Shown here: piece by piece, positions 1 to 64,000 of the stretch
Layout of the letters: each line of letters begins with the position of its first letter
Position numbering within the stretch: position 1 is the stretch's first letter
Assembly: GCA_016195815.1 (NCBI GenBank)
Contig: JACPYX010000007.1
Coordinates: forward strand, 310,001 to 374,000
Length of the DNA stretch: 64,000 nucleotides
Direction of reading: 5' to 3'
DNA from: Chloroflexota bacterium
Lineage (GTDB): Bacteria > Chloroflexota > Anaerolineae > Anaerolineales > Villigracilaceae
Made by a program: the position numbers and the translations under genes
The notes under the pieces: generated by a model
The model's input: the letters and a program-made list of their open reading frames with translations, nothing else
Told to the model about the DNA's origin: nothing
Database searches by the model: none

Positions 1-609
1 ACAGTTGCTGAGCCATATAGCATGGCTGACCTGGCCTCTGATATTGTTGGATTGCTGGATCAGCTTGAACTTGATAAGGCATTTGTTGCGGGGCACTCGA
101 TGGGCGGGTATGTGGCGCTGGCTTTTGCGCGCGCATATCCCCAGCGCCTGGCCGGGCTTGGAATGATTTCTTCACAAGTTTCCGACGACCCGCCAGACCG
201 CAAGGAAGGCCGTTACAAAACGGCGGCTGATGTTGCTGAAAAGGGCGCAGGTCTGGTCGCGGACGCCATGGCGCCGAAACTTTCGGCTGACGCTCACGTG
301 CAGTTGTTCGTGCGCGATTTGATCGGAAGGCAAAAAGCCGCGGGCGTAATTGGCGCGCTTAAGGCCATGGCCGAGCGCCCGGATTCTGCCGATCTGTTGA
401 AGAAGTTAAAAGTGCCGGCGGTAATTGTCCATGGCGACGCGGATGCTTTGATACCTGTCGAACGCGGGCGGGAAATGAAAGCGGCTATCCCTGGTGCGTA
501 TTATGCCGAATTGCCGGGTGTCGGTCATATGCCGATGACTGAATCTCCCAAAGCTGTTGCTGCCGCATTGAAACTTTTTGTAAAGCGCAATAGTGCTGGA
601 CAAGAATGA
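1..609 (+). CDS. Alpha/beta hydrolase, 5'-truncated by the window edge
   Basis: The frame is open to base 1, so the true start lies outside the window; the first Met at base 22 is probably internal because the oxyanion-hole strand normally found upstream is missing. The nucleophile elbow GHSMGG is visible with its Ser codon at 97-99. The catalytic Asp is expected in the segment HGDADALIPV and the catalytic His in GVGHMP near the C-terminus, so the catalytic core is complete. This is the soluble alpha/beta hydrolase fold; the substrate cannot be told from sequence. A perfect terminator hairpin follows directly. Confidence 0.85.
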   Translation, partial: TVAEPYSMADLASDIVGLLDQLELDKAFVAGHSMGGYVALAFARAYPQRLAGLGMISSQVSDDPPDRKEGRYKTAADVAEKGAGLVADAMAPKLSADAHVQLFVRDLIGRQKAAGVIGALKAMAERPDSADLLKKLKVPAVIVHGDADALIPVERGREMKAAIPGAYYAELPGVGHMPMTESPKAVAAALKLFVKRNSAGQE

Positions 610-640
610 AAACCGGGACCCGCTAGCGGGTCCCGGTTTT
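609..640. terminator. Bidirectional intrinsic terminator
   Basis: A long G+C-rich stem (arms around AACCGGGACCCGC) is flanked by A and T runs. It lies between the converging hydrolase and receiver genes and can serve both strands. Confidence 0.8.
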
Positions 641-647
641 CATTGCG

Positions 648-1076
648 TTACCGTGAGAGCGGCTGGGTGTTGGGCCGCATCGCCACATCTTTGTTTGCCG
701 GTGGATACAGCATTCCGGTTCGCCTGCACAATTTGTTTATATGGGCAACCAGCACTGCACTTGGAATCGGTTTTACCAGATAGTCATCGGCGCCTGCGTC
801 AAGCACACTAGCGACGACAGCGGGATCATCAAGAGCTGAAAGAACCATGATGGGTATGTTGCTGAAATTGCGGACCGCCTTGCACACTTGCCAGCCGTCC
901 ATGTTCGGCATCATAAGATCAAGGATGACAAGTTGCGGAGATTTTTCTTTGATAATGCGGATGCCATCTTCGCCATCGTTTGCAACGAGAACATCAAACC
1001 CATGGCTTCTCAAAATGATAGCAAGTAGTTCGGTGATCGCATTATCGTCGTCAATAGTTAAAAGGGTATTTGCCAT
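648..1076 (-). CDS. Stand-alone response regulator receiver protein
   Basis: A 142-residue protein made almost entirely of one CheY-like receiver domain. The acidic pocket is DDD at residues 9-11, the phosphoacceptor is Asp53 in LDLMMP, the switch Ser is residue 80 and the conserved Lys is residue 102 in VKP. There is no output domain, only a short tail of about 25 residues. No histidine kinase lies beside it, so the partner is unknown. Such proteins usually pass phosphate on or bind other proteins. Confidence 0.9.
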   Translation of the reverse strand: MANTLLTIDDDNAITELLAIILRSHGFDVLVANDGEDGIRIIKEKSPQLVILDLMMPNMDGWQVCKAVRNFSNIPIMVLSALDDPAVVASVLDAGADDYLVKPIPSAVLVAHINKLCRRTGMLYPPANKDVAMRPNTQPLSR

Positions 1077-1153
1077 TTTTTCTCTGACCTATTATCACGG
1101 ATGTATGAGGAATTGTAGTTTGCAGGTTATTTACAGATTGATATAGCGGATGT

Positions 1154-1193
1154 GATATTTGTCAATTGGCAAATATCTTGTTTTTGGTAAAAT
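1154..1193 (+). promoter_or_regulatory. Probable ppdK promoter with overlapping palindromic operator
   Basis: A near-perfect 24-bp palindrome at 1154-1177 (arms GATATTTG and CAAATATC around CAATTG) overlaps a -35-like TTGGCA at 1166-1171. A TAAAAT -10 follows at 1188-1193 with 16-bp spacing. The overlap suggests a repressor site. The regulator is not identifiable from the window. Confidence 0.5.
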
Positions 1194-1235
1194 ATTTCAC
1201 AATCGAATGGTATTATAAATTTTCAGGAGGCTGAA

Positions 1236-4118
1236 ATGAAAAAGTGGGTTTACTTGTTCGGTGAAGTAAAAGAGGTCGAAAAGATTTCGGGCGGTAATTG
1301 GGATGGTGTGAAGGCATTGGTTGGCGGAAAGGGCGCGGGATTGCTCGATATGACTCGTGCCGGTGTGCCTGTCCCGCCGTTTTTCACGGTGACGACAGAA
1401 GCGTGTAATGAATATCAAAAGGCGGGAAAGTTCCCAGCGGGGATGTGGGATCAGGAATTGGCGGCACTGAAGCAAGTCGAGAAGAAGACCGGCAAGAAGT
1501 TCGGTGATCCAAAGAATCCATTGCTGGTTTCCTGCCGTTCGGGTGCGAAGTTTTCTATGCCGGGCATGATGGACACGGTGCTGAACATCGGCCTGACGGA
1601 TGAGACCGCGGCGGGGATGGTGAAACTAACTGGCAATCCGCGCTTTGTGTACGATTCGTATCGCCGTTTGGTCGAAATGTTCGGCGCGGTGGTATTGGGA
1701 ATTCCCGACGAATCGTTTGAAGAACCGCTCAAAGAATACAAGGCGAAAAAAGGTTATGAGCTTGACACCGAAATGACCGCCGACGACTGGAAGGAGATGG
1801 TTGGCAAATTCCGCGCGGTGGTGAAAAAATATAAAGGTTTTGATTTTCCACAGGATCCGTTCAAACAATTGGAACTCGCAACGGAGGCCGTCTTCAAGTC
1901 CTGGAACGGGAAGCGGGCAATTGATTATCGCAACCATGAACACATCCCGCATGACCTCGGCACGGCAGTCAATATCGTGACGATGGTCTTCGGCAACATG
2001 GGCGATGATTCCGGCACGGGCGTGGCGTTCACGCGCGACCCATCCACGGGTGAGAAAAAGATGCTGGGCGATTACCTGCTGAATGCCCAGGGCGAGGATG
2101 TGGTGGCGGGCATCCGCAACACGGACCCGATTGAGAAACTCAAAAACTATTTGCCTGAGGCCTATAACCAGTTCATGGACATCACGTCCAAATTGGAAAA
2201 GCATTACAAAGATATGCAGGACGTGGAGTTCACCATTGAGCGCGGCAAGTTGTGGATGCTGCAAACCCGCACCGGCAAGCGGACGGCCAAGTCCGCGGTC
2301 AAGATAGCGGTGGATATGGCGAACGAGAGACTCATCTCGAAGGAAGAAGCGGTGTTGCGCGTCACACCCGACCAGGTGGATGCCCTGCTTCATCCTCAGT
2401 TCGATGAGCAGGCCAAGAAGAGCGCAGAGAAATCAGGCGCGTTGTTTGCGAAGGGAGTCAACGCCTCGCCCGGCGCGGCCGTTGGACAGGTCTATTTCGA
2501 TGCGGATACTGCCGAGAAGATGGCCAAGGAAAACAAACAGGACGTTATCATGGTGCGTCCGTTCACGAAGCCGGACGATGTGCATGGCATGATCGCCGCC
2601 AAAGGCGTGTTGACCAGCGAGGGCGGCGCGACGTCACATGCCGCAGTTGTGGCGCGCCAATTCGGTATTCCTTGTGTAGTTGGCGCGTCTTCGATCAAGA
2701 TTGATCTCGAAAAGCGCGTGATGTCCGTGGGTGAGGCGCCTGTCAAGGAGGGCGATTGGATTTCCGTGGATGGCGCGACGGGCAATGTCTTCATCGGCAA
2801 AATTCCGATGACCGAGCCTTCGCTGGAAGAACAGACCGAGTTGCTGACTCTGCTCGATTGGGCGGACGAGATTTGCTCCCGTAAAAACACCCGCGTCGCG
2901 CCGAAAGGCTGGCCGACGCGCGGTCTGCAGGTTTGGGCGAATGCGGATTATCCCAAAGACGCGCGCCGCGCCCGCTTATACGGCGCGGTCGGCATCGGTT
3001 TGTGTCGAACCGAGCACATGTTCTTCGAGCCGGAGAGACTGCCAATCGTCCAGCGCATGATTTTATCTGAGACCAGCGAAGAACGTACGCGGGCTTTGGA
3101 TGAACTGCTTCCGTTCCAGCGCAAGGATTTTGATGGTCTCTTTGAAGCGATGGACGGCTATCCGGTCATTATTCGTTTGATTGACCCGCCGCTTCACGAG
3201 TTCATGCCCTCAGAAGAATCCCTGCTCGAAGAAGTCATCACAATGCGCGTCAAGGGCGAGACCGGCGGATTGGCTGAAAAAGAAAAACTGCTCAACGCGG
3301 TGAAAGGCATGCACGAATCCAACCCGATGATGGGCTTGCGCGGCGTTCGATTGAGCATTTCCATGCCTGAGATCGTTGAAATGCAGGTGCGTGCCATCTT
3401 CGAGGCGGCCGCGGATTGCGCCAAGCGCGGCATCACGGTCAAGCCTGAAGTGATGATCCCGCTGACCGGAACGGTGAAAGAACTCGAATGGATCCAGCCG
3501 CGCCTTATCCGCATTGCCTCTGCGGTGATGGACGAGAAGAAGGTCAATTTTCATTACAAGTTTGGCACGATGATCGAAATCCCGCGCGCGGCGGTCACTG
3601 CCGAGGAAATTGCTCGGCACGCCGAGTTCTTCTCGTTCGGGACGAATGACCTGACGCAGATGACGTTTGGTTATTCGCGTGACGATGCCGAGCGTAACTT
3701 TCTCGTGACTTATGTTACGGAGGGCATCCTGCCTAAGAATCCCTTCCAGACGATTGACCGCGATGGCGTGGGCCGCCTGATGAAGATGGCAATTGAAGAC
3801 GGCCGCACGAGTCGGCCCGAACTGGAAGTGGGCATCTGCGGCGAACATGGCGGGGACCCCGAATCAATCGAGTGGTGTCATCTAATTGGCAACAATTATG
3901 TTTCGTGCTCGCCGTTCCGTGTGCCAATCGCGCGCCTGGCCGCGGCGCACTCCGCGTTGAAGTATGCGCCGGCATCGCCCTTCGCGAAGCATCCCGAAGG
4001 GGCGAAGGGGAGGCAATCCGCCAGGCCTGCAAAGAAGATGGCGGCGAAAAAAGTTGTGAAGAAAGCTGGCAAGTTAAAGGCGAAAGCAAAGAGTGCGAAG
4101 AAAAAAAATAGAAAGTGA
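1236..4118 (+). CDS. ppdK: Pyruvate, phosphate dikinase
   Basis: A cytoplasmic enzyme interconverting pyruvate + ATP + Pi and PEP + AMP + PPi. The start follows an excellent AGGAGG at 1225-1230. The order is an N-terminal ATP-grasp domain (GGKGAGL near residue 30), the swivelling phosphohistidine domain with GGATSHAA, and a C-terminal TIM barrel ending in the active-site CGEHGGDP. At 960 residues it is longer than the usual 870-900 because of a roughly 40-residue tail rich in Lys and Ala, histone-H1-like in composition. It appears to be a single transcription unit. The membrane pyrophosphatase at the window's far end could consume the PPi made in the PEP-forming direction. Confidence 0.97.
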   Translation: MKKWVYLFGEVKEVEKISGGNWDGVKALVGGKGAGLLDMTRAGVPVPPFFTVTTEACNEYQKAGKFPAGMWDQELAALKQVEKKTGKKFGDPKNPLLVSCRSGAKFSMPGMMDTVLNIGLTDETAAGMVKLTGNPRFVYDSYRRLVEMFGAVVLGIPDESFEEPLKEYKAKKGYELDTEMTADDWKEMVGKFRAVVKKYKGFDFPQDPFKQLELATEAVFKSWNGKRAIDYRNHEHIPHDLGTAVNIVTMVFGNMGDDSGTGVAFTRDPSTGEKKMLGDYLLNAQGEDVVAGIRNTDPIEKLKNYLPEAYNQFMDITSKLEKHYKDMQDVEFTIERGKLWMLQTRTGKRTAKSAVKIAVDMANERLISKEEAVLRVTPDQVDALLHPQFDEQAKKSAEKSGALFAKGVNASPGAAVGQVYFDADTAEKMAKENKQDVIMVRPFTKPDDVHGMIAAKGVLTSEGGATSHAAVVARQFGIPCVVGASSIKIDLEKRVMSVGEAPVKEGDWISVDGATGNVFIGKIPMTEPSLEEQTELLTLLDWADEICSRKNTRVAPKGWPTRGLQVWANADYPKDARRARLYGAVGIGLCRTEHMFFEPERLPIVQRMILSETSEERTRALDELLPFQRKDFDGLFEAMDGYPVIIRLIDPPLHEFMPSEESLLEEVITMRVKGETGGLAEKEKLLNAVKGMHESNPMMGLRGVRLSISMPEIVEMQVRAIFEAAADCAKRGITVKPEVMIPLTGTVKELEWIQPRLIRIASAVMDEKKVNFHYKFGTMIEIPRAAVTAEEIARHAEFFSFGTNDLTQMTFGYSRDDAERNFLVTYVTEGILPKNPFQTIDRDGVGRLMKMAIEDGRTSRPELEVGICGEHGGDPESIEWCHLIGNNYVSCSPFRVPIARLAAAHSALKYAPASPFAKHPEGAKGRQSARPAKKMAAKKVVKKAGKLKAKAKSAKKKNRK

Positions 4119-4129
4119 AAAGTGAGAGT

Positions 4130-4164
4130 AAAACGTCCCCGCCAATTTTCGGCGGGGACGTTTT
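4130..4164. terminator. Bidirectional intrinsic terminator
   Basis: Perfect stem AAAACGTCCCCGCC / GGCGGGGACGTTTT with a 7-nt loop, between the converging ppdK and deacetylase genes. Confidence 0.9.
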
Positions 4165-4166
4165 GT

Positions 4167-5225
4167 TTACTTCATTGCTTCGAGAAAAGTACCTATGTTT
4201 TTCCCCAATGCATTGTTTGCATAGCCACCTTCCATAATGACTGCTGTTGGCAATCTTAGATTCGCAATTCGTTCTCCAATTTCTCGAATTCCATCACGTG
4301 TGACTTTGAATTTTCCCAGCGGGTCGCCATCGTAAATATCCATGCCGGCTGAAACGACAATGGACCATGGACCATAGACCATGATGAGTTCGAGGGCTTT
4401 GTCGAGCGCGGCAAGATAAGCCGCATCATCTGTTCCGGCAGGAAGAGGAAAGTTATGATGGAAGCCGAGTCCCGCGCCCGCGCCGGTCTCGTCCGCGAAA
4501 CCGATGAAGTGCGGATACTCAAAATCGGGATCGGCGTGAATCGAAATGGTCAATACGTCGGCGCGGTCATAGAAAATATCCTGCGTGCCGTTGCCGGCGT
4601 GATAATCAATGTCGAGCAGGGCCACTTTGCCTTTTGATGAAAGCCAGTTGGCGGCGACCGCCGCGTTGTTGATGAAGCAATATCCGGCGCAATAATCTTT
4701 TCCCGCGTGGTGGCCCGGCGGGCGGCAGAGAGCAAAAGCAGACTGTGGACGGTTGGCCGTTGACGGCACTTGTGTGGCGATAAATTGTGCCGCGCTCAAC
4801 GCGCAATTCGCGGAAGCAAGCGCGGCTTTGTACGTGCCTTCCACGATCACTGCGGACAAGTCCATCATGTAATAACCGGCGCGGCCTAAAAATGATTTTG
4901 GGACGCGCGGCTTTCGTCTCAGTGCAAATGTGGCGGGCAGGATGGCGGATTTATCAGATGCGGATTCGGCTTCCGGCGCGGCGGCCAGCCATTCGGTCCA
5001 GGCAGAATCGAGGAAGTTGATGTAGTCCGCGTCGTGCACAGCCAGAATCGGGTCGAGTCCAAAATCGGAAGGTTCTGCGAATTCAGCCCAGTCCGTTTTT
5101 CTCAACGCCGCCAAAACTTTATCCATGCGGTCGGGATTTTCGAGATATGGAACACGTTCGCCGCCGTCGAAAACTTCAAAAGGCGGGTTATGCTGGCGAT
5201 GGCCTTCGGAATAAAAAATTTTCAT
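4167..5225 (-). CDS. Histone deacetylase-family hydrolase, acetylpolyamine amidohydrolase type
   Basis: A 352-residue zinc hydrolase of the class II HDAC/AcuC/AphA superfamily. Visible elements are the RPPGHHAG charge-relay histidines, zinc ligands in DIDYHAGNGT, and the later zinc Asp in SAGMDIYDGDP. The segment HADPDFEYPHF followed by IGFADE is typical of the acetylpolyamine amidohydrolase branch, which removes acetyl groups from acetylated polyamines. The start has a GGAGA ribosome site. speE, speD and a polyamine-type ABC transporter elsewhere in the window make a polyamine role plausible; protein deacetylation cannot be excluded. Confidence 0.88.
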   Translation of the reverse strand: MKIFYSEGHRQHNPPFEVFDGGERVPYLENPDRMDKVLAALRKTDWAEFAEPSDFGLDPILAVHDADYINFLDSAWTEWLAAAPEAESASDKSAILPATFALRRKPRVPKSFLGRAGYYMMDLSAVIVEGTYKAALASANCALSAAQFIATQVPSTANRPQSAFALCRPPGHHAGKDYCAGYCFINNAAVAANWLSSKGKVALLDIDYHAGNGTQDIFYDRADVLTISIHADPDFEYPHFIGFADETGAGAGLGFHHNFPLPAGTDDAAYLAALDKALELIMVYGPWSIVVSAGMDIYDGDPLGKFKVTRDGIREIGERIANLRLPTAVIMEGGYANNALGKNIGTFLEAMK

Positions 5226-5278
5226 ATTCTCTCCGTAAGGATTGGCAATCTAATTGTATCAATATCTGTAGAGGAACC

Positions 5279-5839
5279 ATGAACATAATAGATACTATTC
5301 ATCAAAGATATTCGGCGGGGAAGATGAAGCCTGAGCCTGTATCGCGTGAGTTGATCGAAAAATTATTGGATGCGGCTGTACAAGCCCCCAATCATTATAA
5401 AGTTCGACCCTGGCGCTTCGTGGTCTTGACTGGAAACGGACTCAACCAGTTGGGCGACGTGATGGCTGAATCTCTGCGAGCCAGATTTCCCGATTTGAAA
5501 GCAGAAGCACTGAATAAGGAGCGGGCAAAGCCCCTGCGTGCGCCGCTCATCATCGCGGTTGGTGTGGACAAGCCGACCGAATCGAAAGTGCTTGAGATTG
5601 AGAATATTTGCGCGGCCGCGGCCGCCTGCCAGAATATTTTATTAGCCGCGCATTCGCTGGGCCTCGGCGCTCATTGGCGCACAGGCGACGCGGCGCGCGA
5701 CGTAAGAGTGAAAAAATTCCTGAGCTTTGCGGAAGACCAGCATCTGATCGCATTTCTTTACATCGGTTATCCCGAAGTAATGCCTGAACCGCAGGATCGC
5801 GTTGGGTTTGAGGATCGAACAGTGTGGATGGAGAAATAA
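5279..5839 (+). CDS. Nitroreductase-family FMN oxidoreductase
   Basis: A 186-residue flavoprotein of the nitroreductase fold. The N-terminal RYSAGKMKP, the APNHYKVRPWRF segment (phosphate/FMN contact region) and a C-terminal IGYPE motif are typical. I start it at the ATG at 5279, preceded by GAGGA, rather than at an in-frame ATG 132 bases upstream that has no homologous look and overlaps the divergent gene's start. The physiological substrate is unknown. It is divergent from the deacetylase gene, so both promoters must lie in about 50 bp. Confidence 0.9.
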   Translation: MNIIDTIHQRYSAGKMKPEPVSRELIEKLLDAAVQAPNHYKVRPWRFVVLTGNGLNQLGDVMAESLRARFPDLKAEALNKERAKPLRAPLIIAVGVDKPTESKVLEIENICAAAAACQNILLAAHSLGLGAHWRTGDAARDVRVKKFLSFAEDQHLIAFLYIGYPEVMPEPQDRVGFEDRTVWMEK

Positions 5840-5848
5840 CGAAGGATG

Positions 5849-5878
5849 AAGAAGCGCGGTGATCATGCCGCGCTTCTT
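5849..5878. terminator. Bidirectional intrinsic terminator
   Basis: Arms AAGAAGCGCGG and CCGCGCTTCTT with an 8-nt loop, followed by T residues, between two converging genes. Confidence 0.85.
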
Positions 5879-6364
5879 TTATTTCTTTGGTTCGAGAACA
5901 AATACTGCGATCTCGCGTCTTGCGCGTTGTTTGTAAGAGTTGTAACCCGGATAGATTTTCACTGCTTTATCCCAGCATTGTCTTTTCTCTTCTCCGGTGA
6001 CTTGTCGTGCAGTACAAGATTTGGCCTGGCCGTTTAGTGTAACGGTAACTTTTGGATTCGCCAGGATGTTGTAGTACCAGCCCGGATGATTCTTTTTCCC
6101 GAAATTTGAAGCGATGACAATGTAGCCCTCTCCATCCGGAATGCCAACCAGGGGCGTAGTCCGTTGTTCGCCGCTTTTTGCGCCAGTGCTGGTCAGCATA
6201 ATGGATGGAAGTCCGGCTACTACGCTGATGGCTGTTTGTTTTCCATTGCTAAACTTGAAGATGATCTTGTCGAGTATATGCAGGGTGCGCGAGAATATCC
6301 ATGAGCCTGCCTGCGTTGCGAGCAGCCAATAGCCTCTTTGCCGCCAGCCTGGTTTAGGTTGCAT
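5879..6364 (-). CDS. Deazaflavin (F420)-dependent nitroreductase-like protein (DDN family)
   Basis: A 161-residue split-barrel protein of the DUF385/DDN family. The signature runs LTSTGAKSGEQRTTPL, then IVIASNFG, then HPGWYYNILANP, the pattern that binds the deazaflavin cofactor in characterised members. The N-terminus is hydrophobic or amphipathic and may sit at the membrane. Assignment to F420 rather than FMN or heme is by family resemblance only. No F420 biosynthesis genes are in the window. Confidence 0.85.
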   Translation of the reverse strand: MQPKPGWRQRGYWLLATQAGSWIFSRTLHILDKIIFKFSNGKQTAISVVAGLPSIMLTSTGAKSGEQRTTPLVGIPDGEGYIVIASNFGKKNHPGWYYNILANPKVTVTLNGQAKSCTARQVTGEEKRQCWDKAVKIYPGYNSYKQRARREIAVFVLEPKK

Positions 6365-6483
6365 TTATTTTCCTTGATCTTTTGTGTTTTGGCGCGAATT
6401 GACGCGCAAACTTTACCGGGTTCTTGATTTGAGACTGCGGTTTAGGGTGAGCTTCGAGGAAAATCCAAATGGTTTGTGGTCAG

Positions 6484-6520
6484 AAAAAATTGTCCGGTCA
6501 TCGAGGCCGGACATTTTTTT
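6484..6520 (-). terminator. Intrinsic terminator
   Basis: Stem TGTCCGG / CCGGACA (6491-6513) with A and T runs on both sides. It follows the membrane protein gene, whose stop codon overlaps its edge. The rest of 6365-6518 shows no gene. Confidence 0.75.
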
Positions 6521-7028
6521 AGAACAACCAGTAACGCGCGGTCGCCATGCTGGCGAGGGCGAGGATCAACGCAATTGTGCTGATTGGGCTGGCATAGGCC
6601 AATTGTTTTTGCGCGGCCTGGATCTGACCCATTTGTTCCGGCGAGGGCTTGCCCTGTATCTGGCTGGCAAGTGTGCCAAGTTTTGCAGTGTTCACTCCGA
6701 CCATGCTGCCGAAGACCAGCCCGACGAGTGCAAAGAGACTGCCGACTCCAAATCCAATTCCGGGGCCCGAGTTTCGCCAGGCAGAAGTCAGCCCAGCCGA
6801 GTCGATCCAATACAGCCAGCCGCCGGCAAGAACGGTCAGGAAGGCGGCGATGGTGATGCGCGTGGTGATATTGGCTTTGGTAACAAGATGAGCCATGAAC
6901 TTTTGCCCCGCATCGGCCGTCGCGGCGAGAGTTGGCCTGACGAAGAAGAATAGGAAGATCGAACTGCCCACCCAGAATGCGCCTGCCAGAATGTGAACCA
7001 AACGAAGAACGATAACCAGGTAATTCAT
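6519..7028 (-). CDS. Four-helix membrane protein, CopD/DUF2269-like
   Basis: A 169-residue integral membrane protein. The N-terminus LRLVHILAGAFWVGSSIF carries the His and Trp pattern seen in CopD-like and DUF2269 proteins. About four hydrophobic segments follow, with a short charged loop around QGKPSPEQMGQIQ. I start it at the ATG at 7026-7028, preceded by GGAGG; a longer open frame upstream is G+C-rich read-through antisense to the HEAT gene. Function unknown; heme or copper-related roles are known for relatives but nothing here proves one. Confidence 0.75.
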   Translation of the reverse strand: MNYLVIVLRLVHILAGAFWVGSSIFLFFFVRPTLAATADAGQKFMAHLVTKANITTRITIAAFLTVLAGGWLYWIDSAGLTSAWRNSGPGIGFGVGSLFALVGLVFGSMVGVNTAKLGTLASQIQGKPSPEQMGQIQAAQKQLAYASPISTIALILALASMATARYWLF

Positions 7029-7099
7029 TGCAGCCTCCAAAGATAAAATTGAATTCGGAGTTAACAACACCAAATATGAAAGAAAGGCACGCGCGCCGG

Positions 7100-8242
7100 T
7101 TATTGAAAGTTTTGCAGAGCCTGCTTTGCCAGCGCGGCCATTTCGCGGTCCGTTCGCGAGGCGGCCAATGCCTGCAAGGCCGGCAGGGCGCGCGGGTCGC
7201 GTGATTGTCCCAGCGAATGCGCGGCTTGTTTGCAGACGTCTCGATTTTCGTCGCGCAATAAATCCAACAGAGCGGGGACGACTTGCGCGTCGCGCGACTT
7301 TGCCAAACCAATGGCGGCTTGCTGGCGGATCCATGCTTCGGGGTGGCGTAACGCGTCCATCAGGACCGAGAGGGCGGGCGCGCCAATCGCAGCCAATGCC
7401 TCGGCGGAGGCTTTGCACACATCGGGATGAGTATCGTAAAGGGAAATGGTCAATGCTTCGATGGCGTGCTCATCGGGGAGGCGCGCCAACAGCAACGCGG
7501 CAAATCTCCGCACAGTACCTTCAGAGTTGTTCAAATCATTAATTAATTCTGGTACAACTGCGTTTCCCATTTTGGCAATCGCATCGAGCAGGTCGTTCAC
7601 GGCTTGTTCGCGTTCATACCACCAAAACGAGTCATGCAACGCATCGACTAAATACGGTATGGCTTCAGGTCGCCGCGTGTTACCTAAACTTTCTGCGGCG
7701 GCCTGGCGGACTTCGATCTGTGGGTCATCGAGCAAAACATTGCCGATGGCTTCGAAGGTGCGCGGGTCGGCAAATTGACTAAGGGCGCGCGCGGCCGCGG
7801 CGCGCACATCCGGCTCGCGGTCTTGCAATGCGCTGGCCAGCGCGGGAATGGCTTGCGCGTCGCGGATTTGTCCGAGCGCCAGCGCGGCTTTTGCGCGGAC
7901 GGTGTAGAACTCTCCCTGCACGGCTTCGAGCAAAGCCGGGACGGCTTGTTTGCCGCCGATCTCACCGAGGATGATGGCGGCCTGTCCGCGCACTTCGGGA
8001 TGAGCGGCGGCTAGGGCCTGGCACAACGGCGACACGGTCTGATGTCCGATTTGAACGAGCGTGCGAGCGATGATGTCGCACAGATTGGCATCGCGCGTGG
8101 CGAGCGATTCGATCAGAATCGGAATGCCGTCCGCACCCATGCGGATCAAATCCTGCCCGGCGCGGTCGCGTTTGTATGGATCAGAAAGCTGTACAATAAG
8201 GCGTCTGGCTTCTCCTGTTCGTCCACCTGTGAACCAATTCAT
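7100..8242 (-). CDS. HEAT-repeat protein
   Basis: A 380-residue protein built almost wholly of about eleven HEAT/PBS-lyase-type helical repeats of roughly 31 residues, seen as recurring phrases such as VPALLEAV, VRAKAALALGQI and AIPYLVDAL. There is no signal peptide and no catalytic motif. It is a protein-protein scaffold by family. Repeats of this type also occur in phycobilin lyases, but no such pathway is nearby. It is a single gene, with no downstream partner beyond the adjacent membrane protein 71 bp away. Confidence 0.88.
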   Translation of the reverse strand: MNWFTGGRTGEARRLIVQLSDPYKRDRAGQDLIRMGADGIPILIESLATRDANLCDIIARTLVQIGHQTVSPLCQALAAAHPEVRGQAAIILGEIGGKQAVPALLEAVQGEFYTVRAKAALALGQIRDAQAIPALASALQDREPDVRAAAARALSQFADPRTFEAIGNVLLDDPQIEVRQAAAESLGNTRRPEAIPYLVDALHDSFWWYEREQAVNDLLDAIAKMGNAVVPELINDLNNSEGTVRRFAALLLARLPDEHAIEALTISLYDTHPDVCKASAEALAAIGAPALSVLMDALRHPEAWIRQQAAIGLAKSRDAQVVPALLDLLRDENRDVCKQAAHSLGQSRDPRALPALQALAASRTDREMAALAKQALQNFQ

Positions 8243-8307
8243 ATTTCTATTTTACACCAGCAAGTGGAGAGCATTTGAGAGAAAATCGCACTAAAATTAT
8301 CTGATAC

Positions 8308-8361
8308 AATAACACGTTTGATTTTCGACACAACGCCAGCGAAAATCTGGTGTTATTTTTT
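8308..8361 (+). promoter_or_regulatory. Stem-loop with T-run in the leader of the pdh operon
   Basis: Two stacked perfect helices (AATAACAC/GTGTTATT at 8308-8315 and 8350-8357; GATTTTCG/CGAAAATC at 8320-8327 and 8340-8347) are followed at once by six T. This is the form of an intrinsic terminator but it sits 25 bases before the first gene of the operon, so it may be an attenuator. Confidence 0.5.
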
Positions 8362-8383
8362 GCGATAATTTTGTGGAGTAAAG

Positions 8384-9340
8384 ATGAAGAAAGAACTACA
8401 AATAGATTTATATCATCAGATGGTGCTGATTCGCCGCGTGGAAGAGCGCGGTGCCGAGTTATACCAGCAAGGCAAGATCGGCGGTTTCATGCACCTGTAT
8501 ATCGGGCAGGAAGCCGTCTCAACGGGCCTGATCGCGGCGCGCGAGCCGCGTGACCGCGTGATAACAGCATACCGCGATCACGGCGTGGCCTTGAATTGCG
8601 GCATTTCCGCAAACGAAGTGATGGCGGAATTGCTTGGCAAGTCCACAGGCACATCGAAAGGCAAAGGCGGTTCGATGCACATGGCGGATACGTCAAAGAA
8701 CATGTGGGGCGGACATGCCATCGTGGGCGGACATCTGCCCATTGCTTCGGGTCTGGCGCTCGGCGACCAGTACGCGGGCAATGACAACGTGACTATCTGC
8801 ATGTTCGGTGACGGCGCGACCAATATCGGTTACTTCCACGAGGCTTTGAACCTGGCGAAGACTTGGGGCTTGCGCGTGTTGTGGGTCTGCGAGAATAATA
8901 AATATGGCATGGGTACGACAGTCGAACGCGCTTCGGCAGTTTCTGAAATCCGGCAGAAGGCCGAAGGTTATGGTATGAAGAACGGCCAAGCGGACGGCAT
9001 GGATGTGATGAAGGTTTATGATGCCGCGAAGGAAGCGATTGATTTTGTCCGCAAGCAAGGCCAGCCTTATTTGCTTGAAGTAGACACGTATCGTTTCCGC
9101 GGTCACTCCATGGGCGACCCTGAACGTTATCGCAAGCAGGAAGAAGTCAGGAAATGGGAAGAAAGCGACCCGATCGGAATTTTCAGAAAGCAATTGCTTG
9201 AGAAGAAAACTGCAACCGCAAAAGCGCTGGATGAAATCGAAACGCACGTGGACGAGGAAGTTGCCAAAGCAGTTGAGTTCGCCGAGGCCTCGCCTGAACC
9301 CGCACTGGAAGAATTGTACGCGGATATTTACGCGGAATAA
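8384..9340 (+). CDS. pdhA: Pyruvate/2-oxoacid (or acetoin) dehydrogenase E1 component, alpha subunit
   Basis: A 318-residue thiamine-diphosphate subunit. It has the TPP motif starting GDGATNIGYFHEALN and ending near ENNKYGMGT, plus the phosphorylation-loop-like YRFRGHSMGDP. The ribosome site is GGAG at 8374-8377. With the next two genes it forms E1 alpha-E1 beta-E2 of a 2-oxoacid dehydrogenase complex that decarboxylates the substrate and transfers the acyl group to lipoate. Pyruvate is the most likely substrate. Acetoin dehydrogenase has the same gene order and cannot be ruled out. No lipoamide dehydrogenase (E3) gene follows. Confidence 0.9.
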   Translation: MKKELQIDLYHQMVLIRRVEERGAELYQQGKIGGFMHLYIGQEAVSTGLIAAREPRDRVITAYRDHGVALNCGISANEVMAELLGKSTGTSKGKGGSMHMADTSKNMWGGHAIVGGHLPIASGLALGDQYAGNDNVTICMFGDGATNIGYFHEALNLAKTWGLRVLWVCENNKYGMGTTVERASAVSEIRQKAEGYGMKNGQADGMDVMKVYDAAKEAIDFVRKQGQPYLLEVDTYRFRGHSMGDPERYRKQEEVRKWEESDPIGIFRKQLLEKKTATAKALDEIETHVDEEVAKAVEFAEASPEPALEELYADIYAE

Positions 9341-9347
9341 CCAGAGA

Positions 9348-9409
9348 CAGTAACCAGTATCCAGTTTTCAATAACTGGTAACTGGACACTGCTCACTGGA
9401 AACTGGAGT
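9348..9409. repeat. Heptanucleotide repeat array, inverted type
   Basis: The whole pdhA-pdhB gap is a run of 7-bp units: CAGTAAC, CAGTATC, CAGTTTT, CAATAAC, then units of the complementary type TGGTAAC, TGGACAC, TGCTCAC, TGGAAAC, TGGAGT. The two halves can fold on each other. The last unit supplies the GGAG ribosome site of pdhB. Related arrays are at 10867-10901 and 19394-19449. Confidence 0.8.
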
Positions 9410-9413
9410 TTCT

Positions 9414-10388
9414 ATGGCAAAAATAACAATGCGCGAGGCGATCTCGCAAGCTCTTATGGAAGAAATGGACCGCGATCCCGCGGTGTTTATTCTCGGCGAA
9501 GAAGTGGGTGTGTGGGGCGGAACGTATGCCGTCACCAAAGGTTTCTATGATAAATATGGCGCGGCGCGCGTCAAAGACACGCCGATCGCGGAAAACGCTA
9601 TCATCGGCGCGGCTATCGGCGCGGCTATGCAGGGGCAACGACCAATTGCAGAATTGATGACCATCAACTTTGCTTTCTCCGCCATGGACTACATCGTCAA
9701 CCAGGCCCCGAAACTTCATTATATGTTTGGTGGACAGTTCACACTCCCGATGGTAATCCGCGCTGTCGGCGGCGGCGGGCGCCAGCTCGGCGCGACGCAC
9801 TCACAGACTCCCGACGCGGTCTTTGCACATTTTCCCGGCCTGAAAGTGGTCAGCCCCGGGACGCCGGAAGATGCCAAAGGATTGCTCAAATCCGCCATTC
9901 GGTCGAATGACCCGATTCTTTTCATCGAGCACGCCACGATGTATCAGGTGCGCGGCGAAGTCCCCGATGGTGAATATACCATCCCGATTGGAAAATCCAA
10001 AATCCAGCGCGAAGGCAAAGACGTCACCATCGTCACTTATTGCAAAGGTCTTGAGCTGTCCATGAAGGCTGCAGAAGAATTATCGAAAGAAGGCGTCGAA
10101 GTTGAAGTGGTTGATCTTCGCACGCTGCGTCCGCTCGATATGCAACCCGTTTTGGAATCATTCAAGAAAACCAACCGCGCGGTCGTCGTTGAGGAAGGCT
10201 GGAAATCTTTCGGCGTTGGCTCTGAAATCGTCAGCCGCATTTATGAAGAAGCCTTCGATTATGTCGACGCGCCCATCATACGCGTGGCGCAAAAAGAAGT
10301 CCCGCTTCCATACAACCGTATGCTCGAACAGGCCGCGCTCCCGCAAGTGCCTGATATTGTCGCGGCGGTGAAGGAGGTTTTGAAATAA
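9414..10388 (+). CDS. pdhB: Pyruvate/2-oxoacid (or acetoin) dehydrogenase E1 component, beta subunit
   Basis: A 324-residue E1 beta subunit with the typical N-terminus MAKITMREAISQALMEEM, the motif FILGEEVGVWGG, the Glu that activates TPP expected in this region, and the C-terminal transketolase domain (VVVEEGWKSFGVG). The ribosome site GGAG (9405-9408) is provided by the repeat array upstream. Its stop codon shares one base with the start of the E2 gene, so the two are translationally coupled. Confidence 0.93.
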   Translation: MAKITMREAISQALMEEMDRDPAVFILGEEVGVWGGTYAVTKGFYDKYGAARVKDTPIAENAIIGAAIGAAMQGQRPIAELMTINFAFSAMDYIVNQAPKLHYMFGGQFTLPMVIRAVGGGGRQLGATHSQTPDAVFAHFPGLKVVSPGTPEDAKGLLKSAIRSNDPILFIEHATMYQVRGEVPDGEYTIPIGKSKIQREGKDVTIVTYCKGLELSMKAAEELSKEGVEVEVVDLRTLRPLDMQPVLESFKKTNRAVVVEEGWKSFGVGSEIVSRIYEEAFDYVDAPIIRVAQKEVPLPYNRMLEQAALPQVPDIVAAVKEVLK

Positions 10389-11608
10389 TGGCCGAAACAA
10401 TTTCCATGCCCAAACTCGGCTTTGACATGGCCGAGGGTTTGCTTGTCCGCTGGGTCAGGCAGGTTGGCGAAACTATCAACAAAGGCGACGTGCTGGCCGA
10501 AATCGAAACCGACAAGGCCACCGTCGAAGTCGAATCATCTGCCAGCGGTGTTGTCCTGCAACTCATTGTGGATCAGGGGACGGTTGTTCCTGTCAACGCG
10601 CCGATTGCAATTGTTGGAAAAGCAGGAGAAGTAATTAGTGACCAGCCAGCAGGGATTAGTAAAAAGCCTGCGGATGAAAAGCCGCTTCGCGCCGCGCCGA
10701 CAGTTGTCCCTGTTTCTCAAGCAGTTGTCTCTGCTGAATCCGATTCCGTCAAAGCGTCCCCGCTTGCGAAGAAGATTGCGCGCGATAACAAAGTGAATCT
10801 CGCCAATGTGCAAGGCACTGGTCCCGGCGGGCGCATCGTCCGCAAAGATATTGAAGCCGCGCTGTCCAGTAATCAGTCACCAGTGACCAGTGTTCAGTCG
10901 CCGTCCGCGGTCATCGTCTCTCACGAAGATGAAGCCATCGCTCCAACCAGGTTGCGTCAAGCCATTGCGCGCCGCATGACCGAATCCAAGACCAGCGTGC
11001 CGCACTTCTACGTCACGCACGAGTACAAAATGGAGGCGGTTATGACGCTTCGCAAGCAGGTCAATGAATATTTGTCCGATAGCGAAAAACTCTCGGTCAA
11101 TGACTTTATCGTCAAGGCTGTGGCGCTGGCGTTGCGCGAGTTTCCGAATCTGAATGCGTCGTTTGCCGGAGATAAAGTTGTGCGCCACGGCGCGGTCAAC
11201 GTGGGCGTGGCGGTCGCAGTTGAAAACGGCCTGCTGACCGTTGTCAACAAGAACACAGACCAGCAGCCGTTGCGCCAGATTTCGATGGACCTGAAGAACA
11301 AGGTGGCTCACGCGCGCGAAGGCAAAGTCCGGCCCGAAGATATCGAAGGCTCGACTTTCTCAGTCAGCAACATGGGCATGTATGATGTGGAAAACTTCAT
11401 TGCCATTCTCAATCCGCCCGAGGCGGGGATTTTGGCTGTCGGCTCGGCGCGTGAAGTGCCAGTTGTGGAAAGTGGAGTCTTGAAAGTGGGTTGGAGAATG
11501 AAAGCCACCATCTCTGTTGACCACCGCGTCAGCGACGGGGCGGAGGCCGCCAAGTTCATGCAGGCGCTGGCGGGCTTCCTTGAAAATCCTGTCAGGATGC
11601 TGGTTTAG
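10388..11608 (+). CDS. pdhC: Dihydrolipoamide acyltransferase (E2)
   Basis: A 406-residue E2. An N-terminal lipoyl domain carries the lipoylated Lys in IETDKATVEVES (about residue 42). A flexible linker follows, then a peripheral subunit-binding domain (SPLAKKIARDN to GPGGRIVRKDI, about residues 118-156), a second linker, and the C-terminal catalytic domain ending with the active-site SVDHRVSDGA. The second linker (about residues 160-172) is encoded by a heptanucleotide array, and the first linker has a decayed version around 10630-10665. It overlaps pdhB by one base. Confidence 0.95.
   Translation: MAETISMPKLGFDMAEGLLVRWVRQVGETINKGDVLAEIETDKATVEVESSASGVVLQLIVDQGTVVPVNAPIAIVGKAGEVISDQPAGISKKPADEKPLRAAPTVVPVSQAVVSAESDSVKASPLAKKIARDNKVNLANVQGTGPGGRIVRKDIEAALSSNQSPVTSVQSPSAVIVSHEDEAIAPTRLRQAIARRMTESKTSVPHFYVTHEYKMEAVMTLRKQVNEYLSDSEKLSVNDFIVKAVALALREFPNLNASFAGDKVVRHGAVNVGVAVAVENGLLTVVNKNTDQQPLRQISMDLKNKVAHAREGKVRPEDIEGSTFSVSNMGMYDVENFIAILNPPEAGILAVGSAREVPVVESGVLKVGWRMKATISVDHRVSDGAEAAKFMQALAGFLENPVRMLV
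10867..10901. repeat. Heptanucleotide repeat array inside the E2 linker
   Basis: Five in-register units CAGTAAT, CAGTCAC, CAGTGAC, CAGTGTT, CAGTCGC lie in the coding sequence of the E2 inter-domain linker. Five units of 7 bp keep the reading frame by giving SNQSPVTSVQSP-like residues. Confidence 0.8.
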
Positions 11609-11614
11609 AAAAGC

Positions 11615-11647
11615 AAACTTCCGAAGTCTCCAAGACTTCGGAAGTTT
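11615..11647. terminator. Perfect 33-nt palindrome acting as bidirectional terminator (copy 1)
   Basis: Arms AAACTTCCGAAGTCT and AGACTTCGGAAGTTT form a perfect 15-bp stem with a 3-nt loop, with T residues following. It separates converging genes. A second 33-nt copy lies inside hemW at 17162-17194. Confidence 0.85.
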
Positions 11648-12832
11648 TTATGTAGATGTAAATTCCCCGACCTTGTGGATTAAGGCCTGGAATATTGCCT
11701 TGCAAATTTGCATTCTATAGACGATATGCCTATACCAAAATAAAGATCGTTCATTGATTCCATAATTGAGGCGCAGCCACCAATCGGCGGGCGGAATAAA
11801 AACCTGCCAAATGAATCGCAGGAATCCAACCTGTTTCCATTGCTGAATACTTTGATGAGGCCAGCCTGGGGGGTATTGGTTGAGTCCGCTGAGGTTTGTA
11901 ACCGGCCTGAGCGGGATGATTTTTTTCAGGTGTTCGGGCAGCGGCGTAAGGTTATAAAGAACATCAAGACGGTTTAGAATATCGGGATGCTGCTGTTGAA
12001 GATGTGTCCAGTCAATCTCTTCGGCATGGTATTCAACGAGACTGATAATGTCCGCGGTCCATTTGAGTTGCGCGGGCTTATTAGAATTGCCGATAAATAG
12101 ATGCTTCTCAAGATGCCTTGACAGGTAGTGAAGCGTTTCCATGAATGTCGATGTGTAAACGATATTCTTGTTGATTATCAAGATCTGTGGGGGCGCGTGA
12201 AAACCGTTAAACTCAGGGTCGGGCGAATTGCCCTTTTCGTGGCGGCCTTTGGGATCGTAATGATGCAATTCGACGCGAATGCGGTGCCCGCCTCTCAGCG
12301 GCGAATCCGCTGTCAGTTCTTTTGGGATAAGCCCGCGGGTCCGCGAAGCGTGAGGCGGATCCACGCGAAAACCTGCGCTTGCAAGCAAATCCAATGCGGG
12401 CAAAACATCAGCCTGATTGAGCAAAAGATCAATATCGCTCGTTGGACGCAAGCCTGGATCTGGATAATATTTATAAGCCAGGGCCAGTCCTTTGAGCAGT
12501 AATGGCCGGATATTTGAATTTTCGAATAGAGTCGTGATCTCGATTAATACCTGGGCGGCGATCCGATTGTATGCTCTCTGGCGCAGATAAAGTCCTTTAA
12601 GGACGCGCTCTGTTTCATTTGGAATGACAGCGCCTGATTTATGGATGTGATACCACAGCAGGGGAGACACGCCGTGCAGTTCGGCCTGTGGCGGTAATTC
12701 CTGCCAGGCTGTGAATTGGTTTATCAGGCGCGCTAATTGTTCGTAAAAAACAGGATGCCCATCAGCGCGGGCGCATAACGCCAACAGCCGATAAGTTTGA
12801 TTTATCCCGCCAGAGTCGTTTGTTTGATCCAC
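11648..12832 (-). CDS. Nucleotidyltransferase-fold protein (PF14907-like)
   Basis: A protein of the uncharacterised nucleotidyltransferase family often found beside PqqD- and HPr-kinase-like genes. The core signature is LLLKGLALAYKYYPDPGLRP followed by TSDIDLLL (the metal-binding Asp pair). The family region begins at about LLALCARADGHP, so I choose the GTG at 12830-12832 (394 residues). An ATG at 12946 would add an N-terminus fully antisense-like to the kinase gene's end, and this start is uncertain. It overlaps the HprK-like gene by about 31 bases and is the last gene of the four-gene unit. The nucleotide and target are unknown. Confidence 0.75.
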   Translation of the reverse strand: MDQTNDSGGINQTYRLLALCARADGHPVFYEQLARLINQFTAWQELPPQAELHGVSPLLWYHIHKSGAVIPNETERVLKGLYLRQRAYNRIAAQVLIEITTLFENSNIRPLLLKGLALAYKYYPDPGLRPTSDIDLLLNQADVLPALDLLASAGFRVDPPHASRTRGLIPKELTADSPLRGGHRIRVELHHYDPKGRHEKGNSPDPEFNGFHAPPQILIINKNIVYTSTFMETLHYLSRHLEKHLFIGNSNKPAQLKWTADIISLVEYHAEEIDWTHLQQQHPDILNRLDVLYNLTPLPEHLKKIIPLRPVTNLSGLNQYPPGWPHQSIQQWKQVGFLRFIWQVFIPPADWWLRLNYGINERSLFWYRHIVYRMQICKAIFQALIHKVGEFTST

Positions 12833-13650
12833 TCGGCTGCGCTCTCGATATTGGAATAGGTCAAGCTGAAAGCTGTGACTTGCCGGGCCAGGCGGGTTGT
12901 CGCAGACATGCCATGATCGGGGATGTTGCGGGCATTCACCAGACATTGCAACAAGCGGAATAAAGCATCGGCTGGAGTGAGCGGTTCGACGTGTAATTCG
13001 GCTTCGGGGAGGTAGCGCGGAAAGATCAGAACCCGCGGCTTGGCGGCGGCGCGAATGGCCTCTGTATTAAATAGCGCCGGCTCGATCCAGGCGCTGCCTT
13101 CGTTAAATTGAAGGAACCCATCTACATCTTTCTTTTGCAGCCAATGCTGCCAGATGAAGGCCGACCCGCGCTTGAGTACAATGGAACGGCACAAGCCGCT
13201 GATTTCATCTCCGTCAATCGGTAATGCAATGACTTCATCGGTTAGGTATTGAAATCCACTGGCTGTCAGCCAGGCGGCCAGTGATGATTTTCCGCTCCCG
13301 CTTTGTCCGCATAGAATTACTCCGCTATTTGCAAGTGCCAATGCCGCAGCATGGAACACCAGGTCAGTGGTGGATAGTCCATTCAGGCTGGTGATGACAT
13401 CTTGCATCAACAACCACAAGGCTTTATCGTAATTGATTTTGGAAAACAAATCACTACCGTCAACGGAAACCGTGAAATCAGTATCGTTGACGGCAGTGAC
13501 TAGGTAATTCGCAACGATCGGTCCATTTTCTGTGGAGCAGTGCTTGAAATGAATTTCCAGTGTTTTGGAGATTCCCGGATGATCAGAACGAATTCTTACT
13601 GTGCCGCCTGCGAAATGGATCAACTGACCGCTGATTAGCACGGTCTTCAC
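12802..13650 (-). CDS. HPr-kinase-like P-loop protein
   Basis: A 282-residue protein with the HprK-type core: FHAAALALANSGVILCG leading into the Walker A loop GQSGSGKSS (about residue 115), then LTDEVIAL, the usual acidic segment after the P-loop. The N-terminal half resembles the HprK-related proteins of peptide-modification and exopolysaccharide clusters rather than genuine HPr kinase, and no PTS genes are present. Its ATG overlaps the PqqD-like gene's stop (13647-13650). It probably phosphorylates a protein or peptide; the target is unknown. Confidence 0.8.
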   Translation of the reverse strand: MKTVLISGQLIHFAGGTVRIRSDHPGISKTLEIHFKHCSTENGPIVANYLVTAVNDTDFTVSVDGSDLFSKINYDKALWLLMQDVITSLNGLSTTDLVFHAAALALANSGVILCGQSGSGKSSLAAWLTASGFQYLTDEVIALPIDGDEISGLCRSIVLKRGSAFIWQHWLQKKDVDGFLQFNEGSAWIEPALFNTEAIRAAAKPRVLIFPRYLPEAELHVEPLTPADALFRLLQCLVNARNIPDHGMSATTRLARQVTAFSLTYSNIESAAEWIKQTTLAG

Positions 13651-13910
13651 TTTGATCTAAGCGCGCCCCGGCTTATCAGCGTCTGGATAACGGCGGGAAC
13701 ATCGGCTTGAATTTCATCGCGCGCATCCGGGTACGCCGCGCTCAGGAGTTCGGTGATTTCATCCACTGTTCGTATGCCGTCACACAGATGCCAGATGAGC
13801 GCGCCTGTCTGGTTACTATGTATGATGAGGTTACGAGCCGGGTGGAGCAGGACAATCTCTCCGTCCAATGTCTCGATTTGAAAACCCTCGATGGGTGCGG
13901 GGACAAGCAT
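13647..13910 (-). CDS. PqqD-like peptide-binding protein
   Basis: An 87-residue protein of the PqqD/RRE winged-helix family: a strand segment EIVLLHPARNLIIHSNQTGALIW, then helices with LCDGIRTVDEITELL and a C-terminal LISRGAL. PqqD domains bind leader peptides of ribosomally made, modified peptides. It lies 27 bp downstream of the Tat protein gene and overlaps the kinase gene by four bases, implying one transcript. Confidence 0.82.
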   Translation of the reverse strand: MLVPAPIEGFQIETLDGEIVLLHPARNLIIHSNQTGALIWHLCDGIRTVDEITELLSAAYPDARDEIQADVPAVIQTLISRGALRSK

Positions 13911-13937
13911 TTTCTATGCTTCAGAATATCCGAACTA

Positions 13938-14420
13938 CTAGCAGCCGTTACCCGAACTTGTAAATACTTGAATGCCGCTGCCGATGCCATCGCTGGCGTT
14001 TTCAAAAGTCCAGGTTACTGTGACGGTATCACCAACATCGAAGGGAAGAGAGCTGTCAACCGTAATGTTCAGGCTTACCGATCCTGATATATCTGTGGGA
14101 ATTGTCCCGCTAAGTGCCGGTGATGCAATTGTTACAGTGCCGCTGGTTGTGATAACGTAGCGTAAGACTATCCCCGACGCGGCAGGTGAAATGGTGGCTG
14201 TGCTGATTAGATTAAAACAATAGTTTGCGTTGGGATCAGAAGCGCCCGCTAGCAGTGTGTAGCCGCTGGATGTCTGGGCGTGAGCCGGGAGTACGCCAAT
14301 GTCCAGGCCGGGTTTGGTCCATTTATCAGGTACGTTCGCCAAGGCGGCCGCCCCCGCGACAACAGCTAAAACTTTCATTGCATCGCGGCGCGAAATCTTG
14401 GCTGACGGTTTATTTTTCAT
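13938..14420 (-). CDS. Tat-exported small protein, putative substrate of the adjoining module
   Basis: A 160-residue protein with a twin-arginine signal (ISRRDAMKVL), a hydrophobic Ala/Val stretch and a likely cleavage after LPAHA. The mature part is rich in Ser, Thr and Ala, predicted beta-stranded, with a Cys in NANYCFNL and a Cys as the final residue (GNGC). The start has AGGAG at proper spacing. It heads an operon with PqqD-like, HprK-like and nucleotidyltransferase genes. I infer it may be recognised or modified by them. The combination of KWTKPGLDIGVLPAHAQTS-like residues before the cleavage site seems characteristic, from memory only. Confidence 0.75.
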   Translation of the reverse strand: MKNKPSAKISRRDAMKVLAVVAGAAALANVPDKWTKPGLDIGVLPAHAQTSSGYTLLAGASDPNANYCFNLISTATISPAASGIVLRYVITTSGTVTIASPALSGTIPTDISGSVSLNITVDSSLPFDVGDTVTVTWTFENASDGIGSGIQVFTSSGNGC

Positions 14421-14448
14421 TATGAATTCTCCTGAAGAAATATTCTTT

Positions 14449-14474
14449 TTGTGATGATAAAAATTTTATCACAA
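14449..14474. promoter_or_regulatory. Inverted repeat upstream of the Tat-protein operon
   Basis: TTGTGAT (14449-14455) and ATCACAA (14468-14474) are perfect inverted arms with a 12-bp A+T spacer, 29 bp upstream of the Tat-protein start. The half-sites resemble CRP/FNR-family boxes, though the spacing is longer than the usual one. Confidence 0.4.
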
Positions 14475-14524
14475 TTTGCCAGAAAGCCCGCGCTCTTTGT
14501 GCTGTGGCTGCGGAAGTTTTTATC

Positions 14525-15355
14525 TTACCCGTACAGTTCTTTCCTGAAAAACTCCGGCAGGGCAAAGGCCGCCTTGTGAATATCGGGATTCAGATAGTTG
14601 TTAATGCCGGGCGGATACGGTTTGTTCAGCCCGTTCGTCCACGGCGTGTTGGAAACGTACATGAAGCCGATGCCGCCGCCCGGATAGGTGGGGATGTTGG
14701 CGTAATAATACGCAGGATTTTTAGTGAGTGATTTTGCTGAAGCGTAAATTTGCTTGATCAGCGCCGTGTCGAAAAAGGGCTGTTCGCATTGTGTGGATGC
14801 GGCTCCGTTGGGAGTCAATGCGCGCACCATTAGTTTATAAAATTCATCAGAGAACAATCGCTCAGCCATGCCAATCGGATCGGTCGTGTCCGAGATGATG
14901 ACGTCGAACTGTCCGGGGTTTTCTTCGAGAAAGGCAAAGGCGTCGCGCACGAGTAATTTGGCGCGCGCATCCGTCCATGGGTCCCCGAAGGAAGCGGTGA
15001 AATGTTGCCGTGACAGATCCACGACGCGCTGATCCAATTCGCAAACCACCGCTTCTTTCACAGCCTGATAGCGGAGAACTTGTTGCAACGAACCGCCGTC
15101 GCCGCCGCCGACGATTAACACGCGTTTTGGCCGATCAATCGCCAGCATCGGCACGTGGACGATCATCTCGTGATAGCCCATATTGTCCCGCTCGGTCAAC
15201 TGGATGATGCCGTCGAGGATCAGCGCGTTGCCGAAGAATTCGGTTTCGACCACCTGGATGTGCTGGTATTGAGTTTGTTCATCGGCCAGCACGCGTTTGA
15301 CGCGAAGGCCTTTGCGATAGTACGAATGCAATTCTTCGGTGAACCAGATGCTCAT
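14525..15355 (-). CDS. speE: Spermidine synthase (polyamine aminopropyltransferase)
   Basis: A 276-residue enzyme transferring the aminopropyl group of decarboxylated SAM to putrescine. Motifs: N-terminal WFTEELHSYYRKGLRV, the SAM-type site VLIVGGGDGGSLQQ, and the catalytic Asp region DVIISDTTDPIG. It lies 8 bp downstream of speD in the same direction, giving a two-gene operon for spermidine synthesis. Confidence 0.95.
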   Translation of the reverse strand: MSIWFTEELHSYYRKGLRVKRVLADEQTQYQHIQVVETEFFGNALILDGIIQLTERDNMGYHEMIVHVPMLAIDRPKRVLIVGGGDGGSLQQVLRYQAVKEAVVCELDQRVVDLSRQHFTASFGDPWTDARAKLLVRDAFAFLEENPGQFDVIISDTTDPIGMAERLFSDEFYKLMVRALTPNGAASTQCEQPFFDTALIKQIYASAKSLTKNPAYYYANIPTYPGGGIGFMYVSNTPWTNGLNKPYPPGINNYLNPDIHKAAFALPEFFRKELYG

Positions 15356-15363
15356 TGATGATC

Positions 15364-15747
15364 CTAGGCGGCGACGGGCAATCTGGTTTCGATCTCTGCG
15401 TCGCGGTCGAGTTTGCGGAGCGTGAAATTATCTGCTCCGAGAGAATTTTTGATGCGTTGGATCAACGGTAAAAGGTCTTTGCCGATCGCGCAGGTAAACA
15501 GGTCGATCGCACAATAGTCATATTCGGGCCAGGCATGCAAACTTGCATGCGACTCTGCGAGGAGCAAAAAACAGGTAAAGCCATGCGGGCTGAACTTGTA
15601 AAAGCCCTCATCCACAACCGTCAAGCCGCTTTCTTTTACGGCTTGCGCAAACAGCGAGTATGCCCGCTCGCTATCCATGAGAATCTCATGGCTGCAGTTG
15701 GAGAGATCGAAAATATAATGCTCTCCCAATTTCAAAGTCGCGTTCAC
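15364..15747 (-). CDS. speD: S-adenosylmethionine decarboxylase proenzyme, prokaryotic type
   Basis: A 127-residue pyruvoyl-dependent decarboxylase of the SpeH/SpeD2 class. Autocleavage should occur between Glu65 and Ser66 in AESHASLHAWPE, with Ser66 becoming the pyruvoyl group; His71 and Cys86 of the active site are present. It supplies decarboxylated SAM to SpeE. The 288 bp upstream, up to hemW, contain no convincing gene and must hold promoters for both directions. Confidence 0.95.
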   Translation of the reverse strand: MNATLKLGEHYIFDLSNCSHEILMDSERAYSLFAQAVKESGLTVVDEGFYKFSPHGFTCFLLLAESHASLHAWPEYDYCAIDLFTCAIGKDLLPLIQRIKNSLGADNFTLRKLDRDAEIETRLPVAA

Positions 15748-16035
15748 TCACACCTCCGGGGTTAAAATATGAAGAACCCGCCCGAAAACGCAGAACTTTT
15801 TTTCTTTCACGCCACCTTGCAAGATGTTTGCCTTGCATGACAGATGAAATAGTCTTCGGACAGACTCTGTGCGTGCATTTATACTATGCAATGCCAGCCT
15901 GTCAATGTATTTTTGTAACCAATTTTTGTAACTTGCAAAACTTATGGAAGTCGAAATCCATCGTTCGCTCATCCTGATTTTGATGAGGGTCCCTGAAGTA
16001 ACACAATTCGACGATTTTGCCGTACACTGGAAAGC

Positions 16036-17253
16036 ATGACGCAATTCTATAGCCTTTATCTGCATATTCCTTTTTGCATGCATCGCTGCGCATACTGCGA
16101 TTTCAATACATACGCGGGCCAGGAAGATTCCATTCCCGCTTATGTAGACTCGCTGTGCCGCGAAATTGAATTTGTGGGCAGCAATTTCCCCTCCCCTGAA
16201 AATAGAGAGGACAGGGGCGAGGTCCACACGATTTTCTTCGGCGGCGGGACGCCTTCGCTTCTTTCTGTCCCTCAATTTGCCTCCATTATGGACGCTTTGC
16301 GTGCCGCCTTCACCTTGACCGCGTTCGCCGAAATCACCATCGAAGCGAACCCGGGGACAGTTTCATTTGCCAACCTGCAAGCCTTGCGAAAACTCGGAAT
16401 CAATCGCATCAGTTTCGGCGTGCAATCTGCAAACACCGAAGAACTTCGCATGTTGGAACGCGCGCACAATTTCTTCGACGTGATCGAAGCAGTTTCGTCG
16501 GCGCGCAAGGCTGGTTTCGATAACCTAAATCTTGATCTGATCTATGGCTTGCCCGCACAGACTCTCCAAACCTGGCAAACCACAGTTCAACGAATTCTGG
16601 ATTTGCACCCCGAACACATTTCCGCGTATGCCCTCACGCTCGAACACGGTACGCCCTTTGGCCGTTGGTCGTCACATGGATTGTTGCCTTTGCCTGACCC
16701 TGATCTTGCCGCGGAAATGTATGAATGGGCGAGCGAAACTTTTGAATCAGCGGGCTACGTTCAATATGAAATTTCCAATTGGTCGAAGCCAGGCCATGAA
16801 TGCCGTCATAACCTGCAATACTGGCGCGCATTCCCGTACCTTGCCTTCGGATCGGGCGCGCATGGTTACGCAAATGGCTATCGTTATTCGAATGTGTTGA
16901 GGATCAAAACATATATCGAGCGGATGAATGCTGAGCAACGGTCATTGCATCCTGAATTTCCGCTTTCTCCCGCCGTCGTGAATCAACATCGTCAAACTGA
17001 CGGAGACGAGATGGCCGAGTTCATGATGACCGGGCTGAGATTAACGCGCGAGGGAATCGCCGCGCCCGCTTTCAGGTCCAGGTTTGGGCGCGATGTCGCA
17101 GATGTTTATTCCAAAGAAATAGATGAGTTGATCCGCTTTGGTTTGCTTGAGTGGCATAAAGAGACTTCCGAAGTTTTGGAAACTTCGGAAGTCTTAAGGC
17201 TTACTTCACGCGGACGCTTGTTGGGCAACCAGGTCTTTATGCGTTTTGTGTAG
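16036..17253 (+). CDS. hemW: Radical SAM protein HemW (heme chaperone-like)
   Basis: A 405-residue HemN-like radical SAM protein. The [4Fe-4S] motif CMHRCAYC is near the N-terminus, followed by FFGGGTPS, IEANPGT and the HemW-type HNLQYW segment. The CxxxCxxC motif without the fourth Cys of true HemN supports HemW, a heme-binding chaperone, rather than oxygen-independent coproporphyrinogen oxidase. Near the C-terminus a 33-nt palindrome (17162-17194) is translated as a duplicated TSEVLETSEVL, an insertion compared with what I expect of the family. Confidence 0.9.
   Translation: MTQFYSLYLHIPFCMHRCAYCDFNTYAGQEDSIPAYVDSLCREIEFVGSNFPSPENREDRGEVHTIFFGGGTPSLLSVPQFASIMDALRAAFTLTAFAEITIEANPGTVSFANLQALRKLGINRISFGVQSANTEELRMLERAHNFFDVIEAVSSARKAGFDNLNLDLIYGLPAQTLQTWQTTVQRILDLHPEHISAYALTLEHGTPFGRWSSHGLLPLPDPDLAAEMYEWASETFESAGYVQYEISNWSKPGHECRHNLQYWRAFPYLAFGSGAHGYANGYRYSNVLRIKTYIERMNAEQRSLHPEFPLSPAVVNQHRQTDGDEMAEFMMTGLRLTREGIAAPAFRSRFGRDVADVYSKEIDELIRFGLLEWHKETSEVLETSEVLRLTSRGRLLGNQVFMRFV
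17162..17194. repeat. Perfect 33-nt palindrome inside hemW (copy 2)
   Basis: Arms AGACTTCCGAAGTTT and AAACTTCGGAAGTCT form a perfect 15-bp stem with a TGG loop. It has the same length and nearly the same sequence as the element at 11615-11647, but lies in frame within the 3' part of hemW. Confidence 0.85.
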
Positions 17254-17256
17254 CGG

Positions 17257-18357
17257 CTATGGGTAGGTACAGTAATACACGACTGCTACAACGATCTGTC
17301 CATTTTGTCTCCATGCGCAACCTGCGGCTTCACAACTTCCCTGATCGGAATACGCGCTCGGGTTCTGGCAGCTATTCGTCTTGCTGCCTGGCGTCGGCTC
17401 GCTGCGCGGACATAATTTCGGTTCATAGCCTGTCGGCTTGAAGCCAAAGGCCTCCTGGCATGTGTTGTCCACAGCAAAGAGTGCTTTTAGCGGGTAGTAT
17501 TTCTTGTCTTTTATGGGCGAGCCGGCTTGTTCTTCGGTGAAGCGATCTACATAATCTAGTTTTGTGACATCCTTCAAGCCTGCATCTGACAATACGCCCA
17601 GCATGAAGACTGTGCCGGACCAGGATTTTTTAAATGCAAATTGCAGCGTGGCGTCGGCCCCGGCGTTCATACGCACCCAGGCCATATCGGGGTCGGCATC
17701 TCCCGCGCCGCCATGAAATATCTGCGTTTCATAGCCATCACCATTAAGTGGCGCATCCGATTTTTCGGGCGAGAGCCCGGCGGTGTCGCGGTTCTTGTCG
17801 GCAAAGATAGAAACATTTACGGTGTCCCATCCGCTTGTGTAGGGAGGTCGCGCCCAAATAATATAATCGCCAAAACCATCGTGGTTCGTGTCCAGTTCCA
17901 CGCCATAGTTTATTCCAAGCGAATTGTTTGGATCTTGTCCAATCAGTTTGATGGAAACATAGAACCAATTATCATCCTGGCTGACTCTGGCAGTAAGAAT
18001 ATCGAGGTCAGAGACATAACTCATATCCTGTTGAAAGGGACGTTCCAGACGGTTGATGTTGTATGAGTCCCCGTACGGCGCGCGCTTTTCGGGCGCAGTC
18101 CCCGACGAGTCGACATCATAAATAAGCGTCCCCGATGAGGGGGCAGCGTCCGGGGGTTTTGTCACGTGCAACACAGCAGGCGTGTTCGTGGATGCAGGCA
18201 GAGCAGCCGCTGTGTTGTTGTCGGTCGCGGCGGCAAGTGTACTGAGAGGCGGAAGCGGGGATGCTGGCGTGGAAGGTGAGCTGCTAAAGGATGGAATATT
18301 GCACGCCAGACTGGCCATTAAAATAACGGCAATTAGAAAGAACAGTTTTCGGGCCAT
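17257..18357 (-). CDS. Secreted lipoprotein of unknown function
   Basis: A 366-residue protein with a lipoprotein signal peptide (lipobox SLAC near residue 19) and a Ser/Pro/Thr-rich linker to about residue 75. A globular domain with phrases such as YVSIKLIGQDPNN, GVELDTNHDGFGDYI and WSGTVFMLGVLSDAG follows, resembling beta-sandwich domains of extracellular proteins. The C-terminal 50 residues are Cys-rich (CPRSEP, CQNPSAY, GSCEAAGCAW), suggesting disulphides. I do not recognise a characterised family. It converges on hemW with 3 bp between stop codons. Confidence 0.75.
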   Translation of the reverse strand: MARKLFFLIAVILMASLACNIPSFSSSPSTPASPLPPLSTLAAATDNNTAAALPASTNTPAVLHVTKPPDAAPSSGTLIYDVDSSGTAPEKRAPYGDSYNINRLERPFQQDMSYVSDLDILTARVSQDDNWFYVSIKLIGQDPNNSLGINYGVELDTNHDGFGDYIIWARPPYTSGWDTVNVSIFADKNRDTAGLSPEKSDAPLNGDGYETQIFHGGAGDADPDMAWVRMNAGADATLQFAFKKSWSGTVFMLGVLSDAGLKDVTKLDYVDRFTEEQAGSPIKDKKYYPLKALFAVDNTCQEAFGFKPTGYEPKLCPRSEPTPGSKTNSCQNPSAYSDQGSCEAAGCAWRQNGQIVVAVVYYCTYP

Positions 18358-18476
18358 TTACTCTTCTCCTCTTGCAACAGGGCTGTCAAAGTTCTCTTTT
18401 TAAATTATCCAACTAAAACAATGTGAATACAAGCCTGTCTTTTGTGGGATATTTGACAGCGCGAATTTCTAAAAGA

Positions 18477-19391
18477 TCAACCGACTATCTTCAGAATGCC
18501 GGAATAAATGCCTGTTAAATTGTTCAAGCCGGACGCGAAAGCGGCGCGGGCCTCCGAGGAGCCGATCAACAGCCCGGGCACTTGCGCGTCTGTGTGCCGC
18601 CGCGTGGACAGGTCTTCCATGTTTCCGTGATCGGATGTGACGAGGATCAGGCCTTCGCCATCGTTCCAGTTTTCGATCAGGCCGCCCAGCACGTCATCGA
18701 ACACGTTCAATTGTTCAACCGCCCATTTCATATCCTGCTTATGTCCCGCATAATCGCTGGCCCAATATTCAAACAGGGAAAAATCAAATCGCCTGGCGAG
18801 TTCGGCAAGTTTCTTTCCAGCCTGGCGCGGCGTCAATTGCGGCGCGTCGTGGAATCCCAACATCCCGCGCCAGCCCGCGCCGATAAAATCGGCGGACAGC
18901 GCGTTGCCCGCGTACAGATCCTCTTTGGTGAAGAGCGGCAGCCCAGCCGAAGTGACTGCGAGGGGAATGGCCGAATAGAGTCGTTTGCCTGAATCCACGC
19001 TATCGAAATAACGCGGAGGATAAGCGTTGAGCAGGGCGGCCTTTTTATTTGCCTTTGTCAATCGCGAAAAGAGCGTGCCGTTGAGTAAATATTTTGCAAC
19101 CGCAGGATTTGGTTTTGGGCCGTAGTGTTCGCCGATCCCGGCCGGGACGTTGATGCCGGTCAACAAAACGGCCTGGCCCGTTGCAGATTGCGGCAGGCCG
19201 TTCACGCCGAGAGATGCGTCGAGAGATAGCAGGGTGGCGCGTTCGCCCACATAGGGCGCGGAGGCTGCTAATAGTTTCTGCCCGCCGAGCAAGTTTTGCA
19301 GGGTGGGCATCTCAACGTGTGCGAACGGATTGATTTCGGGATTATCCGCGCCGAGGCCGACGCCATCGAGGAAGATGAATAAGATTCGCAT
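18477..19391 (-). CDS. Alkaline-phosphatase-superfamily metalloenzyme (phosphoglycerate-mutase-like)
   Basis: A 304-residue enzyme with the superfamily metal sites: an N-terminal FIFLDGVGLG Asp, the nucleophile region LPQSATGQAVLLTG (Ser or Thr), and the C-terminal metal cluster VTSDHGNMED followed by a His in RRHTDAQVP. The layout resembles cofactor-independent phosphoglycerate mutase and phosphopentomutase without the inserted domain, so the exact substrate is open. It has no strong ribosome site; a heptad repeat begins two bases upstream of the ATG. Confidence 0.8.
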   Translation of the reverse strand: MRILFIFLDGVGLGADNPEINPFAHVEMPTLQNLLGGQKLLAASAPYVGERATLLSLDASLGVNGLPQSATGQAVLLTGINVPAGIGEHYGPKPNPAVAKYLLNGTLFSRLTKANKKAALLNAYPPRYFDSVDSGKRLYSAIPLAVTSAGLPLFTKEDLYAGNALSADFIGAGWRGMLGFHDAPQLTPRQAGKKLAELARRFDFSLFEYWASDYAGHKQDMKWAVEQLNVFDDVLGGLIENWNDGEGLILVTSDHGNMEDLSTRRHTDAQVPGLLIGSSEARAAFASGLNNLTGIYSGILKIVG

Positions 19392-19393
19392 AC

Positions 19394-19449
19394 CAGTAAT
19401 CAGTGTTCAGTAAACAATCGTCGGTGGTCAGTAATCAGTGATTGGTCGT
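19394..19449. repeat. Heptanucleotide repeat array between two genes
   Basis: Eight 7-bp units: CAGTAAT, CAGTGTT, CAGTAAA, CAATCGT, CGGTGGT, CAGTAAT, CAGTGAT, TGGTCGT. The array fills the gap to the metalloenzyme gene and supplies the last codons and stop codon of the methyltransferase (ITDY, stop). Confidence 0.8.
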
Positions 19450-20000
19450 TGATATAGGAACCAGGCCGAAGGGCGTTCGCGTTTATCCCAACCATCCGTG
19501 CGCGAGAGCAGATGAAGGCCCCGAGACTGGATCAAGTCCAAATCGGACGCGGCCAGCCCGGGTCCCGAAAGATGCGGTGCGGATTTGAAGAATCCGTACA
19601 TTAACCAGAATCCGCCCGGAGCGAGGACGCGACTCAGTTGAGTTAGGTAGTCCGTCTTTTTCTCGATGCCATGAAAACATCCGAGGTCAAGCGCAAGGCC
19701 GAACGGGCCATTGATGCCCTTTAGTTTGGTGGCATCGTTGACTTGAAGATCTGCTTTTATGTTTCGGGCTTTGCGTTTCGCGATTTGAATCGCTCGTGAT
19801 GCAAAATCAATGCCTGTGACCTGCCAGCCATGCTGTGCTAATGTGATGACGTTTGTGCCGGTGCCACAGCCAATATCAATGGCGCGGCCCGCCGGATGAT
19901 TGGCGATGAACTCGATCAGTTCTGGCGGAGAAATGCCACTGTCCCAGGGCGGGCTTTGCAGATACCAGAGATTGAAGGAAAGGCGGCGGAGAAAACTCAT
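19428..20000 (-). CDS. Class I SAM-dependent methyltransferase
   Basis: A 190-residue methyltransferase. Motif I is AIDIGCGTGTNV; post-I Asp is in VTGIDFAS; LDLGCFHGI and RVLAPGGFWLMYGFF follow. I start at the ATG 19998-20000, which overlaps the stop of the upstream thioredoxin gene (ATGA), rather than at an upstream in-frame ATG lying within that gene. The C-terminus runs into the heptad repeat. The substrate is unknown; coupling to the thioredoxin gene hints at a shared function but proves none. Confidence 0.85.
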   Translation of the reverse strand: MSFLRRLSFNLWYLQSPPWDSGISPPELIEFIANHPAGRAIDIGCGTGTNVITLAQHGWQVTGIDFASRAIQIAKRKARNIKADLQVNDATKLKGINGPFGLALDLGCFHGIEKKTDYLTQLSRVLAPGGFWLMYGFFKSAPHLSGPGLAASDLDLIQSRGLHLLSRTDGWDKRERPSAWFLYQRPITDY

Positions 20001-20482
20001 TGCCTGATCGAGTCTCTTACGCGTTGCGGGTCGATTTCGCCGACGATGCGCCATTGTTCGTTGCCTTGCGCGTCGAAGAAGATGAAGGTGGGCGTGTACT
20101 CGAAATCATAAACTGGGGCCAGTTCTCGTCCGACCGGCTCTTGAATGTTCAGGCGCATGACCTCAAGCCTGCCGCTCAATTCTTTCTCCAGCCCATCCAC
20201 GATGGGTTTCTGTGCGGTGCAAACAATTCAATACGGTGATTGGAATTCAAGCAGGACGGGTTTGCCCGCACCGATCATGGCTTGCACGGCTTTAGCGTTG
20301 TCCATCAATGGAGTGGCGCGCGGGTGCAGGATGATCCAGCTGATCAATAAGCCCGCTGTAATGACGCCGAACGACACGAAATCCCTGGCCTTCGGTTTGT
20401 TGGTCAGCAAAACCAGCGCGGCCACCAGCGTCAGGCCGAGCGCAATCCACAGGAACGAATAAGTCCAAAATATCTCTTCCAT
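19997..20482 (-). CDS. Membrane-anchored thioredoxin-like protein with in-frame TGA at the active site (probable selenoprotein)
   Basis: The 161-codon frame is complete if the TGA at 20228-20230 (codon 85) is read through. Before it are two membrane segments (about residues 6-26 and 35-51) and the thioredoxin strand KPVLLEFQSPY. After it come IVC, TAQKPIVDGLEKEL and the cis-Pro strand EYTPTFIFFD. The TGA occupies exactly the first Cys of the CxxC motif, giving UIVC if selenocysteine is inserted. A hairpin 16-39 nt downstream resembles a bacterial SECIS. Without read-through it would be a broken gene of two pieces. Its stop overlaps the methyltransferase start. No sel genes are in the window. 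Confidence 0.75.
20189..20212 (-). promoter_or_regulatory. Putative bacterial SECIS hairpin
   Basis: In the mRNA a stem CAG-AAA-CCCATC / GATGGG-CTG with loop GTG starts 16 nt after the TGA, with the apical loop about 27 nt away. Bacterial SECIS elements typically place the loop 16-37 nt downstream with a G in the first two loop positions; this one fits. Confidence 0.5.
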
Positions 20483-20510
20483 GTCATTTCAATGTTGTGA
20501 CATTCACGCT

Positions 20511-20539
20511 TTGACAATTCAACCCTCTTCTTTTACAAT
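20511..20539 (+). promoter_or_regulatory. Sigma-70-type promoter for the EF-G gene
   Basis: TTGACA at 20511-20516 and TACAAT at 20534-20539 with exactly 17 bp between, about 50 bp before the start codon. Confidence 0.8.
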
Positions 20540-20587
20540 CACTCGCACTGTCTGGCGGCATCATTCCAAATTATAGGAAGGGTTGTC

Positions 20588-22669
20588 ATGAAAGAGTATA
20601 CCACTGAGTTTCTACGCAATATCGCGCTGGTCTCGCACGGCAGCGCGGGTAAAACCATGTTGGCTGAATCGTTTTTGCATATCACGGGGGCAACAACTCG
20701 TCTCGGCAAGATAGATGATGGAAGCACGGCTTCTGATTACGACGAGGAAGAAGTGCGACGCAAGATTTCCCTGTATGCCACTGTTCTGCCAATCGAATAC
20801 CGCGACCATAAGATCAATGTGCTCGACGCGCCTGGCTTTACCGACTTCGTCGGCGAAGTGATTTCCGCCCTGAGTGTGGCCGACAGCGCGGTCGTGTTGA
20901 TTGATTCGGTGGCGGGGCTTGAGGTGGGCACTGAGGTTGCCTGGCGTTATGCCGATGAGTTTAACCTGCCGCGCTTCGTGGTGATCAATAAACTTGACCG
21001 CGACAATGCCAATTATGAAAAGGCCTACGCGTCAATGGAAGAATACGCGCACGCCGGCGGGCATCGCCTGGTCAAAGTGCAATTGCCAATCGGCGAGAAG
21101 CACGATTTCAAGGGTGTGGTGGATTTGATCTCGATGAAGGCTTTCATGGGTGACGGCAAAACCGTGACTGATATTCCAGCCGACATGCTGGATGCGGCCA
21201 GGGAAGCCCACCGGATTCTGGTCGAGGCTGCCGCGGAAGGCGAAGATACCCTGCTCGAAAAATATCTCGAAGCCGGTTCTCTCTCGGACGAGGAACTGAT
21301 CGTCGGCCTAAAGGATGTTGTCCGCTCTGGAGACTTTATCCCGGTCTATTGCGCCGCAGGCGGACGCGAAATTGGCGTCGTGCCGCTCCTGAACGGCATT
21401 GTGGATTTAATGCCTTCACCCGGACACGCCCAGCCGCGTATTGCAAAAGGCAAAGATAGTGAAGAGAAACTGCCCGCTTCAGATGCCGGCCCGCTGGCCG
21501 CTTATGTCTGGAAAACGACTGCCGATCCGTTCGTGGGGCGTATGACCTATTTCCGCGTGATTAGCGGAACTATTCAAGGCGATGCCCGCTTGTGGAATCA
21601 AAATAAGAATGCGGAAGAGCGCATGTCCGGCCTGCACATTCAGCGCGGCAAAGAACAGATTGCAGTCAAAGTGATCCATGCTGGCGATATCGGTTCGGTG
21701 GCCAAGTTGAACGTCACTGCCACGGGTGATACCTTGTGTGATAAAAACCATCCGTTGACAGTTGCGCCGCCTAAATTCCCGGCTGCGTTGTACCGGGTTG
21801 CCATTGCACCCAAGACACAGGCCGACGCCGCAAAAATCTCGCCGACGCTCACGCGCCTGTGCGAGGAAGATATGACGCTTTCGTGGCATAACGAACATGC
21901 CACCGGCGAGACTGTGTTACAGGGCATGGGCGACCAGCATATTGACGTTGCCATCCATCGCGCGCAGACCAAATTCCAGGTGGGACTTGTTTCGCATGAA
22001 CCAAAGATTCCCTATCGCGAAGGAATTACCAGGAAGGCATCCGCGCAATATCGTCACAAAAAACAATCGGGCGGTTCGGGACAATTTGGCGAAGTCCATT
22101 TGCGGATCGAGCCGCTGCCGTCTGCTGATTTTGAGTTTACCGATGAATTGGTTGGGATGAATCTGTCCAAATCCTACCTGCCTGCCATTGAGAAGGGCAT
22201 TGCGGCCACGATGCAGCACGGCGCGTTTGCGGGCTATCCGATGAGCAATGTCAAGATCATCGTTTATGATGGCAAAGAACATCCGGTAGACTCGAAGCCG
22301 GTCGCTTTTGAAATCGCCGGACGCGAAGCCTTTAAGCTCGCAGTCGCGGACGCAGGTCCCGTTCTTTTTGAACCGATCATGAAAGTGAATATCATCGTCC
22401 CTGATGCCAACATGGGCGATGTGATGAGCGACTTGAACACACGCCGCGGCCGCGTGCAGGGCACGGAAGCCGAGCGCGGCAGTACGGTGGTGGTGGCGCA
22501 TGTGCCTTTGGCAGAAATGCTTCGCTACACATCGCAGTTGCGTTCCATTACGGGTGGGCGCGGGTACTTCACAATGGAATTGGATCATTACGATGTGGTT
22601 CCATCGCACATCGCAGGCGTGATCGTTGAAGCCCACAAGAAGGAAATGGAAGCCAAGAAGGAAGAGTAG
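20588..22669 (+). CDS. Elongation factor G-like GTPase (EF-G2 type)
   Basis: A 693-residue translational GTPase with the EF-G domain order. G1 is SHGSAGKTM, G3 is DAPGF in place of the canonical DTPGH, and G4 is NKLDRD. The DAPGF variant and the start of the protein match the EF-G2/FusA-like paralogue group rather than the housekeeping EF-G. The catalytic His after DxPG is replaced by Phe, so GTP hydrolysis may be altered. It stands alone, with its own promoter and terminator, not in a str operon. The role may be translocation under special conditions or ribosome recycling. Confidence 0.88.
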   Translation: MKEYTTEFLRNIALVSHGSAGKTMLAESFLHITGATTRLGKIDDGSTASDYDEEEVRRKISLYATVLPIEYRDHKINVLDAPGFTDFVGEVISALSVADSAVVLIDSVAGLEVGTEVAWRYADEFNLPRFVVINKLDRDNANYEKAYASMEEYAHAGGHRLVKVQLPIGEKHDFKGVVDLISMKAFMGDGKTVTDIPADMLDAAREAHRILVEAAAEGEDTLLEKYLEAGSLSDEELIVGLKDVVRSGDFIPVYCAAGGREIGVVPLLNGIVDLMPSPGHAQPRIAKGKDSEEKLPASDAGPLAAYVWKTTADPFVGRMTYFRVISGTIQGDARLWNQNKNAEERMSGLHIQRGKEQIAVKVIHAGDIGSVAKLNVTATGDTLCDKNHPLTVAPPKFPAALYRVAIAPKTQADAAKISPTLTRLCEEDMTLSWHNEHATGETVLQGMGDQHIDVAIHRAQTKFQVGLVSHEPKIPYREGITRKASAQYRHKKQSGGSGQFGEVHLRIEPLPSADFEFTDELVGMNLSKSYLPAIEKGIAATMQHGAFAGYPMSNVKIIVYDGKEHPVDSKPVAFEIAGREAFKLAVADAGPVLFEPIMKVNIIVPDANMGDVMSDLNTRRGRVQGTEAERGSTVVVAHVPLAEMLRYTSQLRSITGGRGYFTMELDHYDVVPSHIAGVIVEAHKKEMEAKKEE

Positions 22670-22671
22670 CA

Positions 22672-22708
22672 AAAGAGACCAGGTTTCTCAAAGGAACCTG
22701 GTCTCTTT
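22672..22708 (+). terminator. Intrinsic terminator
   Basis: Arms AAAGAGACCAGGTT and AACCTGGTCTCTTT, a perfect 14-bp stem with a 9-nt loop, directly after the EF-G-like gene. Confidence 0.9.
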
Positions 22709-22730
22709 ATTTTGTAAAGTAAAATAAGCC

Positions 22731-23003
22731 ATGCCCATTTTGCGAGTTGGTCCGTTGATGCGCTATTACATTGATAACAAATCCGAAGTTATTGTTCGGG
22801 GCGCAACCGTCGTTGACGCTTTGCAGGATGCCGTCTTGCAACATCCCGCGCTCAAATTCCATGTTTTCGATTCGGCGGGTAAGATTCGCAGGCATATCAA
22901 CATCTTCGTCAATGATCAAAATATCCGCGATCTTCAGGGTTTGCAAACGAGACTTGACGAAAGCGATCGGATTATTTTGATGGCATCCATTTCGGGCGGG
23001 TGA
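22731..23003 (+). CDS. MoaD/ThiS/CysO-like sulfur-carrier protein
   Basis: A 90-residue beta-grasp protein ending in Gly-Gly (ASISGG), the C-terminus that is adenylated and thiocarboxylated by E1-like enzymes. The segment VRGATVVDALQDAVLQHPAL is typical of the family. A second carrier lies at 25129. The context (cysteine synthase, JAMM peptidase, MoeB-rhodanese) suggests cysteine synthesis as in mycobacterial CysO rather than molybdopterin. No clear ribosome site precedes the ATG. Confidence 0.82.
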   Translation: MPILRVGPLMRYYIDNKSEVIVRGATVVDALQDAVLQHPALKFHVFDSAGKIRRHINIFVNDQNIRDLQGLQTRLDESDRIILMASISGG

Positions 23004-23032
23004 GAGAAAAATAAGCTTGTCCGTTTTCTGCC

Positions 23033-23060
23033 TTGACAAATCGGATAAAGTTCGTAGAAT
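23033..23060 (+). promoter_or_regulatory. Promoter of the cysteine-synthesis genes
   Basis: TTGACA at 23033-23038 and TAGAAT at 23055-23060 with 16-bp spacing, leaving an untranslated leader of about 200 nt. Confidence 0.65.
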
Positions 23061-23117
23061 ACATTTTATAATATACAGGAATAAAACCATTATGTTTTCA
23101 AGCCATTGCTTGTGTCT

Positions 23118-23236
23118 GAGGCGGAGTTCGTAACACCGCCTCTTCGAGAAGCCAACAGCCAACGAAATTGAAGGACGGTGTGCGACTCCGCATTCGAATC
23201 AATTCGAATCGCGCGACGCTCGTACGCGTCCTTTTT
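23118..23236 (+). promoter_or_regulatory. Structured leader with terminator-like end
   Basis: The leader has a perfect GAGGCGG/CCGCCTC hairpin (23118-23142). Further on, GGACG at 23173 can pair with CGTCC at 23227, which is followed by five T; two palindromic ATTCGAAT boxes lie between. The pattern suggests transcription attenuation. It does not match T-box, SAM or cobalamin consensus elements that I can recall. Confidence 0.45.
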
Positions 23237-23267
23237 GTTTTCACCGGCTGTTTTTATTTGGAGATGT

Positions 23268-24218
23268 ATGACCGTTACACAAACACCGAGAATCCAATTC
23301 AAATCTTTAGAGAGCGAGGGGCTCGATGCCCATGTGGGGAACACGCCTCTGCTTCCGCTTCGCCGCGTGACTCTGGGCCTGCCGCCGCTTGTAAAAGTCT
23401 TCGCCAAAGCTGAATGGTTCAACCCTGGCGGCTCGGTCAAAGACCGCCCTGCGCTCAACATTATTCGCACCGCGCTTGCGAACGGAGATTTGCTTCCCGG
23501 CAAACGCCTGCTCGATTCGACCTCCGGCAACATGGGCATCGCGTACGCGACATTTGGCGCGGCGCTGGGAATTTCGGTGACGTTATGTGTGCCTGCCAAC
23601 GCCAGCCCGGAGCGGATCACAATTTTGCGCGCGCTCGGCGCGGAACTTGTGCTGACCGATCCATCCGAAGGTTCGGACGGAGCGATGCTGGCCGCGCGGC
23701 AAATGGCTGTTGAAAAACCTGATTTGTATTGGTACGCGAATCAGTACAACAATCCGGCCAACTGGCAGGCGCATTATCAAACGACTGGCCCTGAGATCGT
23801 TTCGCAAACCAATGGTCAGGTCACGCATTTTGTCGCAGGACTTGGCACGTCCGGCACATTGATGGGAGCAGGCCGATACTTGCGCGAGCAATTGCCGCAT
23901 ATAAAAATAATCTCATTCCAACCTGATGCGCCCTTTCATGGACTCGAAGGACTCAAACACATGCCGTCCGCGATCAAGCCCGGAATTTACGATGAGTCTA
24001 TTGCGGGGCAGCCGCTCGAAGTCCAGACCGAAGCGGCGCATGAAATGGTGCGCAGGCTGGCACGCGAGGAAGGTCTGTTCGTTGGGATTTCGTCCGGCGC
24101 GGCGCTGGTCGCGGCGCTGGAAGCTGCGTCGCAGTTGAAAGAAGGCGTGGTTGTCACGATCTTCCCGGATGCCGGATATAAATATTTAAGTGATAAAGCG
24201 CTATGGCAAACAAAGTGA
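23268..24218 (+). CDS. PLP-dependent cysteine synthase (CysM/CysK type)
   Basis: A 316-residue fold-type II PLP enzyme. The Schiff-base Lys is in NPGGSVKDR, the substrate loop is TSGNMGIAYA (the usual TSGNTG with Met), and the phosphate-binding loop GLGTSGTLMG is present. The start at 23268 has GGAG; an upstream ATG is in the leader. Its neighbours (sulfur carrier, JAMM peptidase) suggest it uses a thiocarboxylated carrier protein as sulfur donor, as mycobacterial CysM does, though free sulfide is possible. It overlaps the JAMM gene by 16 bases. Confidence 0.9.
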   Translation: MTVTQTPRIQFKSLESEGLDAHVGNTPLLPLRRVTLGLPPLVKVFAKAEWFNPGGSVKDRPALNIIRTALANGDLLPGKRLLDSTSGNMGIAYATFGAALGISVTLCVPANASPERITILRALGAELVLTDPSEGSDGAMLAARQMAVEKPDLYWYANQYNNPANWQAHYQTTGPEIVSQTNGQVTHFVAGLGTSGTLMGAGRYLREQLPHIKIISFQPDAPFHGLEGLKHMPSAIKPGIYDESIAGQPLEVQTEAAHEMVRRLAREEGLFVGISSGAALVAALEAASQLKEGVVVTIFPDAGYKYLSDKALWQTK

Positions 24219-24637
24219 TGCTGAAGATTTCGAAAGACGCGTTGACGCAAATCCATGCACACGGCGAGCAGGCCTACCCTGATGAAGGCGCAGGATTTTT
24301 GCTCGGCATGGAAAATGGTTCGCGTGATGTGCAGGCCATTTTCCCGTTGACAAATTCGCGCGAGGATTCCGCTCGTCATAATCGCTATCTGATCACGCCC
24401 AATGATTATCTCAAAGCCGAGTTGGAAGCAGAGCGGCTTGGGCTGAGTCTGATCGGCGTCTTTCACTCGCATCCCGATCATCCGAATCGTCCGTCTGAGT
24501 TTGACCGTGATTGGGCGCAACCATTTTTTTCTTATGTCATCACGAGCGTGCAATCTGGCAAGGCCATCGAGAGCCGTTCGTGGAGATTATCCGAAGACCG
24601 TTCACAGTTCATCGAAGAAAGAATTCAAATCAATTAA
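24203..24637 (+). CDS. JAMM/Mov34-family metallopeptidase, Mec-like
   Basis: A 144-residue zinc peptidase of family M67. The JAMM motif is complete: an upstream Glu in DEGAGFLLG and HSHP with Ser and Asp correctly spaced (HSHPDHPNRPSEFD). In mycobacteria the homologue Mec releases cysteine from the CysO-cysteine adduct. Overlap with the cysteine synthase gene and nearness of carrier genes supports the same job here. Cytoplasmic. Confidence 0.9.
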   Translation: MANKVMLKISKDALTQIHAHGEQAYPDEGAGFLLGMENGSRDVQAIFPLTNSREDSARHNRYLITPNDYLKAELEAERLGLSLIGVFHSHPDHPNRPSEFDRDWAQPFFSYVITSVQSGKAIESRSWRLSEDRSQFIEERIQIN

Positions 24638-24638
24638 C

Positions 24639-24718
24639 GTCATTGCGAACGTAGTGAAGCAATCTCCGCGCAAAAGAAGCGATTGCTTCGTCGGAGAGAG
24701 CGCCCTCCTCGCAATGAC
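24639..24718. repeat. 80-bp palindromic dispersed repeat (CATTGCGA type)
   Basis: GTCATTGCGA at 24639-24648 is the exact inverse of TCGCAATGAC at 24709-24718, and the interior has AAGCAATCTCCG with GCGATTGCTTC. It starts one base after the JAMM gene's stop. A decayed relative lies near 53817-53908. It looks like a small MITE/REP-type element. Confidence 0.75.
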
Positions 24719-24740
24719 ATGAAAACAAAGGAGTTTTACA

Positions 24741-25049
24741 ATGTCTCTCTATTTTGTTCGTCACCAGCATAACGCGGAAACCTGCCCGGCCAAGAATCCT
24801 GAAATGGGTCAGATGCTTGTTCAACATGTGAGCAAACCCAATGCCCGCAAGTTTGGCGTTGATATTCTTGGCGATGCCGTGCTGGATGCCCAGCATACTT
24901 TTGTGTTGATCGTTGAGTCGGAAGATAAAGAATATGTTCAAAATTTCATGCAGCCGTTTGCAATGGCGGGGTCGGTTGAGATCACGCCCGCTTCGACTTG
25001 TGAGGCGGTCGTTGAGCGCCAGGGTTGCGAACCGGTTGCGGTCGGTTAG
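24741..25049 (+). CDS. Conserved small protein of unknown function in the sulfur island
   Basis: A 102-residue soluble protein with AAAGGAG ahead of its start. It has three Cys (AETCPAKNPEMG; STCEAVVERQGCEP) and a hydrophobic core typical of a small ferredoxin-like or dimeric alpha-beta barrel fold (HTFVLIVESEDKEYVQNFMQPF). I do not recognise a characterised family. Its position between the Mec-like peptidase and the second sulfur carrier suggests a role in sulfur transfer; that is inference. Confidence 0.7.
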   Translation: MSLYFVRHQHNAETCPAKNPEMGQMLVQHVSKPNARKFGVDILGDAVLDAQHTFVLIVESEDKEYVQNFMQPFAMAGSVEITPASTCEAVVERQGCEPVAVG

Positions 25050-25128
25050 TTGAAATGGGGGTGGGTGATGGATAAAATAGATTCGACCTTCACCCATCCC
25101 CGGAAATATTTTCGAGAAGAGGTTTATT

Positions 25129-25401
25129 GTGGCAATTTTAAAAATACCAACCCCGTTACGAAGTTATACAAACAGCCAGGCCGAAGTATCTGTGCGCGGC
25201 GCGAACGTGGCGGAGGCGATGGGCGATCTGGTGGAGAAATTTCCAACATTGAAGCCGCATCTTTATAACAATGATGGAAATCTGCGCCCGTTCGTAAATC
25301 TATTCGTTGGTGAAAACAATATCAAAGATCTGCAGGGACTCGAGACGCCGCTGGACGAGAATGCGCGCGTCATCCTGATCCCTTCGATCGCGGGCGGATA
25401 A
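25129..25401 (+). CDS. MoaD/ThiS/CysO-like sulfur-carrier protein (second copy)
   Basis: A 90-residue beta-grasp carrier ending IPSIAGG. It starts with GTG behind a good GAAGAGG. It is clearly paralogous to the protein at 22731 (shared VRGA.V..A, INIF/VNLFV, N.I.DLQGL and D..R.IL patterns). Its stop codon is immediately followed by the ATG of the MoeB-like activating enzyme, the natural partner that adenylates the C-terminal Gly. Confidence 0.9.
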   Translation: MAILKIPTPLRSYTNSQAEVSVRGANVAEAMGDLVEKFPTLKPHLYNNDGNLRPFVNLFVGENNIKDLQGLETPLDENARVILIPSIAGG

Positions 25402-26562
25402 ATGCAACCCATACTTCCTGGTTTAACGCGTGATGAAATTCTGCGCTACTCGCGCCACCTTTTGATCCCAGAAGTTGGCCTCGAGGGTCAGCGCAAGTTG
25501 AAGGGCTCGTCTGCGCTTATCATTGGCACGGGTGGGCTTGGCTCGCCGGTGTCGCTTTATTTGGCGGCGGCCGGCATCGGTCGGATCGGACTCGTGGATT
25601 ACGATGTGGTTGATTCGTCGAATCTGCAGCGTCAGGTGATTCATGGAACGTCCACGATTGGAAAGTTGAAAGTTGAAAGCGCCAAAGCCAGACTGCTGGA
25701 CCTGAATCCCGATATTCAAGTGGACGTCTACAACGAGCCGTTCACGTCTGAAAATGCGCTGCGCATCGCGCGGGACTTTGACATTTTGCTCGACGGAACC
25801 GACAATTTCCCCACCCGATACCTGACCAACGACGTGGCTGTGTTTCTTGGCATGCCAAATGTGTACGCCTCGATCTATCGTTTCGATGGACAGGTCAGCG
25901 TTTTTTACGCAAAGGAAGGGCCATGCTATCGCTGTCTCTTCCCCGAACCGCCGCCGCCGGGACTCGTCCCTTCGTGCGCGGAGGGCGGCGTGCTCGGCGT
26001 TTTACCCGGCACGATTGGAACGATCCAGGCTACCGAAGCATTGAAAGTTTTGCTCGGCATCGGTGAGCCGCTGATTGGAAAGCTATTGCTTTACAACGCG
26101 CTCGATATGTCGTTTGACTTTGTGAAGCTGAAAAAGAATCCAAATTGCCGCGTGTGCGGACCGAACGCCGACATCAAAGAGTTGATTGACTATGAGGAAT
26201 TTTGCGGCGTCCCGAGTCATGACCATGATGATGGCTCGGCTGGTGAAGGCTGGGACATTTCTGCGCCTGTACTGGCCGCGCGGCTCGAACAGAATCATTT
26301 GAAACTGCTGGACGTGCGCGAACCGCATGAGTTGGAAATTTCTGCAATTCCTAATGCGCTGAATATTCCGCTCGGACAATTGGCGGCGCGTTTATCTGAG
26401 CTTGACTCGGCGGAAGATATGGTCGTGTTCTGTAAAGCCGGGACGCGCTCGGCGCGTGCGCTGGAATTGTTGGTCAGCGCAGGATTCAAGAGGGTGAAGA
26501 ATCTCAAAGGCGGCATCAACGCCTGGGCGAAGGAAGTGGATAGGAGTTTGCCAATTTATTAG
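25402..26562 (+). CDS. moeZ: MoeB/ThiF-type adenylyltransferase with C-terminal rhodanese domain (MoeZ-like)
   Basis: A 386-residue E1-like enzyme. The ATP site GTGGLGSPV is near residue 40, the zinc Cys pairs are in CYRCLF and CRVCGP, and the C-terminal rhodanese domain carries the catalytic Cys in VVFCKAGTRSAR. It activates the C-terminus of the sulfur carriers by adenylation and transfers sulfur to give the thiocarboxylate. No gap separates it from the carrier gene. A mycobacterial MoeZ-CysO pair is the closest known analogue. Confidence 0.93.
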   Translation: MQPILPGLTRDEILRYSRHLLIPEVGLEGQRKLKGSSALIIGTGGLGSPVSLYLAAAGIGRIGLVDYDVVDSSNLQRQVIHGTSTIGKLKVESAKARLLDLNPDIQVDVYNEPFTSENALRIARDFDILLDGTDNFPTRYLTNDVAVFLGMPNVYASIYRFDGQVSVFYAKEGPCYRCLFPEPPPPGLVPSCAEGGVLGVLPGTIGTIQATEALKVLLGIGEPLIGKLLLYNALDMSFDFVKLKKNPNCRVCGPNADIKELIDYEEFCGVPSHDHDDGSAGEGWDISAPVLAARLEQNHLKLLDVREPHELEISAIPNALNIPLGQLAARLSELDSAEDMVVFCKAGTRSARALELLVSAGFKRVKNLKGGINAWAKEVDRSLPIY

Positions 26563-26636
26563 TGACAAGGGCCGCCGGAAGGCGGCCTGATGTTTGATAT
26601 ACTATGTGGGAATTTTCAAAAGGCGAAGGAGAAAGA

Positions 26637-28049
26637 ATGCCAGGGTTACCTGTTTCAAATGAAAAGCGAGTCTATGATAATATTTTGCAAGCCATCGGCT
26701 GGACACCGCTGGTGCGGCTGGGACGTATCGCGCATCATGTGGCCGCGCCGATCTATGCCAAGCTGGAAAATCTGAATCCGGGCGGGAGCATCAAGGACCG
26801 CGTTGGCCTGAATATTGTCGAGCAGGCCGAAGCGCGCGGCGAATTGAAACCGGGCGGGACGATTGTCGAGGCCACCAGCGGCAACACCGGCGTGGGTCTT
26901 GCTATCGCGGCGGCGCTCAAAGGTTACAAAACAATTTTTGTGATGCCCGACAAAATGTCCAACGAGAAAATCCAGCTTCTACGTTCGTACGGCGCGAAGG
27001 TTGTGATTACGCCCACCGCCGTTGGGCCGGACGATCCGCGCTCGTATTATGAAGTCGCAAAAAAATATGCGCGCGAGACTCCCAATGCCATTCTTGCAAA
27101 CCAGTATCACAACCCTGATAATCCGAAGACGCATGAGATGACGACCGGCCCCGAGATATGGGAGCAGACTGAAGGCCGCGTGACCGATGTGGTCATCGGC
27201 ATGGGCACAGGCGGGACAACTTCCGGGATTGGTCATTACCTGAAATCCAAGAATCCTGATATCCGCATTGTAGGCGTGGATATAGTGGGTTCGATCCTGA
27301 CAGAAATATGGCAGAATAAAGGCAAGATCCCTGAAGGCGCGTATCCCAAGACGTATAAAGTGGAAGGCATCGGCGAAGACTTTTTACCCTCGGTAACAGA
27401 CATAACCGTAGTGGACGAGATTGTGCGCGCCAACGATAAAGAATCTTTCATGTGGGCGCGCCAACTTGTCCGGCAGGAGGGTATTTTTGCCGGAGGCTCC
27501 TCGGGTTCGGCACTGGCTGGCGCTCTTAAGTACGCCGCGAAGCTGCCTGCAGACAGGCTGGTCGTGGTGATCTTTCCCGATTCGGGTTCGCGCTATCTCT
27601 CCAAGTTCTATGATAACAAGTGGATGCGTGAGAATGGTTTTCTGGAAACGGAATTTGGCGAGGTCGCGCTCGTTGACTTGTTGTTGGCCAAACCCAATAA
27701 GGCGCTTTACACTGCGACCCTGGGCGATTCGATGAAAAAGGTCATGGCTACCATGCGCCAATATGGAGTCTCGCAGATGCCGGTCATCGGTGCGGATGGG
27801 GCGCTGGTCGGCACGATCGAAGAAGTGGACCTGCTCAAGCATTTACTGGAAGATCATGCCCACAGCCAGGATGAGCCGATTGATCCGCTCGTTCAAAATG
27901 CCAAGGCGGTTTTTCCCGCAGAGACTCCGCTTGAAGAAGCCATGCCGTTTTTGACCGATGGTTTTGCTTTGATCATTGCCGAACAGGGCAAGCCAACAGG
28001 AATTTTGACGAAGATAGATATACTCGATTATGTTGCCGGAAAAATGTAG
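26637..28049 (+). CDS. Cystathionine beta-synthase (PLP domain plus CBS pair)
   Basis: A 470-residue enzyme. The PLP domain has the Lys in NPGGSIKDR, TSGNTGVG and the GMGTGGTTSG phosphate loop. From about residue 340 two CBS domains follow (phrases VMATMRQYGVSQMPVI and AMPFLTDGFALIIAEQG), a regulatory module that binds adenosyl compounds in relatives. The start at 26637 has AAGGAG; an in-frame ATG 33 bases upstream lacks one. It condenses serine with homocysteine, or may act as a CBS-linked cysteine synthase. It completes the cysteine-related set. Confidence 0.9.
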   Translation: MPGLPVSNEKRVYDNILQAIGWTPLVRLGRIAHHVAAPIYAKLENLNPGGSIKDRVGLNIVEQAEARGELKPGGTIVEATSGNTGVGLAIAAALKGYKTIFVMPDKMSNEKIQLLRSYGAKVVITPTAVGPDDPRSYYEVAKKYARETPNAILANQYHNPDNPKTHEMTTGPEIWEQTEGRVTDVVIGMGTGGTTSGIGHYLKSKNPDIRIVGVDIVGSILTEIWQNKGKIPEGAYPKTYKVEGIGEDFLPSVTDITVVDEIVRANDKESFMWARQLVRQEGIFAGGSSGSALAGALKYAAKLPADRLVVVIFPDSGSRYLSKFYDNKWMRENGFLETEFGEVALVDLLLAKPNKALYTATLGDSMKKVMATMRQYGVSQMPVIGADGALVGTIEEVDLLKHLLEDHAHSQDEPIDPLVQNAKAVFPAETPLEEAMPFLTDGFALIIAEQGKPTGILTKIDILDYVAGKM

Positions 28050-28070
28050 CCGGAAAGGAAGGACGGAAAA

Positions 28071-28718
28071 ATGAATGTAGGGATTTTCGGAACGGGCATC
28101 GTGGGGCAAACCATCGGCACGCGCCTGGTCGAACTGGGCCACAATGTAAAACTCGGTTCACGGTCGGCAGTCAATGAAAAGGCCCGCGCTTGGGCAAAGC
28201 GCGCCGGCCGTCTTGCATCGCAGGGCACCTTTGCCGATACCGCCAAATTTGGCGAAGTGCTTTTCAATTGCGTTTCAGGGATGGGGACCCTTTCAGCGCT
28301 CGATTTTGCCAGCGTGGCCGACCTGAACAACAAAGTGTTGATTGATGTTGCCAACCCGCTCGATTACACGCGCGGCTCGCCTCCCACGCTGACAGTGTCC
28401 AACACCGATTCGCTGGCGGAACAGATCCAGCGCATTCATCCGCTCATTCGTGTGGTCAAGGCGCTGAATACGATGAATGTGGATGTCATGGTTTATCCGG
28501 AGCGGGTGCATGGCCCGCATGACGTTTTCATTTGCGGCAACGACATGGATGCCAAAGCAACCGTCACGATGATTCTGATGGAGTGGTTTCGATGGGATTC
28601 TGTCATTGACCTGGGCGACATTACCAACGCGCGTGGAATGGAAATGGCTTTGCCTTTATGGCTTTCCCTCCAAAAAAAGCTGGGTACGAATATCTTTAAT
28701 TTCCACGTCGCCCGTTGA
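28071..28718 (+). CDS. NAD(P)-binding reductase, F420-dependent NADP reductase-like
   Basis: A 215-residue Rossmann protein with GTGIVGQTIGTRLVELGHNV at its start and LGSRS after the second strand, the pattern of the F420H2:NADP oxidoreductase/6-phosphogluconate-like family. NPLDYTRG and VKALNTMN are also typical. The ribosome site GGAAGGA is strong. Whether it uses F420 or only NADP(H) cannot be told; the DDN-like gene at 5879 makes F420 use in this organism plausible. Confidence 0.82.
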   Translation: MNVGIFGTGIVGQTIGTRLVELGHNVKLGSRSAVNEKARAWAKRAGRLASQGTFADTAKFGEVLFNCVSGMGTLSALDFASVADLNNKVLIDVANPLDYTRGSPPTLTVSNTDSLAEQIQRIHPLIRVVKALNTMNVDVMVYPERVHGPHDVFICGNDMDAKATVTMILMEWFRWDSVIDLGDITNARGMEMALPLWLSLQKKLGTNIFNFHVAR

Positions 28719-28747
28719 TTTTTTGGTAGCGGCATTGTTATAAGCGG

Positions 28748-28776
28748 TATAGTGCAAGATATTATCTTGCACTATA
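28748..28776. repeat. Perfect 29-bp palindrome
   Basis: TATAGTGCAAGATA and its exact inverse TATCTTGCACTATA are separated by a single T. It lies between converging genes, without a T-run on either side, so it may be an RNA end structure or a protein site. A further hairpin (CAGGTTA/TAACCTG) lies at about 28830-28858. Confidence 0.7.
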
Positions 28777-28864
28777 CGTCAAATCACTTCTACCGAACTA
28801 TCGCCGATTTTTTTGAACGGCAATCCAGGACAGGTTATGCTTCGCTGCGTAACCTGCCTGTTAT

Positions 28865-29551
28865 TTATGGCTGTAAGATGGGTTTGATAACCCCGAGTCC
28901 GTCGTTGGATGTAAAGATGCCGATGTTGGTGCAGGCATCCTCGGCTACGCGTTGGATTAAACCCAAATCATAAGTGACATCCACCTGGATGGGTGTATTC
29001 TTCTGGAAGGTTGTGTCCACCGTCAATTTTTGTGTGACCTGGTAGCCGGCGGGAAGCGACGGGACGCATTTGGTCTTGTCGGGATGTGGCCGGCCTTCGT
29101 CCAGGCCGCGCAGCGTGGCGCAGACATTCTTCAATTCTGCCGCGCCGATGTTGCCGATCGTCACATAGGCGTTTGTTACTTCACCCATTCCGTGGGCGAT
29201 GTCAATGCTGGTGTTGCATCCGAGGATGTTCGTGCGAATGGCTGCGAAGGGAGTGGGGCCGGTGTCTGTTGCCTGTGTCGGCGCAATGGGAGTATCCGTC
29301 ATGCCTGGCGTAGCGGATGGGGTAAAAGTGGTTGGGAGCAGAGTCGCCGTAAACTGTGTTGCTATAAGCGTTGGTGGCGTAAAGGTTGCTGTGACTGGCG
29401 GAGCGAGGATCAGGGGAGTCGGCGAGAAGATAAGGGGTGTGCGCGTGGGGAACAGGGTTGGGGGCGTGTAAGGAATGGGTGTTACAACCCAGCCGCTGCA
29501 GCCGGAAATAATCAAAACTGACAAAATGCAAACGAGGACAAAGCGGAACAT
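28865..29551 (-). CDS. Lipoprotein with Pro/Thr-rich linker
   Basis: A 228-residue exported lipoprotein: signal peptide FVLVCILSVLIISGC with the lipidated Cys at about residue 18, then about 80 residues dominated by Pro, Thr and Ala, then a domain of about 120 residues with four Cys (LGCNTS, KNVCATL, TKCVP, EDACTN) likely forming disulphides. I start at the Met directly after AGAAGGAGC. The domain resembles secretion-associated beta-sandwich modules but I cannot name it. Confidence 0.78.
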   Translation of the reverse strand: MFRFVLVCILSVLIISGCSGWVVTPIPYTPPTLFPTRTPLIFSPTPLILAPPVTATFTPPTLIATQFTATLLPTTFTPSATPGMTDTPIAPTQATDTGPTPFAAIRTNILGCNTSIDIAHGMGEVTNAYVTIGNIGAAELKNVCATLRGLDEGRPHPDKTKCVPSLPAGYQVTQKLTVDTTFQKNTPIQVDVTYDLGLIQRVAEDACTNIGIFTSNDGLGVIKPILQP

Positions 29552-29605
29552 TTTTGCTCCTTCTGGTTTCATTGTATCCCGTCTGTAAAGGAAAACAAGC
29601 TCCTG

Positions 29606-30961
29606 TTAAAGCTGTCCGCTGTCGTCCCAGTTCTCTGTCGTCTTTGTGTATTCAGGATCGTCGTAGCGCGCGGGGGAAAATGCAGAAGCATAGCAAGGCA
29701 ATGTTTTGCCGGTTACGTACGCCGCGAGCAATTCGCCTGCCGCACAAGCAGACATGATTCCGTAACCGGACACTGCGCCAATGATATACGCGCCCTCCAT
29801 GCTCAACGGCCCGGCCAGCAAACGATTCTCGCGTGTCCTGGTGTAGTAGCCGCCGTCCAGTTGTGGCCTGGGCATCTTGTTGAAGTATTGCTTCAAGCCC
29901 GGCAGCATGGCCGACATGCCGCGTATGGCAATCTCCGGGTATTGCTCGTCGAGCGGCGGTGGAAAGATCGGTTCGAGGACGCGCGTCTTATATTCCCACA
30001 GCATCAAGACTGTCTGGCTTTCGCCTGCACCTTCGGGGCGGGTGTGCGCTCCCGCCGGGAAAGGTTCGGTCAGCCATTTTGTTTCTGCGTCTTCCGCGAG
30101 GGCTTCGCGTTCGTCGTTGGTCCACGGCAGGGATTGGGCGTCATCCCAAATCAGGAGCGGAGCATCCCGCCCGACTACGCCGAGCGGGTCCTTGAATGCA
30201 ACTTTCAAATGTAATTCGGTATAAACAGGGATTTCCAAGCCAAGCATCCTGCCGACCGGTTTGAGATATGGCCCGGCGGCATTTACAAAAATGGAACAAG
30301 CGATGTGTTCGCCGTTGCTCAACTTGACTCCGCTGACGCGGCCATTCGCCGTTTCCACAGCCTCCACACGCGCCGACTCAAACCCGACGCCGAGGCGGCG
30401 CGCCGTTTCGAGCAGAATCATGCCAAGCTGTTGGGCGCTCAGCCAGCCCGCGCGCCGGACGTGCAGCGCGGCGACTGCATCTTCCGTCAAATATGGAAAA
30501 TGTTTACGGATGAGATCGTTGCCCAAAAGAATATCCGCGCCAGCAGGTTGATCGTGAAAACCTTCAGAGAGGGCGGGTAGGTAGGCCGAATTATCGGACG
30601 AGTAAATTCTTAATTGCCCCGCACCCAGATTCGAGGTCCGCTTTGAACGCTCGATCAGATCAGGAATTTTGTTTTTGTCCGAGGTCACATACAAATAACC
30701 GCGTCGATTCATGTGAAAGGCATTCCCGCTTTCATCGGCGAGACTTTCCATCAGATCAATCGAGCGGTTCATCAAAGCCAGCATTTCGGCATCCGGCCAC
30801 CAGTTGCGATAACACTCGGTCGAGCGGTCGCTGGTCAGGGTGAGCGGCGGGCGTTCGTCCACCAGCAGGATATCTTTTGCGCCTGCTTTGGCAAGGAAGT
30901 ATGCCGCGCTGACCCCGCTGATGCCCGCGCCGCAAATGACGATTTGATGGTTGCGGATCAT
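29606..30961 (-). CDS. FAD-dependent oxidoreductase (DAO/sarcosine oxidase-like)
   Basis: A 451-residue flavoenzyme of the D-amino-acid oxidase superfamily. The dinucleotide motif GAGISGVSAAYFLA opens the protein, followed by LLVDERPP. A second FAD contact FVNAAGPYL and the C-terminal AYIIGAVSGYGIM segment are present. Length and plan resemble sarcosine or dimethylglycine oxidase subunits; the substrate is unknown. Its ATG overlaps the stop of the glutaredoxin-like gene, so the two are coupled. Confidence 0.85.
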   Translation of the reverse strand: MIRNHQIVICGAGISGVSAAYFLAKAGAKDILLVDERPPLTLTSDRSTECYRNWWPDAEMLALMNRSIDLMESLADESGNAFHMNRRGYLYVTSDKNKIPDLIERSKRTSNLGAGQLRIYSSDNSAYLPALSEGFHDQPAGADILLGNDLIRKHFPYLTEDAVAALHVRRAGWLSAQQLGMILLETARRLGVGFESARVEAVETANGRVSGVKLSNGEHIACSIFVNAAGPYLKPVGRMLGLEIPVYTELHLKVAFKDPLGVVGRDAPLLIWDDAQSLPWTNDEREALAEDAETKWLTEPFPAGAHTRPEGAGESQTVLMLWEYKTRVLEPIFPPPLDEQYPEIAIRGMSAMLPGLKQYFNKMPRPQLDGGYYTRTRENRLLAGPLSMEGAYIIGAVSGYGIMSACAAGELLAAYVTGKTLPCYASAFSPARYDDPEYTKTTENWDDSGQL

Positions 30962-31221
30962 TGGTTGAATTTTTCTTTAAGTTCTTCCCAGGATGGCTCG
31001 ACCAGCTTCGAACCATCGGGAAAGACGATTGTGGGAACGCGGTGATAACCGCTGTTTAGATCCGCCACAAATTGGGTGGCCTGTTCATCGCCTTCAAGCA
31101 GGACTTGCATGAAAGGAATGTTGTTTGTCTCGAAGTATGTTTTTGCGCGGCGGCAATCGCTGCAATGTTCTGTGGAGTACATGACAATCTGGGATGGGGT
31201 TGGGTTGTAGTGGTCGCTCAT
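30958..31221 (-). CDS. Glutaredoxin-like protein
   Basis: An 87-residue thioredoxin-fold protein with active site CSDC, the cis-Pro segment RVPTIVFPDG and a C-terminal helix. The pattern matches mycoredoxin/NrdH-like glutaredoxins. It is closely similar to the N-terminal domain of the next enzyme (CPDC, IPTIIFPDG). It overlaps the flavoenzyme gene by four bases. Confidence 0.88.
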   Translation of the reverse strand: MSDHYNPTPSQIVMYSTEHCSDCRRAKTYFETNNIPFMQVLLEGDEQATQFVADLNSGYHRVPTIVFPDGSKLVEPSWEELKEKFNQ

Positions 31222-31263
31222 ATTTTATTTATCGCATAACATGCTTATCTCATCTGCGGATTT

Positions 31264-32481
31264 CTATTCTCCAAGCGTCTTGAGATATTCGCGGATGGCC
31301 AGCGCGGCTGATGCGCCTTCGCCTGCGGCAGAGGCGGCCTGCTTTGTAGACCCGGAGCGCACATCGCCTGCCGCGAACACGCCCGGTATGGAAGTCATCA
31401 TGTGCGGGGCTTTAAGGAAACCGCGCTCGTCCATCTCGGCCCGGCCTTTGAGCAGGTCGTTGTTCGGCGTCAGGCCGATGAAGACAAAGATGCCGTCGTA
31501 GTGGGCTTCTTTCTTTTCGCCGGTCGCATGATCTTCAAGGACGACGACTTCGAGTTTTTTCCCGCCGCGCAGTTCGATGATACCGTGATTGAGAATGACG
31601 TGCATGTTCTTTTTCTCGGCCACCTTGTCTCTCGCAATCTTGCTGGCTGTCGGCAGCGGAGAATTTACAAGAATATCCACCTCGGAGGCGAATTTGGTCA
31701 GGAACAGGCCTTCTTCAAAGCCGCTGTTTCCACCGCCGACCACGAGGACTTTTCTGCCTTTATAAAATGCGCCGTCGCAAGTGGCGCAGAAGTGAACGTT
31801 GATTCCAATCAATTCATTTTCGCCGGGAATGTCCATGCGCCGATAGCGCGCACCGCTGGCAAGCAGAACTGCCTTGCTATGGTAATGTATGTCCGAGTCG
31901 GTTTCGACATTCAGATACTGCCCTTCGCGTTCAATCGCGCTGACCTCCTTTGCCTGCAAAATTTCCACGCCGAATTTCGATGCCTGGCGTCCGAGGCGGG
32001 CTGCGAACTCAGCGCCGCCGATGCCTTCATCAAAGCCGGGAAAGTTATCGAGCGTTTGTGTGATGCCGGCCTGTCCGCCTAATCCAGCTTTTTCTATTAA
32101 GAGAACTTCAAGCCCTTCGCGCGCCAAATATAAAGCGGCGGTCAGGCCTGAAGGTCCGCCGCCGATGATGATTGTGTCATAATAAGACCGCCGGGCTTGT
32201 GTTTTGAGTCCGAGTTTAGCGGCTAGTTGCGCGTTGGATGGTTCGACCAGAATCTCGCCATCTGGAAAGATGATGGTGGGAATAATGCGTTTGCCCTCGT
32301 TGATCTTCTCCACAAAAGCAACGCCCTTCGGGTCGGCGTCAATGTCCACATTGGCGTATTCGACGCGTTGCTCGCCGAAGAACATCTTGGCGCGCTTGCA
32401 GTCCGGGCACCAGGCCGCGCCGTAAACGGTGATCGTTGATGGCTTTAAGTTATAAAGGTCTGGATTTTTTTTAGCCGCCAT
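31264..32481 (-). CDS. trxB: Thioredoxin reductase with N-terminal glutaredoxin domain
   Basis: A 405-residue fusion. Residues 1-90 form a glutaredoxin domain with CPDC and IPTIIFPDG. From about residue 98 a complete thioredoxin reductase follows: FAD motif GGGPSGLTAALYLAREG, redox pair CATC, NADP motif VVGGGNSGFEEG and the C-terminal GVFAAGDVR. The internal redoxin can act as the electron acceptor of the reductase. A GCATR pentamer array lies 50 bp upstream. Confidence 0.93.
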   Translation of the reverse strand: MAAKKNPDLYNLKPSTITVYGAAWCPDCKRAKMFFGEQRVEYANVDIDADPKGVAFVEKINEGKRIIPTIIFPDGEILVEPSNAQLAAKLGLKTQARRSYYDTIIIGGGPSGLTAALYLAREGLEVLLIEKAGLGGQAGITQTLDNFPGFDEGIGGAEFAARLGRQASKFGVEILQAKEVSAIEREGQYLNVETDSDIHYHSKAVLLASGARYRRMDIPGENELIGINVHFCATCDGAFYKGRKVLVVGGGNSGFEEGLFLTKFASEVDILVNSPLPTASKIARDKVAEKKNMHVILNHGIIELRGGKKLEVVVLEDHATGEKKEAHYDGIFVFIGLTPNNDLLKGRAEMDERGFLKAPHMMTSIPGVFAAGDVRSGSTKQAASAAGEGASAALAIREYLKTLGE

Positions 32482-32530
32482 AAGTTCTCCTTTGCAGGCA
32501 TAGATGCAAAATCCGTATGGTTCTTACCTT

Positions 32531-32560
32531 GCATAGCATGGCATAGCATAGCATGGCATA
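32531..32560. repeat. Tandem pentanucleotide repeat GCATR
   Basis: Six units in a row (GCATA, GCATG, GCATA, GCATA, GCATG, GCATA) in the region upstream of trxB. The position is where its promoter should be. Confidence 0.8.
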
Positions 32561-32588
32561 TTTCTTCGCGGTTTATGATGCTGGATAT

Positions 32589-32816
32589 TTATCTGCTTCT
32601 TTCCTGCGCGGCGCGTTCAAGGATTTGGAAACCCCTGTCCATCAAGCGCCTCAGCGCGGACCCGTCAACGGGTCGCCCGGCTTCCAGCTTTTCCAAAGCT
32701 TTGAGCAACGCGCCCCGCACGCCGCTGGCGCGATGCGCCCAATAAGAGTCAACCGAGACGCGTTCGAGCCGCGCGAGTAAGAGCCGTATAAGCTGAGTTT
32801 GGTCAAATGCAGGCAT
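32589..32816 (-). CDS. Small helical protein of unknown function
   Basis: A 75-residue, charged, wholly helical protein (LIRLLLARLERVSVDSYW, GALLKALEKLEAG). It has no recognised motif and no obvious ribosome site, but composition and codon use look coding and the opposite frame is less convincing. It could help to regulate or scaffold another protein; nothing more can be said. Confidence 0.55.
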   Translation of the reverse strand: MPAFDQTQLIRLLLARLERVSVDSYWAHRASGVRGALLKALEKLEAGRPVDGSALRRLMDRGFQILERAAQERSR

Positions 32817-32950
32817 GTTGCTGATTATAGCCGGAAGATGATATTGCCTCCCGCAACACAGGCCGCTTTGGCCGATAAAGCGAATTGCCAGGATGCCTTT
32901 GTTTGGGGCTATAATCTGTTCAAGTCATATCCAAAGAAGGAGACGTAATC

Positions 32951-33064
32951 ATGGGCGATAGTGGCAAGAAAGATAAAGGCAATAAAGAACAGAAGAAAAA
33001 ACCAAAGTTGAATCAAAAAGAAAAACGAAAATTGAAAATAGAAAAGAAGAAACAAAGTAAATAG
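32951..33064 (+). CDS. 37-residue lysine-rich protein
   Basis: A very short gene with a strong AAGGAGA ribosome site 8-9 bases before the ATG and a perfect terminator 12 bases after its stop. About half of its residues are Lys or Arg (MGDSGKKDKGNKEQ start, KEKRKLKIEKKK end). Similar tiny basic proteins occur in many bacteria and are presumed to bind nucleic acid or ribosomes, but no function is established. Confidence 0.7.
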   Translation: MGDSGKKDKGNKEQKKKPKLNQKEKRKLKIEKKKQSK

Positions 33065-33075
33065 CGCATTGTAGT

Positions 33076-33109
33076 AAACGGAGACATCCACTTATGGATG
33101 TCTCCGTTT
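33076..33109 (+). terminator. Intrinsic terminator
   Basis: Perfect 15-bp stem AAACGGAGACATCCA / TGGATGTCTCCGTTT with a 4-nt loop, following the 37-residue protein gene. Confidence 0.9.
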
Positions 33110-33161
33110 GTTTGAAAAATGGGTGCTCTCAGCGCGTATGTTCTCTTGTAAGAAATACAGG

Positions 33162-33234
33162 CGCCCCCGGCGGGGCTCGAACCCACAACCTACTGATTCG
33201 AAGTCAGGCACTCTATCCATTGAGCTACGGGGGC
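33162..33234 (-). tRNA. tRNA-Arg (anticodon TCG)
   Basis: The cloverleaf is complete: acceptor GCCCCCG/CGGGGGC, D-arm with AGCTCAATGGATAGAG, anticodon loop CTTCGAA giving anticodon TCG, and T-loop TTCGAGC. The discriminator base is G and no CCA is encoded. The first pair of the anticodon stem (C27 and T43) is mismatched. Confidence 0.93.
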
Positions 33235-33341
33235 GTGTTTCGGATTATACACGAAATTGCGGGCGTCTTAATGGCCGTGCGCGCCGCCCCGGATAGGTGG
33301 CAGGGCATCAGATTGCCTTTTTGATGCTTTTTAATTATGCC

Positions 33342-33360
33342 GCCGCGCTGAAAGCGCGGC
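33342..33360 (+). terminator. Short hairpin, possible terminator
   Basis: GCCGCGCT / AGCGCGGC with a GAA loop, followed by TTGCTATTTT. No gene on the + strand reads into it except after the tRNA region. Weak terminator or structural element. Confidence 0.4.
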
Positions 33361-33398
33361 TTGCTATTTTGTAAAGATGTCGAACGCGCTTCGCCAAC

Positions 33399-33426
33399 TT
33401 GACACTGCCTTGCCCTGTGCTAAAAT
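33399..33426 (+). promoter_or_regulatory. Promoter of the roadblock operon
   Basis: TTGACA at 33399-33404 and TAAAAT at 33421-33426, spacing 16, about 75 bases before the first gene. Confidence 0.7.
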
Positions 33427-33500
33427 TGCTTCACTATTGTTCGGGACAGCCCACAGATACGATCATTGTGGTTGCCGTGTCCTTTTTATGGAGGGTCGTC

Positions 33501-33872
33501 TTGACCAAGAATCGCACGCAACAAATGGTAGATCGCCTGCGCGAACTTCAGGCCTCTTCTCCCGATATCGAGGCCTCTGCCGTCGTTAGTGTTGACGGCC
33601 TGCCCATTGCTTCAGCCCTGCCGCAAGGCGTTGAAGAAGACCGCGTCTCTGCCATGTCTGCCGCTATGCTTTCTCTCGGCGAACGCATCGCCAATGAATT
33701 GGGACGCGGCTCCCTTGAGCAGGTTTACATCAAAGGCGAAAAGGGGTATGTCATGTTGATGTCGGTCGGCCAGGAGGCCGTACTGACTGCTCTCGCGCGT
33801 GAACAGGCCAAGCTTGGACTTATCTTTCTCGATATGCGCCGGGCTGCCGAAGATCTTTCGAAATTGATCTAG
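33501..33872 (+). CDS. Roadblock/LC7 domain protein (MglB-like)
   Basis: A 123-residue roadblock-fold protein, the type that acts as GTPase-activating or scaffold partner of Ras-like GTPases such as MglA. Typical phrases are ASAVVSVDGLPIASALP, MLSLGERIANELGRG and VLTALAREQAKLGLIFLDM. I use the TTG at 33501, eight bases after GGAGG, because upstream in-frame residues do not belong to the family. It heads an operon with V4R, response-regulator and glycosyltransferase genes. No small GTPase is adjacent. Confidence 0.88.
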   Translation: MTKNRTQQMVDRLRELQASSPDIEASAVVSVDGLPIASALPQGVEEDRVSAMSAAMLSLGERIANELGRGSLEQVYIKGEKGYVMLMSVGQEAVLTALAREQAKLGLIFLDMRRAAEDLSKLI

Positions 33873-33883
33873 TTGGAGATCGT

Positions 33884-34519
33884 ATGAGTCCCATTCAAAA
33901 AGCTGGCCTGTACTACCCAAATAAATTCGGCTTGATCACCATCAAGTCGCTCGAAGAAGTGATGGGCAAGAACGGACTGAACGCCATTCTTAACCTTGCT
34001 GGTCTAAATCATTATGTTGAAAATTATCCACCCGATAATCTCGAAAAAGGGTTCGACTTTAGCGAGCTTTCCGCCATTGGTACCGGGTTGGAGGAGATGT
34101 ACGGCCCGCGCGGCGGGCGCGGCCTTGCGTTGCGCGCCGGACGCGCAACTTTCGCCGATGCCCTCAAGAACTTTGGCGCCCTGGCTGGCGTGGCCGACCT
34201 GGCGTTCGTAGTTCTTCCTCTTCATGCCAAACTGCGAATCGGCCTGCCTTCGATGGCAAAGATCTTCAGTCAGTTGAGCGACCAGCACAGCACGGTCGAA
34301 GAAAAAGACAATGAATTTATTTACACCATTCACAAGTGCCCGTGTTGTTGGGGACGCCACGATGCGGACAAGCCTGTCTGTTTTATTGCGACCGGCCTGT
34401 TGCAGGAAGGACTCAAATGGATTTCCGGCGGAAACGAATTCCGCGTCAACGAGTCCAAGTGCGTGGCGGTTGGCGATGACGTGTGTGAATTTGTCATTCA
34501 AAAAGAACCCATTTCCTAA
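33884..34519 (+). CDS. V4R-domain protein (4-vinyl reductase-like sensor)
   Basis: A 211-residue protein. The C-terminal half carries the V4R small-ligand-binding domain with its Cys-rich part (HKCPCCWGRH, then CFIATGLLQEGLKW and ESKCVAVGDDVCEF). The N-terminal half resembles the domain often placed before it. V4R domains act as sensors of hydrocarbons or other small molecules and some participate in bacteriochlorophyll synthesis. It is 11 bp downstream of the roadblock gene. Roadblock-V4R pairing is a recurrent bacterial combination. Confidence 0.83.
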   Translation: MSPIQKAGLYYPNKFGLITIKSLEEVMGKNGLNAILNLAGLNHYVENYPPDNLEKGFDFSELSAIGTGLEEMYGPRGGRGLALRAGRATFADALKNFGALAGVADLAFVVLPLHAKLRIGLPSMAKIFSQLSDQHSTVEEKDNEFIYTIHKCPCCWGRHDADKPVCFIATGLLQEGLKWISGGNEFRVNESKCVAVGDDVCEFVIQKEPIS

Positions 34520-34531
34520 TAGGGGGCCTTT

Positions 34532-35386
34532 ATGGCAGATGTCAAATCGAAAATCCTGATTGTCGAAGACGACCTCGACGTAGCCGAAATGCTAAATGCT
34601 TATTTCCGCGTGCAGGGCTACGAAGTTTTTACCGTCAATTGGGGCGAAGACGGTGTACGCGCTTCCCAAACGATTCACCCTGACCTGGTTATTCTCGATA
34701 TTCGCCTGCCGGACATTGACGGCTATGAAGTCGCCAAGCGCCTGCGCGCCGACCGTCGCACGCAGAACCTGCCCATCATTTTTCTGACCGAGAAGCGCGA
34801 GCGCTCCGATAAACTTCAGGGCCTTGAAATCGGCGCGGACGATTATATTACCAAGCCGTTCGACGTGCAGGAACTTCGTCTGCGCGTTCGCAATGCCCTC
34901 AAGCGCGTCAGCCAGGGTTCGCTCACCAACCCGGTCAGCGGCCTGCCTGAAGGCGCACTGGTGAATGAGCGTCTTAATGAAATCATCAAAAAGGGTGATT
35001 GGTCTGTTCTGCTTGTTGCGCTTGAAAACATGGATGCCTTCCGTGAAGCGTATGGCTTCGTAGCATCTGACGATGTTTTGCGCGCCGTCAGCCTGATGGT
35101 GTTGAACACCATGCGCGAGGCCAGCGGCTCAGACGATTTCCTCGGGCACACTGGCTCGGCCGATTTCGTGTTGATTGTTCCGCCTGCCAATCTGCAAGCT
35201 TTGCGCGAACGTTTGCGCGTCCGCCTTGAACAATCCCTTGATTATTTTTATCCCCTCAAAGATCGCGAACAGGCCGCCAAGCGCAAAGACCGCCTGACGG
35301 TTAAGATCGCGGATCTGCCATCTGTTTCAGGCCGTTTCACCAGCGCCGAGCAGCTCAAGGTCGAGTTGCAGAAGCGGAAGCGTTAG
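34532..35386 (+). CDS. Response regulator with degenerate GGDEF-like output domain
   Basis: A 284-residue regulator. The receiver has acidic residues EDD near residue 11, phosphoacceptor Asp in LDIRLPD, and Lys in TKPFD. From about residue 125 a GGDEF-fold domain follows (GLPEGALVNERL, then LLVALENMDAFREAYG, SDDVLRAVSLMV) but the catalytic motif is GSADF instead of GG[DE]EF, so diguanylate cyclase activity is unlikely. It may bind a nucleotide or protein instead. No kinase is adjacent; the V4R and roadblock proteins may be its signalling partners. Confidence 0.85.
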   Translation: MADVKSKILIVEDDLDVAEMLNAYFRVQGYEVFTVNWGEDGVRASQTIHPDLVILDIRLPDIDGYEVAKRLRADRRTQNLPIIFLTEKRERSDKLQGLEIGADDYITKPFDVQELRLRVRNALKRVSQGSLTNPVSGLPEGALVNERLNEIIKKGDWSVLLVALENMDAFREAYGFVASDDVLRAVSLMVLNTMREASGSDDFLGHTGSADFVLIVPPANLQALRERLRVRLEQSLDYFYPLKDREQAAKRKDRLTVKIADLPSVSGRFTSAEQLKVELQKRKR

Positions 35387-35394
35387 GAGTTTGT

Positions 35395-36135
35395 TTGCGC
35401 ATCACGGCCATCATTCCAACCTATAACGAAGCGGAGAACCTGCCCAAACTGGTCTCCGCTTTATTTACGCTTTCACTCGATCTGCATCTTTTGGTTGTGG
35501 ATGATAACAGCCCCGATGGAACCGGTCGGATCGCCGACGAATTAGCCAATGTGGATAAGCGCCTGCGCGTGCTTCATCGTACCGGAAAATTGGGTCTGCG
35601 CTCTGCGTATCTCGAAGGTTTCCGCTTCGCGCTGGACGATGGGGCGGACGCCGTTTTACAAATAGACGCGGACTTTTCGCATGATCCCGCCAAAATTCCC
35701 GCCATGACCGAGCTTCTTAAATCTTACGATGTTGTACTTGGTTCGCGCTATGTCAAAGGCGGCGCGGTGGACGAGCGTTGGCCGCGTTGGCGCAGGGCTC
35801 TTTCGGCCTTTGGCAACTTCTACGCCCGCACGATTTTGGGCTTGCCCTTTTACGATGTGACCACTGGTTTTCGTCTCTGGCGGCGCGAGACTCTTAATGG
35901 CCTGCCCTTTGACCGCATCCACTCCAGTGGATATATTTTCCTGGTTGAAATGGCCTATCTGGCACACTGCCTCGAATATACAATCGGCGAAGTGCCGATT
36001 TATTTTGCCGACCGGCGTTGGGGTAAATCCAAGATGTCTTTCAAGATACAGGCCGAAGCTGCTGCGCGCGTCTGGTCGGTTTGGTGGAATTATCGCGACC
36101 TGCGGCATAAAGGCCGAACTGCGCGGTTGGGATAA
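35395..36135 (+). CDS. Polyprenol-phosphate mannosyltransferase-like GT2 glycosyltransferase
   Basis: A 246-residue GT-A enzyme of the dolichol-phosphate mannose synthase group. It has AIIPTYNEAENLPKLV at the start, the VVDDNSPDGT motif, and DADFSHDP with the metal-binding DAD, plus the C-terminal RWGKSKMS signature. There are no membrane segments, as in the short DPM1 type. It starts with TTG after TAGGAG. It makes polyprenyl-phosphate-linked mannose as donor for GT39/GT-C enzymes such as those at 41435 and 45156. Confidence 0.88.
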   Translation: MRITAIIPTYNEAENLPKLVSALFTLSLDLHLLVVDDNSPDGTGRIADELANVDKRLRVLHRTGKLGLRSAYLEGFRFALDDGADAVLQIDADFSHDPAKIPAMTELLKSYDVVLGSRYVKGGAVDERWPRWRRALSAFGNFYARTILGLPFYDVTTGFRLWRRETLNGLPFDRIHSSGYIFLVEMAYLAHCLEYTIGEVPIYFADRRWGKSKMSFKIQAEAAARVWSVWWNYRDLRHKGRTARLG

Positions 36136-36285
36136 ACGGCAAATCGGATGTTTCGCTTTGCTCATGGAAGCGCGGACGCCTTTTCCAACCATCTGAAAGC
36201 GATTCGAAATCCGCGCGCTGGGCGGGAAAAGACGCATTGCGCGAGCTCGAAATGAAAGCTGCTTTGCGGAATCGGAAATGAGCAA

Positions 36286-36313
36286 TTGACGCTCCGTTTT
36301 AACTCGCTATAAT
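36286..36313 (+). promoter_or_regulatory. Promoter of the potDABC operon
   Basis: TTGACG at 36286-36291 and a perfect TATAAT at 36308-36313, spacing 16. The stretch 36136-36285 before it shows no gene. Confidence 0.75.
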
Positions 36314-36363
36314 GTAGCCAATTCGTTCAAATCAAGAGTCTGGCGTCTCGTTTGTTTGATTGG

Positions 36364-36383
36364 AAGGAGGTGAAAGATTCACC
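36364..36383 (+). promoter_or_regulatory. Orphan Shine-Dalgarno in a leader hairpin
   Basis: The leader contains a full-length AAGGAGGTGA (36364-36373) with no start codon in range. Its GGTGAA pairs with TTCACC at 36378-36383. The true ribosome site of potD (AAAGGAG) is some 60 bases further on. It could be a ribosome-standby or regulatory element. Confidence 0.35.
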
Positions 36384-36438
36384 GAGTGGCCTGATTTTTC
36401 ATTTATAAATGCTGGATTCAAAATCTAAAGGAGAGAGA

Positions 36439-37671
36439 ATGAATTCGAAAACTGCTTTTAAGTTAATGTCCCTGTTGATTCTATTTAGCATTGCCCTGGC
36501 CGCTTGCGGCGGCGCGGCGACTCCGGCGGCAACCGAAGTTCCTGCCGTTACTCAGGCGCCGGCCGTTACCGATGTCCCCGCGACTGCTGCCCCGGCTGAA
36601 ACGAAAGGCGAAGGCGAAGTTGATATCGTGGACTGGCCCGGTTATATCGAACGTGGCGCGAACGATCCTAACTACGATTGGGTAACCGCCTTCGAAAAGG
36701 AAACCGGCTGTACGGTTAAAGTCAAAGACGCGGCCACTTCCGACGAAATGGTGCAGTTGATGAATTCGGGCGGTTTCGACCTGGTGACCGCCTCCGGCGA
36801 TGCCAGCTTGCGCCTTGTCTATGGCGGCACAGTTCAGGAAATTGACATTACAAAAATCCCTTCTTACAGCAAAGTTGATGTGCGTTTGCAGAACGCTCCC
36901 TGGCATACTGTAAACGGCAAACATTACGGGGTTCCTTATCAGTGGGGCGCGAACCTGCTGATGTACAACACGAACGTTTTCCCAACTGCCCCAACTTCAT
37001 GGGATGTTGTATTCAAGGAAATGACCCTGCCCGATGGAAAATCGAACAAGAATCGCGTCCAGGCCTATTCTGGCCCGATCTATGTTGCCGACGCGGCTTT
37101 GTACCTCAAGGCTAATAATCCTGAATTAGGCATCACCGATCCTTATGAATTGAACCAGACGCAGTTCGATGCGGCGGTTGCTCTCTTGAAAGAACAGCGC
37201 AAGATCGCCTCCAAATATTGGGGCGATTATCTGCTACAGGTCGAAGACTTCAAGAGTGAAGGCTTTGTTGCTTCCTCCTCCTGGCCTTTGATGGTCAATC
37301 TCCTGCAGGCCGATAAGCAACCGATTGCAAGCACCATTCCGCAGGAAGGCGCCACCGGCTGGGCAGATACTACCATGATGGCTAAGAATGCTCCGCACCC
37401 GAATTGCGCTTACAAGTGGCTGGAGCACTCGCTCGATCCAAAAGTGCAAGGCGACGTGGCTTCCTGGTTCGGCTCCAATCCATCTGTTCCCGAAGGTTGC
37501 ACCGCCAGCGATTTGCTCGGCGCCGATGGATGCAAGACCAACGGTTACAATGATTTTGACAAGATCAGTTTTTGGAAGACCCCGATAGCTGATTGTGGCA
37601 ATGGCAAGAGTGACTGCGTGACCTATGATAAATGGGTCGAGACGTTCACGGCCATAGTTGGCGGGCAGTAA
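36439..37671 (+). CDS. potD: Extracellular polyamine-type solute-binding lipoprotein
   Basis: A 410-residue lipoprotein with lipobox ALAAC (about residue 24) and an Ala/Pro/Val-rich linker to about residue 60. It has the PotD/PotF-like periplasmic-binding fold: WPGYIERG, FEKETGCTVKV, GFDLVTASGDA, YGVPYQWGANLLMYN and the C-terminal CVTYDKWVE. The start is after AAAGGAG; an in-frame ATG ten codons upstream is without one. It binds ligand for the transporter encoded next. Spermidine/putrescine is inferred from gene order and family. Confidence 0.88.
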   Translation: MNSKTAFKLMSLLILFSIALAACGGAATPAATEVPAVTQAPAVTDVPATAAPAETKGEGEVDIVDWPGYIERGANDPNYDWVTAFEKETGCTVKVKDAATSDEMVQLMNSGGFDLVTASGDASLRLVYGGTVQEIDITKIPSYSKVDVRLQNAPWHTVNGKHYGVPYQWGANLLMYNTNVFPTAPTSWDVVFKEMTLPDGKSNKNRVQAYSGPIYVADAALYLKANNPELGITDPYELNQTQFDAAVALLKEQRKIASKYWGDYLLQVEDFKSEGFVASSSWPLMVNLLQADKQPIASTIPQEGATGWADTTMMAKNAPHPNCAYKWLEHSLDPKVQGDVASWFGSNPSVPEGCTASDLLGADGCKTNGYNDFDKISFWKTPIADCGNGKSDCVTYDKWVETFTAIVGGQ

Positions 37672-37688
37672 ACTAAATTTCGATTGAA

Positions 37689-37720
37689 TCGAGCCGCGCC
37701 AGAATATTGGCGCGGCTCGA
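37689..37720 (+). terminator. Intergenic stem-loop between potD and potA
   Basis: Perfect 13-bp stem TCGAGCCGCGCCA / TGGCGCGGCTCGA with a 6-nt loop and no T-run. Such hairpins protect the binding-protein mRNA or reduce transcription into the membrane genes. Confidence 0.7.
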
Positions 37721-37738
37721 AAATGCATAAGGCAGCCA

Positions 37739-38767
37739 ATGAGCGATTCTGCAGTCCTCTTCAAAAACGTCAGCCGACATTTTGGGGATGTCAAGGCGGT
37801 GGACGATGTGGCCCTGGAAGTCAAAGACGGTGAATTCTTTTCTATGCTTGGGCCATCGGGCTCAGGCAAAACCACCTGCCTGCGAATGATCGCCGGATTT
37901 GACCGCCCAACCTCCGGGCATATATATCTTTATGGACAGGATGTCTCCAACCTGCCTCCATACGAAAGATCGGTCAACACGGTTTTCCAGGATTACGCCC
38001 TGTTCCCTCACATGACCGTGGAAGATAACATTGCCTATGGCCTGATGATCAAAAAAGTTTCGCGCGCACAAAGAATGAAACAAGTAGATGACATGCTCGA
38101 TCTTGTCCGCCTGCCCGGCTTCGGGCATCGTAAGCCCTCGCAACTTTCCGGGGGACAGCGGCAGCGCGTGGCTCTCGCCCGGGCCTTGATCAATCATCCC
38201 AAAGTTTTATTGCTCGATGAGCCGCTCGGCGCTCTTGATCTGAAACTTCGCCAGCAGATGCAGGTCGAATTAAAAAATATCCAGCAAAGAGTCGGCATTA
38301 CGTTTGTGTTCGTGACCCACGACCAGGAAGAAGCCCTGACCATGAGCGATCGTATCGCGGTCTTCAATCAAGGCAAAATCGAGCAGGTGGGCACTCCTGC
38401 CGAAGTATACGAGCATCCTGCGACTTCATTCGTGGCGAGCTTTGTGGGAACCTCCAATCTTGTGTCCGGGGAAGTGGCAAAGCGCATCACCGGCTCAGAC
38501 GCAAGGTTCTCCATTCGACCGGAAAAAATTCACCTTGCCGCTCCCAGTCAACAGATGGGCGCTGAGATGTTTGCCGCGGACGGCAAAGTCCGCGATGTCG
38601 TTTATCTCGGCCTGTACACGCGCTATCTTGTTGAACTGGATGGCGGCGGCGACCTGGTGGTTGTCGAACAGAATCTAAAGACAACTTCGATGGACGTAAT
38701 GAAGGTCCGAGGCCAGAAAGTGCGGCTGTTTTGGCAGAAGGACCACGTCCGCTATGTGGGAGGCTAG
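37739..38767 (+). CDS. potA: ABC transporter ATP-binding protein, polyamine type
   Basis: A 342-residue ATPase. Walker A GPSGSGKTT, Q-loop FQDYALFPHM, signature LSGGQRQR, Walker B VLLLDEPLGALD and the switch His in VFVTHDQEEAL are all intact. A C-terminal TOBE-type domain follows from about residue 240. It powers PotB/PotC. Its stop is one base before the ATG of potB. Confidence 0.94.
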   Translation: MSDSAVLFKNVSRHFGDVKAVDDVALEVKDGEFFSMLGPSGSGKTTCLRMIAGFDRPTSGHIYLYGQDVSNLPPYERSVNTVFQDYALFPHMTVEDNIAYGLMIKKVSRAQRMKQVDDMLDLVRLPGFGHRKPSQLSGGQRQRVALARALINHPKVLLLDEPLGALDLKLRQQMQVELKNIQQRVGITFVFVTHDQEEALTMSDRIAVFNQGKIEQVGTPAEVYEHPATSFVASFVGTSNLVSGEVAKRITGSDARFSIRPEKIHLAAPSQQMGAEMFAADGKVRDVVYLGLYTRYLVELDGGGDLVVVEQNLKTTSMDVMKVRGQKVRLFWQKDHVRYVGG

Positions 38768-38768
38768 G

Positions 38769-39674
38769 ATGCTAAATCGCATCTCGACCTTTTTATATCG
38801 ACGTCCAAAACTGGTGCTGGCGCTCTTGTTGTTGCCGCCTCTGCTCTGGTTTGTAGTGGTGTACCTCGGCGCGCTGCTTACGATGTTGATCAACAGCTTT
38901 TTTTACCTGGATGGCTTTACGGGTAAGGTCGTGCCCGAATTTACTTTGCGGACCTATGCCAAGCTCTTTGAAACAACCAATTTGCAGATTTTTGGCCGCA
39001 CCACCTTGATGGCCGCTCTTGTGACACTGGCTTGTGTGGCGATTGCTTTTCCCCTTTCTTATTACATTGCGCGCTTTGCATCTCCGCGCCTCAAAACCTG
39101 GTTATATCTTGCAGTGACCATTCCTCTTTGGTCGAGTTATGTCGTGCGCGTCTATTCATGGAAGCTCATCCTTGCACAGGAAGGCATCGTTTCCTGGTTT
39201 GCCCGGCTGGTGCGCCTGGACGGGGTTCTCGGCTGGTATCTGGGCCTGCCCGCTGTGGGCGGTCCTTCGCTTTCTGTCTCGGCGACCGGCGTTTTCCTTG
39301 TCTTTGTTTATATCTGGCTTCCTTACATGATCATTCCGATCCAGACGGCGCTGGAACGCGTTCCCAAGTCGTTGATCGAGGCTTCCGGCGATCTGGGCGC
39401 TAATTCCGCGCAGACGTTTCGTAATGTGATCCTGCCCCTGGCGTTTCCGGGTGTGGTGGCTGGTTCAATCTTTACATTCTCGTTGACGCTTGGCGATTTC
39501 ATTGTGCCATCCCTGTTCGGTAATTCAAGTTTCTATATCGGCAAAGCCGTGCTTGCTTACCAGGGTACGTCTGGTAATATCCCGCTTGCCGCCGCTTTCA
39601 CGATGGGACCGATTGTCATCATGGTCGTTTATCTTTTAATTGCCCGTAAACTAGGAGCCTTCGATGCTCTCTAA
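38769..39674 (+). CDS. potB: ABC transporter permease, polyamine type
   Basis: A 301-residue permease with six membrane segments and the EAA loop (IEASGDLGANSAQTFRNVILPL) that contacts the ATPase. The start at 38769 follows GGAGG; an earlier in-frame ATG lies inside potA. It overlaps potC by 11 bases. Confidence 0.93.
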   Translation: MLNRISTFLYRRPKLVLALLLLPPLLWFVVVYLGALLTMLINSFFYLDGFTGKVVPEFTLRTYAKLFETTNLQIFGRTTLMAALVTLACVAIAFPLSYYIARFASPRLKTWLYLAVTIPLWSSYVVRVYSWKLILAQEGIVSWFARLVRLDGVLGWYLGLPAVGGPSLSVSATGVFLVFVYIWLPYMIIPIQTALERVPKSLIEASGDLGANSAQTFRNVILPLAFPGVVAGSIFTFSLTLGDFIVPSLFGNSSFYIGKAVLAYQGTSGNIPLAAAFTMGPIVIMVVYLLIARKLGAFDAL

Positions 39675-40494
39675 AAAGAAATCTCAGCCGCCTGGCGAGC
39701 GCGCTTCATGGGGATTGAAACTCGGCTCTTTGGCGGCTTTGTTGTTCCTGCATGTTCCGATCTGGTTGATCTTCCTCTATTCTTTTACCACAGACGAATC
39801 GGCTTACACTTTTCCGCCTCCCAGCCTGACCCTCAAATGGATTCCGCAAGCCATTGCAAACCCGGCCATGCAGGAGGCGTTGATGTTAAGTCTGCGCGTC
39901 GCGGCTCTGGCCACAGTGATGGCATTGATTCTTGGAACGCTGGGCGCCGCGGCAGTCTATCGCTACGATTTCTTCGGCAAGGAGGCGATTTCATTTTTCC
40001 TGATCCTGCCTCTGGCACTGCCTGGAATTGTAACGGGCATCGCCATACGTTCGGCTATCAATCTGATGCAAATCCCGTTTTCCTTCTGGACGATTGTGAT
40101 CGGTCATGCAACTTTCTCTGTGGTTACCGTTTATAACAATGTGCTGGCCCGTTTCCGCCGCACGAGCGGGACGATGGTGGAAGCCTCGATGGATTTGGGT
40201 GCAAACTCCTTCCAGACGTTCTGGCATATTGTTCTTCCCAATATTTCCACGGCTTTACTGGCTGGCGCCATTTTGGCTTTCTCGCTTTCGTTTGATGAAG
40301 TGATTGTCACCACTTTTACTGCGGGCCAGCAGCAGACTTTGCCGATCTGGATTTTCGGCCAAATGCTCAAGCCGCGCAACCGCCCGATCACGAACGTCAC
40401 AGCCATGTTGGTGGTATTGATTACGGCATTGCCAATTCTTCTCGCTCAACGATTGACCGCGCGCAGTTCCGACACTGAAGGTGAAAAATCCTAG
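39664..40494 (+). CDS. potC: ABC transporter permease, polyamine type
   Basis: A 276-residue permease with six hydrophobic segments and EAA loop VEASMDLGANSFQTFWHIVLP. With PotB it forms the channel of the transporter. It ends the operon; after it comes a 327-bp region without a certain gene. Confidence 0.93.
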   Translation: MLSKKKSQPPGERASWGLKLGSLAALLFLHVPIWLIFLYSFTTDESAYTFPPPSLTLKWIPQAIANPAMQEALMLSLRVAALATVMALILGTLGAAAVYRYDFFGKEAISFFLILPLALPGIVTGIAIRSAINLMQIPFSFWTIVIGHATFSVVTVYNNVLARFRRTSGTMVEASMDLGANSFQTFWHIVLPNISTALLAGAILAFSLSFDEVIVTTFTAGQQQTLPIWIFGQMLKPRNRPITNVTAMLVVLITALPILLAQRLTARSSDTEGEKS

Positions 40495-40543
40495 CAGATT
40501 CTGTTAATCCAAAGTAAAATATTGCTCTTATACAGGAGAATTG

Positions 40544-40821
40544 CTAGAGAATCTTTCGCGCTTGCGTTGTCATGACGCTTTTCTCGTGCAGTGACTGCAC
40601 ACCGCCGCCGGTTGAGGGAAGGCCCTCAGCGAGGCGGCGGATGTAGTTAACGAGACCCGGCTCAAGGTCAGTGGCGAAGCGGTTCTTTGTCTGCGTATAA
40701 ATCTTGTAGATATTTCTGGCGGTGCCGGGGAGGTGCCGCCAGGTTATCACGGCGGACGAAGGCTGTCCCCGTATCTTAAAGCCGCGGCCGGTTAAGGCCG
40801 CGAGAAACTTCAAGGAGAAGA
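40544..40821. other. Structured region of unknown nature before the SET gene
   Basis: The 327 bp between potC and the SET gene contain three strong hairpins on the + strand: CCGCCGCC...GGCGGCGG (40602-40640, with inner TGAGGG/CCCTCA), GGCGGTGCC/GGTGCCGCC with two G-T pairs (40718-40740), and CGCGGCC/GGCCGCG (40783-40802). G-T pairs mean only the + strand RNA folds well. On the minus strand an open frame ends at 40544 with protein-like residues (KNRFATDLEPGLVNYIRR, TGGGVQSLHEK). I cannot decide between an RNA and a short or decayed gene. Confidence 0.4.
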
Positions 40822-41364
40822 ATGGCCGGAAAATTTTATTCGCATCTGTCACCCAAATTGAAAAGCGATTCCCATGCAGACAAAGGCGGCTGCGGCGTAT
40901 TCGCTGTCGAGCCCGTTAAAAAGGGCGAGCTGCTTGTGATGTGGGGAGGCAGGATCATTACCGAAGATGAGGTGGATCCGGCAATGCCTGATTTCACTCA
41001 GCGCGTCCTGCAGATCGAGGAGGGATTATTTTTGTTCTCAATGGCTATGGAGCCTGCGGATTGCTTCAACCACTCCTGCGATCCGAATGCTGGCTTTACA
41101 GGCCAAATCGGTTTGGTTGCCATGCGGGATATCGAAGCAGGCGAAGAGGTCTGTTTCGATTACGCCATGTGCGACGGCACGCATTACGACGAGTTCGACT
41201 GTTCGTGCGGTCATCCGCATTGCCGCGGTCGAGTCACTGGTGATGACTGGGCGCGCCCAGATCTTTGGGAACGCTATGCTGGATATTTCATGCCCTACCT
41301 CCAGCGCCGCATCGACAGATTAACCCGCGAGGTCAATCAAAAACATAAATTGGCAATGGCTTAG
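40822..41364 (+). CDS. SET-domain protein lysine methyltransferase
   Basis: A 180-residue protein consisting of a SET domain and post-SET. Motifs: KGGCGVFAVEPVKKGELL, the substrate/SAM pseudoknot FNHSCDPNAGF, GEEVCFDYA and a Cys cluster DCSCGHPHCRG for zinc. The fold is best known from eukaryotic histone methyltransferases; bacterial ones methylate ribosomal, DNA-binding or unknown proteins. The ribosome site AAGGAG is good. The lysine-rich PPDK tail and the 37-residue Lys-rich protein in this window are conceivable targets, speculation only. Confidence 0.88.
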   Translation: MAGKFYSHLSPKLKSDSHADKGGCGVFAVEPVKKGELLVMWGGRIITEDEVDPAMPDFTQRVLQIEEGLFLFSMAMEPADCFNHSCDPNAGFTGQIGLVAMRDIEAGEEVCFDYAMCDGTHYDEFDCSCGHPHCRGRVTGDDWARPDLWERYAGYFMPYLQRRIDRLTREVNQKHKLAMA

Positions 41365-41434
41365 GTCTTTTCCGGCGCGCATCTTTTTTATCGCGCTTGG
41401 ACTGCGGCTGATCCCCGTTCTATTTACGCGCCAA

Positions 41435-42793
41435 TTGGGAATTGGCCTGGACGACATGTTCCAATACGACATGTTGGCACGCAGTCTCGCGTCTGGTAAT
41501 GGCTTTCGCTGGTACGCGCCCGCCGACCTGGCGCGCATTGCCCCATATCTTCGCTTGGATATCGCGGCACTTGCGCTCGACCCGCGCGGGATGTTGACGA
41601 CTTTTCGGGCGCCGTTATATCCATCCTTTCTTGCAATTATTTATTTTTTCAATGGCCTCAATGACGGACGCTTCTTTTCCGCCCGTTTAGCGCAGACCGT
41701 TACCGGAGCCTTGCTGGCCCCGCTGACTTTTTCCGCGGCGCGCCAGCTTTTTCCGAATGACGATCGCGCTCCCAAAATTGCGGCTTGGATCATCGCGGTT
41801 TATCCGATGCTCTTGATCTTTCCCATTGCACTCGCAACCGAGAATTTGTTTTTTCTTTTGGTTCTTGCCGCCGTTCTTTCCCTTCTGAAACTGGCGGAAG
41901 TTACAACATCTCCCGATTCCAGACTCCCCACTTTCTGTTTTCTTCTCTCCGGTTTTCTCCTCGGCCTGGCCGCCTTGACGCGCTCCGTCATTCTCCCGTT
42001 TGCCGGGCTTGCCATGCTTTGGATTTGGTTTTCGCTCAAGCAACCGCGCGGCGCGATTTTGTCGGCGCTGGTTTTGATCCTGACCATCGCGCCGTGGGTC
42101 ATCCGCAATTCTTTGCTCACCGGTAAATTGACCGGTATTGAGACCTCAATGGGTTATAACTTGTATGTTGGTTATCACCCGCAATCCACCGGGACATTTG
42201 CCTTCGGCCCGTCGCTCGACCTGTTATCCATTATTGACGACAAGGCGCGCGATGAGATTGGCGCACAAAAAGCGATTGAATTCATCAAACAAGACCCGGC
42301 GCGATTTCCATATTTAGCCGCGAGAAGGCTTGGCTATTTCTTTAACTTGGAATTGCGCGCCTTCACCTATTTTTATGTCAACAATTTTCTGGGTTTTATT
42401 CCGCCGATTCTCCTTGCGGCTATTTTGCTTATCCTGGCTTTGCCATTTGTATTTGTCAGCCTCTCCGCGTTGTTCGGCGCGGCTTTGCTGCCTTCCCGCC
42501 CGCAGACCGTTTTACTGGCATTGCTTTTTGTGGGATACCTGCTCCCGCATGTTTTTATCCTGTCTGAAGAGCGCTTTCATCTGACGCTCCTGCCGCTCTT
42601 TGCGATTCTCGCCGCCAATCTTTGGATGGATAAATCCTCCGCCCTTGCTTCGATAAAAAAGCCTGTTCTTTATCTTTGCATTTTTCTGGCTTTGCTCCTT
42701 TTGACCAATTGGGGATTTGAAATTGCCCGTGATGGGCGTACAATTCTTCAAATGCTCGGGCCAACTGGCAACCAACTCTATCTTCCATACTGA
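41435..42793 (+). CDS. GT39/ArnT-like membrane glycosyltransferase, start uncertain
   Basis: A protein of at least 452 residues with about ten membrane helices and an acidic loop LDDMFQYDMLARSLASGNGF, as in GT-C enzymes (catalytic Asp after the first helix). TTG at 41435 is the first canonical start, but the frame remains open upstream to about 41323 and there encodes a fitting first helix (FFIALGLRLIPVLF). No ATG, GTG or TTG is available in that part, which overlaps the end of the SET gene. The true start may be non-canonical, or there is a base missing. Confidence 0.75.
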   Translation: MGIGLDDMFQYDMLARSLASGNGFRWYAPADLARIAPYLRLDIAALALDPRGMLTTFRAPLYPSFLAIIYFFNGLNDGRFFSARLAQTVTGALLAPLTFSAARQLFPNDDRAPKIAAWIIAVYPMLLIFPIALATENLFFLLVLAAVLSLLKLAEVTTSPDSRLPTFCFLLSGFLLGLAALTRSVILPFAGLAMLWIWFSLKQPRGAILSALVLILTIAPWVIRNSLLTGKLTGIETSMGYNLYVGYHPQSTGTFAFGPSLDLLSIIDDKARDEIGAQKAIEFIKQDPARFPYLAARRLGYFFNLELRAFTYFYVNNFLGFIPPILLAAILLILALPFVFVSLSALFGAALLPSRPQTVLLALLFVGYLLPHVFILSEERFHLTLLPLFAILAANLWMDKSSALASIKKPVLYLCIFLALLLLTNWGFEIARDGRTILQMLGPTGNQLYLPY

Positions 42794-42814
42794 CATCGGA
42801 ACACTGGACCCTCA

Positions 42815-43432
42815 ATGAAAACTCTGCTCGGCCCTCGCCTGCAATTTGACTGGAAGATCGTAACCACCACCGTTGTCAGCACCTTGCTGTTGATGGTGGA
42901 TTATTATCAGCGCATCACTCCCAATAAAGGCTATGACCGGACGATTTTGTATCTCATAATTCCGTTGCTGGTCATCCTCTTTGTTTTTCGCGAAGATCCG
43001 CGCGAGTTTGGTTTTACATTCGGCGATTGGAAAGCCGGATTGGGTATCACGGCCATTGCCATTATTTTGATCGCTCCTGTTTTATATTTTGTCAGCCGCG
43101 GCGACTCGACCATGCAGAACTATTACAAACCGCTGCTGGATGGCCTGCCGTGGAATACATTCATTGACCTGTTGGGCTGGGAATTTTTCTTTCGCGGTTT
43201 TATCTTGTTTGCCTATGTCCGCAAATTTGGGCCGGAGGCTTTGTGGCTGCAGGCCGTCCCGTTTGCGCTGGCGCATATCAGCAAGCCGGAGATCGAGGCG
43301 TTATCCACCATCTTCGGCGGATTTGCCTTCGGCTGGATCGCCTATCGCACCCGCTCGTTTGTTTATCCGTTTTTGATTCACTGGTTCGTTGCGTCCTTTA
43401 CCATCCTTGTCGCGGCAGGTTTGCTTGGCTGA
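42815..43432 (+). CDS. CPBP-family intramembrane metalloprotease
   Basis: A 205-residue membrane protein with about six helices. The motif 1 region is WEFFFRGF (family EExxxR, first Glu replaced by Trp) and motif 2 His is in FALAHISKPE; a third conserved region is HWFVASFTI. Relatives are CAAX proteases or bacteriocin immunity-type proteins; substrate unknown. Confidence 0.8.
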   Translation: MKTLLGPRLQFDWKIVTTTVVSTLLLMVDYYQRITPNKGYDRTILYLIIPLLVILFVFREDPREFGFTFGDWKAGLGITAIAIILIAPVLYFVSRGDSTMQNYYKPLLDGLPWNTFIDLLGWEFFFRGFILFAYVRKFGPEALWLQAVPFALAHISKPEIEALSTIFGGFAFGWIAYRTRSFVYPFLIHWFVASFTILVAAGLLG

Positions 43433-43868
43433 TTTCACTCTTCGTCCCGCTACTGAACAGGATTTCCCCGCCATCCAGCGGCTCATTCGCGAAGTGCGGA
43501 TCAATCCCATGTCGTTGGATTGGCGTAGGTTTGTAGTCGCCGTTGACGGGTCTGGGCAGTTGCGCGGATGCGGCCAACTCAAGCCGCATAGGGGCGGCCT
43601 GGTCGAGCTGGCGTCCATCGCGGTGGTTCCATCCAGCCGTAATAAAGGTATTGCGCGCGCAATTATCGAACATTTACTTGCACAGGCGCCGCGCCCTTTG
43701 TATCTGACCTGCCGTTCGGGATTACAGCCGTTTTATGAAAGATGGGGCTTTCGAGTGCTCGAGTTGGATGAGATGCCTCCATATTACCGCCGCCTTTTTC
43801 GGTTTGCCAAAGTGATGCTTGCTCTTGTCGAGCGAGGCGAGTCGATGTTGGTGATGAAATTAATGTAA
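43425..43868 (+). CDS. GNAT-family N-acetyltransferase
   Basis: A 147-residue acetyltransferase starting at a TTG that overlaps the CPBP gene's end. N-terminal FTLRPATEQDFPAI, the strand ELASIAVVPSSRNKGIARAII that binds acetyl-CoA (R/QxxGxG/A motif) and FYERWGFRVLE are typical. The substrate cannot be predicted. Confidence 0.85.
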   Translation: MADFTLRPATEQDFPAIQRLIREVRINPMSLDWRRFVVAVDGSGQLRGCGQLKPHRGGLVELASIAVVPSSRNKGIARAIIEHLLAQAPRPLYLTCRSGLQPFYERWGFRVLELDEMPPYYRRLFRFAKVMLALVERGESMLVMKLM

Positions 43869-43878
43869 AATCAATGGC

Positions 43879-44454
43879 ATGAAGCAGATATTGAATGTGC
43901 TGATCGGTGTTCTGGCTGGCCTTATCATGGCCGGCGGAATTGTTTTGGTGGTGCGTCTTCCGAAGGGTGTGCCGGTGACACTTGAACCTGCGCCTACTGC
44001 GCCGCCTCTCACGGTTCAGGTGATTGGCGCGGTAGTGCGCCCGGGTGTTTACGTTTTTCCCGTGAACAGCCGCGTGCAGGATGCCGTCACAGCCGCGGGT
44101 GGAATGTTGGCTGAAGCTAACCCAAACCTGATCAACCTGGCCGCGAAACTCGAAGACGGCCAGCAATTGGATATCCCATTTGTGGGTGGAGCAGCGCCCA
44201 CTTCAACCGGCCCGTTTGTTGTTTTGCCCACGCCCGGCACTGGCACAGCGAACAAGGCCAATTTGGTTAATATCAACACCGCCACTGCCGAAGAACTGGA
44301 CACTTTGCCCGGCATCGGGCCTGCCACCGCGCAGAAAATCATTGATTATCGCGATCAAAACGGCCCCTTCAATCAAATCGAAGATATTATGAATGTTCCC
44401 GGTATTGGTCCGTCCACATTCGATCTCGTCAAAGATTTGATTACGGTGTATTAA
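43879..44454 (+). CDS. comEA: ComEA-like competence DNA-binding protein
   Basis: A 191-residue protein with an N-terminal membrane anchor (VLIGVLAGLIMAGGIVLVV), an SLBB domain (VQVIGAVVRPGVYVFP), a Thr/Pro-rich linker, and a C-terminal double helix-hairpin-helix (VNINTATAEELDTLPGIGP, then NVPGIGPSTFD). It binds incoming DNA during transformation. The usual partner comEC does not follow. Confidence 0.9.
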   Translation: MKQILNVLIGVLAGLIMAGGIVLVVRLPKGVPVTLEPAPTAPPLTVQVIGAVVRPGVYVFPVNSRVQDAVTAAGGMLAEANPNLINLAAKLEDGQQLDIPFVGGAAPTSTGPFVVLPTPGTGTANKANLVNINTATAEELDTLPGIGPATAQKIIDYRDQNGPFNQIEDIMNVPGIGPSTFDLVKDLITVY

Positions 44455-44529
44455 ATTGAACTCTGATCGCTTCGATATTTGCGATCGCGTTGGCGGCGCA
44501 GACTCCGGCGCCCGGGCGGCGATTCAAAA

Positions 44530-45108
44530 ATGATCCATTGGCTGAAAGATCGCATCCGCTGGACGCGTTACAAAAATAAGATCGCCCATCTTCCGGCCGG
44601 CGTTTCGCCGCATCCATTGCTGGACGTTGGTTGTGGCCCGTTCCCAATCCCCGGCGCGGACTTTGTAGCCGACATCGAACGAAAACTTTTTGACATGCCC
44701 GAAATGGAGTCTAGGTTAAAGGGGCGCTTTGTGCGCTGCGATATTCATCACCTGCCGTTTGCAACGGACGCATTTAGTTTTGTGCATTGTTCGAATGCGC
44801 TGGAACATACCGAGCAGCCGGTTCAGGCTTTTGCTGAATTGAAACGCATGGCGCCTCATGGTTTTGCTGAAACACCTGCGGCTTTCTTCGAGAAAGTCAT
44901 CAACCATTCCCCGCGTCATCGCTGGATCGTTCGTTGGCAGGATGAGCGCATCATCCCTGTCAGGCCGAGCGGCCTGTGGGGTACAAATATTTACTTATTT
45001 TCTTCGGCGACCTGGTGGATTCGACGCAAGATTCCTGTGCTATGGAAAGCCATCATGATATTCCTGGATGTGATCTTGAATCTTGCATACAACAAGTTTT
45101 ATTGGTAA
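44530..45108 (+). CDS. SAM-dependent methyltransferase, class I
   Basis: A 192-residue methyltransferase of the methyltransferase-11 type: LLDVGCGPFPIPG, then CDIHHLPFATDAFSFVHCSNALEH with the conserved DA.FD-like and LEH segments. The usual LKPGG is replaced by LKRMAPHG. The C-terminal part is basic and ends with a hydrophobic helix, perhaps membrane associated. The start ATG is chosen at MIHWLKDR; upstream in-frame residues are Arg-rich and unlikely. Confidence 0.78.
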   Translation: MIHWLKDRIRWTRYKNKIAHLPAGVSPHPLLDVGCGPFPIPGADFVADIERKLFDMPEMESRLKGRFVRCDIHHLPFATDAFSFVHCSNALEHTEQPVQAFAELKRMAPHGFAETPAAFFEKVINHSPRHRWIVRWQDERIIPVRPSGLWGTNIYLFSSATWWIRRKIPVLWKAIMIFLDVILNLAYNKFYW

Positions 45109-45155
45109 CAAAAGAGCAGGGCTGGCTATCGGCACAAAGGGTGGAATGTGTCTGG

Positions 45156-46565
45156 TTAACCCTCAGAAGATTTCAGAAGCAATGAGCTTTCTATTTTCTG
45201 GATGCCCACAACGCTCAGACTGATAACCAGCGGCATCACTAAAACCAAATATCGTAGCTCGCTGATAATCGCCATGTAAGACAAGCTAACCACAATGATA
45301 CTTGCCGGGAGGGGCCACGAGTGCCAGCGGGTTACCCATACGCCAAGCAGTGCCGTGACCAAAAGAACGGCTTGCCAAGCCATGACGGTATACCAAATAA
45401 GCGGCGGCTGATCTCCATACGCTTCTTCAATGCCCCAATTGAACCAGAGAGGCAAAAAGCGATATGCAGATAGAAGCCCATATTGAACGGGATGGGCCGC
45501 AATCACTTTCAGCGCCTCTGCGCGATACACGGTATCCATTTGCGCCTCGTTTTCCGTGCCTTTTAAATCAGGGCGACGGGCTACTAAAGCATTAATGGCC
45601 AGCGCTGCTTCTTTCGGCCCGACAAAGCGCAGGTAGTTATTATTTTCGCCAATCATGTAGTTTTGCCGATAAAGGTTATAGCCAATCAGAGTAGTGCCTA
45701 AAACGGGTTTTCCAAAAACGAGATAATTACGCGTAAACCATGGGGCTATGAGTATGGAAACCATCAATAAGAACAAGACTGCCGGACGAATCAATTTCAT
45801 AATCGTGCCCTGGCCGGCACGGGACGCTTTCCATCCTTCGATAACTAAGCCGATTACGAGGACCGCCACAATTGCCAGGACTGCAGAGCGGGATAAGACG
45901 CCCAATCCCAGCGTAATGCCTGCGGCTATCCAGTCGCGCCGCCGTTTCGAACTGCGCGCCCGTATAAAGAAGTAGAAACCGAAGGTCACAAAGACGGTTG
46001 CCAGCAAATCACCGGAAATTTGAGTTACAAGTTTGATCGCGGGGAGGTAGGTGGCCCAGATAAAAGCGGCAAGGAATGCTGCGCGCTTATTTGCCCAGGC
46101 GCTGGTCAATAAATATACCCCCAGCAAAGCCGTTATATTCAGCACTACTTCTACGCCACGCGCAAACCATAAAGATTGTTGACTTACAAATGCGCTTGCC
46201 GCAAATAATAGGACCGGCAGAGGCTCCAGGGAAGCGGAGATATTATTGGCCGGTCCGCAAAAGGGAAAATAGACCGGTACGCAGGAACGAAAAGTAAGGC
46301 TCTGAAGAAAGCTCACCGAGTCGGGCCACCAGCGCCATGTCTCTCCAAGATCCTGGGTGATTGGCTTGACCGCTTGGTTGTAAATATTTAATATCAATGA
46401 CAGTCCCAAAATCACTGCCAGGGTTATTTTGGGATTGGTCTCTGCTTTTCTCTGAAGCAAATTGAGCCCACTCAACAATTTGTTTGCGAGAGACCAGGGA
46501 CGGCGGGTTTTATTTCCATTTTGTACAGTGATCATTGTAACGTCCAAAGTGATATAGGATTTCAT
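45156..46565 (-). CDS. GT39-like membrane glycosyltransferase
   Basis: A 469-residue polytopic membrane protein of the GT-C type with about ten helices. Between the first two is WWPDSVSFLQSL, where the catalytic Asp is expected. A long exported loop carries GYNLYRQNYMIGENNN. It shares GYNLY plus a nearby W-x-R-N segment with the enzyme at 41435, so the two are distant paralogues. It likely uses the lipid-linked sugar made by the enzyme at 35395; acceptor unknown. Confidence 0.75.
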   Translation of the reverse strand: MKSYITLDVTMITVQNGNKTRRPWSLANKLLSGLNLLQRKAETNPKITLAVILGLSLILNIYNQAVKPITQDLGETWRWWPDSVSFLQSLTFRSCVPVYFPFCGPANNISASLEPLPVLLFAASAFVSQQSLWFARGVEVVLNITALLGVYLLTSAWANKRAAFLAAFIWATYLPAIKLVTQISGDLLATVFVTFGFYFFIRARSSKRRRDWIAAGITLGLGVLSRSAVLAIVAVLVIGLVIEGWKASRAGQGTIMKLIRPAVLFLLMVSILIAPWFTRNYLVFGKPVLGTTLIGYNLYRQNYMIGENNNYLRFVGPKEAALAINALVARRPDLKGTENEAQMDTVYRAEALKVIAAHPVQYGLLSAYRFLPLWFNWGIEEAYGDQPPLIWYTVMAWQAVLLVTALLGVWVTRWHSWPLPASIIVVSLSYMAIISELRYLVLVMPLVISLSVVGIQKIESSLLLKSSEG

Positions 46566-46738
46566 ATGCGCGTTTGGCGGTTTGCCAATGCCGGCCAGGT
46601 AAACTATATCAAAGCTAGATGACGCTACGATGAAATTATCTTAATGTTTTTAGACCCGGGTGTGTGCGAAAGGAGGGCTTATCTGAATGTCCTATTTTTA
46701 CCGGAAGAACAAAAAACAGTCTGCGCGGCTTGCGAAAA

Positions 46739-47980
46739 TCAACGGACTATGTTGTCGTAGACCTGGTTGCCCTCCGAATGACAATCGTGGGGATAATAAT
46801 ATTTGTAATCCGGGGCGGAAGGATCGTTGGCGGGGATGTCGGCTTGCGAATCTGTTTCCTCGTTACAAGGCCAGCCAGAGTAGTTGTCATAGTTGTATAC
46901 TTCCAGCCAGTTTTTATCATTCGGATAAAGTATATTGTTCCTGAAGATATTATTGTCCCCGCCTGCAATGCTTAATATCCAGGGAACATCCGAGATTGTG
47001 TTTTGTTCGATGATGTTTGCGTCAGCCAGGTCCCATTCGAGCAGAATGCCGCCGCAATTGGCCGTGCTTCCCAGCCGGCTTAGGGTATTTCTTTTGACGA
47101 TGTTATTATTTCCATCCAAGTTCAGCAATTGGCAGCCATAAGGCGTATTGAGTTCGTTGCTTACTTTGTAAATCTCGTTATTCTCGATGAGATTATAGTT
47201 GCCGTTGAATTGCATTCCCGATTCCCGGTAGAAGCTGTAAACACGATTGTTATGTACATACCAATTGTCGGGGCTGTAATCCTGGGTTGTGCGGAAATTC
47301 CGTTTCTTTGTAAAAATGCCATAGGCCACATCTACGAAGTCAAGCCCTGATACTTCCCAGTTGTCGCAGCCTGCCGCTTCGATCCCCATTCCTTGCTCGC
47401 CTTTAACGCCTTGTACAACAATCCCTTTTTGGCTTGTGACTCCGTTTGAAAGGACGCGCGCAGAAACATCCGTTCCCGTAATGCGGATGTAGTCAGCCTT
47501 GGGGGTCTGCCAGCTCGCGGGGTCTGTAGGCGCGGCCCAGCAACGGAAAGCTCTATAGTCAAGGCTCGATTGGGAAATGTTGATGACAACCTGTTCGCCC
47601 GGATAGTTGCTGATGGTGATTGGTTGTGTTTTGGTTCCAGAGTTCTGAAAATCCCATCCGGCGAAGATGGTTTTATATTCGCCACCTCGCACATATAGCA
47701 AGTCTCCTGCCGCGACTGTATTGACCGCTTTGTCAATAGATTGCCAGGGTTGGGACTTCGTGCCGGGATTCGAATCGGAGCCAAGTTCGCCGTCCACATA
47801 GTAAACATCCCTGGGAATTGGCGTAGGCGGCGGAGTGGAGGTAGGGTCTGTTGCGGCGGGCAGCGCGGACGAGCATGAAGCCAGAAGGGTTAAAAATACT
47901 ATGGACATAAATAGTAAACCGAGAAGAAATTTCATTTCAGACGTCCGCGTGGGACTTCTGGGGATTGTATTTTTGTTCAT
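46739..47980 (-). CDS. Lipoprotein with right-handed beta-helix domain
   Basis: A 413-residue lipoprotein: lipobox LLASC, a Pro/Thr linker, then DVYYVDGELGSDSNPGT, which opens many polysaccharide-lyase-like parallel beta-helix proteins, and repeated coils with asparagine ladders (NYNLIENNEIYKV, NNNIVKRNTLSRL, NNIFRNNILYPN). Function is probably binding or cleavage of extracellular polysaccharide. Neither the ATG at 47980 nor that at 47935 has a strong ribosome site; I take the longer. Confidence 0.78.
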   Translation of the reverse strand: MNKNTIPRSPTRTSEMKFLLGLLFMSIVFLTLLASCSSALPAATDPTSTPPPTPIPRDVYYVDGELGSDSNPGTKSQPWQSIDKAVNTVAAGDLLYVRGGEYKTIFAGWDFQNSGTKTQPITISNYPGEQVVINISQSSLDYRAFRCWAAPTDPASWQTPKADYIRITGTDVSARVLSNGVTSQKGIVVQGVKGEQGMGIEAAGCDNWEVSGLDFVDVAYGIFTKKRNFRTTQDYSPDNWYVHNNRVYSFYRESGMQFNGNYNLIENNEIYKVSNELNTPYGCQLLNLDGNNNIVKRNTLSRLGSTANCGGILLEWDLADANIIEQNTISDVPWILSIAGGDNNIFRNNILYPNDKNWLEVYNYDNYSGWPCNEETDSQADIPANDPSAPDYKYYYPHDCHSEGNQVYDNIVR

Positions 47981-48110
47981 GATGATATAACCAGCATTCA
48001 AGTTCAAGATAATCCGTCCTTTTGTGATCGCGATGCAAATAAAATTATACTTGATGAGCGAATAGTGTATTCCCGGCAGGGCGCAGCCCATTTAGTGTAC
48101 AATAGCCCCG

Positions 48111-49565
48111 ATGACCGAAACTTTGAACGTGTTATTCATAGCCGCAGAAGCAGAACCGTTCGTCAAAGTGGGCGGATTGGGCGATGTGGCCGGGGCGTTG
48201 CCGCGCGCATTGCGCGGTCTCCCGCCCGAAGTCGTGGAAGGAAGCGTGGTGGATGTCCGCCTTGTCTTGCCGTTGCATTCCGCAGTCAAGGCCGATACTT
48301 ACGGAATACGTCCGCTGATGGTGTTTCCCTTGCCTCGACCAACCGGCGATGTGCAGGTTCAGGTTTTTGAAGCTGCCCTGGATGGAATGCCGGTTTATTT
48401 TTTGAGCGGCGACCCAATAAGCTCGAGCGGTTCTGTCTATTCGTCGGATTCCGCGCTTGACGCAGAGAAATATACTTTCTTTTCTTTGGCCGCCCTGGCT
48501 TTGACGAAAGAACTCGATTGGAAGCCGAATGTTGTCCATGCCAACGACTGGCACACAGCGGTTGCCTGCTACGCGCTTTTATTGAAACGCTGGGAGGGCG
48601 AATTTAGCGGCGTTACTTCCGTCCTGACCGTTCATAACATGCCTTTCATGGGGCCGGACATTTCATTGAATCTCGAAGCTTATGGAATTTCAATGGCGCA
48701 GACCGGCCTGCCAGAATGGGCGCGCGCCCTTCCGCTGCCTCTTGGACTTTGGGCCGCCGACTCCATCGTGGCTGTTTCTCCAACTTATGCGCGCGAGATC
48801 CTGACCCCCGAATTCGGCTGCGGCTTGCAGGATTATTTGCATGCCCGGCGCGAATCGCTCAACGGCATTTTGAACGGCATTGATTCTGAATCTTTCAACC
48901 CCGCAACCGACCCGGCCATCGGCGTCAATTATGGAATCCCGACCCTCGAAAAACGCGCCCTGAATAAAAGTGCTTTGCAGACGCGCATGAACCTGCCTGT
49001 TGATCCTGATGTGCCATTGCTCGGCGTGGTCTCGCGCATGGATCCGCAAAAAGGCATTGACCTGATCCCCGGGGCGTTGAAAAAGTTGAAAGACCTGAAG
49101 TGGCAGGCTGTGATCCTCGGCGCGGGTATGCCGAAAATGGAAGAAGATATTCGCTTTTTTCAAACCGAATTTCCAGAGCGGGTTCGGGCGGAGTTTAAAT
49201 ACGATGCTGGCCTGGCGCGCCAGATCTATGCAGGCGCGGATGTGTTCCTGATGCCTTCGCGTTACGAGCCATGCGGCCTCTCGCAAATGATCGCCATGCG
49301 CTATGGCTGTATTCCCATCGTCAGCGCGGTCGGCGGATTGAAAGACACCATTTTTTCAAACGACACAGGCTTCCTGTTCGAGAAACCCACAGCCGCGCGT
49401 CTTGCAACCGCCATCAAAAAAGTGCTGGCTATTTATCCCGACCATACCCGCTGGCAAACAATTCAAAAGACCGGAATGTCTCAGGATTTTTCGTGGGACA
49501 AATCAGCCCGGCAATATTTCCAACTGTATCAACGCGTTTCTGCCCAGCTCACAAAAAAACCATAA
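48111..49565 (+). CDS. glgA: Glycogen/starch synthase, ADP-glucose type
   Basis: A 484-residue GT5 enzyme. The N-terminal ADP-glucose-binding motif is KVGGLGDVAGALP, the catalytic-site HANDWHT is near residue 145, and the C-terminal donor motif is SRYEPCGLSQMIAMRYG. It elongates alpha-1,4-glucan. malQ lies 21 bp downstream, making a small glycogen/maltodextrin operon. Confidence 0.95.
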   Translation: MTETLNVLFIAAEAEPFVKVGGLGDVAGALPRALRGLPPEVVEGSVVDVRLVLPLHSAVKADTYGIRPLMVFPLPRPTGDVQVQVFEAALDGMPVYFLSGDPISSSGSVYSSDSALDAEKYTFFSLAALALTKELDWKPNVVHANDWHTAVACYALLLKRWEGEFSGVTSVLTVHNMPFMGPDISLNLEAYGISMAQTGLPEWARALPLPLGLWAADSIVAVSPTYAREILTPEFGCGLQDYLHARRESLNGILNGIDSESFNPATDPAIGVNYGIPTLEKRALNKSALQTRMNLPVDPDVPLLGVVSRMDPQKGIDLIPGALKKLKDLKWQAVILGAGMPKMEEDIRFFQTEFPERVRAEFKYDAGLARQIYAGADVFLMPSRYEPCGLSQMIAMRYGCIPIVSAVGGLKDTIFSNDTGFLFEKPTAARLATAIKKVLAIYPDHTRWQTIQKTGMSQDFSWDKSARQYFQLYQRVSAQLTKKP

Positions 49566-49586
49566 ACATGTCACTCGGTGAATCCA

Positions 49587-51107
49587 ATGAACTTTCCCCG
49601 TTCCGGCGGAATCCTTCTGCATCCCACCAGCCTGCCCGGCCCGTACGGCATCGGCGACCTCGGCCCGCAAGCCTATCGTTTCATTGATTGGCTTTCCAAC
49701 TCCGGCGGCAAACTCTGGCAAATCCTCCCGCTTGGGCCAACCGGATATGGCGATTCGCCGTATCAATGTTTCTCGGCATTTGCGGGCAATCCATATCTCA
49801 TCAGCCCAGACTTTTTATTGCGTGATGGGCTATTGACAGATTCCGACCTGGCCGACAAGCCGGGTTTTTCCGCTTCACGTGTGGATTTCGGCCTGCTCAT
49901 CCCGCACAAGCTTTCGCTCTTGTCCCGCGCCTTTGACCGCTATCAATCCAACCCCGCGCCTTTTCGCGCCGAATTTGATTCCTTCTGCGCCGGGAACGCG
50001 CACTGGCTGAACGATTACGCTCTCTTCATGGCTTTGAAAGAATCTCACGGCGGCGGCGCGTGGAGCGGCTGGCCGGAATCATTGAAAAAGCGCGATCAGG
50101 CCGCGCTGGATTCAGCCCGCAAGTCTTTGGCCAGCGATATTTTGCGTTTTACTTTTTATCAATTCGTTTTTTATCGTCAATGGTTTGCCGTGCGCGAATA
50201 TGCCAATCAAAAAGGGATTCGCATCATCGGCGACATTCCCATTTTCGTCGCCTATGATAGCGCGGACGTGTGGGCCAACTCCGAACTTTTTTTCCTTGAT
50301 GAGCAGGGCAACCCAACGGTCGTAGCGGGAGTCCCGCCGGATGGCTTTTCTGCAACCGGCCAGCTATGGGGCAATCCGCTTTATCGCTGGGAAGTTCACA
50401 AACAAACCGGTTACGCCTGGTGGATCAAGCGCATGAAGTCAACCTTCAAGCTGTTCGACATTTTGCGTCTCGACCATTTCCGCGGTTTCGCTGGTTATTA
50501 TGAAATCCCCGCCGCGGACAAAACCGCCGAGCACGGGCGCTGGGTTGCCGGCCCCGGCGCGGATTTATTTGCCGCCATTGATTCCGCATTGGGCGGTGAG
50601 TCGGGCAGCGGCGGCAATGGCATACCGCGACCCCAATTACCGATCATTGCCGAAGACCTTGGCTTGATCACCCCCGATGTGATCGCATTGCTGGATGAAT
50701 TCCACTTGCCCGGCATGAAAGTTTTGCAGTTTGGTTTCTCCGGCCCCGATAATCCTTTCCTGCCGCACAACTATATTCCCAATTGTGTTGCTTACACCGG
50801 CACGCATGATAACGACACGGCGCGCGGCTGGTTTGCGTCTGCTCCGAAACATGAACGCGAGTTTGCCCTGCGCTACCTCCGCACGGACGGAAGCGACTTT
50901 GCCTGGGACTTGATCCGCGCCGCGTGGTCATCGGTGGCGATGTTTGCCATCGCGCCCATGCAGGACGTGTTGAATCTTGGCGGGGAGGCGCGCATGAATT
51001 TCCCCAGCAAGTTGGGCGGCAACTGGGAATGGCGCATGAAGGAAGATGATATGAGCGATTCGCTGGCGGAGAAATTGCACGGGTTGAATTATTTATACAA
51101 GAGATAA
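49587..51107 (+). CDS. malQ: 4-alpha-glucanotransferase
   Basis: A 506-residue GH77 amylomaltase: RSGGILLHPTSLPGPYGIGDLG at the start, GDIPIFVAYDSADVW, LRLDHFRGF with the nucleophile Asp, IAEDLG with the acid/base Glu, and THDNDT. It rearranges maltodextrins made or released around GlgA. A GTG three codons upstream is an alternative start. The gene ends four bases before the attC-like element. Confidence 0.95.
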   Translation: MNFPRSGGILLHPTSLPGPYGIGDLGPQAYRFIDWLSNSGGKLWQILPLGPTGYGDSPYQCFSAFAGNPYLISPDFLLRDGLLTDSDLADKPGFSASRVDFGLLIPHKLSLLSRAFDRYQSNPAPFRAEFDSFCAGNAHWLNDYALFMALKESHGGGAWSGWPESLKKRDQAALDSARKSLASDILRFTFYQFVFYRQWFAVREYANQKGIRIIGDIPIFVAYDSADVWANSELFFLDEQGNPTVVAGVPPDGFSATGQLWGNPLYRWEVHKQTGYAWWIKRMKSTFKLFDILRLDHFRGFAGYYEIPAADKTAEHGRWVAGPGADLFAAIDSALGGESGSGGNGIPRPQLPIIAEDLGLITPDVIALLDEFHLPGMKVLQFGFSGPDNPFLPHNYIPNCVAYTGTHDNDTARGWFASAPKHEREFALRYLRTDGSDFAWDLIRAAWSSVAMFAIAPMQDVLNLGGEARMNFPSKLGGNWEWRMKEDDMSDSLAEKLHGLNYLYKR

Positions 51108-51111
51108 GTTT

Positions 51112-51231
51112 ACCCAACAGTGTATGTCTCATCCCAGCACTTTGGGGATACTGGTGCGTGGGCGGGCGTAGAAAATGCTTGAAAATGCCGCAGAATCCCA
51201 CACGTCAGGTGCACGCTTTGTTAGCCCACTT
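51112..51231 (-). other. attC-like recombination site, downstream end of the TIR cassette
   Basis: In the direction of the TIR gene, 10 bases after its stop comes GTGGGCTAAC followed by AAAGCGTGCACCTGACG, an inner stem (GTGGG...CCCAC), and finally GTTGGGT, which fits GTTRRRY. This resembles the R'', L'' and R' boxes of an integron attC. The outer arms do not pair fully, so it may be decayed. Confidence 0.4.
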
Positions 51232-51238
51232 TACTCTT

Positions 51239-52360
51239 TCACGAAACAAAGAATTGAGGATATTCTTTTGCGTCATTTTTCCAAATTTCCCGAAAGTCGC
51301 CTGAAAAAAAGTCAAAGGGGCCTGCTGGCTGATCCTTTATTACAGGAATTTTCATTAATTGAATGATGAGACCTTTATGGCCCGTTACATATATGTTGTT
51401 AGGTTGGATGCGTACTTGTCCATTATTATCCAAAGGCATTTTAGATTTAGGGGAAATATCTCCATCAATCATAACGCCAATAAAAGGAGGCAATTTCATT
51501 ATAAATTTTATTTGAAACCCTGGATGTTTATGGAATTTCATTATTTTTATAGTACCAATTGTTGCTTTTATATCTTCTTGAATGGCTCGTCCCTCTCTAT
51601 CAGTTAGCCATTTAACATCATCAGAATCATGATGTAAAATCATTATATATATCCTTATATTATTCTGTAATGTTTCATTCAGAAAATCGCTTTGTTTGTC
51701 AAATGTTCTGTACAAACTTGGACCAGTTATAAAAATTTCCCTTTTTGCTTGTTCGTAAAATTTGATTGGGGGAAGTTCAAATTGCTTATCATCGCGATTT
51801 TCAATATCAACTAACCCAGACCTTTCTATAGCGTCGCCAAGAGGCAAATCCCTCATTGTCATCTTTCTTTCAGGCGGTTCGCCGATATCCGAGATTTTTT
51901 TTAGGCGTTTATCTAATTCAGGCCACCAACGCTTGAAGGCGTCATCTAATTGTTTTTCTGTAAGCGGGACATCTGATGCTTCGTTGATAGTAGTTAATAG
52001 TTTTTTTGTATCATCTTTAATTGCCTTTGTGGCTTGAAATTGGGATAATGGGCCTTTCAGTTCGGCTTTTTCAATCTTAAAAAGATAGGGGCACACAAAT
52101 GTATTTTTTAGTGTCTTTGACAACGCTCCAGCCTCAAAGAGTATCCAAGGTGCATTTAGATTTTCGGGTGTTAAGCAAATAATGCCGACACGCGTTTTTT
52201 CTAACTCACTGGCAAGTTCCGAATTCCAGCGAGTACCTTTTTTAATGTCCTCTTCGGACATCCAAGGCTCAATGCTCTGAATAACAGACTTTAGCCAGAA
52301 GTGCAGGGATTCTGCTACAGCCTTGCTTCTAATTCCTGACCAACTAATCAAAACCTTCAT
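51239..52360 (-). CDS. TIR-domain protein, probable defence effector
   Basis: A 373-residue protein. Residues 1-130 form a TIR domain of the bacterial defence type (ISWSGIRSKAVAESL, PWMSEEDIKKGTRWNSEL, GIICLTPENL, WILFEAGALSK with likely catalytic Glu76). TIR domains of this kind cleave NAD or make cyclic ADP-ribose variants. The C-terminal 200 residues (REIFITGPSLYRTF, IRIYIMILHHDSDD) are not a named family to me but recall sensor domains with a PLD-like strand. The gene is strikingly A+T-rich beside its neighbours. It is 18 bp behind its partner. Confidence 0.85.
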   Translation of the reverse strand: MKVLISWSGIRSKAVAESLHFWLKSVIQSIEPWMSEEDIKKGTRWNSELASELEKTRVGIICLTPENLNAPWILFEAGALSKTLKNTFVCPYLFKIEKAELKGPLSQFQATKAIKDDTKKLLTTINEASDVPLTEKQLDDAFKRWWPELDKRLKKISDIGEPPERKMTMRDLPLGDAIERSGLVDIENRDDKQFELPPIKFYEQAKREIFITGPSLYRTFDKQSDFLNETLQNNIRIYIMILHHDSDDVKWLTDREGRAIQEDIKATIGTIKIMKFHKHPGFQIKFIMKLPPFIGVMIDGDISPKSKMPLDNNGQVRIQPNNIYVTGHKGLIIQLMKIPVIKDQPAGPFDFFSGDFREIWKNDAKEYPQFFVS

Positions 52361-52378
52361 TTTTCACCTCTTTTATTC

Positions 52379-53209
52379 CTACTGTCTATGAGTTTTTGGC
52401 TTTGTTTCTATCTGCATTTGACTCATAACACTTGCAAATACATTCGGGTCTGAAATTGAAAAAGTTTTGGTTGAATCTCTAGGCAGAGTCTCTTTATCGC
52501 TGAATGCAAAGTACAGATTTGATGGATTAATCTCAATAATAATTGGCAGTGTATCACTTAAAAATTGTCGAATACCATTTTCTACTGCTTCTTGCTCTTC
52601 GTTTGATAGTGACATCGAATCAAATAATCCAATTCTGAAATAAAAATCGTTATCAAAATCATTAATATGTTGATAGTATCTGTGTAAAAACCCAAACCCT
52701 TTGGCCGCCTGTCTAATTTCATCCAACTTCGTCGGGTAAATCCTGCTTTCGTGAAGTAGGTCAATTAAAGATAGGTTTTTATTGGTGTTGGGCGTTCCGC
52801 GAATAGGCCAGCCAACAATAAATGCTATGCCGCCTCCAAACGAGAATGATCGTTCGTAAGGTTGCATACCACGACTTATAAAGGGATATTCGCGATTTTG
52901 AAACCCACCAATTTGAACTTGGAAAGGGAGAATTCCACTCTTATGAAGATAGTTAATAAGTCCATCAAAATCCATCTCCACTTGTTTGCCGTACTGTTCA
53001 TAAAAACCCACATTAAATAATGCGGATGGCTTTACCTGCCCTATTCCTGTAATGGTAGCATGTACTTGTTGCATATCATATGGATGAAAAGCAGTCCCAA
53101 TCATATTGGAAATATATGATTGGCAGTTGCTGATTAAATGTATAAGTTCAACGGGCTTATCACCATAAATTGCTACCAGAGCACCCAAACTTATATCCTC
53201 TTTCATCAT
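52379..53209 (-). CDS. Unknown protein paired with the TIR gene, 2H-phosphoesterase-like hint
   Basis: A 276-residue, A+T-rich gene. I start at the ATG eight bases after AGAAGG, not at a GTG three codons earlier. One histidine motif, VHATITG, followed by a segment ILPFQVQIGGFQ, is like the first half of a 2H phosphoesterase (HxT) fold; a second HxT is not evident, so activity is doubtful. Such folds hydrolyse or bind cyclic oligonucleotides. It precedes the TIR gene in one operon and might be its regulator or sensor. Confidence 0.7.
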   Translation of the reverse strand: MMKEDISLGALVAIYGDKPVELIHLISNCQSYISNMIGTAFHPYDMQQVHATITGIGQVKPSALFNVGFYEQYGKQVEMDFDGLINYLHKSGILPFQVQIGGFQNREYPFISRGMQPYERSFSFGGGIAFIVGWPIRGTPNTNKNLSLIDLLHESRIYPTKLDEIRQAAKGFGFLHRYYQHINDFDNDFYFRIGLFDSMSLSNEEQEAVENGIRQFLSDTLPIIIEINPSNLYFAFSDKETLPRDSTKTFSISDPNVFASVMSQMQIETKPKTHRQ

Positions 53210-53233
53210 AAAAAACACCTTCTATTTTGTGGG

Positions 53234-53300
53234 GTGGGCTAACTACGGTTTATACAGCATAACAACTGTATAACGGCTTATATACAGATTATAAGCCCGC
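53234..53300 (-). other. attC-like inverted structure, upstream end of the TIR cassette
   Basis: In gene direction GTTAGCCCAC (the exact inverse of the box downstream of the TIR gene) is preceded by nested hairpins: TTATACAG/CTGTATAA and GGCTTATA/TATAAGCC. The position and the GTTAGCCC box agree with the end of a preceding attC site at a cassette boundary. Confidence 0.4.
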
Positions 53301-53305
53301 ATCTT

Positions 53306-53797
53306 TCACGCTCGCAACACCGGCTTTTCTCTGTCTGTCAAATTGACCACAATTGCCTTGCTGGCTTGAATCAAATTCTGCGGTGTGATCATGATCTCAT
53401 TGCCCCATTCGCCCGCGCCCACGCCAAGAATCGGTTCGTTTAACAAGGATGCCTCGATAAAAGAGCGAAAGCCTTCGGGCTGCCAGCAGAAGGGCGGGAT
53501 GGAGCCGATCACGTAGCCGGTGGTCTCTTTCACCGCCTCCGGCGCGGCCATTTGAATGTTGCGTGAGCCAACGGCCTTTTTGAGATTGCCGGAGATGGCG
53601 TTCTGGTCCCCGCCCAGCATGACCAGCACGCGTTCGCCCGTGTCCGCTTGAAAGATCAAAGTCTTGACGGCTTGTCGTTCCGCGAATCCCAGCACGCGGG
53701 CTACATTGGCCGCGCCTTTCTCCGTTTCCGGTGGGAACGTGCGCGCTTCGTAAGGGATGTTCCGTTCGTCAAGGTAAATGTTAGAGGGCAGTTTCAT
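53306..53797 (-). CDS. YbaK/EbsC-family aminoacyl-tRNA deacylase
   Basis: A 163-residue editing protein. The conserved Lys is in RQAVKTLIF and the Gly-Ser-Ile-Pro-Pro loop is in YVIGSIPPFCW. It hydrolyses mischarged tRNA (Cys-tRNA-Pro type in relatives). The second of two adjacent ATGs has the better spacing from AGGAG. Confidence 0.9.
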   Translation of the reverse strand: MKLPSNIYLDERNIPYEARTFPPETEKGAANVARVLGFAERQAVKTLIFQADTGERVLVMLGGDQNAISGNLKKAVGSRNIQMAAPEAVKETTGYVIGSIPPFCWQPEGFRSFIEASLLNEPILGVGAGEWGNEIMITPQNLIQASKAIVVNLTDREKPVLRA

Positions 53798-53816
53798 CAT
53801 AGTCTCCTGAATTCAT

Positions 53817-53908
53817 GTCATTGCGAGGATGCCAAAGGCCGACGAAGCAATCTTGTGTAATGAGTAACTGGGTGTTCGAGGGCTTGTTTCGCTTCGCTCG
53901 CCACGACA
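53817..53908. repeat. Decayed CATTGCGA-type repeat
   Basis: GTCATTGCGAGGATG and CGACGAAGCAATCTTG match the repeat at 24639-24718 in outline, but the second terminal arm is not preserved. It fills the gap between ybaK and the permease gene. Confidence 0.5.
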
Positions 53909-53909
53909 C

Positions 53910-54827
53910 TTATTTTCGTGTGGATAAATAAATCCCCAGCAAAATCAATGTTCCTCCAGCAAGCGTTGCAACCGGTGGAGCTTCCTGCAAAATGAAGAAT
54001 GCAAGAATAGCCGAGCCAATCGGTTCGCCGAGAGTTGCGATGGCGACGAAGGCCGCCGGTAAATGCGCCAATGCCCAATTGTAAGTCGAATGCCCGATCA
54101 ACTGCGGAACAAGCGCCAGCAGTAAAATCCACACATACGTCATCGGCTGATAGCCGACGGGAGTCTCGCCCGCCGCAAACATGATGATAAGCAAGCCAAT
54201 GGCGGCGGTTGAATAAACAACGAAGATGTACGGGATCAACGATGTTTTCGTCCGCAGTTTTCTGCCGATCATCAAATAACCCGAGACCGCCAGCGCGCCG
54301 GCCAGCGCCAGCAAATTGCCAAACAGGGCGCGCCCGCGCAGGACTTGCGAAAACGAATCGCACGCGAGCCCATTGTTCCACGAACACGAATCAGACAAGC
54401 CGATGATGACTCCGCCCAATAACGCGACAGCCATCCCGATCAAAACCGGACGGGTGAGCGGCTCGCGCAAAAATAAAGGCGACATCAACGCCACCCACAG
54501 CGGCCCCGTGCTGACCAGCACCACCGAACTGGCGATGGTCGTGTATTCGAGCGATGAAATCCAGGTTGCAAAGTGAACAGATAAAAAGAGACCGGAGAGT
54601 AGTCCGAACAAAAGTTCGCGGCGCGTGAGCGAAAGTATTTCGGCGCGGTGACGCGTCCACGCCAGAGGGGCGAGGGCAAGACTGGCGAAGGTCAATCGCA
54701 ACGCGGCGATGACCAGCGAAGGCGCGTCGCGCTGCGCGAACTTGATGAAGATGGAGGCCGTCGAAACGGCGAGAATTGCCAGCAGAAGTGCGAGAGGAAG
54801 TAAAAGGCGTGGATGAAGTTGATTCAA
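53910..54827 (-). CDS. EamA-family (DMT) transporter
   Basis: A 305-residue permease with ten membrane segments in two EamA halves (first: FIKFAQRDAPSLVIAALRL; second: VPQLIGHSTYNWALAHLPAAFVAI and LGEPIGSAILAF). I start at TTG 54827, nine bases after GGAG; the longer frame would run into the sod promoter. Substrates of this family are metabolites or drugs; unknown here. Confidence 0.83.
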   Translation of the reverse strand: MNQLHPRLLLPLALLLAILAVSTASIFIKFAQRDAPSLVIAALRLTFASLALAPLAWTRHRAEILSLTRRELLFGLLSGLFLSVHFATWISSLEYTTIASSVVLVSTGPLWVALMSPLFLREPLTRPVLIGMAVALLGGVIIGLSDSCSWNNGLACDSFSQVLRGRALFGNLLALAGALAVSGYLMIGRKLRTKTSLIPYIFVVYSTAAIGLLIIMFAAGETPVGYQPMTYVWILLLALVPQLIGHSTYNWALAHLPAAFVAIATLGEPIGSAILAFFILQEAPPVATLAGGTLILLGIYLSTRK

Positions 54828-54896
54828 CGGAGTCCGCTCCAAAGCCCGGAAAGATGCGGCAAGTATAAGCGAATCGTAAATGTTCGACTCATCCGC

Positions 54897-54925
54897 TTGA
54901 CATGCACCATCGCGTGTACTACAAT
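54897..54925 (+). promoter_or_regulatory. Promoter of the superoxide dismutase gene
   Basis: TTGACA at 54897-54902 and TACAAT at 54920-54925 with exactly 17-bp spacing. Confidence 0.8.
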
Positions 54926-54984
54926 TTTGATGGTAATTCTCGTAAAAATCTGCCACCGTGCAGAGTACCTCAAAGGAGAGGACA

Positions 54985-55590
54985 ATGGCTTTTGAACTTC
55001 CAAAACTTCCGTATGCAGTGGACGCGTTGGAGCCTTATATCGACGCGCAAACAATGACCATTCATCACGACAAGCATCATCAGGCTTACGTCACGAATTT
55101 GAATGGCGCCATCGAGAAACACCCCGAACTGGCAGGTAAGGCGCTTGAATCTTTGCTGAAAGATTTGAACGCGGTTCCCGAAGACATTCGCACCGTTGTG
55201 CGTAATCACGGCGGCGGGACGTGGAACCACAGCATGTTCTGGGAGATCATGGCACCGAAAGCGGGCGGCGCGCCGAAAGGCGAACTCGCCAAAGCAATTG
55301 ACGCGGCTTTCACATCCTTCGACAGCTTCAAAGCCGAATTTGAAAAGGCCGCCAATGGGCGCTTCGGTTCGGGCTGGGCCTGGTTGGTGAAAAAGGGCAG
55401 TGGCCTGGCTGTCGTTTCAACGGCCAATCAGGATAACCCGCTGTCCGAAGGTTCGACGCCGATCATGGGCATTGACGTGTGGGAACATGCCTATTATTTG
55501 AAATATCAAAACCGCCGCGCGGAATACGTCACCAATTGGTGGAACGTGGTCAATTGGGACGCGGCGGCAAGCCGTTTCGCGGCCAAGTAG
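54985..55590 (+). CDS. sod: Superoxide dismutase, Fe/Mn type
   Basis: A 201-residue cytoplasmic SOD. Metal ligands are in [10 protein letters not shown] (first His), [11 protein letters not shown] (second His), and DVWEHAYYL (Asp and His). The usual GGGHxNH is GGGTWNH here, as in some branches. The start at 54985 follows AAAGGAGAGG. It disproportionates superoxide; metal not predictable with certainty. Confidence 0.95.
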
Positions 55591-55614
55591 ATTTGAACCG
55601 GTCGATGTGTTTTT

Positions 55615-55650
55615 TCGAAAGAGAAAGAGACGACTCTCTTTCTCTTTCGA
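55615..55650 (+). terminator. Intrinsic terminator
   Basis: Perfect 15-bp stem TCGAAAGAGAAAGAG / CTCTTTCTCTTTCGA with a 6-nt loop, followed by TTTTTAT, after sod. Confidence 0.9.
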
Positions 55651-55672
55651 TTTTTATTGGCTGAGGGATGCG

Positions 55673-56011
55673 ATGAAAAACATTAGCGCGTCGTTCTTTG
55701 TATTTGCCGCGTTGCAAGTTCTGTTGTTTTGCGTGGGGTTATCCATTTCAGGGACTGGCCTCGGCGGTCTGTTTGGAGCGATGACCGCGCAGGAAGAGAA
55801 TATCGGCACATTTCTGGTTTTGTATGGCGGAGTGTTGAGTATATTATCTCCAATCCTGTTCATTCTCGCGCTGGTCACGGGTTTTGCATTGCGCGCCGAA
55901 AAGGGCTGGGGCCGTGTCGTCGGAATCATCACCGCGATCCTCTCGATTCTGGATGTGCCGCTCGGCACTCTCTTCGGCATTTATTGGCTAACCAGGTTTT
56001 TTAGAAAATAG
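55673..56011 (+). CDS. Small membrane protein of unknown function
   Basis: A 112-residue protein with three hydrophobic segments (about residues 6-30, 45-72, 82-105) and few charges. It starts with an ATG after GAGGGA. There is no recognisable family motif. It lies between sod's terminator and the ferredoxin gene. Confidence 0.65.
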   Translation: MKNISASFFVFAALQVLLFCVGLSISGTGLGGLFGAMTAQEENIGTFLVLYGGVLSILSPILFILALVTGFALRAEKGWGRVVGIITAILSILDVPLGTLFGIYWLTRFFRK

Positions 56012-56085
56012 CCTCAACCTTGCATGGAAAACGAAGCGGGATATAATAAGGCATTCGCTTGAAACTTTCCAACAGGAGATAAATC

Positions 56086-56499
56086 ATGACTCATATCATC
56101 ACCAGTTTGTGCGTGCGCGATCGCGGCTGTATCGAAGTTTGCCCGGTGGAATGTATGGTGCCCGGCTTCCCACTCGATCAGTGGCCGTGGATATACATTG
56201 ACCCCGATACCTGTATTGACTGCGGCGCATGCGTTCCAGAATGTCCCTATGCGGCCATCTTCCCCGAAGACGAAGTCCCCGCGGCTTACACAGCCAAAGG
56301 CGGCGAATACATCAGCCGGGTCGGCCTCACTGGTCACTTCGAGGGCACAAATCATTTTGGCAACAAGATTTCACTCGATACAACCAAACAACTTGCGCCC
56401 GGCGAGGTTGTTGACCTGACGCAGGACATCAAGCCCAATTACGATTTCTACAAAACCGGCCCTGGTTACAGCTCGAAAGACAAAGATAACGGCATGTAA
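56086..56499 (+). CDS. Ferredoxin family protein (two Fe-S clusters)
   Basis: A 137-residue ferredoxin. The first cluster Cys are in CVRDRGCIEVCPVEC; the second in CIDCGACVPECP. The spacing of the first (CxxxxxC) suggests a 7Fe type [3Fe-4S][4Fe-4S]. A long C-terminal extension of 70 residues lacks Cys. The start has AGGAG. It acts as an electron carrier; partner not evident here. Confidence 0.9.
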   Translation: MTHIITSLCVRDRGCIEVCPVECMVPGFPLDQWPWIYIDPDTCIDCGACVPECPYAAIFPEDEVPAAYTAKGGEYISRVGLTGHFEGTNHFGNKISLDTTKQLAPGEVVDLTQDIKPNYDFYKTGPGYSSKDKDNGM

Positions 56500-56514
56500 T
56501 TCCGCTTGCCGCGC

Positions 56515-56542
56515 AATAGCCCGTTCATGTGAACGGGCTATT
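56515..56542. terminator. Intrinsic terminator
   Basis: AATAGCCCGTTC / GAACGGGCTATT with a 4-nt loop, then TTATTTTG, after the ferredoxin gene. Confidence 0.9.
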
Positions 56543-56606
56543 TTATTTTGATTTCACTGCCGCTCCGCCTTCCATCGGGGTTTTGTACGGCAATAATAAT
56601 TGCTCT

Positions 56607-59027
56607 TTATGGATTTGTAGCGGTTTGAAGCAATTGCCCACCGATTGCTTGCGCGGTCGCCGGATAGTTACCTTCTATCAATACAACCACCGTCAGGGGC
56701 GTGCCTTGCCAATTGGGCATTGTGCCGCCCAGATACCAGGTTGAGATTTCTGTGTTGGGGCCGCCGAAGCCGGTCCATTCCCAGTAAGGCTGGTCTTGCG
56801 CAGATAGCTGGCTGGCGGCATTCTTAGCAATGTCTGCTGAAAAAATTCGTGTTGGCTGGTTGAAGGCGTGCAGAACTACCCAGCCGTCCTGGGGTGTGTT
56901 GACAGCCAGGGCAATCCGCGGCGTGGGACGCATGCCTGAATTGCTTAATGATGCGGCTGCTACAGCCATCTGCAAGGGGCTGACGCGCAGGTTTTCAAGC
57001 TCGCCAACTTTTGCAGGCGCGGCCTGGGGCATCTCTACTGCCGGCGTGGAATAGAATCCAAGAGTCTTGTATATTTCTGTTGTCGGATTATCGTTTACCC
57101 CATTTTTTTGGAGCGCACTCAAGAATGGAGTGAGCGCTGTGCCGGGCGGATACATTCCCTGTGCGGCGCGATTTATCAGCGGCGTATTTTTATCCTGAGC
57201 AAGAAAAGAGCCAATCTCATTCAGCCTGTTTGGGTCATAAGTTGGGTGAGACGCCATAACAAGAATTTCGCCAGTCTGCGCATTGATAAGGATGACAGCG
57301 CCTTTGAATTCCCCAAGTAGTTGATCGGCTTTTTTCTGCAATTGAAGATCGAGACTCAGTCTTACATCCAGGCCGGGGGGCGGCGTGCCATAAACCAGGC
57401 GATTCCACCAAATGGTGCTGACCGGATAACCTTGCAATCCTCGCAAATAATTGTCGAGCGATGCTTCCAGCCCGGCCTGTCCATAAGTCGCCTGGGTGTA
57501 TCCAACCAGAGGCGCCAGGTTTGGATACAGATAAACCCGTTGGTACGATCCGCTTTTTCCATTCGTAATATCAATGGGCTGGCTGTTTCTGTCCAACAGT
57601 TGGCCTCGTAAAACATAACGATCGGCAATGGAGCGCCGCGGATTGTCGGTGCGGGTCAAAAGGTCGGGGGCGCGTACAACGGCCCACCACAGGCCTGCCA
57701 GTGAGGCTGTAAATAATCCGATTCCCAACAAGGCGGCCAGCAGATAGTGATGTTGGGGCGATGTGAGGCTGGCTGGCTCTGTCTCTTCGGTTTGGTCGCT
57801 GACGGCAAGCAGTAATGCAAGGGCAATAAAGGAGGTGAGTAGTGACGAACCTCCGTAGGAAACGAAGGGCAGGGTCACGCCGGTCAGCGGCAATATGCGC
57901 AGGTTGCCGCCGATAATGAGCAAAGCCTGAATGCCCAGATAAGCCGTCAGGCCGGCGGCCAGCAGGCGGCGAAATCTATCAGGGGCGCGCAGGGAGATGA
58001 TCAAGCCGCGGGCGAGTATCAACCCGAAAATGGCGAGCAGTCCCAACGTCCCGGCGAGCCCCGTTTCTTCTGCGATGGCGGCGAATATAAAATCGGAGTG
58101 CGCGACTGGAACAAGTCCCGGACTGCCCAGCCCGGGACCGAGTCCGAGCATTCCGCCATTGGCAACTGCCAGCAGCGACTGGATGATCTGATAGGAATGT
58201 CCGCTTGGGTCGCTCCATGGATTGAGCCAGGCATCGAGCCGAATGCGAATAATGTCAATTAGAAAGTAGCCGATTGATCCAGCCAAAGCCAGGGCAATCG
58301 CAGCGGCAAGCAGCGCGCGGCGTTTGCCGGTGGCGAGATATAAAATGGCGGCATAGAGTGAGATAAAAATGCTGGCTGTGCCAAGATCGCGCTGTACAAG
58401 CAATAACAATAGGGCAAGCCCGGTGACGAAAACGGTTGGAACCAGGAGGGGAAAAATGCGTTGATGAATGGGCAGGCGATCTGCAAGATAGGCCGCGAGG
58501 TAGATGACCAATAAGAGTTTGAGCGGTTCGGATGGCTGAAAATAGAATCCGCAACATCCAAGCCATAGACGCGGGCCGAAGCCGGCCGGGTTGGTGCCGA
58601 GCAATAGCGTCAGGGCGGTTAGGCCCAATCCGCCGGTGAGGAGAATGTATTTATAACTGCGAAGGAAGCCAAGATTCTTTGGGGTAAAGATGATAGCAGT
58701 AAGGCCCGCAATACTTACGCCCAGCCATATTGCCTGCCTTAAGCCGAAGCCTGCATCGAGCCGCCAGATTGTAAGCATGCCCCATCCGCCCAACAGGGAT
58801 GCAAGCGGAAGAAGGTAAGGATCGCGGTCGGGCAGCCGGCGGGATGTGATGCGGTGTGCAACAATAACGATTCCAATCCACAGCACAAAGCCCACCCAAT
58901 GGGAAAAACGATAGGCGACATCCCATGTTCGCTCCCGCACGGCTGGTGAGAGAGTCAAAATGATCGAATATAAGAAAAGGAAAATGGCGGCCACAAAAAG
59001 CAGGCGGCCTTCGCGTTGATCAGTCAT
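56607..59027 (-). CDS. SEDS (FtsW/RodA) glycosyltransferase fused to a degenerate penicillin-binding domain
   Basis: An 806-residue fusion. Residues 1-430 are a SEDS peptidoglycan polymerase with about ten helices and the catalytic-site VPVAHSDFIFAAIAEE (Asp present), plus LPFVSYGGSS. From about 475 a PBP transpeptidase-like domain follows (RGQLLDRNSQPI, GLDVRLSLDLQLQKKA). Its SxxK site is lost: YPPGTALTP replaces YPPGSTFK, and KTG is WTG. The second half is therefore likely a non-catalytic partner or activator of the SEDS part. Two FHA genes lie just upstream in one operon, as in the actinobacterial cell-shape cluster. Confidence 0.88.
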   Translation of the reverse strand: MTDQREGRLLFVAAIFLFLYSIILTLSPAVRERTWDVAYRFSHWVGFVLWIGIVIVAHRITSRRLPDRDPYLLPLASLLGGWGMLTIWRLDAGFGLRQAIWLGVSIAGLTAIIFTPKNLGFLRSYKYILLTGGLGLTALTLLLGTNPAGFGPRLWLGCCGFYFQPSEPLKLLLVIYLAAYLADRLPIHQRIFPLLVPTVFVTGLALLLLLVQRDLGTASIFISLYAAILYLATGKRRALLAAAIALALAGSIGYFLIDIIRIRLDAWLNPWSDPSGHSYQIIQSLLAVANGGMLGLGPGLGSPGLVPVAHSDFIFAAIAEETGLAGTLGLLAIFGLILARGLIISLRAPDRFRRLLAAGLTAYLGIQALLIIGGNLRILPLTGVTLPFVSYGGSSLLTSFIALALLLAVSDQTEETEPASLTSPQHHYLLAALLGIGLFTASLAGLWWAVVRAPDLLTRTDNPRRSIADRYVLRGQLLDRNSQPIDITNGKSGSYQRVYLYPNLAPLVGYTQATYGQAGLEASLDNYLRGLQGYPVSTIWWNRLVYGTPPPGLDVRLSLDLQLQKKADQLLGEFKGAVILINAQTGEILVMASHPTYDPNRLNEIGSFLAQDKNTPLINRAAQGMYPPGTALTPFLSALQKNGVNDNPTTEIYKTLGFYSTPAVEMPQAAPAKVGELENLRVSPLQMAVAAASLSNSGMRPTPRIALAVNTPQDGWVVLHAFNQPTRIFSADIAKNAASQLSAQDQPYWEWTGFGGPNTEISTWYLGGTMPNWQGTPLTVVVLIEGNYPATAQAIGGQLLQTATNP

Positions 59028-59039
59028 TGGCCTGTCTTT

Positions 59040-59504
59040 TTACTCTGGCAGACTCTGGGTTGATGAAACAGTTCCCATGCCGCCCCGGTTTATGGAAACG
59101 CGCGCATTGCCGCATTGGATTTCATCCCCGGTGGCAAGTACGGTGGCAATTGTAAGCTTCTCATCGTTCAGGGTCGTTCCGTTGGTCGAACCAATATCTT
59201 CAACCCACCATTGCCCATGATGATAGTTGAGTTTTGCATGGCGCGCGGAAACGGTCGCATCGTCGAGAAGGACATCGCAGGTGGATTCGCGCCCAAGAAT
59301 GATTTCAGGCTGTGAAAATGTGCGGGAAATGACCGCCTGATTTTTTATCTGAACTTCGAGGCGGATGGCCGGTATTTTTTGTGTGGTGGCCTGCTGGCCG
59401 GCCCGCTTTAGATCTTGCCAGATGGTCCACAATGTCCAGCCCAGGAAAACATACAGCGCCAGGGCCAGCAGGATTCGCAGACCCAGGACGATGGGACCGC
59501 TCAT
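59040..59504 (-). CDS. Membrane-anchored FHA-domain protein (FhaB-like)
   Basis: A 154-residue protein. The N-terminal helix (LGLRILLALALYVFLGWTLWTIW) anchors it, and an FHA domain follows: ILGRESTCDVLLDDATVSARHAKL, SxxH motif, and GSTNGTTLND. FHA domains bind phosphothreonine; a kinase is not in the window. It lies between the FhaA-like and SEDS-PBP genes and overlaps the former by four bases. Confidence 0.9.
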   Translation of the reverse strand: MSGPIVLGLRILLALALYVFLGWTLWTIWQDLKRAGQQATTQKIPAIRLEVQIKNQAVISRTFSQPEIILGRESTCDVLLDDATVSARHAKLNYHHGQWWVEDIGSTNGTTLNDEKLTIATVLATGDEIQCGNARVSINRGGMGTVSSTQSLPE

Positions 59505-60322
59505 TTTTTCTTTTTCTTGGTGGGGGGCAGTGTGCCAATCACGGCGGTTGGACGGTTCGCGCCTGCCTCGTTGAATGGGGATGTGCCCGCCAGGTCGGGG
59601 CGGGGCGGCGGGTTGTCTTGGCCAAAGATCAATGCCACGCCCGCCAGCGAAATCACATCGCCGGGGTAAAGCACGCTTTGGCTGGCTCGTTGGCCGTTGA
59701 CGAATGTGCCGCCGGTGGAATTGAGATCGAAGATCACAAACCGGCCTTTTATGGAGCGAAGCTGCGCGTGGTTGCGCGAAACGCGCGGATCGTCAATGAC
59801 CAATGTGTTGTCGAGGCGTCTGCCGATGTTGACCACGGGATGTTTGAGGGGAAAGACTTTGATGCCTTCAATGATCAGGAACGCATTTTCAGGCATGGCA
59901 TCATTCTCTGCATTGCCATTTTCCGCGTCAAGTTGCATATTATTCGTGTCTTCCATTTTGTCAATCCTGCGTGATGCAATCAGCTTGAATTCATCGGGTT
60001 GCAGGCTGGTGTCTTCGGCAAATGTAATGCCTGGCGGAGTGCCGAACCCAAGGCCTTTTTCGAGGCTGAGGAGCTTCAAAATTTCAACCAATGTATCCTG
60101 CAGGCGCGAGTCTTGCCAGCGTGCGAGCGAAGCCGGGCTTACTACAATCGTGAAGATGTTTGGCGCGAGCCGCGTCCCATCTTTCTGAATCAGGTAGTTG
60201 GCCTGCAGGGCTTCAGAGAATTTTTGAACGATCAAGTCTTCCGATTTTTGTCCCGGCAGGGCGTTGACAAGGCGGACTTCTATCAACTCCTGGAGACGCG
60301 CTTCCAATTCTTCTAGATTCAT
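59501..60322 (-). CDS. DUF3662-FHA protein (FhaA-like)
   Basis: A 273-residue protein. The first 120 residues match the FhaA-type DUF3662 domain (LEELEARLQELIEVRLVNAL). An FHA domain follows from about residue 160 (VNIGRRLDNTLVIDDPRVSRNHAQL, NSTGGTFVNG) and the C-terminus is Lys-rich. In Actinobacteria FhaA sits at the head of the kinase-regulated rodA-pbpA cluster; the order here is the same. Confidence 0.9.
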   Translation of the reverse strand: MNLEELEARLQELIEVRLVNALPGQKSEDLIVQKFSEALQANYLIQKDGTRLAPNIFTIVVSPASLARWQDSRLQDTLVEILKLLSLEKGLGFGTPPGITFAEDTSLQPDEFKLIASRRIDKMEDTNNMQLDAENGNAENDAMPENAFLIIEGIKVFPLKHPVVNIGRRLDNTLVIDDPRVSRNHAQLRSIKGRFVIFDLNSTGGTFVNGQRASQSVLYPGDVISLAGVALIFGQDNPPPRPDLAGTSPFNEAGANRPTAVIGTLPPTKKKKK

Positions 60323-60394
60323 TTTTGAGTGCCGATACCTGCTGGATTATTATAGGAGCGAGCGGATATTTGCGCAAGCCTGATTTGTAAAAAA

Positions 60395-60419
60395 AAGACC
60401 TGATATTGGATCAGGTCTT
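60395..60419 (-). terminator. Intrinsic terminator
   Basis: AAGACCTGAT / ATCAGGTCTT with loop ATTGG, with a run of T on the minus strand behind it. It ends the zinc-ribbon gene. Confidence 0.85.
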
Positions 60420-60425
60420 GCCTGA

Positions 60426-61016
60426 CTAATCTTGAAGAACTTGACCACAATTTGGACATTTCGTTTCACCGCGCAGTATTATAAATCCACAATTGGGGCA
60501 TGTGCGGGGTTGCGATTTGCCCATCGGCGCTCCGCAGGCGATGCAGGCGCTTGCGCCAACCGGGTTTGCCGTGCCGCAGTATTCACATATCATGCGGCTT
60601 AATCTCTCGGAAAGCTGATGACTGGCTCCCATTGCGGCGGCGGCTTGATTCACAACCTGCCACACGCGTTCATTCAATTGCAGGTTTTCAACATCCTGCG
60701 CAATATCGTCGAGGCGGCTGATCAGGCTGAAAGGGTTGCGTAAGGCGGTCAGTGCCGACCACCCCAAAGAAGTGGCAACGCCCAGCCATTCCTGTTGTCC
60801 GAGTTGAATCAGTATGCCGTCCGGCGCCTTCTGGATGGTAACCGTCAGCGCGGTTTGGCCTCCGGAGGGCGCGCCCGGCCGGGTTCCGATCTGAACCGCA
60901 AGATTTTCGTTTTGTCCCAGGGTTTGCGCGCGCAAATTTCCGCGGTTGAATTCGGCCAATAATGCCTGCGCAATATCCTCTGGTTTGAGATTACCGTGAA
61001 AGATTCGTTGGTCCAT
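60426..61016 (-). CDS. Zinc-ribbon protein with DUF-type N-terminal domain
   Basis: A 196-residue protein. An N-terminal domain (LKPEDIAQALLAEFNRGN, IQKAPDGILIQLGQQEWL) of unknown function is followed by two zinc ribbons (CEYCGTANPVG...CIACGAP and CPNCGFI...CPNCGQ). The start is chosen at MDQRIF since upstream in-frame residues are Arg/Gln-rich and overlap the divergent gene. It is probably regulatory or structural. Confidence 0.78.
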   Translation of the reverse strand: MDQRIFHGNLKPEDIAQALLAEFNRGNLRAQTLGQNENLAVQIGTRPGAPSGGQTALTVTIQKAPDGILIQLGQQEWLGVATSLGWSALTALRNPFSLISRLDDIAQDVENLQLNERVWQVVNQAAAAMGASHQLSERLSRMICEYCGTANPVGASACIACGAPMGKSQPRTCPNCGFIILRGETKCPNCGQVLQD

Positions 61017-61066
61017 GTTTTCGATTATAATCGCGAAGCGATTTCCCTTCAGGGTATTTAACGAAA

Positions 61067-61675
61067 ATGAAGAATTTTGGGTTTCAACTTGTATTGTGCA
61101 TATTTGTTGCCGCGTCCATTCTTGGACTTGCGCTGGCCGCGCCCGCCCGGGCCTCTGTGTACGCACAGGCTGTCTCCACGGATACACCGGGCGGGCCGGC
61201 GCCTTTTATCACAGTGCTGGATGTTGGCGAGCCTGCCATTAACGTCCGCACCGGGCCAAGCACGGTTTATTATCCGATCATTGGCCTGCTTCCGATAGGC
61301 GCGACGGCGACTGCTTTAGGAACTTCTCCCAGCCAGGTTTGGATTCAGATCTCTTATGCTGCCGGGCCCGGCGGTGTTGGCTGGGTGTACGCTGCAAACG
61401 TGACGCTCTCGCCGGGATTTTTGCCGATTGTAGAGCCGCCTCCAACAGCCACTCCGCTCGTAACGCCGACGATCGATCCCACGCTTGCGGCGGAGTTTAG
61501 TATTGCTCCGACAACAACTCGTATGCCGACCTTTACTCCTTCTGCCCCGCTGGTTGTTCCCACTTTCTCTAATACGGCGTCTCCGTCAAAGGGCTTTCCG
61601 ATGGGTATTGTGATTATTGTAAGCGCACTGTTGGGTGTGCTTGTTTTTGGTGTTTCTCTGGTTGGTCGTCGCTAA
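61067..61675 (+). CDS. Exported SH3-like domain protein with C-terminal membrane anchor
   Basis: A 202-residue protein with an N-terminal signal peptide (LCIFVAASILGLALA, cleavage near ARA), one bacterial SH3-like domain (NVRTGPSTVYYPIIGLLP, GVGWVYAANV), a Pro/Thr-rich linker and a C-terminal helix (VIIVSALLGVLVFGVSLV). SH3b domains bind cell-wall material. It overlaps by one base with its paralogue downstream. Confidence 0.82.
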   Translation: MKNFGFQLVLCIFVAASILGLALAAPARASVYAQAVSTDTPGGPAPFITVLDVGEPAINVRTGPSTVYYPIIGLLPIGATATALGTSPSQVWIQISYAAGPGGVGWVYAANVTLSPGFLPIVEPPPTATPLVTPTIDPTLAAEFSIAPTTTRMPTFTPSAPLVVPTFSNTASPSKGFPMGIVIIVSALLGVLVFGVSLVGRR

Positions 61676-62304
61676 TGCAAGTTCGTAAGTTTGCTTTTCT
61701 CTCCATACTATTGGCGGGGGGGATGCTGCTGGCTTTGTATATTCCGTCTCCGGCTCCTGCTGTGGCGCAGCAGGCGACTGGTTCGATTCCTACCGTAACC
61801 GGAACTCCCAGCGGGCCGACGGTTTCGGTTGATCCAAGCTTGGAGCAGATTGATGTATATGCCGGTCCCAGCAGTTTTAATTATCCGGCGATTGGCGTTT
61901 TATTGACGGGCGTGAAAGCGCCTGCACTCGGGCGTGCTCGCGATGACACTAACTGGATCATGATTCGTTATTATGGTGTTCCAGGCTCGATTGGATGGGT
62001 GTATGCCTTATACGTCTCTTTGAATCGTGGCGCGGAAGATTCTTCGATCTTGCCTCTTGTCGATTCCCCGTTTACTCCCACGCCTGCTTCAACGCCGACA
62101 ATTAATCCGACCCTGGCTGCGGCATTTATTGGCACACAGGTGGCCACGCGTTTGCCTACTTATACTCCCCCGGCGTCGTTCGCTATTCCAACCTTTGCAG
62201 ATCAAACTCAACCTCCCAGCCGTATACCTATTGGTTTGTTGATTTTCGGTTTCCTGTTCATTGGTGCTCTGGGGATTGTGGTCTCTTTCTTGCGCGGCAG
62301 ATAA
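61675..62304 (+). CDS. Exported SH3-like protein, tandem paralogue
   Basis: A 209-residue protein with the same layout as its neighbour: signal peptide, SH3-like domain (VYAGPSSFNYPAIGVLL, SIGWVYALYV), linker and C-terminal helix. Shared phrases (TPTINPTLAA, PTYTPPA) show a tandem duplication with strong divergence. The RTGP of the SH3 motif is here YAGP. Confidence 0.82.
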   Translation: MQVRKFAFLSILLAGGMLLALYIPSPAPAVAQQATGSIPTVTGTPSGPTVSVDPSLEQIDVYAGPSSFNYPAIGVLLTGVKAPALGRARDDTNWIMIRYYGVPGSIGWVYALYVSLNRGAEDSSILPLVDSPFTPTPASTPTINPTLAAAFIGTQVATRLPTYTPPASFAIPTFADQTQPPSRIPIGLLIFGFLFIGALGIVVSFLRGR

Positions 62305-62305
62305 A

Positions 62306-62337
62306 TAGAAACCGGACTCGAGCGAGTCCGGTTTCTA
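62306..62337. terminator. Intrinsic terminator
   Basis: Perfect 15-bp stem TAGAAACCGGACTCG / CGAGTCCGGTTTCTA with a 2-nt loop, between converging genes. Confidence 0.85.
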
Positions 62338-62358
62338 TAATAATCATCTTTGTAGAAA

Positions 62359-62733
62359 TTAGTTGTTGCAGGAGCCGCCGCAAGCGCAGTCACCTTCGCC
62401 TTGTTTGTGATCGTGTGATTTTGCATTCGGGCTGTCAACCACAAATCCGGCGCCGCGTTCAGGATCATTGACAAAATCAATTTTCGCGCCGCGCAGATAA
62501 TCAATTGAAGTCTCGTCTACAACAACTTTGATGCCGTTTAAATCAAAAGTTGTATCCACGTCGCGAAAATTATTGTCGAGAGCCATGCCGAAATTTACCC
62601 CACAACATCCGCCGCCGGCCACGAAAACGCGCAAAGCATATCCGTCAAGTTTCCGTTCCGAAAGAATATCATTTACTGCTTTGGATGCAGCATTTGTTAG
62701 TGTTAGGGTTTGGATATCGAGTTCCTGCAACAT
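62359..62733 (-). CDS. A-type iron-sulfur carrier (IscA/ErpA/SufA family)
   Basis: A 124-residue HesB-type protein. LTLTNAASKAVNDIL opens it, the first conserved Cys is in GGGCCGVNFGM, and VVDETSIDYLRGAKIDFV follows. The usual CGCG-like tail is altered: GAGFVVDSPNA is followed by an extension (DCACGGSCNN) that has four Cys in place of the canonical two. The carrier passes [4Fe-4S] clusters to target proteins. The extended His/Cys-rich tail is unusual. Confidence 0.88.
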   Translation of the reverse strand: MLQELDIQTLTLTNAASKAVNDILSERKLDGYALRVFVAGGGCCGVNFGMALDNNFRDVDTTFDLNGIKVVVDETSIDYLRGAKIDFVNDPERGAGFVVDSPNAKSHDHKQGEGDCACGGSCNN

Positions 62734-62825
62734 GATTTCTCCTTATATGAATAAGTCTGGCAAAGTTGACTTATCTTATCAAAAATCACCGGATATGTCA
62801 ACGATGGCGGTATTTATCGTTTTTC

Positions 62826-62854
62826 TTGACACAAACCCTTTGCGCCTGTAAAAT
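62826..62854 (+). promoter_or_regulatory. Promoter of hppA with flanking inverted repeat
   Basis: TTGACA at 62826-62831 and TAAAAT at 62849-62854, spacing 17. A perfect inverted repeat, CTTTGCGCCT (62838-62847) and AGGCGCAAAG (62874-62883), encloses the -10 and the expected start of transcription. Confidence 0.75.
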
Positions 62855-62923
62855 CCTTTTGCTTTCAATAGATAGGCGCAAAGCCTACCATCCTTAAATT
62901 CAGCTCGGGAGGAACTACCCCAC

Positions 62924-64000
62924 ATGTATGCCATGCAAGGACTTACTTCACTGGAGGCAATTGCGATCTGGGTTGTATTTGGCATTGCCATTATCGGCCT
63001 TTTATATGCAGTCTTCCTTCGCTCTCAAATCTTGAAAGAAGATAAGGGCACGCCCAAGATGCAGGAGGTTTGGGGTGCAATCAAAGACGGAGCGGACGCT
63101 TACCTGCGCAAGCAGTTGCGTTCCATCTTACCTTTGATTGGAATTTTGACTGTCGCACTTTTCTTCTCTGTTTATATCGTCCCTCCGTCTCCGGAGGCCA
63201 TGCAGCGTTTTGCCGGTCAAAGCGAAGCTAGCGTCCGTTTTATTATCGGCATCGCCCGGGCGTTGGCTTTTGTGATGGGCGCCGGCTTTTCATTGACAGT
63301 TGGCCAGATCGGTATGCGTATGGCTGTTCAAGGAAATGTACGCGTCGCGGCCGCATCAAAGCGATCTTTTGGAGACGCGCTTCGCATTGCCTATCGCGCC
63401 GGGACGATCACGGGCATGTTGACTGATGGCCTGGGCCTGCTCGGCGGGACGTTGATCTTTATCCTGCTTGGTATTGCCGCTCCGGACGCGCTGTTGGGTT
63501 TCGGCTTCGGTGGTACGCTCCTGGCTTTATTTATGCGCGTGGGCGGCGGCATTTTCACAAAAGCCGCGGACGTCGGCGCTGACCTGGTCGGTAAAGTGGA
63601 AGCCGGTATCCCTGAGGATGATCCGAGAAACCCGGCTGTGATCGCGGACCTCGTCGGTGATAACGTCGGCGATTGCGCCGGTATGGCGGCAGATATCTTT
63701 GAGTCTTACGAGGTCACGATCGTGTCCGGACTTATTCTTGGCCTGGCGCTCTGGCACATTACCAATCGCCTTGAGTGGATCATCTTCCCGCTGATGGTGC
63801 GCGGCATAGGCGTTCTCTCCTCGATTTTTGGCACCTATGTTGTGAAGAGCGAGCCGGGAAAGAGCGGCAATGCCATGGCGGCCATCTTCCGCGGTTTCCT
63901 TTCTTCCGCCGCCATTTCTGCTGCGCTCTTTTTTATTGCGGGATTTTTCTACCTGAATACGTCCGCTATGAATCAATGGGGCGGGTGGTGGCGAACGCCA
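62924..64000 (+). CDS. hppA: Membrane-bound proton/sodium-pumping pyrophosphatase, 3' end outside the window
   Basis: The first 359 residues of a membrane pyrophosphatase. The start is after GGGAGGA. The substrate-site signature GGIFTKAADVGADLVGKVE, GIPEDDPRNPAVIADLVGDNVGDCAGMAAD is complete, with Asp and Lys residues that bind Mg-PPi. It couples PPi hydrolysis to ion pumping. The residue that tells K+-dependent from independent types lies beyond the window. Its own strong promoter suggests high expression. Confidence 0.95.
   Translation, partial: MYAMQGLTSLEAIAIWVVFGIAIIGLLYAVFLRSQILKEDKGTPKMQEVWGAIKDGADAYLRKQLRSILPLIGILTVALFFSVYIVPPSPEAMQRFAGQSEASVRFIIGIARALAFVMGAGFSLTVGQIGMRMAVQGNVRVAAASKRSFGDALRIAYRAGTITGMLTDGLGLLGGTLIFILLGIAAPDALLGFGFGGTLLALFMRVGGGIFTKAADVGADLVGKVEAGIPEDDPRNPAVIADLVGDNVGDCAGMAADIFESYEVTIVSGLILGLALWHITNRLEWIIFPLMVRGIGVLSSIFGTYVVKSEPGKSGNAMAAIFRGFLSSAAISAALFFIAGFFYLNTSAMNQWGGWWRTP

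Follow-up and report, generated by a model that had tools for sequence, protein, structure and literature searches.

Gene organization of the locus

The window, a 64,000-nucleotide stretch of a Chloroflexota genome, carries on its minus strand a single reading frame (20482-19997) with exactly one internal TGA, at 20230-20228. An earlier note, drawn from the letters of this DNA, had joined the two half-frames across this codon without naming a strand and had placed the TGA at the first Cys of a thioredoxin CxxC motif; both observations hold. The gene starts with an ATG at 20482-20480, and its product, with the TGA read as selenocysteine (Sec, U), would comprise 161 amino acids (...LLEFQSPY-U-IVCTAQKP...). 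The internal TGA corresponds to the first active-site residue (SPY-U-IVC), which would be Sec85 of a UxxC motif. As the note had anticipated, the open reading frame listing under translation table 11 divides this frame into two fragments, one of 84 amino acids (20482-20228) and one of 67 amino acids (20200-19997) that has a GTG start and lacks the active site; standard annotation is thus likely to miss the gene. Its terminal TGA (19999-19997) overlaps the ATG (20000-19998) of the next gene. The features of the locus are collected in Table 1.

Table 1. Features of the putative Sec-thioredoxin locus, with positions in the window except where loci are named
Feature	Position	Strand	Basis
Metalloenzyme-superfamily protein (phosphoglycerate mutase-like)	18477..19391	-	PF01676, 70.3 bits
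Class I SAM methyltransferase	19428..20000	-	PF13649, 63.6 bits; ATG overlaps the thioredoxin stop (ATGA)
Putative Sec-thioredoxin coding sequence, 161 aa	19997..20482	-	Frame reading and relatives
Thioredoxin domain, residues 61-161	20000..20302	-	PF00085, PDB fold matches, Pro131
cis-Pro131 codon	20092-20090	-	Invariant in 79 rows
Putative SECIS-type hairpin	20191..20207	-	Pairing, covariation, bSECIS model fit
TGC, resolving Cys88 of UxxC	20219..20221	-	Invariant in the 79-row alignment; Cys in 96/96 Sec and 26/26 Cys loci
In-frame TGA, predicted Sec85, first residue of UxxC	20228..20230	-	Only TGA, TGC or TGT there in 122 orthologue-like loci
Predicted membrane helix 2, residues 32-52	20327..20389	-	AlphaFold2; hydropathy
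Predicted membrane helix 1, residues 9-27	20402..20458	-	AlphaFold2 helix; hydropathy >1.6
EF-G-like GTPase, divergent neighbour	20588..22669	+	NF009381, 862 bits vs 583
Paralogous-group site, L107	3209-3256	-	
Paralogous-group site, L108	4020-4067	+	
Paralogous-group site, L109	4156-4203	-	
Paralogous-group site, L110	4109-4156	-	
Paralogous-group site, L111	1761-1808	+	

Relatives and the codon at position 85

At E 0.001, 148 of the 152 family genomes gave a match, other thioredoxins included. From these matches 87 loci were extracted, leaving out fragments, most of the weaker matches and L073, L112 and L113, which duplicate other loci of the set. At the aligned codon, 66 of these loci have TGA and 21 have TGC or TGT. 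Five of the TGA loci (L107-L111) form a paralogous group and were excluded from the combined counts. Across the order, 118 of 400 genomes gave a match at E 1e-20; the 53 of them that lie outside the family hold 55 matches, among which TGA prevails (50 with one internal TGA and 5 stop-free). Forty of the 55 were fetched, including all five stop-free ones, and comprise 35 TGA and 5 Cys loci.

The resulting set of 122 orthologue-like loci has TGA in 96 (hereafter Sec loci), TGC in 18 and TGT in 8, with nothing else at this codon. Relatives with Cys and further relatives with TGA are therefore both present, and the argument of the earlier note that a random stop would hardly land on this codon is borne out. 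Position 88 is Cys throughout. The nearest relative from the same genus shares 74% identity over the protein, and the frame past the TGA stays open and conserved.

Loci from genomes with record titles, 80 kept of 83, consist of 54 TGA and 26 Cys forms, a ratio that is no fair census, given that the set overlaps the main one and that one of the two patterns used in the search has Cys as its last residue. Seventy-seven of the 80 titles are Chloroflexota (Chloroflexi, Anaerolineales, Anaerolinea and the like). The remaining three, all Cys forms with 47-57% identity, are contigs of metagenome-assembled genomes titled Akkermansia muciniphila (two) and Verrucomicrobia UBA6082 (L191, L192 and L198), which may reflect mislabelled bins, contamination or transfer. 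One matched stretch, G092:C48:22516-22989, shows two TGA codons, the second of which may be the terminal stop.

Conserved gene neighbourhood

Neighbours were sought in the 122 loci by tblastn with the window's own proteins, a procedure that misses diverged neighbours. The downstream sequence extends for 600 nt or more in 116 of these loci, and the upstream sequence for 1000 nt or more in 119. A relative of the methyltransferase occurs in 87 of the 122, always downstream and on the same strand; its distance from the thioredoxin stop falls between -60 and +150 nt in 86 of these 87, with a median of -3 nt. A metalloenzyme relative occupies the same strand in 84 of the 122 loci, and in 103 the EF-G-like gene is encoded on the opposite one. 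The methyltransferase also matches the TPMT (29.4 bits) and TehB (23.5 bits) profiles, each barely above its cut-off. Judged by these matches it is a member of a broad superfamily, whose substrate cannot be named from profiles. None of the three annotated neighbours (methyltransferase, metalloenzyme and EF-G-like protein) is recognizable as a redox partner.

A SECIS-type hairpin behind the TGA

In the window, a stem of six pairs, CCCAUC/GAUGGG (20206-20201 / 20197-20192, minus strand), encloses the loop GUG (20200-20198), and a seventh, outer position (20207/20191) is an unpaired A-C. The hairpin of the family likewise has a six-pair stem and a three-base loop, GUN, whose first base comes after 27 nt from the TGA. 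The bSECIS model, with the values given in PMC13188914, calls for a loop of 3-9 nt, a stem of 4-16 bp, a G in the first two loop positions, a spacing of 16-37 nt and an energy of at most -7.5 kcal/mol. The window hairpin fits these values, with a 3-nt loop, a 6-bp stem, G in first place, a spacing of 27 nt and an energy of -9.7 kcal/mol when 48 nt are folded, or -7.9 when the 25-nt hairpin is folded by itself. Its stability is not significant (z -0.19 for 48 nt, with 72 of 200 shuffles folding as well, and -1.64 for 25 nt), and when the window stretch is shuffled synonymously, 873 of 20000 versions likewise have all six pairs.

Across the relatives, all 96 Sec loci form four to six of the six stem pairs (mean 5.44), whereas the 26 Cys loci average 2.35 pairs, 24 of them having 0-3, one 4 and one 6. 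Synonymous codon shuffling yields a mean of 3.75 pairs, and the largest of 1000 run means is 4.07, against the observed 5.44. Covariation was assessed in set A1, which holds 66 TGA sequences (63 distinct), the five paralogous rows included. Here 85.5% of cells are paired, 18 cells in four pairs have changed on both sides, and the covariation score is 0.150. For the 35 TGA loci of other families, the corresponding values are 88.6% paired, 29 doubly changed cells and a score of 0.300. In each set, none of 500 shuffles matched any of these three measures, although the shuffles ignore relatedness and the structure came from the very sequences tested. Two further measures are less clear: the number of doubly changed pairs was equalled by 17/500 shuffles in A1 and 325/500 in the other families, and further pair types by 26/500 and 5/500, respectively. 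In the 21 Cys sequences of the family, pairing (36.7%) equals that of their shuffles (35.9%).

At columns 28/36, GC predominates in A1 (51/63) and AU in the other families (20/35), and the third stem pair is unpaired in 24 of the 63 distinct A1 rows, mostly as a C-A mismatch. Sliding the partner by one to three columns lowers pairing to 22-54%, which is no independent control, the structure being derived from these sequences; comparison with Cys loci and with shuffled codons serves better. Folding energies differ modestly between Sec and Cys stretches (mean -11.5 vs -9.2; Mann-Whitney p 0.006) and alone would not have decided the question. Taken over the aligned loci, the predicted hairpin goes with the TGA form and not with the Cys form.

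In all 96 Sec loci the ninth codon after the TGA (residue 94) is GTC, ATC or GCC (Val, Ile or Ala) and nothing else, whereas the 26 Cys loci show a variety of codons there. This pattern suggests that residues under the hairpin are freed where Sec is gone, a case of an RNA signal shaping a protein. At the twelfth codon, Sec loci have Gly, Glu, Arg or, once, Ser, and Cys loci most often have Ala.

Sec-decoding machinery

The genome of the window is a draft of 3.16 Mb in 23 contigs with a completeness of 97.88%. The earlier note had named selA, selB, selD and tRNA-Sec as the genes to look for and had regarded a genome lacking selB or selC as evidence against a selenoprotein. All four are present: selB (352 bits vs a cut-off of 242), a tRNA-Sec (69.8 bits vs a gathering score of 47) with the anticodon TCA according to ARAGORN, selA (538 vs 268) and selD (349 vs 125). 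Sec decoding is therefore possible in this genome. The selD gene (L051, G000:C5:18226-19158, minus strand) carries an in-frame TGA of its own and reads CAG-U-ASK (CAGUASK). Searches at E 0.001 for tRNA-Sec, selB and selD return matches in all 14 control genomes; counted over the cut-off, the controls have tRNA-Sec in 5, selB in 2, selD in 2 and selA in 1. Of the 152 genomes of the family, 141 gave a selA match and 131 a tRNA-Sec match.

A second selB candidate (C7:47-916; 200 bits, under the cut-off) was rejected, as its sequence looks like that of an EF-Tu gene truncated where the contig stops, and weaker tRNA-Sec matches (42.9 bits and lower), being under the gathering score, were left uncounted. 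When the same genome was scanned with our SECIS model R1, which is too family-specific for counting a selenoproteome, only the site in the window was strong (56.1 bits). The next matches (20.1, 17.3 and 14.4 bits) skip the stem, align to the unpaired part only, and were dropped as candidates for further selenoproteins.

Thioredoxin domain, fold and predicted membrane topology

The protein passes the Pfam profiles PF00085 (35.2 bits vs a gathering score of 23.5) and PF13098 (31.9 vs 27). Positions 85 (U counted as C), C88 and P131 are invariant in the alignment of 79 rows. An AlphaFold2 model built on this alignment, with Cys in place of Sec, shows two helices followed by a thioredoxin fold, in which residue 85 immediately precedes a helix at 86-101 (pLDDT 86.2; pTM 0.62, a value that leaves the placement of the helices relative to the domain unsure). 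Together with the invariant Pro131, the model agrees with the two membrane helices and the thioredoxin domain with cis-Pro that had been read from the translation. Fold comparison with the PDB gives thioredoxins or thioredoxin fusions as the top matches (best E 2.6e-9), and the best sequence matches are likewise thioredoxins (best E 4.9e-11).

Under the positive-inside rule, a positively charged loop marks the cytoplasmic side of a membrane protein. Of the 79 rows, 73 have a net positive loop between the helices (residues 28-34) and 6 a neutral one. Most N-termini are neutral (54, against 19 negative and 6 positive), and the stretch past helix 2 is most often negative (43, against 22 neutral and 14 positive). 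Because of the positive loop, the thioredoxin domain and both the N and C ends are predicted, with less assurance than the helices themselves, to lie outside the cytoplasm.

Exchange of Sec and Cys

In a quick tree of the 79 rows (58 Sec, 21 Cys), the Sec/Cys state changes at least 8 times, a count taken from a weak tree in which 37 of 76 inner branches are open, from which no direction of change was inferred, and which kept the columns under the SECIS that may draw Cys rows together. The idea that Cys forms arose because their genomes had lost the Sec trait found no support: of the 21 genomes of the family that carry such a form, only G030 yielded no selA and only G056 and G145 no tRNA-Sec, which leaves 20 with selA, 19 with tRNA-Sec and none lacking both. 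With forms that seem to have exchanged so often, the family could serve as a natural experiment on Sec versus Cys.

Comparison with known selenoproteins

Sec-thioredoxins with a UxxC motif are an already established kind of protein. Table 1 of PMC13188914 lists a Sec-thioredoxin (PF00085, UxxC) as experimentally verified, and Trx UxxC and other Sec-thioredoxin-like families are on record there. Compared by this table description, our protein is similar in passing PF00085, in its UxxC motif and in a TGA followed by a bacterial SECIS-type hairpin; it differs in its two N-terminal membrane helices, its predicted location outside the cytoplasm and its centre in the Anaerolineales. By the curated cut-off of the thioredoxin equivalog TIGR01068 (39.4-39.7 bits vs 96.8), it would not be a TrxA equivalog. 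The same table gives a Sec thiol:disulfide interchange protein (PF13098, UxxC) as predicted with high confidence. Ours resembles that description in its PF13098 match and its UxxC motif, and the table entry is silent on membrane helices and neighbours.

The only selenoprotein-named model in the NCBIfam list is TsoB (NF045694, rhodanese/DsbD fusion-like), which the protein matches at 14.7 bits (E 0.006) and which 23 of the 79 family members match at E 0.001. Unlike TsoB, the protein has one Sec and not two; its score lies far from the cut-off of 805 bits, and the match spans only positions 443-559 of 572. No cut-off in the NCBIfam lists is passed by this protein or by the first family member shown.

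Neither "Chloroflex" nor "Anaerolin" occurs in the text of PMC13188914 or of PMC9312934, and we found no description of this protein in the titles and abstract starts of the open-licence literature, though one may exist elsewhere. Three Chloroflexi selenoproteins appear in PMC1794560. For Anaerolineales single-cell genomes, PMC4959059 mentions Sec formate dehydrogenases, and for Anaerolinea thermophila UNI-1 a Sec elongation factor in the absence of any dehydrogenase annotation with Sec. Selenoproteins of the thioredoxin type, like the present one, might explain why the machinery is retained. What is new here is the predicted combination of a membrane anchor, a centre in the Anaerolineales and conserved neighbours in a Sec-thioredoxin. 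Such a membrane-anchored selenium thioredoxin is very probably common to many Anaerolineales.

Proposed function and alternative readings

The gene is almost certainly intact rather than broken, and appears to encode Sec in a membrane-anchored thioredoxin. The earlier suggestion of a likely selenoprotein gains support from the Sec machinery, from a codon that is otherwise only Cys and from a hairpin tied to the TGA form. Comparative data speak strongly for the Sec coding, the SECIS, the fold and the membrane helices. With the hairpin, whose loop starts 27 nt behind the codon, as a guide, SelB and Sec-tRNA would decode the internal TGA (20230-20228) as Sec, and translation would end at the terminal TGA of the same gene (19999-19997). 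Anchored by two N-terminal helices, the thioredoxin domain would lie on the extracytoplasmic side and most likely act as a thiol-selenol/disulfide oxidoreductase, exchanging electrons with disulfide bonds in envelope or secreted proteins. In such an exchange, Sec85 would attack and Cys88 would resolve the selenyl-sulfide. The direction of electron flow, the redox partner and the substrate can only be guessed. The genome holds one VKOR gene (100.3 bits vs 27.5) and two DsbD_TM-like proteins (30.6 and 24.0 bits vs a cut-off of 27.1, one above it), so more than one electron donor or acceptor may come into question.

A selenoprotein working as an oxidase or isomerase, on the DsbA/VKOR side, and not as a reductase, is the alternative that survives best, and we regard it as somewhat unlikely. 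The VKOR gene and the predicted outside location of the domain would suit it, but the DsbD_TM-like proteins make both electron routes possible, the closest profiles are thioredoxins and not DsbA, and the low potential of selenyl-sulfides favours reduction.

The oxidoreductase could also belong to a wider selenium module of the Anaerolineales, a proposal that we put forward as speculative and quite unlikely to hold in full. In it, a Sec-thioredoxin operon with its own methyltransferase and metalloenzyme would form a dedicated extracytoplasmic thiol/selenol pathway, Sec insertion would be coupled to the methyltransferase through the ATGA overlap, and Sec and Cys would have been exchanged repeatedly in lineages that keep the machinery. 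If this were true, the price of keeping Sec could be read directly from sequences.

It is improbable that the TGA serves additionally as a regulated stop, at which low selenium would yield the 84-residue membrane piece and less methyltransferase, making the gene a selenium-sensing switch. Termination competes with Sec insertion in bacteria, and the ATGA overlap in the window and the median distance of -3 nt in 87 loci would fit such coupling; however, 16 of the 87 methyltransferase neighbours belong to Cys loci, so the pairing of thioredoxin and methyltransferase is independent of Sec.

Insertion of another residue, through genome-wide reassignment of TGA (e.g., to Trp or Gly) or readthrough by a near-cognate tRNA, is highly improbable. 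The frame would be open under any sense reading of TGA, but the gene itself ends at a TGA, as do 21 of 30 loci checked (the window's own included), which makes TGA a normal stop; moreover, Cys is the alternative in all 26 non-TGA loci, and Sec machinery is present. Reassignment of the code was rejected on these grounds.

The chance that a Cys codon (TGC or TGT) was mutated to or misread as TGA, in a pseudogene or by a sequencing error, is negligible, for although the genome is a draft in 23 contigs and standard calling splits the gene, the same TGA recurs in the 96 Sec loci, which span many genera and several families within the order, the hairpin covaries in TGA loci only and the frame beyond the TGA remains conserved, so that conservation across independently assembled genomes in effect refutes it.

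A second thioredoxin-like group

The paralogous loci L107-L111 constitute a second thioredoxin-like group with the motif EFF...-U-xxC, which takes the form EFFRFT-U in three of the five. The hairpin behind their TGA resembles that of the Sec-thioredoxin, and by motif and hairpin they are probably another selenoprotein group in these genomes.
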